Both the position numbers and the translations under genes were made by a program. This document shows positions 1 to 34,366 of a stretch of 34,366 nucleotides of DNA, one piece after another. The notes under the pieces are model-generated. The model ran no database searches. It saw only the letters and a list, made by a program, of their open reading frames with translations, and was not told where the DNA came from. Numbering within the stretch: position 1 is the first letter of the stretch; every line of letters begins with the position of its first letter. The stretch spans positions 1-34,366 of the forward strand of contig JAOTUR010000004.1 in NCBI GenBank assembly GCA_029863805.1. The letters are read 5' to 3'. The DNA is from Candidatus Krumholzibacteriia bacterium (GTDB lineage: Bacteria; Krumholzibacteriota; Krumholzibacteriia; WVZY01).

Positions 1-579
1 TTATCCTTTCTCCTTTTTTCCGGCGTCCGGCAACCCGATCTGTCTCCTCAACACGCCGAGCGCATTGTGCATGCGACTCCTCGCGGTTCCATCCGGTATT
101 CCGAGGATCTCCGCGATCTCACCGTATGACATTCCCGACCCGATTCTCAGCGACACCACCTCACGCATCGTCTCCGGCAGACGCGCCACCAGCCGCATCA
201 GTTTCGCGCAGGTGACCGCCTCCGACCAGTCGGCACCCCCATCCATTGCGCTCGAGATTCCCTCGAACTCGTGCGGATCGAGAAACACCACCTTCGACTG
301 TCGGCGCACGTAGTTGCGTCCGACATTGACAGCGATCGTGTAGAGCCAGTGCGAAAACGGATGACTAGGCACGTAGGTGGCGATGCCGTCGATGACTCGG
401 AAGAATACGTCCTGTGTCAAATCATCCAGTACGTCCCGGTCGGGCCCCGCGTATGAGGCCAGCGCCCTGGAGACTCCCGCGGCATGGCGGTCGTAGATCG
501 CCTCGAACGCCAACACGTCGCCTTCCTGGGCCAGAGCGGCCAGCTCGGTGTCGCTCGGATCTGCTTTTTCTCTATTCAC
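1..579 (-). CDS. ECF-type RNA polymerase sigma-70 family factor
   Basis: ORF 1..717 (-). Residues from VNREKADPSDTELAALAQEGD onward look like an ECF sigma factor: region 2 'LDDLTQDVFFRVIDGIATY..HPFSHWLYTIAVNVGRNYVRR' and region 4 'RLPETMREVVSLRIGSGMSYGEIAEILGIPDGTARSRMHNAL'. GTG start at 579 is preferred because it overlaps the stop of the upstream gene (572). Confidence 0.88.
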   Translation of the reverse strand: MNREKADPSDTELAALAQEGDVLAFEAIYDRHAAGVSRALASYAGPDRDVLDDLTQDVFFRVIDGIATYVPSHPFSHWLYTIAVNVGRNYVRRQSKVVFLDPHEFEGISSAMDGGADWSEAVTCAKLMRLVARLPETMREVVSLRIGSGMSYGEIAEILGIPDGTARSRMHNALGVLRRQIGLPDAGKKEKG

Positions 580-1708
580 CTTGCCTGCAAGACTCGATGA
601 GAGCCAACATCTGTTCCATATCGTGGAAAGTGGCGATCTCCGACGCCTGGTCGAGGAGTCTTTCCTTCGTCGCATTGCTGACACCCGCATCCTGGGCGAG
701 CTGGATTGCGCACGCAACGTAGTTCTTCATCATTCTTGACACATTCGGGACGAGGTCCCACGCAAAGCTCCAATCCGTCGCCGAGTCCAACCGGTACGTG
801 CCCAGAAACAGAACCGCCGACGCTTCCGGGCTGCGTCCCTTCTTGTAGGAGCGCCAGCCCACGCCGTCGAGCACCAGGTCGGGCTCGAAGCCGAGCGCCC
901 CGATCGCGACGGTAGCGGCGAAATGGACGGCGATGTCGTCATCGGCCACCATTTTTTTGAGCAGCGTGGCTGGCAATGCCGGACCGTCCACCATTTCCAA
1001 TTTACCCTTCGGCTTGATCGCGGGATACGTGTCAAAAACAGCCCTCGCATAGTCGCTCAGTTGTAGGAGGCTCCGGTTGACAACCGCCACGTCCGTCCTG
1101 AAACCCATCCCGGACTGCAGTGCGAGCGGTGGAAACGTGTCCCAATCGCCGTTGGTCACGAGAATGGCACCCGTTGGTAGCCCTATCAACATATTATAAG
1201 CGTAATCCTGAAGCGGACGGGAGAAGATCCGCTGTTCGAAAACAGTCTTGAATACCTTCCTCGACTTCGCCAGTTCACCCCGCTTCAGGTGAATCGTGGC
1301 GAGCTCGGTGAGCGCATACTGTTGATCGGGGGCGAGCGCGATGCTTTGTTCGAGATACTCGGTCGCCGTGTCTAGGTCCTGATTGAACTTCGCGAGCAAC
1401 TTGCCGAGATATGCCAGTGCCTCCGCATGGTCCGGACCGATCTCAACCGCGCGCCGCGCCGCCGCCATGGCCGCTTCCTTTTGCCCGCTGTACTCGTGAG
1501 CGATCCCCATGTTGATCAGCGCTTCCGGCGATTCCCCGTTCTTGGAGATGTACTCCTTCCACTGCTTTGCGAGCTCGACATACGACGCCTTGTCGAGTAT
1601 CCGCTCCGTCATCCTGGGAACGGAGGGGGGTTGTGCGGGCACGAGTGTGACGGTGCCGGCAACGATCAGTAAGCATCCAGCAAAGATCTTTGTCGCGTGA
1701 CGGAACAT
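572..1708 (-). CDS. Secreted TPR-repeat protein with a DUF2723-like motif
   Basis: N-terminal signal peptide (MFRHATKIFAGCLLIVAGTVTLVPAQ); TPR-like helices (ALINMGIAHEYSGQKEAAMAAARRAVEIGPDHAEALAYLGKLL); 'ILVTNGDWDTFPPLALQSGMGFRTDVAVVNRSLL' resembles the conserved tail motif of DUF2723 membrane proteins. Upstream SD-like AGGAGGG. Confidence 0.75.
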   Translation of the reverse strand: MFRHATKIFAGCLLIVAGTVTLVPAQPPSVPRMTERILDKASYVELAKQWKEYISKNGESPEALINMGIAHEYSGQKEAAMAAARRAVEIGPDHAEALAYLGKLLAKFNQDLDTATEYLEQSIALAPDQQYALTELATIHLKRGELAKSRKVFKTVFEQRIFSRPLQDYAYNMLIGLPTGAILVTNGDWDTFPPLALQSGMGFRTDVAVVNRSLLQLSDYARAVFDTYPAIKPKGKLEMVDGPALPATLLKKMVADDDIAVHFAATVAIGALGFEPDLVLDGVGWRSYKKGRSPEASAVLFLGTYRLDSATDWSFAWDLVPNVSRMMKNYVACAIQLAQDAGVSNATKERLLDQASEIATFHDMEQMLALIESCRQGE

Positions 1709-2160
1709 GACGGACTCCCTCCTGTGGAGTATTCGCAGACCCCTTTGTGATCATAGAACACACGAGAGAAGAAAAACGTTCATGAAAAAGGTGGGGGCCC
1801 GCTCCAATCCCCCGACTCGCGCGGACAGATTGTGGCGGGAGCACATTGTCGGGCCGAGGTTTCGGGATCACCGGTTTCGGCCAAAGCGATCACCGCAAGC
1901 TGGACCTGACCCGGCAGCTCGTGCCATTTTCCCAATCGGGGCACCACAACTTCAAGAGGGCCCGAACTGGCCTCGATCTTGCGTGGTCGTCAGAGGATAT
2001 TGCGAACGGGTACCCATGTGAGTGCCCTGGCCTTATCTGACGTAAGTCATTGAACAACAAATGCTATCCGTACGGGGGCGATGCCCGCGGCCTCAAAACG
2101 GAGTATCACCGAATGGGCTCGGGCACCCAGGAAGGCATTGAGTCTAAAGGGGGTGGTCAC

Positions 2161-2556
2161 GTGCAGAACATGATTGTTGCACGTTTCGTCGATGGATCCA
2201 TGTTGAAAGGGACGACCAGCGATTTCTTCCCCACAAAGGACACGTTTCACGTAATGGTCAACGGGACGGGGAAAATGAAAGAGGTACGCGTTTTGGAACT
2301 CAAGGCCATCTTCTTTGTCAAAACCTACGAGGGAGACAAAGATCGTCGGGGTAGTCTAAACGCTGAGAGAAAGGGTCTTGGCAAGAAAATAATGGTCAAT
2401 TTCAAAGACGGCGAGATGATTCTCGGATACGCGACAAGTTACTCCAACGCAGCCCTCGGATTCTTCGTGTTTCCGTCGGACACCGATAATAATAACGACC
2501 GCGTATTCGTGGTGAACGCCGCGACGAAGGAAGTCCGGTTCTTGGGCGAAGCTTGA
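2161..2556 (+). CDS. DUF6982-like small protein of unknown function
   Basis: ORF 2050..2556; GTG at 2161 (VQNMIVARFVDGSMLKG...) preceded by a G-rich SD-like stretch. Two 'fxDGxxxxG' modules and 'GFFVFPSDTDNNNDRVFVVNAATKEVRFL' match the pattern I associate with DUF6982. Family name from memory. Confidence 0.6.
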   Translation: MQNMIVARFVDGSMLKGTTSDFFPTKDTFHVMVNGTGKMKEVRVLELKAIFFVKTYEGDKDRRGSLNAERKGLGKKIMVNFKDGEMILGYATSYSNAALGFFVFPSDTDNNNDRVFVVNAATKEVRFLGEA

Positions 2557-2576
2557 ACGGCAGGTCGATCGTCTGC

Positions 2577-4169
2577 CTAGCCCGTCGGATCGTTGATGAG
2601 GATTCGCGGACAATCCGCCGATTTCGCGACATCGAGCACGGTCATGAAGTCGCCGTACGTCGCCTTCTCAGAAATCTTCACAGACAAGATCATCTTGTCG
2701 TCCATGGCGAGCATCTTCTTGATCTCGTCGCCGAGCCTTGCCGTTTTGAGTTTCTTGCCTTGCAGGACCAGCACTCCGCCGCCTTTGACCGCCAACGTTG
2801 AGATGTGCTTCTCGGGTACTTCGCTCAGTGTCTTCTTATAGTCAAGCGGCGGTAGCATGAGTGTGAGATCCTTGCCCTCGCTGGTCACGTAGGACATCTT
2901 CATGAGGCCCATTTCGCGCAGCTGAGCGTGGATCTTGAACACCGTACCCATGGGCACGCCGTCGTCACACGCCAGGGCGACGACGACCTTATCTTCCATG
3001 CCCGCCACGGTCTTTTCCATGTTCTTGCGGAAACTCTCGTAGGAGGTTGCCGCGTCGTTGATCGCCAGCTCGCTCTTGCCGCCGATCGACACCTTGACAA
3101 TCTGCATGTGCGACGAGCCGCCCGCCTTCTCACCGGGTGCCGCCTTGGGACTCGCTGCGTACGCCGGCGAAGCGTTGACGGACGAATCGGACGTCGTCGC
3201 ATCAATGTAGTACCAAGAGAGCGGCAGCGCGATCAGCGCAAGCGCAGATAGCACGATTCCTGTTTTCCTCCTCGACATCGTGATTTCCCCTTTCATTTGA
3301 TATGTGACCCGGCTCAAGAGTTCGTGCTTGCGGCCGAGCAGCGCGGACGCCGGTCCGCACCCGACGGGGTTGTGCATCACCGACTCGGCGATCTCGACGA
3401 GGCACCGGGAGTACTCGATACGCGAAGCCGGGCGGAACCCGGCCGACGCATCGTCGCACGCCATCTCCCGGTACTCGTTCAACCGCCGGTTGAGAAGCCA
3501 CACCAATGGATGGAAGAAATAGACCGCCAGGGTCAGGGTCTGGAACACGAGGAAGACGCCGTCGCGCCTTTGGATGTGCGCCAGCTCGTGCTGAACGACG
3601 GTTCGACGGCAGCGGCCCGTCCACTGGTCCCACGTGCCGGGGACGAAGATCTTGCGGGGAAAGATACCGAGGCAAAGCGGCATGCCGATCCGCTCCGACC
3701 TGTACACGCGCACGCGCCGATCGCGAATGATGGCACGTGTGGCGTCGTCGGTCACCTCGACGGCATTTCTGAGCTTCCACGCCAGGCGCGCGGTAGAGAG
3801 CGCCATCGTCAGCAAATACAACACCCCGCACAACACCCACAACGCGAACGCGAAACCGAGCATCTCGAAGCCCGCCGCCACGGTCTCGTGATCGGGCCCC
3901 AGCGGGCGACCGAGTAGGGGAGACGTGATGGTATGGGGCAGCGCGTGCACGGCTTCGTACGACGAAAACGCCACGCGCGCGGGCAGAAAAGGCGGAAGCA
4001 GCAACTTGGCCAGCCCGATTGACCCCACGACCACCTTTGTGCTCGCGGAGGCGTTCTTGAGTAGATAAAGCACGACGAACACCAGGGCCAGGAAGACGGT
4101 GTTCTGTACCACCGCCAGGCCGAAATATTCCGCCCACACCGAGCCGGCGTTGTTCACCAGATCGATCAC
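2577..4169 (-). CDS. M56 (BlaR1/MecR1-like) family metallopeptidase with C-terminal ExbD/TolR-like region
   Basis: Multiple N-terminal TM helices, zinc motif HELAH ('VVQHELAHIQRRDG', residues 194-198), TM helix ~304-322, then two ExbD-like segments (KVSIGGKSELAIND...; TLAVKGGGVLVLQGKK...MILSVKISEKATYGDFMTVLDVAKSADCPRILI). GTG start overlaps the BlaI stop (GTGA). Confidence 0.85.
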   Translation of the reverse strand: MIDLVNNAGSVWAEYFGLAVVQNTVFLALVFVVLYLLKNASASTKVVVGSIGLAKLLLPPFLPARVAFSSYEAVHALPHTITSPLLGRPLGPDHETVAAGFEMLGFAFALWVLCGVLYLLTMALSTARLAWKLRNAVEVTDDATRAIIRDRRVRVYRSERIGMPLCLGIFPRKIFVPGTWDQWTGRCRRTVVQHELAHIQRRDGVFLVFQTLTLAVYFFHPLVWLLNRRLNEYREMACDDASAGFRPASRIEYSRCLVEIAESVMHNPVGCGPASALLGRKHELLSRVTYQMKGEITMSRRKTGIVLSALALIALPLSWYYIDATTSDSSVNASPAYAASPKAAPGEKAGGSSHMQIVKVSIGGKSELAINDAATSYESFRKNMEKTVAGMEDKVVVALACDDGVPMGTVFKIHAQLREMGLMKMSYVTSEGKDLTLMLPPLDYKKTLSEVPEKHISTLAVKGGGVLVLQGKKLKTARLGDEIKKMLAMDDKMILSVKISEKATYGDFMTVLDVAKSADCPRILINDPTG

Positions 4170-4564
4170 GGGTCACCTTCCCTCAGCTCCCGCGCTTTTT
4201 CGTCCAGGAGCTTCTTGATCTCCTCGATCTGGTCGAGGCTGAAGTCATCGAGTGACAATAGCGAGTTCGCCAGTGCGGGTATCGACCCGCCGAAGATCCT
4301 CGACACCATCGTCGTCATCTCGGCCCGCGCCATGTCGTCCTTCGAACACGTGGGGCGGTAGAAGTTGACCATCCCCGTCTTCTTGCGGCGAAGGAGCTTT
4401 TTTTTCGCCAGCGTGTTCATCACCGTCTGCACGGTGGTATATGCCTTTTCCCCTTTGGGATAGGCGCGCTCGAGAACCTCGCGCACGGTCGCCTCAGTCC
4501 CAAGTGCCCAGACGACCTCCATGATTTCCCATTCCGCCGGCGTCAGGTTGTTTCGCTTCGCCAT
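4166..4564 (-). CDS. BlaI/MecI/CopY family transcriptional repressor
   Basis: 132 aa: 'LTPAEWEIMEVVWALGTEATVREVLERAYPKGEKAYTTVQTVMNTLAKKKLLRRKKTGMVNFYRP', typical BlaI winged helix; next to an M56 peptidase gene. Confidence 0.93.
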   Translation of the reverse strand: MAKRNNLTPAEWEIMEVVWALGTEATVREVLERAYPKGEKAYTTVQTVMNTLAKKKLLRRKKTGMVNFYRPTCSKDDMARAEMTTMVSRIFGGSIPALANSLLSLDDFSLDQIEEIKKLLDEKARELREGDP

Positions 4565-4585
4565 ATCCTTTCCTCTGTTGGAATT

Positions 4586-4619
4586 ACTAGGCTTATAGGT
4601 AAACTACTATGTTTATAGG
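4586..4619. promoter_or_regulatory. Two operator-like dyads, candidate BlaI-type operators
   Basis: ACTAGGCTTATAGG (4586-4599) and ACTATGTTTATAGG (4606-4619): 12/14 identical direct repeats offset by 20 bp. The second contains the inverted repeat CTAT-GTTT-ATAG. They lie 22-55 bp upstream of the repressor start codon. Confidence 0.55.
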
Positions 4620-4675
4620 AGAACGTCAAGCACAAAAAAACAGGGACGACTTTCGGGGGTCGATAAGACAAGCCC

Positions 4676-6346
4676 CTATTCGGGAACGAATAACAGCGTC
4701 GGCGCGGGTGCGTGTCCGTCGCCATTGCCCAGACGCTCGAAATACTGCTGACGCCCCTCGATCATCCAGTCGACGCGATATTCGTTCTGGTAGAAATCAA
4801 GCGCTCGCTTCTGGTACTCCGCGGCTCGCTCGTAGTCTGCGGAAAGCGCGACGATCTCCGCGACGCGCGTACAAGCAATCATTTGATAGGTGTGCTGCCA
4901 GGCGGGCGCCTCACGTTCGATGATGTCATCGTAGGCGTCGATCGCCGCGTCCAGCTCGCCCAACAACAGGCGACACTCGGCGACATAGAAAGCGGCTGGG
5001 AGGGAAGTCGGGGCGAGCGTCTCACAGCGCGCCGCGACGGCCGTGAGGGAATCTTTGCCCGCCGTGTAGATGTTTTTAATCCACCGCCCGTCGGGACCTT
5101 TGGCGGGTCTCTCGAGTAGGTCTGTGAAGCTCTCCAAATCCTCGAGCACTTTTTTTGCCGGGTCGCGGAACAGATCGCTTTTGTTATTGTCGATCGTCAA
5201 GCGAAGCATTTGACCTGCCTCATCGATCCGACCTGCGTCGGCGTACAGCTGGCCGAGCTGGAACTGGCCGAAGCTCTCTACCCAGTCGGGCCGCTGCGGG
5301 GAGTCACCGACAATGCTCTCAAACCGATCCATCGCGTGGTCCGGGTTGCCCAGGAATCGCTCCGTGTATGCCCGTGCCACACGTAGAATGTTGAGTGAGC
5401 CCAAGTCCACCTGTCGCGGGTCCCTGGCCTCGAGCTCGGAGATGACCCGCTGCACACGATCGATGTACTTAGCATGCCCCGAGGGAGCAAAGAGGCTCGC
5501 AACCGCCAGGGCGATCACCGGGCGCGGGTACGCCGGGTAGCGATCCACCAGCTCCGTCGCCCCTTGCAATCCTTCCTCGTACCGGCCTTCGAAGAAGACG
5601 TAGACGTTGTTCAAGAGTTGCACATAGTCGACCTCGAAGGGATTGTGTTCTCGCACGGCGCGCTGCATCAAATCCAGACCCCGGTCGCGATCCCCAGTGG
5701 GCAGGAAAAGCAGCTTCGACAGAAACTTGAAGATGCTGGGGATCGCGTCCGTAAAATAAAGAAACGCGCCGAGCAGACCGTTTGCCGATGGGTCGTCGGG
5801 GTGCGCGCCCAGATACTTTTCGAGATCCTTCTTGCCGCGTCCGGCGTCTCGCCCGGCCGTGTAAAAGCTTCGGCCGAGTGCGCGGATGTGCGATTTTTGC
5901 ATCCACGACCAACCGCGGTAGAGCTGGAGTCGCAGGTCAGGGTCGCCCTCGTCCATGCGCTGCGAACAGATGTCGATAGCCCGATCGAACACCGACAGGG
6001 CAGCCTTCGACATCTCCTTGGTGAAATCTTTTTTGTGGTCATCGATGGGAATGAACTCGATGAGAACGCGACCGCGCGTGATGAGAAAAAGCGGCTGACG
6101 GTCGCAAACGGCTTGCAACGAGTCCAGGTAAGACATCGCCTGGTGGGCGCCAGCTCGCATCAGAAGATCCATCGCCACGGAAATCTCCGGGGCCGTGATG
6201 TCGCGGTTGGTCGGTGGGTTTGACTTCTCCTGGGCGTAGCCGGGTGCTGTCGTGGCGCTCACGACGAGCCACAGTGTGCACGCCAGGAGAGCGAGCGAAC
6301 GCATACGCGTGCTGGGGCGTTTTATCGAAAGGGCACGGGGAGGCAT
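4676..6346 (-). CDS. Secreted TPR-repeat protein
   Basis: ORF 4676..6514; preferred ATG at 6346 (MPPRALSIKRPSTRMRSLALLACTLWLVVSATTAPGYAQ, signal peptide). Helical repeat content (RVARAYTERFLGNPDHAMDRFESIVGDSPQRPDWVESFGQFQLGQLYADAGRIDEAGQML). Confidence 0.7.
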   Translation of the reverse strand: MPPRALSIKRPSTRMRSLALLACTLWLVVSATTAPGYAQEKSNPPTNRDITAPEISVAMDLLMRAGAHQAMSYLDSLQAVCDRQPLFLITRGRVLIEFIPIDDHKKDFTKEMSKAALSVFDRAIDICSQRMDEGDPDLRLQLYRGWSWMQKSHIRALGRSFYTAGRDAGRGKKDLEKYLGAHPDDPSANGLLGAFLYFTDAIPSIFKFLSKLLFLPTGDRDRGLDLMQRAVREHNPFEVDYVQLLNNVYVFFEGRYEEGLQGATELVDRYPAYPRPVIALAVASLFAPSGHAKYIDRVQRVISELEARDPRQVDLGSLNILRVARAYTERFLGNPDHAMDRFESIVGDSPQRPDWVESFGQFQLGQLYADAGRIDEAGQMLRLTIDNNKSDLFRDPAKKVLEDLESFTDLLERPAKGPDGRWIKNIYTAGKDSLTAVAARCETLAPTSLPAAFYVAECRLLLGELDAAIDAYDDIIEREAPAWQHTYQMIACTRVAEIVALSADYERAAEYQKRALDFYQNEYRVDWMIEGRQQYFERLGNGDGHAPAPTLLFVPE

Positions 6347-6353
6347 GTGAGCG

Positions 6354-6359
6354 ATTATA
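6354..6359 (-). promoter_or_regulatory. -10 element TATAAT directly upstream of the 4676..6346 start codon
   Basis: Minus strand reads TATAAT-cgctcac-ATG (7 nt between -10 and ATG); no clear -35 at 17 bp. Confidence 0.45.
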
Positions 6360-6499
6360 AACCGCGCGGCCCCGAAAAGCGATGGCAAGAAGCCCCGACC
6401 CCGGAGTCGAGAGGTTCTAAGTTGCTGACTGGCATCCCCTAATATCTCAGGGTAGCCACGCGACACAACCGTCGGCGTAATCAATACGTTATGAACGCC

Positions 6500-6528
6500 T
6501 TGTGGCCGTGACAAAAATCACCTACACT
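6500..6528 (+). promoter_or_regulatory. Sigma70-type promoter, TTGTGG-N17-TACACT, 7 nt before the ATG
   Basis: TTGTGG 6500-6505, TACACT 6523-6528, ATG at 6536. Confidence 0.5.
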
Positions 6529-6535
6529 CTCGTTC

Positions 6536-9202
6536 ATGCTCGAAAAGTTCGCACACTATGAAATCGTTGGCCCCTTGGGAGCCGGTGGCATGGGGGAGGT
6601 GTTCCGCGCGCGCGACACGCGGCTGGCCCGGGATGTTGCGCTCAAGGTGCTGCCCGAAGCGTTCCTGCAGGATACCGAGCGCCTCGCCCGTTTCGAGCGC
6701 GAGGCTAAAGTCCTTGCCTCTCTCAATCACCCCAACATCGCCGCCATCTACGGGATCGAAGAAGACAACGGCCGTCGCGCGCTGGCGCTCGAGCTCGTCG
6801 AGGGTCAGGATCTCTCCGAGAAGATCTCGAACGGGGCCATGCCGGTGCGCGAAGCACTTGGCATCGCCCACCAGATCGCCGTCGCGCTCGACGTCGCACA
6901 CGAACAGGGAATCATTCACCGTGATCTCAAGCCGGGCAACATCATGATCACGCCCGACGGGACGGCGAAGGTGCTCGACTTCGGACTGGCCAAAGCGCTC
7001 GACCCCGATAAGTCCGGAGCCAATTTGACCCAGTCACCCACGATTGTGTCCGCAGCCACGAGCGCCGGCGTCATTCTGGGGACGGCTGCGTACATGTCTC
7101 CGGAGCAAGCGCGGGGGAAGGAGCTGGATAAGCGGACCGACATCTGGTCGTTTGGGTGTGTGCTATACGAGATGCTCACGGGGCGTCAGAGTCACGCCGG
7201 TGAGACAGTGAGCGACACCATTGCTTTTGTCCTTGGACGCGAGCCGGACTGGAACGCGTTGCCCTCGGGCACCCCGGTCGGCGTGCGTCGAATCCTCGAA
7301 CGTTGCCTGCAAAAAGACCTGAAGCGCCGGCTGCGCGACATCGGTGATGCCGTGATCGAGCTGGAGGAAACGGTTGGTGGTACGGGAGCGGCGTCGGGTC
7401 CGGGGTCTGCGGCCAGCGCGGTCACTGGTCGGGCGGGTAGACGCTCACGCGGATGGCTGTGGCTGTTGACCGGAGTCGTGATCGGCGCTGCGGTGACCGC
7501 CATGGTTTTGTCCGGCCGGAACCGAGTATCCGAAACGAGCGGGGGAGACGTCAGTCGGTTTGAGTTGAACCCGCTTTTGCCGGTCGCGGAAAGAACCGAT
7601 CAGTACGTCGACATATCACCCGATGGACGGCGCATCGCGTACGTAGGGGTCGAGGACAACAACAAATTGTGTGTACGCGACCTGGCGGACGAAACGTTTC
7701 GCGTGCTCGATGGGACTGACTTCGCCAATAATCCGAAGTTCTCTCCCGATGGGCGCTGGATCCTCTTCACTGGTGGCGGCAAGCTAAAGAAAATTGCGAT
7801 CGACGAAGAGGCGCCAGTTATCTTGCAAGAAACAGGCGAGGATGTCGGCAACGGGTGGTTACCCGACGGACGGATAACCTTCACGCCGACCATGACCGGC
7901 GGACTCTTTGTCTTGCCGAGCGGCGGAGGCCGAGGGACAGAGGTGGCCCGGCCCGATACGACGGATAAGCAGTTCGGGGTGTGGTGGCCGCACGTTCTAC
8001 CCGACGGGCGACGGCTTTTGTATACCGCCTGGCGAACCCGAGTCAGCGACACGGACATCCGTGTCGTCGACCTGGAGACCGGGGAGACCCGTCTCGTCCT
8101 CGAGGGAGCCGCCCGGTCTGTCTACACGAAATCGGGACATCTACTGTTCACCCGGGGCTCGGATGTGATGGCCGCGCGGTTTGATGCAGACGCCGCAACG
8201 GTGCTGGGAGACGCTGTTCCAGTGCTACGCAATGTCAACATCCGACCGGCCAACGGGGATGCGACGTACGCCGTGTCGCATAACGGTACCCTTGCCTATC
8301 TGGAGGTTCCCGAGCCGAGGCGGCGAATCGTGTGGATCGACATGAAAGGGGCGGTCCACCCACTGATGGGTGAGAAGATGCATTTCGACAACATCGAGCT
8401 GTCGGGTGACGCCCGTAGAATCGCCGCGGTCGTCTATGAGCCGGACGGTGTGGATATATTCGTGGGTGAGGTTGCGCGTGGCGTAATGACAAAGGTTACG
8501 TTCGATGGCGGCTACAACAGCATCGCGTGGATGGCGGATGGCAGCGCGCTTCTCGCCGGGAATCTGGATCGCGGGCCGTTCGAGCTCTACGTCGTGCCCG
8601 CCGACGGTAGTTCTGATAAAAAGCTATTCTATGGTGAGGAAAGGTCGGATCTGTCGGTTTACGACATCGCCACGACTGGGGGGGACATATTGTTCTCTCG
8701 GTATGCCGGTGACGTCAATCAGCAGGATCTCCACGTTCTCGATCCCGACGCGCGACAGGTGAGACCGGTGGCTCAGACTCCCGGAGATGAGAGTTACGGC
8801 ATCTTTTCGCCGGATGGAAAGTGGGTGGCCTACGCTTCGGAGAGGGGCAAAACCTCCGATGTTTTTGTGCAGACCGTGGCACCGGGAGGCGGACGCCACC
8901 AGGTGTCGGTCGGAGGTGGAGCCAGACCCCAGTGGTCAGCGGACGGGCGCTATATCTATTTCCTGAATGCCGGCACCATGTTTGTGGTGGAGGTTACGCA
9001 CTCGCCCCAGTTTTCCATTGGTCCACAGCGAGCCCTGTTCAGCAATAACGATTTGGGTGGGGAATTGCTCGATTTTGTTTTACACCCGGACGGCGACCGA
9101 TTTGTGGCGGCGCTAAGCGATGGCGAAGTGAACATGCAGCCGATAAAGGTCGTTTTGAACTGGTTTGAAGAGTTGAACCGTCTCCTTCCGCCAGTTGACT
9201 AG
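6536..9202 (+). CDS. Transmembrane Ser/Thr protein kinase with C-terminal TolB/PD40-like beta-propeller
   Basis: Kinase motifs GAGGMGEVFRARD, VALKVLPE, IIHRDLKPGNIMIT, VLDFGLAK, YMSPEQARG; TM helix WLWLLTGVVIGAAVTAMVL; repeated propeller motifs 'ISPDGRRIAYV', 'FSPDGRWILFTG', 'FSPDGKWVAYASE', 'WSADGRYIYF'. Confidence 0.95.
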   Translation: MLEKFAHYEIVGPLGAGGMGEVFRARDTRLARDVALKVLPEAFLQDTERLARFEREAKVLASLNHPNIAAIYGIEEDNGRRALALELVEGQDLSEKISNGAMPVREALGIAHQIAVALDVAHEQGIIHRDLKPGNIMITPDGTAKVLDFGLAKALDPDKSGANLTQSPTIVSAATSAGVILGTAAYMSPEQARGKELDKRTDIWSFGCVLYEMLTGRQSHAGETVSDTIAFVLGREPDWNALPSGTPVGVRRILERCLQKDLKRRLRDIGDAVIELEETVGGTGAASGPGSAASAVTGRAGRRSRGWLWLLTGVVIGAAVTAMVLSGRNRVSETSGGDVSRFELNPLLPVAERTDQYVDISPDGRRIAYVGVEDNNKLCVRDLADETFRVLDGTDFANNPKFSPDGRWILFTGGGKLKKIAIDEEAPVILQETGEDVGNGWLPDGRITFTPTMTGGLFVLPSGGGRGTEVARPDTTDKQFGVWWPHVLPDGRRLLYTAWRTRVSDTDIRVVDLETGETRLVLEGAARSVYTKSGHLLFTRGSDVMAARFDADAATVLGDAVPVLRNVNIRPANGDATYAVSHNGTLAYLEVPEPRRRIVWIDMKGAVHPLMGEKMHFDNIELSGDARRIAAVVYEPDGVDIFVGEVARGVMTKVTFDGGYNSIAWMADGSALLAGNLDRGPFELYVVPADGSSDKKLFYGEERSDLSVYDIATTGGDILFSRYAGDVNQQDLHVLDPDARQVRPVAQTPGDESYGIFSPDGKWVAYASERGKTSDVFVQTVAPGGGRHQVSVGGGARPQWSADGRYIYFLNAGTMFVVEVTHSPQFSIGPQRALFSNNDLGGELLDFVLHPDGDRFVAALSDGEVNMQPIKVVLNWFEELNRLLPPVD

Positions 9203-9250
9203 ACACCGGTGGGGAATTCAGTGCCGCCGACGCGGCGCCGCCAGAGACAC

Positions 9251-9727
9251 TTACCGGTACTTTGCGGAAAACTTAACGACCCTCGGTTTGACCAGCCGTG
9301 CGAAATCTCCGTATGGCAATCGAATGAGCTCGGTATGAGAACCTGCGTTGAACGAAATCTCATCGTCTTCGGCCAGACTCTCCGCCACATAGACATCCAT
9401 ATTATACAGGTTACCAAACGGTGGCATGGCGCCGACCTCGCATCCCGGAAACGTGTCCTTGAATTCTTTTTCACCGGCGAGCTCGGCTTTGTTGGCTCCG
9501 GAGGCCTCCTTTAAAAGATCAAAATCGATTCTGTAGGACGCCGGCAGTACGGCCATCGCCATCTTGCCGTCGAGCTTTACCACGACAGTCTTGGCGAGTT
9601 CCTTGCCGGGTATGTGCGCCGATGCGGCGATCTCCTGCGCGGTGTACGCCGTCGAATGACTCATAGTGACGTACTTGACCTTATTCTTGTCCAAAAAGTC
9701 CCTCAGTTTTTTGACAGGCATCGTCAT
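9251..9727 (-). CDS. YbaK/EbsC-family (ProX-like) aminoacyl-tRNA deacylase domain protein
   Basis: 158 aa: '[52 protein letters not shown]...[61 protein letters not shown]'. SD-like GGGAGG upstream. Confidence 0.9.
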
Positions 9728-10079
9728 CGCCTCCCTTTCTCGGTCCTGCTGCTACCCTGCACTTTATCCCAAACCGCATTCGATGCTTTTGCAACATTAT
9801 ACACCAAGAGCGCTCGCGGGCTAGCCGAACCCGTCGCAACGCTCGTATGGCTCATAAGGGACGCGACGATGGCCCACCTGCCAGGTCCAATCCTGGTTGG
9901 CGAGCACGTTCGCCAGGCGGCTTGGCAATGTAGCGGCGCGCGGTGGCGAAGCCACGAGTGGCCCGCATGTTGTCGCACGAAGTGTCAATTTGAGTTGACA
10001 GCGCGGGCGTCACATCAAGCCACGCGATGGTGAAACAAATCGCAATCTCGAGCGATGTCTTCACGCGTCGTCGACCCGC

Positions 10080-10108
10080 TTGCAGTGCTTTCAAAAAACG
10101 ATTACACT
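10080..10108 (+). promoter_or_regulatory. Sigma70-type promoter TTGCAG-N17-TACACT
   Basis: TTGCAG 10080-10085, 17-bp spacer, TACACT 10103-10108; about 80 nt upstream of the next start codon. Confidence 0.4.
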
Positions 10109-10194
10109 GGTCGGATGCACAAGCGGGGCACCTTCCGTCATTTCGAGTCGGCGATTCCCGCACATTATCCACCCAAATCCCTGGAGGTTCTCTC

Positions 10195-10662
10195 ATGGCT
10201 GACCACAAGGTGACCATCACCTATAACAACCAGACCGGGAAAGTCACGGTTCCGTCGGCGACGATCGACGTCAACAGGACACAGTCGGATATCGAGTTCG
10301 ATTTGCGGTGCGTACCGGCGCTACCGAGCGGTTATAGCGCGAAGATCGTCGGAGTCGAGTTCGGAAAGCCGGACGAGCCAACGGGCGATTATGCTCCCGA
10401 GCACGTGTTCGCTGACAAGCATACAAAACTCATGAACAACGCCAACCATGTGGTTTATGGTGCGGCGAAGACCGGTTCACCGTCGGACCTCATCTTGACC
10501 GACAACAACAATGTGACGGCTGGGGTCGGAGACAAAGAATACGGTTACAAGATCTGGGTCGAAGTCGATACCGGGAGCGGCGCCACCACGCACGTGGAGG
10601 GATATCATCCGAGTGACGACCCAAAGATCAAGAACACAGAGCCGCCGCCGCCGACACCTTAA
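10195..10662 (+). CDS. Small DP-EP-like protein of unknown function
   Basis: ATG at 10195 (MADHKVTITYNNQTGKVTVPS...) with SD GGAGG, preferred over the 10027 ORF start. C-terminus 'SDDPKIKNTEPPPPTP' recalls the DP...EP motif family. Confidence 0.6.
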   Translation: MADHKVTITYNNQTGKVTVPSATIDVNRTQSDIEFDLRCVPALPSGYSAKIVGVEFGKPDEPTGDYAPEHVFADKHTKLMNNANHVVYGAAKTGSPSDLILTDNNNVTAGVGDKEYGYKIWVEVDTGSGATTHVEGYHPSDDPKIKNTEPPPPTP

Positions 10663-13247
10663 GGTCCGTCAGAGGTTTGCCCGCCGATCGCCGCGGAGAA
10701 TGCCGGATCATCACGAATCGCGTCGAACCAGGGCAACCCGAACCAAACCGCTTGCACGCCCTTGTCCAGCGCCTGACTCGCGTTGGCAAGGGCGGAATTG
10801 CGATCTCCCACAATGGCGTAGACCAGCGAGGCCATATACAGTGCCTCGGAGTCGTCAGACTCTTTGCGCAACGCTTCCTGCACCAGCGACACCGCTTGCG
10901 TGTGCTGGCCGACATGGGCCAGGCACTGAGCCTTCATGAGTTGAAAATCCCAGCTGTCGGATCCCGAGTGCTGATCGATAAGGTCGATGACCTCACGGTA
11001 GAGCGAATCGGACCGGGCTGCGTGACCGGCGAGTTTCTCGCAGTCGGCGAGGTTCAACATGGTCACCGCATCACCGGGAGCCAAACCCAGCGCGCGCTCG
11101 AGATTCGTGGCTGCGTCGCCGTACTTACCTTGGAGTTCCTGCGCGATACCCAGATTGACCAGATTGGCGACGTTGGGCAACTCTGCCACCATCTCGGAGT
11201 AAAGCGTCTCTGCGGTGGCTATTTTGCCATACAACAGCTCGATCTCGGCGAGCCGCGCCCGTGCAAACGGATCACCTGGAAAACGATCGAGCAACTCCGC
11301 GAGATGTGCGCGAGCGTCGTCCACTCTGCCCGTACGGTATTCCACATCAGCGAGTCGAAATACGTAGTCGCGTGAGAACCGCCGATGGACGACCTGGTTT
11401 AGAAGCTGCAATGCTTCAGCCGTTTCACCTCGTAGCTCGGCAAGCTGCGCCTCCAGTAGCATAACTTCGACGTTGGACGGGTCCCTCTCCTTATAATCGC
11501 GGGCGGCCGCAAGGGCCTTTTGCATGTCTCCGGCTCGCTTGGCGAGTTCGAACGTGTTGCGGATCGGCCGCGGATCCCGTGGCACCAGTGCACGTGCCTT
11601 CTCAGCCGAGGCATAACCTCGCTGCAACATCGTCTCATCGCCTGTACTTGCATAGAGGTACTTTGCGGTACCCGAATCCAAGATATGGGCATCGGCAAAC
11701 CGGGGCGACGATGCAGTCACCATCGCCAGCGTATCCAGAATGCTATAAGCCAGAGCTTCCGTCATCCCTCCCTGCACAGATGACAACTGACGAAGATGGG
11801 TGTTGTAGTCCTCCGTCTTGACATCGAGCGCCATGGCACCGCCGCTGCTTGCAATCTCCGGGTAGACGTTTGCAATCTGCGACTGAACCGCCGTGGCAGT
11901 GAGCAGTGATTTGGATTTCGGGACCAAAAAACTTTGCACTCCAATCGTCGTGCCGTCCCTGTCGTATCGGCGAAGCTCAATGGCCCATTCGGCATCCCGC
12001 TCGCTCAAGGACGTCTCCAACACTTCATCGGCCGCGACCAGGCTTGCGATCCGTGCGGGGCCGCCTTCGAGATCGCTTGCACGCGTGACTTCGATGGGAG
12101 CGACGTTTTCGAGCGAAAGAAGTCCGCGCACAACGGACAGCTTGACGTTGGAGGCGACGGCCGCCCCTTCTTCGTTGGTACCGGATACACGCACCGGCAC
12201 CACGGCGATACGAAGAGGCGATTTGGCGGTGAGTGTTTTGAGGCCTTTTAGCCCGAAGTATGCAAGCCCCGCGATCGCAACAGCGACAGCTACGATGCCC
12301 AGAACGCGGGCAACGCGTAAGCGCGACCCTCGCGTAAACGACGTGGTACCCCGCGGGCGCCCGCTTTTCGACGGCTGGCGTTCAGCGCGCGTCACAGCTT
12401 GCGTCGACAATTCGCCGCTGGCCTCTTCGTCCAGGACACGCGCGATCGCGCGAAGATCGGAGGCGAGATCCGAACAACTCTCATAACGTTCCGTCGCCTG
12501 TTTGGCGATGCACCTGTTGAAAACTGCCTGGAGGCCCTCGGGAACACCGGCGCGCTTCGAAGACATCGGTTCGGGATCGGTACTCAGGATCGCATAGAAG
12601 AGCGACGTGTGATGATCGCCCTTGAACGGCTGTTCACCGGTGATCAGCGCGTACAACAAGATTCCGAGCGACCAGATATCGGTCCGGTGATCGAAGGGCT
12701 GTGACTCGATCTGTTCGGGTGACATATACGATGGCGTTCCCAGTGAGGTCCCCGTGCGCGTGATGCTCTCGCCATCCGCCATCTTCGCCAGACCAAAGTC
12801 GAGGATCTTCACGAGACCATCGGTTGTGACGATGGCATTGGAGGGTTTGATGTCGCGGTGAACGATACCCTTGGCGTGCGCGCTCGCCAGGCCATCGGCC
12901 ATCTGGATCACCAGCGCCACGGCCTCGGCGACGGTGAGCCGTTGTTCGCGCACGAAGTGTTCCATCGATCGCCCTTCGTAGCGGGCCATGACGATAAACA
13001 TATCGCCCTGCGGCGTGTCACCGATGTCGTAGATCGAACAGATGTTGGGATGGTCGAGCGCCGAGGCGGCTTTGGCCTCGGTGATGAAGCGCTTTCTGGC
13101 CGTCTCGCCGGCGCTCACGCCCTTGGGGAGAAACTTGATGGCGACCTTACGGTCGAGCCGGGTATCGACGCCCTCGTAGACCACACCCATGCCCCCGGCA
13201 CCGAGCTCGCCATCGATTCTATAATGGGAAACAGTCTTGCGCTGCAT
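10659..13247 (-). CDS. Transmembrane Ser/Thr protein kinase with C-terminal TPR repeats
   Basis: Kinase motifs GAGGMGVVYEGVD, VAIKFLPK, IVHRDIKPSNAIVT, ILDFGLAK, YMSPEQIES; TM helix 'VLGIVAVAVAIAGLAYFGL'; a TolB-like segment; C-terminal TPRs ('NLVNLGIAQELQGKYGDAATNLERALGLAPGDAVTMLNLADCEKLAG'). Confidence 0.95.
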   Translation of the reverse strand: MQRKTVSHYRIDGELGAGGMGVVYEGVDTRLDRKVAIKFLPKGVSAGETARKRFITEAKAASALDHPNICSIYDIGDTPQGDMFIVMARYEGRSMEHFVREQRLTVAEAVALVIQMADGLASAHAKGIVHRDIKPSNAIVTTDGLVKILDFGLAKMADGESITRTGTSLGTPSYMSPEQIESQPFDHRTDIWSLGILLYALITGEQPFKGDHHTSLFYAILSTDPEPMSSKRAGVPEGLQAVFNRCIAKQATERYESCSDLASDLRAIARVLDEEASGELSTQAVTRAERQPSKSGRPRGTTSFTRGSRLRVARVLGIVAVAVAIAGLAYFGLKGLKTLTAKSPLRIAVVPVRVSGTNEEGAAVASNVKLSVVRGLLSLENVAPIEVTRASDLEGGPARIASLVAADEVLETSLSERDAEWAIELRRYDRDGTTIGVQSFLVPKSKSLLTATAVQSQIANVYPEIASSGGAMALDVKTEDYNTHLRQLSSVQGGMTEALAYSILDTLAMVTASSPRFADAHILDSGTAKYLYASTGDETMLQRGYASAEKARALVPRDPRPIRNTFELAKRAGDMQKALAAARDYKERDPSNVEVMLLEAQLAELRGETAEALQLLNQVVHRRFSRDYVFRLADVEYRTGRVDDARAHLAELLDRFPGDPFARARLAEIELLYGKIATAETLYSEMVAELPNVANLVNLGIAQELQGKYGDAATNLERALGLAPGDAVTMLNLADCEKLAGHAARSDSLYREVIDLIDQHSGSDSWDFQLMKAQCLAHVGQHTQAVSLVQEALRKESDDSEALYMASLVYAIVGDRNSALANASQALDKGVQAVWFGLPWFDAIRDDPAFSAAIGGQTSDGP

Positions 13248-13253
13248 CCGTCG

Positions 13254-13282
13254 ATTTTACTCGCCGGATGCCGGCGTCGCAA
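13254..13282 (-). promoter_or_regulatory. Sigma70-type promoter TTGCGA-N17-TAAAAT, 6 nt before the ATG
   Basis: Minus strand: TTGCGA (13282..13277), 17-bp spacer, TAAAAT (13259..13254), cgacgg, ATG at 13247. Confidence 0.5.
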
Positions 13283-13668
13283 GCTTTTGGCTGAGACTTC
13301 GACATTTAATGCGCCGGCTCATCCCGGCCGGTTCGGAGCTCAATTCGAGTCAGTGAACGGCCCGTTCCGCTCGACGACATGACGGTGATCTCACCCACGC
13401 CCTGGACTCCTTCCGTCACGGGCAGTACAACCTTTGTGGAAGCCTTTGGGAATGTGCCGTTCTCGTGTATCTTAAAGGAAACGTGTGGAGGCAACGTCAC
13501 GGTCGCCGCTATCGCGTGTGTGGATGAGTCGATCGAGGGGTATGGCTTCTACCGAACTCTCCTAACTTGACCGTCACGTCGTCCGTATTGGCCCTATGGC
13601 TCGCTGCCCGACTGGCTGCTTCCGTCGGACCTAATCATGGGCGACTTGGCATTCATGGTGGCAACAAC

Positions 13669-15477
13669 ATGGCTTTGACGAGGTTGGCACTCAACATCTT
13701 CTTCGCTTTGGCGCTCACGGCTGCGTGGGCCCTCGCGCAGGTGCGGGGCCAGGGCGCACGCGGTCGGGGTAGCGAGTTCAAGGGATGGACGGTCCGCACG
13801 CTCGAGGTGCGCGGCCTCGAACCGACGTTGGCAGCGTCGCTCAAGTCGGGGCTAGAGCTCTCCGAGCGCAGGGTGGTGTACCGGACGCGCCGCGTTACTT
13901 TTTATCCCGCCGTTCTCGACGAGGATCTACAGCGCGTGCGCTTATTCATGGCGCGGCGTGGGTTTCCCTACGCGCGCGTCGAGCCTAACTTAAAGCCGAT
14001 CGAACAGGGAAAGAGTCTCAGGGTAGTCCTCAACATCACGCCGGGCCATCGCGTTACTCTGGGGGCCGTTTCCATTCGCGGCGTCCCACGGGAGATCGAT
14101 TATGTACACACGCTGGTTGGTGGTAAGGCGTTCTCCGACGACGGGCTGGATAACGCCGTCCGCGACCTGGTGTCGGCTCTGAAGTCTGCCGGTTACGCGC
14201 AAGCCGAGGTGAAGACAAACGTGGAATGGCTGGACTCCACGAGCGTTACGGTGACGTTGGAGGCAAAACCCGGTCGTGCTTATCGCTTCAACGAGGTGCG
14301 CGTCACCGGGACGCAATCCGACCTCGCGCATCTGGTGCAGAAGAGTGCGGGCATCAAGCGCGGTCAACCGTACTCGCCCGCCACCATGGACCGCGTGCGT
14401 ACGAACCTGCGCACGCTTGACTTGTTCCGGCAGGTCCGCGTATCCACGGTGGACGCCGGTGACGACCTGCTCGACGTACAGGCCGACCTACTCGAGCGCC
14501 GTCCCCGAACGGTCGAAGTGGGTTTGGGCTACTGGTCCGATGACCTGCTGCGGGGGCGTTTTCGCTGGGAACACCGAAATCTCTTGAAAGGGGGACGCGG
14601 TGTAAGCTTTGTAAGCACGGCGTCGAAGTTCTCACAGACGGCAAAGACGTCGATGTGGTGGCCGGTACTTCTCGGCGCGCGGACGCGTGCGACCCTTTCG
14701 CTGAGCGGCGAGCGCCAAGACGAGGAAAGCTACGAGCTTTTGCGCGTTGGGGGCGGACTCGGCCTGACATACCGCTTGTCGTTGATCGCGTCGGGGCGTG
14801 TAGGCGTGGAGGTGAACTGGGTGGATCTCGAACGTAAGACCGACGACCCGGAGGCCTTTGTTGACGAAGGCGGGCTCCTGACCATTTTCTCGCTACGCTT
14901 GAGCCGCAACAGCGCCAACGATCGTGTTTATCCGAGCAAGGGCCATGTGCTATGGCTCAACGCCGAGATCGCACCGCCCGGCGGTATCACCGAAAACCAC
15001 TTCGCTTTGTTCGAAGGCTCGGCCACGCGTTACCAACGGCTGGGGGATGGCGTCGTGCTGGGGGGCCGTGTCAACGCCGGCCTGGCCGAACCGATCGGGC
15101 GCTCGGTTGACCTACTCCCCAACAAGCGTTTCTTTGCCGGAGGATCGACCTCGATGCGCGGTTTCGGGCGCCGTCGCCTGGGACCTGTGGACGATGGGGG
15201 ATCGCCCATCGGTGGCGAGCTCAAGCTGACGGCGACGGTTGAGCTGCGCGTCCCGCTTGTGTGGAAGTTCGGCGGCGCCGCCTTCGTCGACGTCGGGCAA
15301 GTGTGGCGTCACGTAGAGGATTTGGACGCCGACGACGTCGAGGTAGCGGTAGGACCGGGCGTCATGATACAAACACCGGTCGGGCCGCTGCGGGCAGACT
15401 GGGGCTATCGCCTCACTGACTTTCAATCGAACGAAAAGCGGTTCGCCTTTCACATTGCGATTGGCAATCCGTTCTAG
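13669..15477 (+). CDS. tamA: Omp85-family outer membrane protein, TamA-like (POTRA + beta-barrel)
   Basis: ORF 13567..15477; ATG at 13669 gives signal peptide MALTRLALNIFFALALTAAWALAQ. POTRA-like repeats; barrel motif 'FFAGGSTSMRGFGRRRLGP' and C-terminal 'GPLRADWGYRL...FHIAIGNPF'. Symbol assigned by pairing with a tamB-like gene. Confidence 0.85.
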   Translation: MALTRLALNIFFALALTAAWALAQVRGQGARGRGSEFKGWTVRTLEVRGLEPTLAASLKSGLELSERRVVYRTRRVTFYPAVLDEDLQRVRLFMARRGFPYARVEPNLKPIEQGKSLRVVLNITPGHRVTLGAVSIRGVPREIDYVHTLVGGKAFSDDGLDNAVRDLVSALKSAGYAQAEVKTNVEWLDSTSVTVTLEAKPGRAYRFNEVRVTGTQSDLAHLVQKSAGIKRGQPYSPATMDRVRTNLRTLDLFRQVRVSTVDAGDDLLDVQADLLERRPRTVEVGLGYWSDDLLRGRFRWEHRNLLKGGRGVSFVSTASKFSQTAKTSMWWPVLLGARTRATLSLSGERQDEESYELLRVGGGLGLTYRLSLIASGRVGVEVNWVDLERKTDDPEAFVDEGGLLTIFSLRLSRNSANDRVYPSKGHVLWLNAEIAPPGGITENHFALFEGSATRYQRLGDGVVLGGRVNAGLAEPIGRSVDLLPNKRFFAGGSTSMRGFGRRRLGPVDDGGSPIGGELKLTATVELRVPLVWKFGGAAFVDVGQVWRHVEDLDADDVEVAVGPGVMIQTPVGPLRADWGYRLTDFQSNEKRFAFHIAIGNPF

Positions 15478-15479
15478 AC

Positions 15480-18400
15480 ATGGGTACGCGATCCCGAGGC
15501 ATCTACAAACGAACGCTGCGCACTTCGCTTTACGCGCTTGCATTACTGGTCGTTGTGGCGGTAGTCGCCGCAGCGTTGCTCTTGCTCCAGCCAGTTCGTG
15601 ACCGCGTGCTCTCGTTCGCGTTGAGCAAGGGGCGTGCATCGTTGCCGGGAAGCCTGGTCGTCGGCCATGCGCGCTGGCAGGCCCTTTCGCGCATCGAGGT
15701 CGATGACGTCCTGTGGATCGATGAAGGCGACACGCTCGCCGTTGTCGATCGTTTTACCTTGTCCATCGCACTACGACCTCTCGCGTCGCATCGCCTGCTG
15801 GTACGCGAGTGCATCTTACTCGGCCTCGAGGTCGACGTGCCCGCCATAAGGAGGCGGCTCAGAGCCGCGGACAGCGGTGCCGCGGCGCCCGAGCGCGACG
15901 TCGGTGGCGGGTTCCTGCGCCCGGGCTCGCTGCCGGGGGTGCCTGCGGTCGCGGTGGAGCGTCTGGAGATGGACGCGCCGCGACTTCGCCTCACCGACGA
16001 GCGCGCGATCGAGTCGATCGACGTGCTGGCATCGATTGACCTCTTCGATGGGCGGCCGCCGTCGATCGCCGTCGATCGACTTCAGCTCACAGACTCCGCG
16101 GGACGCTTCGGCGTTGACGATACCCGTCTTCGCGTAGAAATCGACCGCGGCGTCCTGAACGGAGAGGGACGTGGCCGCGTCGCGTCCGGTCTTGCCGTAT
16201 CATTCGAACTTTTTTCGCCGAGCAAGGACGCCATCGACCTCCACGTGGCACTAGCCGACTCCGGGCGCGCGGATGCCGCGAACATCGAGCTCAACGTAAC
16301 CGCCCGGCTCGCGCGCCGGCAGTTCGACGTCAGCTCGGTCGATTTCCAGGGGACTCTGCACGTTCCAGCGCGCGACTCGCTCCCGACCATCGTCCGGGCT
16401 CGCGCCCAGAAACTCCCTCACTTCAGCACCCTCGACGTCGGTTTCAGCGGGCGCTACGAGCGGAGTGCCGATGGGTCATCGGGCTTGGGCGTACACGTCG
16501 ACGAGCGACCACCCTTCGGTGGCCTGGACACGCGACTGACGTTTCACGGAGGCGCAGTAGCGGTCGATACCTTGAACACCCGTATTAAGGACCTCGCGGT
16601 AGCGGGTACCGGCACACTGTCGGCCGACGGCCGTGTCGACGCGTGGCTCGACGCGCGGGGTGCCGTGAACGGATTCGCGCTGACCGACTCTCGGCTTCGG
16701 CTTCACGCGCCGTCGCTGGCGTCCCCGCCCTACCATCTCGACGTGTCCATCGTGGCTGCGGAGCTGCACCTCGCCGCCCAGGCCACGGTCGAGCGCCCCG
16801 GGGACTGGTTGATCAAGTTGTCACCGCTCGTTTTGACCGAGAGACGCGTGCCCTTACGCACACCAAAAGGGCGCTTTGGCGAAATCCATGTAGGTGAAAA
16901 AGGCGACGTGCGCGTTCGCCGCCTCACGATCGCAGGCGGCGCGGGGCGATACCTATTGCACGGATCGATGTCCCGCAAGCGCCGCGGTGAGTTGCATGTC
17001 GATTGCGACTGGAGCGGTCCACCGGCGATACTCTTGCGGCATCTGCTACCCGACGCGACAAAGCGCGCCGAGGTCGCCGCCGCGTGGCCCGATACGGTTC
17101 GCGGGACGATCGTCGCGATCGCAGACCTTTCTTCGGGTGGCCGAGAGGTTAGTGGCACGTTCAGGGTCTCCTCGCCGGGGTGGATCGATTCGAGCGTGGT
17201 GCGCGTGCAAGTGAGCGGGGACGACAGCCGGATCGACACCGCGATCGTCGCGCTGCCAGGGCTGCGTGTGCTGGCAAGCGGTGGAGTCCGTGACGGCGAG
17301 TGGGACGCCGAGGCGGCCGTGTCGTGGGACGCCGACAACATCGTGGAGCGCATCGTCCCCGCCATCGTGGGCGTGACCGGTGAGGCCGATGTGTCGTTCA
17401 GCGGCCGCCGGGAGGTTCCACGCGTTCGCGCGTCGCTGAGCGCGGCTTACGACAAGGGCGGTACCCGCGTGCCCGCCATCGTCGCGCATGGTGACTGGTC
17501 GCGAGACCATCTGAGTTTGCGGGTGTCGTGCCCGAATGGAATCTCCTCCGCAGCCTTCGCCTTGGATTCGCTGGCTGCGACGCTCGACTCGCACCAGAGA
17601 AAACCGTTGCCAGCGCGGGTCACCATGGGTGCCACCGGTAGCGACCTCGCGTTCACCCAGCGCCTGGACGTCAGCCGGGAGGACGGCTGGCTGTTCGACA
17701 CCGACTCGTTGATGCTCGAGATGAGGGGAGAACGTCTGCGCGCCTCGCACCCCTTTCGGGTTCGCGTGCACCCAGAACGGGCGCGGGTGACACTCGAAGA
17801 TGTGGAGTTGTCTGGATCAATGGGGACGCTGCGCGCGCACGGCTTCGCCCAACCCGACTCGTCGGATGTCGAGGTGCATGTCGACGTTGAGCTACCGCCC
17901 AAACCCAAATCGCTCACCCTTGCCGAGGAGCTATGGCCCGGACGCGTCACCGCGTCGCTGGCCGCTCGTGGAACAGACGCCGTCCGGGGATCGCTCGTCG
18001 TGTCGGACTTCAAACTTGGCGAGCGAACGGCCCTGGCGGCGCGCATCAATGCGACGGCCGCCGGCGATAGCATCGAGGGCGACATGGTACTGTCGGATGT
18101 TGGCGGCGATCTCGCCTCCGCAACCTTTCAGTTTCCGGGTACGATTGATGTCTTTCCGCCCCGCGCGCGACTCGGTGACGGCGTGGTGTCTGTCCTTATG
18201 AACCTGGAAGGTTTCCCACTTCCCGACCGCCGCCCCCTGCCTGGGAGTGACGCGGCTCGGGAAGTTGCCCACTTAGACGGTCGCCTGTGGATCGGTGGCA
18301 CCAGCGCCAGGCCCGAGGCCGGTGCGGGCGTAAGCGTGAGCTTTCCCGCTGGTTCGCCTCTGGCCAGCTACCGCGTTGATCTCGCCGCCCACCTCTCGGC

Positions 18401-19730
18401 GTGGGCGCTACCCGGTGAGGTACCGCGGTCCGTGCGGAGCAACAACATGTCGGCATTACTGGCGAAGCTGGATCCCGCGCAGGGGGTTGGGTTTGTCGCC
18501 GACGCACGCGTGTTTGAGCGAGGCAAACCCGTGGCCGACGGCGTCGTTCGCCTGCCCGTCGTTTGGTCGCTCTCACCGCCCACGGCCGCGTTGGCCGCTC
18601 GTAGCCCGGTGGTGATGCGTTGTTCATCAGGTGGGCTGGGGCTCGCCGGCCTCGCACCACTATTGCCCGAGGACGTCGGGATCGAGGGTAGGCTCGAGTT
18701 CGACCTGGCCCTGGAAGGGCCAGTTGCTGAAGCCGCGCTCTCGGGCCGTGTGACCGGCAGGGAGCTAAAGTTCACACACGCCAACGGCACCCGCGTTGCG
18801 GGTATGGGCGAGCTGCGACTGGCGGGCACCAGCAAATCGCCATCGATTGAGGGGGAGATTCAGATCGCAAACAGCGTGATCACCGTCCCGGAGAAGCCCA
18901 AGAACTTGCATCCCAGCGAAGGCGAGTCCATCCTGTGGCGGACGATGGCAGCGGGACGCGAAGAATCGGGCCAGTCCGCCGCGCCTAAGGACAGCACAGT
19001 CGCGAAGGCTCCTGTGCCGCGCATCAACCTCAACGTTTCACTGGTCATTCCATCCGCACTTTGGATACGCGGCAAGGGTCTCGACGTCGAACTGGCCGGC
19101 AATCTAACCTTAACGCAAAAGGGCGACGTGCCCACCGTCACTGGTGAACTCAACGCGATCCGCGGCCAACTACTGTTCCTGGGTCGGACATTCAAGATAT
19201 CGCGCGGGAAAGCCGTGTTTTACGGCGAGGACAACATCAACCCGTCGCTCGACCTCGAGCTCACCACAACGGTGGAGGGTATGGTGATCACGGTTCGCAT
19301 GCTGGGCACGACCGAGGAGCCTGAGGTCACTCTGAGTTCGGAGCCTGCTATGTCGGAGGGTGACATTATGTCGTTTCTGGTCTTCGGCAAGCGCATGGAA
19401 GAGCTGAACTCGGATCAGGTGGGCTTGGTGCAGCAGCGTGCTGCACAAACCGCGGCGACATTTGGAACGCAGCTGGCCTCGCGTCTTTCGCGGCAAATGC
19501 ATGTAGATCTGATCACGCTTTCACGCGGGGAAGCAACGGGGCGTTCGACGCTGACTCTTGGCAAGTATGTCACGCGCAGGGCACTCTTGAAGTACGAGCA
19601 GTCGTTGGAAGAGCGTGCGGCCTTTTTGGTCGACCTCGAGTATTTCCTCACGCGGACGCTACGCCTGGAAACCTTCATCGGTCAGCAGCAGCAGTCAGGT
19701 TTGGAAGTCAACTGGACTCGGGATTATTGA
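15480..19730 (+). CDS. tamB: TamB/DUF490-family translocation and assembly module protein
   Basis: 1416 aa, single N-terminal TM (LYALALLVVVAVVAAALLLL), long beta-rich AsmA-like body, C-terminal DUF490-like 'GELNAIRGQLLFLGRTFKISRGKAVFYGEDNINPSLDLELTTTVEGMVITVRMLGTTEEPEVTLSSEPAMSEGDIMSFLVFGK'. Starts 3 nt after the tamA-like stop. Confidence 0.93.
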   Translation: MGTRSRGIYKRTLRTSLYALALLVVVAVVAAALLLLQPVRDRVLSFALSKGRASLPGSLVVGHARWQALSRIEVDDVLWIDEGDTLAVVDRFTLSIALRPLASHRLLVRECILLGLEVDVPAIRRRLRAADSGAAAPERDVGGGFLRPGSLPGVPAVAVERLEMDAPRLRLTDERAIESIDVLASIDLFDGRPPSIAVDRLQLTDSAGRFGVDDTRLRVEIDRGVLNGEGRGRVASGLAVSFELFSPSKDAIDLHVALADSGRADAANIELNVTARLARRQFDVSSVDFQGTLHVPARDSLPTIVRARAQKLPHFSTLDVGFSGRYERSADGSSGLGVHVDERPPFGGLDTRLTFHGGAVAVDTLNTRIKDLAVAGTGTLSADGRVDAWLDARGAVNGFALTDSRLRLHAPSLASPPYHLDVSIVAAELHLAAQATVERPGDWLIKLSPLVLTERRVPLRTPKGRFGEIHVGEKGDVRVRRLTIAGGAGRYLLHGSMSRKRRGELHVDCDWSGPPAILLRHLLPDATKRAEVAAAWPDTVRGTIVAIADLSSGGREVSGTFRVSSPGWIDSSVVRVQVSGDDSRIDTAIVALPGLRVLASGGVRDGEWDAEAAVSWDADNIVERIVPAIVGVTGEADVSFSGRREVPRVRASLSAAYDKGGTRVPAIVAHGDWSRDHLSLRVSCPNGISSAAFALDSLAATLDSHQRKPLPARVTMGATGSDLAFTQRLDVSREDGWLFDTDSLMLEMRGERLRASHPFRVRVHPERARVTLEDVELSGSMGTLRAHGFAQPDSSDVEVHVDVELPPKPKSLTLAEELWPGRVTASLAARGTDAVRGSLVVSDFKLGERTALAARINATAAGDSIEGDMVLSDVGGDLASATFQFPGTIDVFPPRARLGDGVVSVLMNLEGFPLPDRRPLPGSDAAREVAHLDGRLWIGGTSARPEAGAGVSVSFPAGSPLASYRVDLAAHLSAWALPGEVPRSVRSNNMSALLAKLDPAQGVGFVADARVFERGKPVADGVVRLPVVWSLSPPTAALAARSPVVMRCSSGGLGLAGLAPLLPEDVGIEGRLEFDLALEGPVAEAALSGRVTGRELKFTHANGTRVAGMGELRLAGTSKSPSIEGEIQIANSVITVPEKPKNLHPSEGESILWRTMAAGREESGQSAAPKDSTVAKAPVPRINLNVSLVIPSALWIRGKGLDVELAGNLTLTQKGDVPTVTGELNAIRGQLLFLGRTFKISRGKAVFYGEDNINPSLDLELTTTVEGMVITVRMLGTTEEPEVTLSSEPAMSEGDIMSFLVFGKRMEELNSDQVGLVQQRAAQTAATFGTQLASRLSRQMHVDLITLSRGEATGRSTLTLGKYVTRRALLKYEQSLEERAAFLVDLEYFLTRTLRLETFIGQQQQSGLEVNWTRDY

Positions 19731-19794
19731 CGACCCCCCTCTGGTGGCTGCGGGCCTTATCGGTGACGATGCGCCGTCTACGGTGGTCGTTGGT

Positions 19795-20325
19795 TTAGTG
19801 CGCGGTTCGTTCGAAATCCTCGGGGTCGTAGCCCTGATTTGTGAGCTCTTCAAATATACTTTGGAGCACATCGGGAGCGATGTCGGGCGTGCGACTTAGA
19901 ATCCAACCATATTTCCTGTCGGGTGTGCCCACGATGGAGTACTGGTAGTCGTCACCCAGACCAATGATCCAGTAATCTCCCCAGAAAAGCCGCAGCCCCA
20001 ACAGCCGGAAGAAATTGACCTTGAGCTCAGCGTTCGACACCCTGTCTTCTACTTTCGCAATTCCTTGGGCTTTCTTAATCTCGCCGTCTTCTGTGACGCA
20101 GCTGTTGATCACTTCGATCTTCCCGTCACCGCGGATCGAATACTGAGCCGTCGTGCCTCGCACACATTTCTTCTGAAAGCGGTTGGGAATCTTGGCGATT
20201 TCATACCATAGACCCACGTACTTCTCGAGCTCGACATGTGCCACGGGTACCGGTGGGCTGGCACCGCCCCACGCGGTTCCATTTGTCAAGGCCACGAGCA
20301 TGACGATGGCCGTTCTCGCGATCAC
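19795..20325 (-). CDS. blc: Bacterial lipocalin (Blc family)
   Basis: 176 aa: 'VELEKYVGLWYEIAKIPNRFQKKCVRGTTAQYSIRGDGKIEVINSC...RLFWGDYWIIGLGDDYQYSIVGTPDRKYGWILSRTP'; signal peptide; GTG start overlaps the upstream stop (GTGA), SD GGAGG. Confidence 0.95.
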   Translation of the reverse strand: MIARTAIVMLVALTNGTAWGGASPPVPVAHVELEKYVGLWYEIAKIPNRFQKKCVRGTTAQYSIRGDGKIEVINSCVTEDGEIKKAQGIAKVEDRVSNAELKVNFFRLLGLRLFWGDYWIIGLGDDYQYSIVGTPDRKYGWILSRTPDIAPDVLQSIFEELTNQGYDPEDFERTAH

Positions 20326-21857
20326 TTTTGATCCTCCGTGGGGGTTGCGAGTCCATTGAGGTGCTCGCCCGAGCCAACCCGTGTCTCGTTATTGGGCGAA
20401 CGCACCGATGCCCGGGCGATGCCGCGGACCATACCGGCAAACACCAATTGGTGGACCAACCACAGCGCATGCCAGTATGCCAGACCGAGAATTCCAACGG
20501 GATCGAACAGAGCCGTCTGCCGGAGTATGGATCTTCCTTCGCTTTCTTTGATGTCAAACCTAAGCCAGGCGCGTCCCGGTGTCTTCATCTCCGAGGCCAG
20601 CAGGATGGCCTGGTTTTCGATAACCGATTCCACACGCCAGCAGTCGACGACATCGCCCACGTGTAGGTGGCTCGCATCGGAGCGGCCGCGTCTCATCCCC
20701 ACGCCGCCGGCCAGCAAATCGAGCCATCCGCGGAGGCGCCACAGCCAGTTTGCGTAGAACCATCCGTTCTCGCCTCCGATCCGCGAGAGAACACCGAACA
20801 CCTTGCCAGGACTTACAGGTATGTGGACCACCCGGGTGTCGGCGCGCCGATTCCCAAAACGCACTCCCGCCCAACTCGTGATCTCTCCCGCCGACGACAG
20901 AGCGTCCGACCAGCGTGTCGCGGCGAACTCACGGTCTTCGTTGCGCATGGCGGCCGCCATCGCCTCGCGCACGCCCATGGGTTCGATCGCAAACACGTCA
21001 CTGGCCGTGGGGTCACGTACGATGGTTGGATGCTTCAGGCTATCGATCAGTTTGCGCCCGATCCGTGCATAGACCGGCGTGACCAGACCCAGCCATCGGC
21101 TGGACAGGCCTGGTGTCAGAACGGGCACCGGGATCAAGAGTCGCTTGAGGCCGCGTTGGCGCGCGTACTCGCTTATCAGGTCGCCATAGGAAACGACATC
21201 GCGACCGCCGATTTCATAAATCGGGTTGCCCTCCACATCGATCTCCAGTGACTTGACAAGATAAGATAGCAGGTCTTCGATAGCGATGGGTTGAGCTGGC
21301 ACCGATACCCATCGTGGTGTAGTCATGACGGGGAGCCGTTCGGTCAAAGCGCGGATGAGTTCGAAGGAAAGGCCACCGGATCCTATGACGATCGACGCTC
21401 GCAGCTCGATGACCTGCGTTGCGGACGTGCGCAATATCTCGCCGACCTCATGCCGGCTAGACAAGTGAGGGGATAGCTCGTGCTGCGAATCGCCCAGCCC
21501 ACCGAGATAAACAATGCGACGAACACCGCACGTGCTGGCCGCACGAGCAAAATTGCCGGCCGCAAGCCGGTCTTCACGCTGGAAGTCGCCGCTGGACCCC
21601 ATCGAATGAATCATGTAATACGCGGTATCGACATCGGTGAGCGCCTCGACCAGGCCGGCCTCGTTCAGCACATCACCCTGAACGACGCCGACATCATCCG
21701 GCAGTCGGTCGCGAAGAAATTCAGGACGCCGCGCGAGGCACCGAATTTGGTACCGGTCGCAATCGATACGTCCGACCAGGCGCCCCCCCACATAACCGCT
21801 GGCGCCTGTTATCAAAACGAGACGCTTGTCAGGTGTGTTATCGGTGAATCCGCTCAT
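20322..21857 (-). CDS. SDR/NAD(P)-binding protein with C-terminal DUF2867-like domain
   Basis: N-terminal Rossmann motif 'VLITGASGYVGGRLV', 'RCLARRPE', 'YYMIHSMGSS'; C-terminal 'VVDCWRVESVIENQAILLASEMKTPGRAWLRFDIKESEGRSILRQTALFDPVGILGLAYWHALWLVHQLVFAGM'. Confidence 0.9.
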   Translation of the reverse strand: MSGFTDNTPDKRLVLITGASGYVGGRLVGRIDCDRYQIRCLARRPEFLRDRLPDDVGVVQGDVLNEAGLVEALTDVDTAYYMIHSMGSSGDFQREDRLAAGNFARAASTCGVRRIVYLGGLGDSQHELSPHLSSRHEVGEILRTSATQVIELRASIVIGSGGLSFELIRALTERLPVMTTPRWVSVPAQPIAIEDLLSYLVKSLEIDVEGNPIYEIGGRDVVSYGDLISEYARQRGLKRLLIPVPVLTPGLSSRWLGLVTPVYARIGRKLIDSLKHPTIVRDPTASDVFAIEPMGVREAMAAAMRNEDREFAATRWSDALSSAGEITSWAGVRFGNRRADTRVVHIPVSPGKVFGVLSRIGGENGWFYANWLWRLRGWLDLLAGGVGMRRGRSDASHLHVGDVVDCWRVESVIENQAILLASEMKTPGRAWLRFDIKESEGRSILRQTALFDPVGILGLAYWHALWLVHQLVFAGMVRGIARASVRSPNNETRVGSGEHLNGLATPTEDQK

Positions 21858-21866
21858 TATTGGAAC

Positions 21867-21890
21867 GACACGGCGTTGAGGCGCCGTGTC
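21867..21890 (-). other. Perfect 9-bp stem-loop immediately upstream of the SDR start codon
   Basis: GACACGGCG-TTGAGG-CGCCGTGTC on + (21867-21890); its proximal edge is 9 nt from the start codon at 21857. Confidence 0.6.
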
Positions 21891-22081
21891 ATTTTGTCTC
21901 CATCTAACATTCTACTCTTCTTCCGTTCCCGGGGCGAGCACGATGCACGCGGCACCGATGCTTCGAGTTCCCCTGGCCCGCCCCGGGTTCGGTCTACCAC
22001 CGTTGAGGCCCGCAAACGACCGACGGCCTTGAATAGCTATTCCTGTCCGCCATCTGGCCTTCTATTAGAGGGCCGAGAGTC

Positions 22082-22615
22082 CTAGGGATTGAAAGGCAAA
22101 ACCACTTCGTCGATGACATGGATGATGCCGTTGGCGGCCTCGATGTCGGTCACGACGATATTGGCTGTGCGGCCTACCAAGTCACCCAAGGACGCGCCGG
22201 ACACACTAAGAAATCCCCGCTGAAGCGTACGAATCTGACTCGAGCTGGTCACGTCAGCTGCGGCGCGGCGGCCACGTGCGACGTGGTAGAGCAGAATTTG
22301 CGTCAGGGTCTCCTGGGGAAATGTGCCGGCGATGTTGCCCGCGTTGAGTCCGAGGTTGGCGAATGCCTGGTCGGTCGGCGCAAACACCGTGAACTGGCCG
22401 TTACCGGACAGCGTCGAGAGGACGGAAGGATCGGCCGCCTGAAGCGCGGCGATTAGCGTGCTAAGTTGACCGGCGAAAGGGCCGCCGGGCGCGTTCGCCG
22501 CGAGGGCGACGTCGACGATGGTGTCCCCTTTGGGGCCGGCCTCGACGCCACTCGTCACCATGACAGCGGCCACCAATACCAAGGCGATGATCGATTGCAT
22601 CCTTGAAACCCGCAT
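22082..22615 (-). CDS. Secreted fasciclin (FAS1)-domain protein
   Basis: 177 aa: signal peptide; 'FSTLIAALQAADPSVLSTLSGNGQFTVFAPTDQAFANLG'-type core (sequence: QLSTLIAALQAADPSVLSTLSGNGQFTVFAPTDQAFANLGLNAGNI...LTQILLYHVARGR...ANIVVTDIEAANGIIHVIDEVVLP). SD AGGAGG. Confidence 0.95.
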   Translation of the reverse strand: MRVSRMQSIIALVLVAAVMVTSGVEAGPKGDTIVDVALAANAPGGPFAGQLSTLIAALQAADPSVLSTLSGNGQFTVFAPTDQAFANLGLNAGNIAGTFPQETLTQILLYHVARGRRAAADVTSSSQIRTLQRGFLSVSGASLGDLVGRTANIVVTDIEAANGIIHVIDEVVLPFNP

Positions 22616-22683
22616 TGCAGATCCTCCTGATGTTTTGGGTTTGGACCGAGCAAAGCATCAGTCCTGTCTATTAGTTGTCCAGA

Positions 22684-22712
22684 ATAATAAAGATATATCA
22701 AGCGCATGTCAA
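22684..22712 (-). promoter_or_regulatory. Sigma70-type promoter TTGACA-N17-TATTAT for the fasciclin gene
   Basis: Minus strand TTGACA (22712..22707), 17-bp spacer, TATTAT (22689..22684); about 60-nt leader to ATG 22615. Confidence 0.65.
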
Positions 22713-22934
22713 GCTTTTTAATCGAAAATGATTAGACGCACCCCGTAAAGAAATATGATTGTCTATATGTTTAAATGTAAACAAGATACGCAGAGGCGAC
22801 ACGGGCGGTCTCGTCACCGTGATGGCGGTGAGCTGGACACGGCGCCGACGGCGCGAGGGGAAACTGCTGCGGTGGAGTCTGAAACCGACGTGGCGGACAA
22901 CTTTCCACACGGCCTTCTAGTTGAGTCCCATAGG

Positions 22935-24311
22935 CTAACTCGAAAACGCAAAACGCGCCATGAGATGACCCACAAATTGGGAGAGGGTCTCCTGTGACCC
23001 TTGCCCAAAGGGGTTCGCCGCCGGGTCGAGGCTGGTGTTCGTCTTCTCGGCCTCGATGACGTACTCCATACCGAGATCCAGGCTCCAGCGACCGCGGGTG
23101 ACGCCGAAGCCACCCGTCACGTGGTTCTCGGCGATGGCGGGGAAGAGGGGTTTCAACGTCGCGCTTGGAATGGGTGTATCCCCGTGGTTGTAACCCAGGC
23201 GGAACGCCCAGTCCTCAACCGGTGTCACCTCTATACCCACGGCCCACACCCACTGGTCCTGCCAGTCCATCTGGAAAGGGATCTCTCTTGACGGGGGCGC
23301 CATCGGCACATCGGGGTTGGCAATCTTTATGGTGAGGGTCTCGATGGCATCCGACCAGTTGACCCAGTCCACGTCTGCGGCAAGCAAGAACTGGGGACTG
23401 ACTTGATAAGCCGCGCCCACGCCCGCCTGCGCGGGCCACGACAGGCCCGATGCGGTAGCGTCATAGTCCACCCTGCCCAATCCGAGGGACGATAGGTTCA
23501 GCGTCATGGTGCCGTCTTCGAAGTCGAGAGAGGTCTCGGTGCAATAGGCTCCGCCGAGTGTCAGCGCGCCTACCTCGTATTGAAAACCCACCCGCACTCC
23601 GTAGCCGGTGCTGGACATGTCGCGCACGTGCATGCCCGAGAAGAAGTCGCGGGGGCTGTCTCCCTCGGTTCCGCTGCGGTCAATATCGGCCATCACCGAC
23701 GTGTTGGGGAAAAGCTTCATCTCGGCCCTCGCGTAGCTCAGGTTGAGGTTCGCCCCCACCGTCAGGGAGGGATGAACCCGCCAGGCCGCGGTGGGCGTGA
23801 TTTTCGCGTGCATGATACTGGTCAGCGTGTTGTCCGTGATCGGGACCGCGTCACCAGCAAAGAATCCGGGGGGCAACATACCGGAGTTGGCCATCGCCGA
23901 AAAGGGCGTCGTAAAACCCTCGTACTCCGCGCCCAACCCGCCTTGGACGAACACACCCATCCCAAACGTGAAATCGCGCACGGGATGGACATAGGCAAGA
24001 AAGGGCACCGGATAACGCTGCGCCACGTCTTCCCGGTCGTTGCCAAAGCCATCTGCGTGGCTCAAGGATGGCCTGAGCAGGCTTAACCCCAATTCGATCT
24101 GTGGATACACACACCGACCGATACCCGCGGGGTTTATGTTCATCGCACTAGGGCTGTTGGTGATGGCCAGGTCAGCGCCGGCCATGGCCACGGACTGCGG
24201 ACCAAAACCGATCATGTTCATGCCGTTCGATGCGTAAGAAGTCTGAGTGGCAAACGGTACAAGGCCAGCCAGGCAAGCGTAGAACAGAAAAGTGGCTCGA
24301 CGAGATTTCAT
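22935..24311 (-). CDS. OmpP1/FadL/TodX-family outer membrane transport protein
   Basis: 458 aa: signal peptide then 'SNGMNMIGFGPQSVAMAGADLAITNSPSAMNINPAGIG'; 'WRVHPSLTVGANLNLSYA', 'FRLGYNHGDTPIPSATLKPLFPAIAENHVTGGFGV'; beta-barrel C-terminus. SD GGGAGGA. Confidence 0.92.
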   Translation of the reverse strand: MKSRRATFLFYACLAGLVPFATQTSYASNGMNMIGFGPQSVAMAGADLAITNSPSAMNINPAGIGRCVYPQIELGLSLLRPSLSHADGFGNDREDVAQRYPVPFLAYVHPVRDFTFGMGVFVQGGLGAEYEGFTTPFSAMANSGMLPPGFFAGDAVPITDNTLTSIMHAKITPTAAWRVHPSLTVGANLNLSYARAEMKLFPNTSVMADIDRSGTEGDSPRDFFSGMHVRDMSSTGYGVRVGFQYEVGALTLGGAYCTETSLDFEDGTMTLNLSSLGLGRVDYDATASGLSWPAQAGVGAAYQVSPQFLLAADVDWVNWSDAIETLTIKIANPDVPMAPPSREIPFQMDWQDQWVWAVGIEVTPVEDWAFRLGYNHGDTPIPSATLKPLFPAIAENHVTGGFGVTRGRWSLDLGMEYVIEAEKTNTSLDPAANPFGQGSQETLSQFVGHLMARFAFSS

Positions 24312-24365
24312 CGTGATCGTCCTCCCAAAGTGAAGCGCCTTCCAGCGCCAAATCGCCGTCAGCGG

Positions 24366-24866
24366 TCAGCGCATGTGGCCCAGGATGACCGCGCAGAGCA
24401 CGGCCAGCCATCCGCCCGCGATCGCTGTGTAGTGCAGGGCTGCACCGGTGGAGGTCATGACCCCCATGAACAGGGGCGGATCTTCCGCATCCGGGTCGCA
24501 GCAGAGGCCTTCCTTGCTGGTCTTGCCGAGGACCTTGGGCGCTACGAGGAAGATGGTCACGGGAATAGCGGCAAAAAAGATCTTGAGCCCGAAGACACCC
24601 AGCCGTGCCGTACTCGCGGGTCCTTCGTGCGTAAAGTGAAGCAAGATGGCTCGCCCGATACCGGTGAGCACCAACAATGCGACGAAGACGCGGACGATGC
24701 TCCGTACTCTGGGGATGAAGTTCACCACAAACTTCTGTCTGTGTTCATAACCCAGATGAGATTTGAGTACTGGCATGAGCACGAACGTGCCAACGAACAT
24801 CGTTCCCAGGAACACCACAGCTCCCAGGACGTGGATCCAGGTGATCATCACATCGAGAATCGCCAT
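24366..24866 (-). CDS. Four-TM integral membrane protein, CopD-like
   Basis: ORF 24366..24932; ATG at 24866 (MAILDVMITWIHVLGAVVFLGTMFVGTFVLMPVL) with SD GGAGG. Four hydrophobic helices; 'WIHVLGAVVFLGT' resembles CopD-type proteins. Family assignment tentative. Confidence 0.6.
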   Translation of the reverse strand: MAILDVMITWIHVLGAVVFLGTMFVGTFVLMPVLKSHLGYEHRQKFVVNFIPRVRSIVRVFVALLVLTGIGRAILLHFTHEGPASTARLGVFGLKIFFAAIPVTIFLVAPKVLGKTSKEGLCCDPDAEDPPLFMGVMTSTGAALHYTAIAGGWLAVLCAVILGHMR

Positions 24867-25028
24867 AACTCCTCCTGTCTCGGCATGTGCTTGTTGTTGT
24901 CCGACCGGAAAGCGTACTTCCCGTCGTCGCATGTGATGCGCCGTGACGCGACGACTCCCGCGAAAAGATCTGTACCACCACGCGAACTCCCGGTTGGCGA
25001 CACGACCTCTTCTCTGTGCTTCGCATGA

Positions 25029-25076
25029 ATTATACCAGCCCCTAGGGCGGTTTCATAATGATGCAAATGCATCATT
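25029..25076 (-). promoter_or_regulatory. Extended -10 promoter with upstream 20-bp dyad for the CopD-like/FadL operon
   Basis: Minus strand TGG-TATAAT (-10 at 25034..25029); dyad A-ATGATGCA-AA-TGCATCAT-T at 25057-25076, abutting the expected -35 region. Confidence 0.45.
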
Positions 25077-25194
25077 TTTTGGGGGAACCTGTACGGGTCG
25101 GGAGTCGACTTCGCCGCTTCACTCGACGCGGACAAGCAAATGGCAGAGAATAACTGCGTGTCCAGCCGATACCATGGCAAATAGGGCTGATTTC

Positions 25195-25210
25195 ATTGAC
25201 AAAAGTCAAT
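25195..25210 (+). promoter_or_regulatory. FNR/CRP-superfamily-type binding site (perfect palindrome)
   Basis: ATTGAC-AAAA-GTCAAT, compatible with the TTGAY-N4-RTCAA consensus; centred ~62-65 bp upstream of the inferred transcription start. Confidence 0.6.
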
Positions 25211-25231
25211 ATTCTCGCGTAGGCGACGAAA

Positions 25232-25260
25232 TTGATTGTATGTCTAGAACGTGATATAAT
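25232..25260 (+). promoter_or_regulatory. Near-consensus sigma70 promoter, TTGATT-N17-TATAAT with extended -10 (TGA)
   Basis: TTGATT 25232-25237, 17-bp spacer ending TGA, TATAAT 25255-25260; upstream of the multiheme cytochrome gene. Confidence 0.65.
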
Positions 25261-25459
25261 ATGCACTTGTCACGACGGTTGTTTACAATTTTTTACTTAG
25301 GGGCGCCCCGGACTGTATGAATGAAGACCATTATGGCCGGCCTTTTATCCTGGTGGCCAGCATTTCCAATTGGGAGCCCGGAGAATCAGAGGCATTTAGC
25401 TGTTTGCCGGTTGTGAAGATGTGTAACACGTCAGGAGCAACTGCCAAAGGAGGACGGCT

Positions 25460-27559
25460 GTGAACACAGACAACAGTGGATTGAGGAACGATCGTGCCAG
25501 AGAATGGCGGGCGAAATTAGCAATTCTGGTCATGGGACTGCTGCTCTTCGAGACCTTGACCGGGCTTGCGATTTATCTGATGCCGTTTAGCCTGCCCATA
25601 CAGTTCATGGTCCTGGTTCACACCGTAGCTGGTGTTATTTTTATCCTCCCTTACACGTGGTACCAGATACGCCACTGGCTGGTCTATCGCCGTCAGACGC
25701 TCACGCATGTCAAGGTGACGGGATACCTATCGTTGGTGGCCACTCTTGTCTGCGGGGTCTCCGGAATCGTGTTAACGGTCCAGGCGCTGTTCGGGACGCG
25801 GATAAGTTATGCGTGGGACACGGTGCATATCGTCACCACGTTCGCCTTGATCGCGTTCGCGCTGCCGCACGTCATCGCGTTGGTGATAAGAAACTGGAGG
25901 GTCAGAGACAAGGAGAGGGTGTCAACGGTGGTGGCGGCAGAGCGTCTGTTCGGGTGGGGAACCGTGGGTGTAACGGTTATCCTCTTTGCGGTAACGGCGC
26001 TGTGGATGTATGCCTATGAGCCCGTGGAGTTCAACAATGCTTTTCCGGAAGATTACAATTATACGCACGGCGAGGAGAAGCCCTTCATGCCGAGCCTTGC
26101 CCAGACCTCGACCGGCGGGGCGTTTGATGCGCGGTCGCTGTCGGGTTCACGGTCGTGCGGGACGGAAGGTTGTCACGAGGAGATCCTAAAGGAGTGGGAG
26201 CCGAGCGCACATCGTTACTCCGCACTTGATGCGGCATTCCAGAAAGTACAAAGCGTGATGGGGGAACAGAACGGGCCGGAGTCCACCCGTTACTGCGGAG
26301 GATGTCACGATCCTATTTCGCTCTTTTCCGGTACAAAGAATGTCTTTGTAGAAGACCTCACCTCTCTTGCCGGCTATCAGGAGGGGGTCTCCTGCCTCGC
26401 ATGCCATGCCATAAAGGAAACGGACGTCAAGGGCAATGCCGCCTACGTCATCGTGCAACCGGAGCGGTATGCCTACGAAATGAAGGAGGGTGCGACGGCG
26501 CGGATGCTGAGCAATTTTCTAATCCGCGCGTATCCCAGACAACATGTTGAGAGTTTGAGCCACCGCCTCTTTAAGAGCCCGGAGTTTTGCGCTGCGTGCC
26601 ATAAACAGTTTATCGATCAAGAGATCAACAAGGTCGGTTGGGTGCAGCTGCAGAACCAGTTCGACAACTGGCGTAAGAGCCGTTGGAATCAGGAAGGCGA
26701 CGCCACCCAGACCATCGAGTGTCGGGAGTGCCATATGCCCTTGGTCGCCAGCTCGAAGGATCCGGGTAGCGGAGATGCGTTGGACTACAATCGTTCGTCA
26801 AAGGACAAGAAGCATCGCAGTCACCGCTTCTTGGGGGCAAACCAATTTATGCCGAGGCTCCACGAGCTCCCAGGCGGGGAAGAACATATCGCACTTACAG
26901 AAAAGTGGCTGCGAGGTGAGATAGACATACCGGAAATCGCCGACAAGTGGCAAAAGGGACCGGCCGTGCCCATTGAGCTGGACTTGCCGGAAGAGATCGC
27001 ACCCGGGGAGCCGGTTCAAGTTCAGGTTGTCATCACCAACAACAAGGTGGGGCACGATTTCCCGACCGGGCCGCTGGATATCATCCAGGCGTGGCTGGAA
27101 GTGGTTGTAAAAGACGATGAAGGAAACATCGTGTATGATTCGGGAACCCGGGACGACGCACATTTCATCGAACCGGGCTCGTTCATCTTCAAGGCCGAGG
27201 CGGTGGATCAGTATGGCAATCTGATCGACCGCCACAATCTGTGGGAGATGGTCGGGGTGCGTTACCGGCGAACACTCTTCCCGGGTTTTTCGGATGTGGC
27301 CGAGTACTCCTTCAACTGCCCAGCGACGCTGCACACCGGTGACCAGCAGCCGCAGGATGTCGAAACGTTTCAGTTCGAAGCGCCGCCATCGGGTACTGAG
27401 AAGTTGCATGTGGAGGCCAAGCTCCAGTACCGCAAGATCGACCAGTTTCTTCTGAATTTCTTGTATGGAGAAGACTCGGGTCTGACCACACCCGTGACGA
27501 CGATATCGGAGACCACGGGTATCATTGAGGTCGTACGGGCCCAGTCACGCGTCGACTAA
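25460..27559 (+). CDS. Membrane-anchored multiheme cytochrome c with N-terminal cytochrome b-like TM domain
   Basis: 699 aa: about five N-terminal TM helices with His residues; heme motifs CGGCH, CLACH, CAACH, CRECH plus a CX4CH variant (CGTEGCH); C-terminal domain with 'NNKVGHDFPTG'. GTG start with SD AAAGGAGG. Confidence 0.9.
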   Translation: MNTDNSGLRNDRAREWRAKLAILVMGLLLFETLTGLAIYLMPFSLPIQFMVLVHTVAGVIFILPYTWYQIRHWLVYRRQTLTHVKVTGYLSLVATLVCGVSGIVLTVQALFGTRISYAWDTVHIVTTFALIAFALPHVIALVIRNWRVRDKERVSTVVAAERLFGWGTVGVTVILFAVTALWMYAYEPVEFNNAFPEDYNYTHGEEKPFMPSLAQTSTGGAFDARSLSGSRSCGTEGCHEEILKEWEPSAHRYSALDAAFQKVQSVMGEQNGPESTRYCGGCHDPISLFSGTKNVFVEDLTSLAGYQEGVSCLACHAIKETDVKGNAAYVIVQPERYAYEMKEGATARMLSNFLIRAYPRQHVESLSHRLFKSPEFCAACHKQFIDQEINKVGWVQLQNQFDNWRKSRWNQEGDATQTIECRECHMPLVASSKDPGSGDALDYNRSSKDKKHRSHRFLGANQFMPRLHELPGGEEHIALTEKWLRGEIDIPEIADKWQKGPAVPIELDLPEEIAPGEPVQVQVVITNNKVGHDFPTGPLDIIQAWLEVVVKDDEGNIVYDSGTRDDAHFIEPGSFIFKAEAVDQYGNLIDRHNLWEMVGVRYRRTLFPGFSDVAEYSFNCPATLHTGDQQPQDVETFQFEAPPSGTEKLHVEAKLQYRKIDQFLLNFLYGEDSGLTTPVTTISETTGIIEVVRAQSRVD

Positions 27560-27609
27560 ACGGGAATGACGCGGAGACGATCTCCATCACTTGACCGAGG
27601 AGGTTGGTC

Positions 27610-29451
27610 GTGATCAACACGTGGTCTCGGCGCCAGCGGCGTATTGCCCTCACGGTTTTGATCAGCGGAACCGTGGCCTTGATCGTGGGGGCAGTTGTCA
27701 TCTTCAAACCGTCCCCAAAGCCGTATGTCCCTGGCGAGCCGATCGAGGGGCTCACGGACGAATTGTCCCGCTCTCTGCCTTCGGACTATCCCCCCGTAAC
27801 CTACACAGACGTTTCGTTGCCAGCGGGTATCGACTTCAGGCATTTCTCGGGACAGCGCACCACGCAGCTGCCCGAGGACATGGGCTCCGGTGCCGCGTGG
27901 GGAGACTATGACCGAGACGGCTGGCTCGATCTCTATGTAGTAAACGAGGTCGGACCGCTGACCATGTCCGCACAACAGATTGCATCCTCGCCCGCCCACA
28001 ATGTCCTCTACCGTAACCGGGGGGATGGCACGTTCGAGGACGTGACGGCCCAGGCCGGCGTGGGTTACCGCGGGTGCGGGCAGGCCGCTGCGTGGGGAGA
28101 TTACGACAACGACGGTTTTCTCGACCTCATTGTGACCAACTACGGCGTGAATGTACTGTACCATAACCGAGGGGACGGGACGTTTGCAGACACCTCGGAG
28201 GAGGCCGGCATAGGAGGAGTCGAGGGCTATTGGGCAGGGGCCTCATGGGGGGATTACAATCGCGATGGGACTCTTGATCTCTACGTGTGCGGTTACGTGC
28301 AGTACAGCTATGAGGCCGAGGCCGCGCGCGCGAAATCTCGGCAGTATGATGCTCCGGTACCCGCTGCACTAAATCCGTCGACTTACGAGCCGCACCGCAA
28401 CCTGCTCTTCTGCAACAAGGGGGATGGAACATTCAGGGATGTGACCCACTCAGCGGGGGTCGAGAACTTAGCCGGCCGCAGCTTGTCGGCGACGTGGTGT
28501 GATTTTGACGATGATGGGTGGCCCGATCTGTATGTGGCAAACGACGTTTCCGATAACGTGCTATTCCACAACCGGGGAGATGGCACGTTCGAGGATATAA
28601 GCCACAATGCATGGGTGGCCGACTATCGGGGGGCGATGGGGTTGGCCGTTGGCGACTGGGATGGTGACCAGGATATGGATCTGTTCGTGACGCACTGGAT
28701 CGCTCAGGAGAACGCTCTCTATAATAATATGCTCTCCGATTTTGCTGATGTCCGTGCGGGCGGCGGCGCGGCGGTAAACTTTACGGATGTTGCGGACCAG
28801 TTTGGATTGGGTCAGATTGCACTCGACTACATCGGCTGGGGTACAGCCTTTGTCGACTTCAATAACGACGGTCGACTGGATCTCTTCGTAGTCAACGGCA
28901 GCACGTTTCAGCAGAACCAGGATCCCCGGTTCCTGGCTCCCATGCGCATGCTCCTCTTCTGGAACCGCGGACCGCAAGACGGTTTCTTCGAAGTGGGTAC
29001 GGTCAGCGGTGAAGTGTTCAGCAAGCGCTATGTGGGAAGGGGACTGGCGGTGGGCGACTATGACAACGACGGTGATAACGATGCGTTCGTGGTGGTGAAC
29101 GGAGGATCCGCAATGCTCCTCAAGAACGAGGGCGGCAACGCCAATTACTGGTTGAAGGTGCGCACCATAGGCCGCGCCAGCAACCGCTTCGGCGTGGGAG
29201 CCAAACTCCGCCTGGCCGCCGGTGATGTCAGAGCGATGCGAGAGGTGGGCAGCGGCTCCTCATACTATTCGCAGAATGCGGTTGGGGAGGAGTTATTTGG
29301 GCTGGGAAAGGCCGAAAGAGTCGATTCGCTGGTGATCACCTGGCCCAGCGGGGCGATACAAATACTATCCGATATCGCGGTCAATCAAGTCCTCGTTGTC
29401 ACCGAGGACGAACAGACCGGGATCAAGACCGGTAGTAGGTGTGGACAGTGA
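27610..29451 (+). CDS. CRTAC1-like FG-GAP/VCBS-repeat protein with C-terminal ASPIC/UnbV domain
   Basis: Seven Ca-binding-like repeats (WGDYDRDGWLDLYVV, WGDYDNDGFLDLIVT, WGDYNRDGTLDLYVC, WCDFDDDGWPDLYVA, VGDWDGDQDMDLFVT, FVDFNNDGRLDLFVV, VGDYDNDGDNDAFVV); 'NRGDGTFEDVT' units; ASPIC/UnbV 'NRFGVGAKLRLAAGD...VGSGSSYYSQNAVGEELFGLGKAERVDSLVITWPSG'. GTG 27610 after GAGGAGG. Confidence 0.93.
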   Translation: MINTWSRRQRRIALTVLISGTVALIVGAVVIFKPSPKPYVPGEPIEGLTDELSRSLPSDYPPVTYTDVSLPAGIDFRHFSGQRTTQLPEDMGSGAAWGDYDRDGWLDLYVVNEVGPLTMSAQQIASSPAHNVLYRNRGDGTFEDVTAQAGVGYRGCGQAAAWGDYDNDGFLDLIVTNYGVNVLYHNRGDGTFADTSEEAGIGGVEGYWAGASWGDYNRDGTLDLYVCGYVQYSYEAEAARAKSRQYDAPVPAALNPSTYEPHRNLLFCNKGDGTFRDVTHSAGVENLAGRSLSATWCDFDDDGWPDLYVANDVSDNVLFHNRGDGTFEDISHNAWVADYRGAMGLAVGDWDGDQDMDLFVTHWIAQENALYNNMLSDFADVRAGGGAAVNFTDVADQFGLGQIALDYIGWGTAFVDFNNDGRLDLFVVNGSTFQQNQDPRFLAPMRMLLFWNRGPQDGFFEVGTVSGEVFSKRYVGRGLAVGDYDNDGDNDAFVVVNGGSAMLLKNEGGNANYWLKVRTIGRASNRFGVGAKLRLAAGDVRAMREVGSGSSYYSQNAVGEELFGLGKAERVDSLVITWPSGAIQILSDIAVNQVLVVTEDEQTGIKTGSRCGQ

Positions 29452-30332
29452 AGCGAATGGCCGTCATCTTCGGGATGGTTTTGTTAGCCGGCTTCTTGGC
29501 GATCTCGGTATCGAAGCGAAAACGCCATGCGGCCGATGACGACGTGCAGTCCGGTCCGCAGATTTCGGCACAGCATAAAAACGAGATCCGGCGCTTCTGG
29601 GAGGTCTACCGACGGGCGACGGGGTTTATGCGGCAGGGTGCGTGGCAGGAAGCAGCCGCCGACTATCGGCAAGCATTGAGTATCGATCCCGGACACGAAG
29701 ATTCTCTATACTATCTGGGTAACGTGATGTTCGAACTGAATCAGTACGACGACGCCGTGTCAATGTGGCGGCAGTTGATCGAGGTGAATCCGCTCAGTAC
29801 GAGGGCACACATCCAGCTGGGAGCCGTGCACTCCTGTGGAGCGCAGGGGGCACCCTTTGATCTGGAGATCGCCGAACGGGAGTTTCAACGAGCGCACTCG
29901 ATCAATAAAGAGGAGACGGGACCGGTCCTCAAACTGGGCGAGGTGTATCTGCTAAAGGGCCAACGAGAGCAAGCGCTTACCTATTTCGCGACGGCCATGC
30001 AGACCAACGCCAAGAGTATTGAAGCACAGTACCTGACAGGTTACCTCGAATGGCAACGCGGCGATCGCCAGGCAGCGCAAAGAGCGCTTCAGCAAGCGGC
30101 AAGACTAAGCCAGGCCAAACTGTCCGCCGCAGCACCAACACGCGAAGGCGATACCCGAACTCCGGGTGGCGGGCCCATCCTGACCGAAGGCGCTAGCCGC
30201 CGGAGTTTCTTTGCGCGTCACTGGATGGCGCTCAAGACATGGGAGCGCGCAGAGGTCTCTGTGCCTATGATGGAAGCCGAGTACAAGAAGCTCGATCAGC
30301 AACTGAGCCTTCTGATCAAAGACGCCGAGTGA
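29448..30332 (+). CDS. TPR-repeat protein with N-terminal membrane anchor
   Basis: GTG 29448 overlaps the upstream TGA (GTGA). TM helix 'MAVIFGMVLLAGFLAISV'; TPRs 'WQEAAADYRQALSIDPGHEDSLYYLGNVMFELNQYDDAVSMWRQLIEVNPLSTRAHIQLG'. Confidence 0.87.
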   Translation: MKRMAVIFGMVLLAGFLAISVSKRKRHAADDDVQSGPQISAQHKNEIRRFWEVYRRATGFMRQGAWQEAAADYRQALSIDPGHEDSLYYLGNVMFELNQYDDAVSMWRQLIEVNPLSTRAHIQLGAVHSCGAQGAPFDLEIAEREFQRAHSINKEETGPVLKLGEVYLLKGQREQALTYFATAMQTNAKSIEAQYLTGYLEWQRGDRQAAQRALQQAARLSQAKLSAAAPTREGDTRTPGGGPILTEGASRRSFFARHWMALKTWERAEVSVPMMEAEYKKLDQQLSLLIKDAE

Positions 30333-30512
30333 GACGGCGTCGGCGCTCGCCTGTCGCGATCCCCACCAAATCTTCTTTCCGACTGGGTGTTTTTTGGTCA
30401 TAATGGTATCCACGATCTGCGGTGCATTGGCGACGTCGTGCCCGCGCCGGTCGACCCTTGTATATTTCCCTGATCACGAAACGTGGGATTCAGCTTGTAA
30501 GGAGCCCGAGCG

Positions 30513-31520
30513 ATGAATGTCTTACGTTATGCGGCTGCCGCCTGTCAGATCGATCTTCCCAATCCAACGCGGCGCGACAAAATCGGTGAACGCGTGTCCG
30601 AGATGATCGCGATGGTGCGAATGGCTGTCGAGGGGTACTCGCCCTTCCTGCCGGTAAAGCTCATCGTCTTCCCGGAGTTTGCGCACGCGGCTCCGGTCTA
30701 CCCGACATCCGAGGAATTACGCCGCCATTTGACCGTACCCATCCCAAACGAGCACACGGAACGGTACGCCATGGTGGCCAAGGAACTCGACGTATACATT
30801 CAAACCGGCACCTTTCTGGAAGAGGACCCGAAGTGGCCCGGCAGCGTGTTCAACACCACGTGCCTCATCGGCCCCGAGGGTTTGCTCAGCAAGTATCGAA
30901 AAGTGAATCCGTGGATCCCGTGGGAGGTGCACGCGAGTCCTCACGATCTGGAGGGATATGACGAGGAAGTCTTTCCGGTGGCCTCGACGCCGATCGGTGC
31001 CCTCGGCGTGGCGATCTGTTATGATTGGTTATTCCCCGAGGTGTTACGCCAGCTCGCCGCTGGTGGGGCGGAGGTGTTGATCCGGGTCTCCGCGTACATG
31101 GATCCGTGGGGTGCGACGGCACCCATGGACTGGTGGACGATCGTCAACCGCTGTCGCGCCCTGGAGAATATCGCCTATGTCGTGGGCGCCAATCAAGCGG
31201 CCAGCCTCTCCAACTACCCGCCATTCTCGTGGCCAGGAGGAAGCATGATCGTGGACTTCGACGGGCGCATACTCGCGCAGGCGGACCCGGGAGCGGGCGC
31301 CAAGATCGTCGTGGCGCCGATTGATATTAGCGCCCTTCGCCACGAGCGACAGACACGCCTCGGCCACCATATGCCCGCCCACCTTCGCAGCGAAGCTTAC
31401 TCGGTTTATCGCAAAACCTTTTTCGCGCCCGGTCAGTGGACGCACGAACCGAACTTGGACACGGAGAAGACCAGCCGCGCCATTCGTGACGCCAAGAGGA
31501 GACTCGAATGGGAAAAGTAA
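30513..31520 (+). CDS. Carbon-nitrogen hydrolase (nitrilase superfamily)
   Basis: 335 aa with the Glu-Lys-Cys triad context: 'IVFPEFAHAAPV', 'LSKYRKVNPW', 'LGVAICYDWLFPEVLRQLAAGGAEVLI'. SD AAGGAG before ATG. Confidence 0.93.
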   Translation: MNVLRYAAAACQIDLPNPTRRDKIGERVSEMIAMVRMAVEGYSPFLPVKLIVFPEFAHAAPVYPTSEELRRHLTVPIPNEHTERYAMVAKELDVYIQTGTFLEEDPKWPGSVFNTTCLIGPEGLLSKYRKVNPWIPWEVHASPHDLEGYDEEVFPVASTPIGALGVAICYDWLFPEVLRQLAAGGAEVLIRVSAYMDPWGATAPMDWWTIVNRCRALENIAYVVGANQAASLSNYPPFSWPGGSMIVDFDGRILAQADPGAGAKIVVAPIDISALRHERQTRLGHHMPAHLRSEAYSVYRKTFFAPGQWTHEPNLDTEKTSRAIRDAKRRLEWEK

Positions 31521-34366
31521 TGACAACCGTTCTACCGATCATTGTCGCGTGCGTGCTTGCCGGGTGTGGTGGGAATGACACCGAAAAGCGCTCGCCCGAG
31601 AATTCGGCGGCGTACGCCAAGGCGTTGGTCGAGTTCAATCGTGGTGGGGCTCTCATGGAGCAGTATCGGTATTCGGAGGCGGCGCGAGCCTACGAGGAGG
31701 TCTTGCAGTACGCACCGAACTGGGACGCCGCGCGTTTCAACCTGGGCCTGGCCTACCTCAACATGATCGGTGTGCAGGAGGGCCAGCAGGGCCTCGACCG
31801 GGCCCGCGACGTCTTCGAGGCGGTCCTGGCATCCGACCCCGGCCACCTGCCCTCTCACTTCGGTCTCGGTCTCTACCACCAGCACGTGGGGGAGAACACC
31901 GATGCGCTGGAACATTTTCAGGCCGTCTACAAGAGTGATAGCGATGACCCCTACGTGGCCTACAAGTGCGCCGAGGCCCTTCTCGCCCTTGGGCGCAAAG
32001 ATGAGGGTGCGAAGATGCTGGAGAAAGTCGTTGCCAACGACGGCGGTTTCATATCCGCGGTGTACCGTCTTGCGCTCGAGTACCAGCGCACGAACCGTCG
32101 TCAGGAGGCCGCCAAACTCTTCACGCGCTTCGGCGATCTCGTTGCCGCCGAGCTTAGCGGTGGTAGCTTCGTCGTCCAGAAGACCTACGGCACGGTGGGT
32201 AAGTACTACCAGGTACTCGGGGCAGACAACCTGCCGCTGCCGTCGACCGATACCTCGCCCACGCGGCGCATTCTACTATTGCCCGAGATCACTCGCTTGC
32301 CGACACAGCCAGCGTCGTGGGACTGGGGCGAAGGATCCGTAGACCTGCCCGGCATCGCCACCGGGGATGTCGATGGCGATGGGGATCTCGACGTATGTCT
32401 TACCGCGTCGGGAGAGGAAGGACGCACGGTCCTGTGGATGAACGATGGCACGGGTGGTTTCTCGGAGGGACAGCAGCTCGCCCAGCACGGAGTCTCGCCT
32501 TGCTTCGGCGATATCGATAACGATGGCGACCTCGATCTTTGGCTGGGGTGCGCCGGCACCGACCAGGTTTTCACGAATGACGGTGAAGGTCGCCTGCGCA
32601 CCGACGAAGTCGCGGCCGCTGTGACCGGCCCCGGCACCCTCACCCACTATGCCCGGCTGGTCGATCTCGATAGCGACGGGGACCTGGACTTCCTGGCGTT
32701 CCGGTTGGCCGAGGGGAGTGTACCGGCGCGCGGTGGTTCTGTGCCCGCGTCCGGTAGCGTCTACAACAGCAACGGCGACAGCTCGTATACCGATATCGCC
32801 GCCGCACTGGGCCTGGCACTGGACGACACGCCGGTGGCGAATGTGGTGATAGACGACTTTGACATTGACCGCGACCTGGACCTGGTCATCTTTCCCGCCG
32901 GTGGCGCCGCGCCGATCGCGTGGGTGAACGACCGAGTCGGCCAGTATCGTATCTTCGAATCATCGGCCACGGGCCTGTCCGTCCGCGGTGTGGCAAGCGC
33001 CACCTCCGGCGATCCCGACAAGGACGGTGACCGGGACCTTCTCGTATTCTCCGCTGCGGGGCTCGAGTTGCACCTCAACGTCGGTACGTTCACCTTCGCT
33101 ATAGATCAGAGCTTTACCGACCAGCACGGCTGGCTTCGAGGCACCGGCGGTCAGTTTGCCGACATGGACAACGACGGCGACCTGGACATCGTGATCGCCG
33201 ATGCGCAGCGCCGCGACGGTAGTCGCGGGCCGGCGTTGCTGGTTAATGACTGGCCGCGCCGCCGGTTTGTAAACGCCGTCGAGGAAGATCCCGGCAATCT
33301 CCTGGGCGCTGTTCGTATGTCCGGAGACGCGAGCTGTGTTGTCGCGGATTTCACCGGTGACGGGACATGCGACATCCTTCTGGCGCCGATCGCTGAGGAA
33401 CCGCTGCTCATCACCAACGCCACACCCGGGGGGCACTGGATCGAGTTGGATCTGCGTGGAACCCGCGAGCGGGATCGAAAGGCCCGCTCCAACAGTTGGG
33501 CGATCGGGGCGCGTGTGGAGATCAAGACCGGTGCGGTCTTTCAGCAGTTTGTGGTGGGTGGCAACTCGGGTCCGGTGGCCATGTCGCCGGCAAGAATCCA
33601 TGCCGGCCTCGGCGACAACGCCACCGTTGACTGGCTGCGGATCGTCTGGCCCGACGGCGTGCTGCAAGCCGAGCTCGAGATCGCCGCCGACCGGGTACTC
33701 GAGGTAACCCAACTACAGCGCAAAACGTCCTCTTGCCCTTACCTGTTTGCCTGGAACGGGTCGAGGTTCGAGTTCGTCGCCGATTTTGGCGGCGTGGGCG
33801 GATTGGGTTACTTTCTGGCCCCGGGGAGTTACGCCAAGCCGGACCCGACGGAATATTTGCGTATCCCCCGGCTCGAACCGCGCGACGGCGAGTACGTCCT
33901 GCAATGCCTGACACCGCTCGAGGAGGTGACCTACTTCGACGAGGCCAAGCTGATCGCGGTGGACCACCCCGGCGGGACCGAGGTTTATCCCAACGAGATG
34001 ATGGCCATCGGCATGGCGCCGCCTGCGCCCGAGATCTACTGTTACCGGGAAGCCATTGAGCCGTTGCACGCCGTCGACCACCGCGGTGTCGACGTCACCG
34101 ACGAATTGCGCCACGTCGATCGACGCTGCGCCGGTGCGACCCGTGTGGACGGCTGCTTCATGGGGCTCGCCGAGGATCACTTTGTCGAACTCGACTTTGG
34201 CGACCGTCTCGCTGATCTTACGCCATCACGCCGGCTGATCCTCTTTCTGTACGGCTGGGTGGAATACGGGTACTCATCCACGAATTACGCCGCTGCCCAG
34301 GCCAGCAAGACGGCTACCGCGCCCAGCATCCACGTGTTCCGCGACGGCCAGTGGACCGAGCTCATG
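31520..34366 (+). CDS. Lipoprotein with TPRs, seven FG-GAP/VCBS-like repeats, an ASPIC/UnbV domain and an uncharacterised C-terminal region (partial, open at window end)
   Basis: My translation; absent from the supplied ORF track because there is no stop in the window. TAATG stop/start overlap with the nitrilase (alternative ATG 31508). MTTVLPIIVACVLAGCGGND lipobox; TPRs; repeats GDVDGDGDLDV, GDIDNDGDLDL, VDLDSDGDLDF, DDFDIDRDLDL, GDPDKDGDRDL, ADMDNDGDLDI, ADFTGDGTCDI; 'GARVEIKTGAVFQQFVVGGNSGPVAMSPARIHAGLGDNATVDWLRIVWPDG'. Confidence 0.9.
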   Translation, partial: MTTVLPIIVACVLAGCGGNDTEKRSPENSAAYAKALVEFNRGGALMEQYRYSEAARAYEEVLQYAPNWDAARFNLGLAYLNMIGVQEGQQGLDRARDVFEAVLASDPGHLPSHFGLGLYHQHVGENTDALEHFQAVYKSDSDDPYVAYKCAEALLALGRKDEGAKMLEKVVANDGGFISAVYRLALEYQRTNRRQEAAKLFTRFGDLVAAELSGGSFVVQKTYGTVGKYYQVLGADNLPLPSTDTSPTRRILLLPEITRLPTQPASWDWGEGSVDLPGIATGDVDGDGDLDVCLTASGEEGRTVLWMNDGTGGFSEGQQLAQHGVSPCFGDIDNDGDLDLWLGCAGTDQVFTNDGEGRLRTDEVAAAVTGPGTLTHYARLVDLDSDGDLDFLAFRLAEGSVPARGGSVPASGSVYNSNGDSSYTDIAAALGLALDDTPVANVVIDDFDIDRDLDLVIFPAGGAAPIAWVNDRVGQYRIFESSATGLSVRGVASATSGDPDKDGDRDLLVFSAAGLELHLNVGTFTFAIDQSFTDQHGWLRGTGGQFADMDNDGDLDIVIADAQRRDGSRGPALLVNDWPRRRFVNAVEEDPGNLLGAVRMSGDASCVVADFTGDGTCDILLAPIAEEPLLITNATPGGHWIELDLRGTRERDRKARSNSWAIGARVEIKTGAVFQQFVVGGNSGPVAMSPARIHAGLGDNATVDWLRIVWPDGVLQAELEIAADRVLEVTQLQRKTSSCPYLFAWNGSRFEFVADFGGVGGLGYFLAPGSYAKPDPTEYLRIPRLEPRDGEYVLQCLTPLEEVTYFDEAKLIAVDHPGGTEVYPNEMMAIGMAPPAPEIYCYREAIEPLHAVDHRGVDVTDELRHVDRRCAGATRVDGCFMGLAEDHFVELDFGDRLADLTPSRRLILFLYGWVEYGYSSTNYAAAQASKTATAPSIHVFRDGQWTELM

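Follow-up and report, generated by a model that had tools for sequence, protein, structure and literature searches.

The window, that is the whole stretch of 34,366 nucleotides analysed here, corresponds to contig C353 in its entirety, from a draft genome of 3.68 Mb. Five open reading frames on its plus strand run from 25460 to the contig end, and since the window comprises the whole contig, the last gene is cut there. The features of the locus are as follows.

25232..25260, +, promoter-like site TTGATT-17-TATAAT with TG before the -10 (consensus match only)
25460..27559, +, multiheme cytochrome of 699 aa, predicted b/c-type (Pfam, c-heme motifs, alignment, structure model)
27610..29451, +, CRTAC1-type FG-GAP propeller with C-terminal ASPIC/UnbV domain and one N-terminal membrane anchor, without lipobox (Pfam, structure model)
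29448..30332, +, membrane-anchored TPR protein, alternative starts 29439 and 29457 (Pfam; GTGA overlap with the propeller gene)
30513..31520, +, nitrilase-superfamily hydrolase, formamidase/amidase-like, predicted cytoplasmic, accessory (Pfam, catalytic E-K-E-C)
31508..34366, +, lipoprotein (LAGC lipobox) with TPR, FG-GAP, ASPIC/UnbV and an extra C-terminal region, alternative start 31520 (TAATG), cut by the contig end

The five same-strand genes described in a first-pass annotation are all present with the domains named there, the products matching in Pfam, in gene order, Cytochrome_C554; FG-GAP and UnbV_ASPIC; TPR; CN_hydrolase; and TPR, FG-GAP and UnbV_ASPIC. The stop/start overlaps reported there are found as well, GTGA between the propeller and TPR genes at 29448-29451 and TAATG between the nitrilase and lipoprotein genes at 31518-31522. 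The tight packing ascribed to the cluster applies to these two junctions, but not to the 180 nt between the TPR and nitrilase genes (30333-30512) or the gap of about 45-50 nt between the cytochrome and propeller genes. For the first propeller, GTG 27610, which GAGGAGG precedes, is a better start than TTG 27604. The promoter-like site lies about 200 nt 5′ of the cytochrome gene, in a region where nine such sites are found and 3.8 expected. Just 5′ of the cytochrome gene a divergent minus-strand gene (24366-24932) encodes a 188-aa multi-helix membrane protein without Pfam or NCBIfam match, and by eye two mutually adjacent genes at 13567-19730 resemble those of an outer-membrane BamA/TamA-type and a TamB-type protein.

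Architecture of the cytochrome and the propeller

The cytochrome matches Cytochrome_C554 with 30.8 bits (cut-off 20.8) and contains five c-type heme motifs, CX4CH at 233 and CXXCH at 279, 312, 377 and 421, all of which are kept in 80 of 80 relatives. Its AF2 model (pLDDT 80) depicts about six predicted N-terminal helices and a C-terminal Ig-like domain. Four histidines of the membrane part (H54, H72, H123 and H137) do not vary among 78 aligned orthologues (78/78), nor in 16 or more of the 17 divergent homologues that bear a membrane part. The five proximal histidines together with H251, H362, H455 and H532 are invariant in 105/105 sequences, homologues from Shinella and Nitratiruptor included, while H592, the fifth distal candidate, is kept in every group except the divergent membrane-bearing clade. 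Because of these invariant histidines the cytochrome is predicted to carry seven hemes, namely five bis-His c hemes and two b hemes. Five conserved distal candidates for five c hemes would speak against a heme lacking a protein distal ligand, as in an active site of the NrfA/HAO/c554 type.

The layout of the membrane domain, about six helices with four conserved histidines, is of the DUF4405 type, and the match to DUF4405 (PF14358) amounts to 17.0 bits, below the Pfam gathering score of 26.7. Four histidines of this sort are found in heme b-binding DUF4405 proteins, and a purified DUF4405 protein binds heme b (PMC11334425). The structure search with the cytochrome model yields 5ze8 as the best and only match at E≤0.001 (E 1.7e-8, TM 0.60 on the target). 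This entry is the low-potential pentaheme c552 of Thermochromatium tepidum, which is structurally akin to the pentaheme family of ExtKL and the cable-bacteria cytochromes (PMC11976967). With c552, Geobacter ExtKL and Gsu2801 and the cable-bacteria proteins sPHC/lPHC the cytochrome shares five c hemes and an Ig-like domain. In contrast to this family it is fused to the four-histidine membrane domain, its first heme motif is CX4CH, and CRTAC1 and TPR always come after it. A score of 29.9 bits against the 250 required by the NCBIfam ExtKL equivalog NF040886 identifies it as a member of the fold family and not as an ExtKL orthologue. The same genome encodes a second, distant pentaheme cytochrome (G000:C318:6519-7865, L119), which is soluble and 448 aa long with 5 hemes; similar proteins are common in the window's phylum and are not beside CRTAC1 genes in the loci read.

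The first propeller protein (615 aa) comprises seven FG-GAP stretches and a UnbV_ASPIC domain. Two seven-repeat propellers had been proposed for the locus; the seven repeats are borne out for this protein, but in the last one, the lipoprotein, only three FG-GAP stretches are recognised. The UnbV_ASPIC domains of the two proteins score 58.3 and 47.2 bits, respectively, against a cut-off of 23.4. The model of the first propeller (pLDDT 91.7), the only one of the two for which a structure match was obtained, superposes along its whole length on murine CRTAC1 (9etn, E 2.4e-31, TM 0.66/0.74). Unlike murine CRTAC1, the bacterial propeller is membrane-anchored; its gene invariably adjoins that of a cytochrome, and fusion with TPR is frequent. 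An N-terminal helix behind arginines, uncleaved-looking and without a lipobox, is present in 70/70 propeller orthologues, for which reason the protein is taken to be held at the periplasmic side of the inner membrane, next to the cytochrome. The DxDxDG loops of CRTAC1 are expected to bind calcium, not iron. As a GlcNAc-binding fungal lectin is among the structural neighbours of the propeller, a glycan-like ligand is possible, the evidence for it being weak.

A conserved cytochrome-propeller-TPR core

Relatives were sought with the cytochrome alone as bait, using one genome per GTDB species, so that the content of the neighbouring genes is unbiased. The scan gave 203 cytochrome relatives, the best 80 of which share 53-70% identity over nearly the full length and span 15 named phyla as well as unplaced lineages. 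A propeller orthologue follows directly 3′ on the same strand in all 77 loci that extend 600 nt or more past the cytochrome gene; adjacency was counted on raw open reading frames without a gene caller and gap lengths are therefore approximate. TPR is present in 65/65 loci with room for it: in 33 it forms a C-terminal extension of the propeller, and in 32 it is a gene of its own, which mostly overlaps the propeller gene by a few bases. The TPR protein of the window is orthologous to the C-terminal propeller extension of those 33 loci. Fused and separate forms match each other at E 1.6e-59, with a few weak TPR matches of 64-90 bits, and the tree requires at least six changes by fusion or fission. 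The association of cytochrome, propeller and TPR is far above chance. Hence the neighbourhood is kept well beyond near-identical strains, decisively against the refuting condition set in the first-pass annotation, with the three components in every testable locus and in at least 15 phyla. Furthermore, distances between cytochromes correlate with those between propellers (r=0.887, n=68; 0 of 2000 permutations as high), common descent alone giving part of this correlation. Shared operons indicate co-regulation and are not proof of physical contact.

A larger conserved neighbourhood was not found: clustering of the neighbours, with small clusters partly named, gave no widespread family apart from the propeller, the cytochrome and TPR. 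One cluster of minus-strand neighbours from 16 loci overlaps the cytochrome reading frame; most likely these are antisense frames picked up by mistake. In two phyla a protein of 390-454 aa without Pfam match lies directly 5′ of a CRTAC1 gene and a gene for a TPR/ASPIC lipoprotein (asp2) beside the cytochrome module (L063:14128-15300 and L058:4478-5842).

A second cytochrome clade consists of proteins of about 750-1000 aa with around 25% identity, which carry TPR at the cytochrome C-terminus; a CRTAC1 gene directly adjoins the cytochrome gene in 17 of 25 divergent or intermediate loci. As TPR is fused to the cytochrome in this clade and to the propeller elsewhere, the three proteins are joined by a three-way Rosetta-stone link. 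No CRTAC1 genes are beside the more distant pentaheme paralogues of the window's phylum in the six loci read, which makes the link between cytochrome and CRTAC1 a specific one.

The distribution of the cytochrome is wide but patchy. Close relatives occur in 16/249 Gemmatimonadota, about 14/199 Acidobacteriota and about 24/199 Planctomycetota genomes, and no orthologue was found in 79 other genomes of the window's own phylum, where the matches at E≤1e-10 are only 24-26% identical. In the tree the nearest companions of the window cytochrome are from Lindowbacteria, Latescibacterota and one Gemmatimonadota row. For the most part the branches follow the phyla, with 17 label changes against a minimum of 14, by which rampant transfer between phyla is rejected; an ancient presence with losses, or old transfers, would fit this topology better than recent spread.

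The nitrilase and the second propeller protein

The assignment of the fourth gene to a nitrilase-type hydrolase holds at the level of the superfamily (CN_hydrolase, 130.4 bits), but its catalytic residues are of the amidase and not the nitrilase type. These E-K-E-C residues are conserved in an alignment of 41 homologues, the nearest solved relatives are formamidases, and no export signal is visible in the sequence; the enzyme is thus predicted to be amidase-like and cytoplasmic. With the formamidase/aliphatic amidase branch (AmiF-type, 5g3o) it shares PF00795, the catalytic residues and a PWxPxE loop. It scores 112 bits against the 406 of the formamidase equivalog, below the cut-off, and unlike formamidases it forms its own group, which spans several phyla at 57-79% identity and whose genes often overlap one for a TPR/ASPIC lipoprotein. 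Orthologues within this identity range are present in 17/199 Acidobacteriota and 24/199 Planctomycetota genomes sampled. The region of the lipoprotein after the ASPIC domain (past residue ~735) is common to asp2-like homologues and has no Pfam match.

In 12 of 41 loci the nitrilase gene has a same-strand asp2-like TPR/FG-GAP/ASPIC gene no more than 300 nt away, in both orders. Such a gene is missing from the stretch read in 25 of the 41, and the cytochrome is present in only two of 39 fetched nitrilase loci. These counts, like the 180-nt gap after the TPR gene, would be expected if two unrelated units merely stood side by side, a cytochrome-propeller-TPR operon and an independent amidase-lipoprotein operon with nothing in common except propeller domains. 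We consider this rather unlikely, since cytochrome, CRTAC1, asp2 and nitrilase genes are contiguous in two Acidobacteriota genomes (L159, L163), and cytochrome, nitrilase and asp2 are also found together in a third (L146) and in one planctomycete (L109). At the genome level, a pentaheme cytochrome of either clade occurs in 12/17 nitrilase-bearing Acidobacteriota against 40/182 others (Fisher p 7e-5) and in 21/24 nitrilase-bearing Planctomycetota against 34/175 others (Fisher p 7e-11), both values ignoring shared ancestry.

Cytochrome, propeller lipoprotein and nitrilase thus recur together in four distant loci in all, and on these grounds the five genes of the window make up a genuine combination, although partnership is obligatory for the first three alone. 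A second pair, looser and optional, consists of the nitrilase and the ASPIC lipoprotein and is linked to the core in several genomes. Consequently, the single envelope system with electron transfer put forward in the first-pass annotation is supported, but its five-gene unit resolves into a three-component core and a two-component accessory.

Direction of electron flow and related systems

According to the reading we prefer, with a probability of about 0.55, the module is a cell-envelope complex for quinone-linked electron transfer, with the propeller for docking and TPR as scaffold. From the observed domain content, gene order, conservation, invariant histidines and fusions we go on to infer heme ligation, complex formation, the quinone link, the direction of flow and the substrate as follows. 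The membrane helices of the cytochrome would hold the two b hemes and exchange electrons with the quinone pool, and the five periplasmic c hemes would form a wire under the Ig-like domain; bis-His multiheme proteins are known to serve as electron wires. The propeller, with its calcium loops and its own N-terminal helix, and the TPR part would provide the docking site for a substrate or partner that donates electrons, and would keep the complex assembled. Electrons would then pass from the extracytoplasmic substrate through the c hemes and b hemes to quinone and on to a heme-copper oxidase. Outside the inner membrane, material may be bound by the lipoprotein; an amide product, once taken up, may be processed by the amidase in the cytoplasm.

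The direction proposed here draws on the plasmid clusters of Shinella (pShin-02, L136:6221-11692) and Nitratiruptor (pNitYY0814_PLS, L137:5901-11372), in which genes for an imelysin, a small membrane protein, a pentaheme cytochrome and FTR1 follow one another. The small membrane protein is a four-helix protein, annotated as DUF4405 in Shinella and as hypothetical in Nitratiruptor; the profile match between the membrane domain of the window cytochrome and the Shinella protein is weak (36% probability). Both arrangements combine a membrane helix protein with a pentaheme cytochrome, the five proximal and five distal-candidate histidines being common to both, and the motif GHNLPTG of the plasmid cytochromes resembles GHDFPTG of the window. 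Contrary to the window, the membrane part is encoded by a separate gene, the partners are those of iron uptake without CRTAC1 or TPR, and the identity is 24-28%. The clusters look like an iron-uptake variant with a multiheme cytochrome in the place of the ferroxidase. As FTR1-type uptake in yeast comes after Fe(II) oxidation, this analogy suggests an oxidative use of the pentaheme cytochrome. Heme-copper oxidases are encoded by 44 of 45 carriers sampled, only carriers being counted, and by the window's genome. Because of the plasmid clusters and these oxidases, electrons probably enter the quinone pool via the cytochrome.

The flow could also run the other way, the module acting as a quinol-fed terminal reductase or as an extracellular conduit to an external acceptor docked on the propeller, which could be a mineral, a metal ion or a partner protein. 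The likely all-bis-His hemes would suit such outer-sphere transfer, and the pentaheme fold family includes ExtKL and the cable-bacteria cytochromes, which have been connected with electron transfer to the cell exterior and are reported to be relatives of the archaeal cytochrome nanowires (PMC11976967). No widespread extra family such as a porin or an extracellular cytochrome recurs beside the module in the neighbour clustering, however, nearly all carriers have oxidases, and the closest clusters with readable context are those for iron uptake, so that we judge reverse flow unlikely. These same plasmid clusters would be the model for a module in which the pentaheme cytochrome oxidises Fe(II) or reduces partner-bound Fe(III) in the service of metal handling instead of energy metabolism, a reading with which the TonB-dependent receptor near the Granulicella homologue and the occurrence of DUF4405 relatives in ferrosomes (PMC11334425) are consistent. 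Yet the homologues beside FTR1 are the distant ones noted above, and no widespread iron-uptake family is among the neighbours of the CRTAC1-linked cytochromes, small clusters there being partly named. With calcium rather than iron expected at the propeller loops, a dedicated iron module seems quite improbable. A catalytic complex of multiheme subunits and a propeller resembling hydrazine synthase (HZS) is brought to mind by HZS-like clusters of some anaerobes, which carry a CRTAC1-family gene beside genes for multiheme proteins with c554 domains (PMC12758564). The fold match of the window cytochrome differs, 5ze8 being the sole solved structure at E≤0.001 and CRTAC1 the best match of the propeller; HZS subunits are absent from the former matches and from the 50 listed for the propeller, which disfavours this reading and leaves it very little credence.

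Every component of the module belongs to a known fold or superfamily; what was not found described is the combination, its strictness and its breadth. The literature searched on ASPIC/UnbV, CRTAC1 and FG-GAP together with cytochromes or TPR does not describe the combined module, subscription literature and preprints lying outside the scope of that search. Bacterial ASPIC/UnbV (CRTAC1) proteins are recurrent in Acidobacteriota, Planctomycetota and further phyla with few cultivated members, and to our knowledge no role has been established for them in these groups. We tentatively propose, at somewhat short of even odds, an undescribed class of quinone-linked envelope redox complex, distributed over at least 15 phyla, whose seven-heme b/c cytochrome would have CRTAC1-type propellers and TPRs as its obligate subunits. 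If true, this would give the large bacterial ASPIC/UnbV family a function, the strict and fusion-backed tie to a quinone-type membrane cytochrome providing a concrete role and named partner genes, and the branch of amidase and lipoprotein would represent a new pathway by which an amide-bearing compound is catabolised or acquired.

Experiments are feasible in cultured relatives of the pentaheme part, i.e. Shinella, Nitratiruptor and Granulicella tundricola, whose cytochrome has an adjacent CRTAC1 gene and lacks the four-histidine membrane domain. On plasmid pACIX901 of G. tundricola (L135:6825-16767) a CRTAC1 gene, a pentaheme/TPR fusion and a cytochrome c gene are followed by two further CRTAC1 genes, a TPR gene and the gene of the TonB-dependent receptor, with GH88 and sugar-binding genes alongside.
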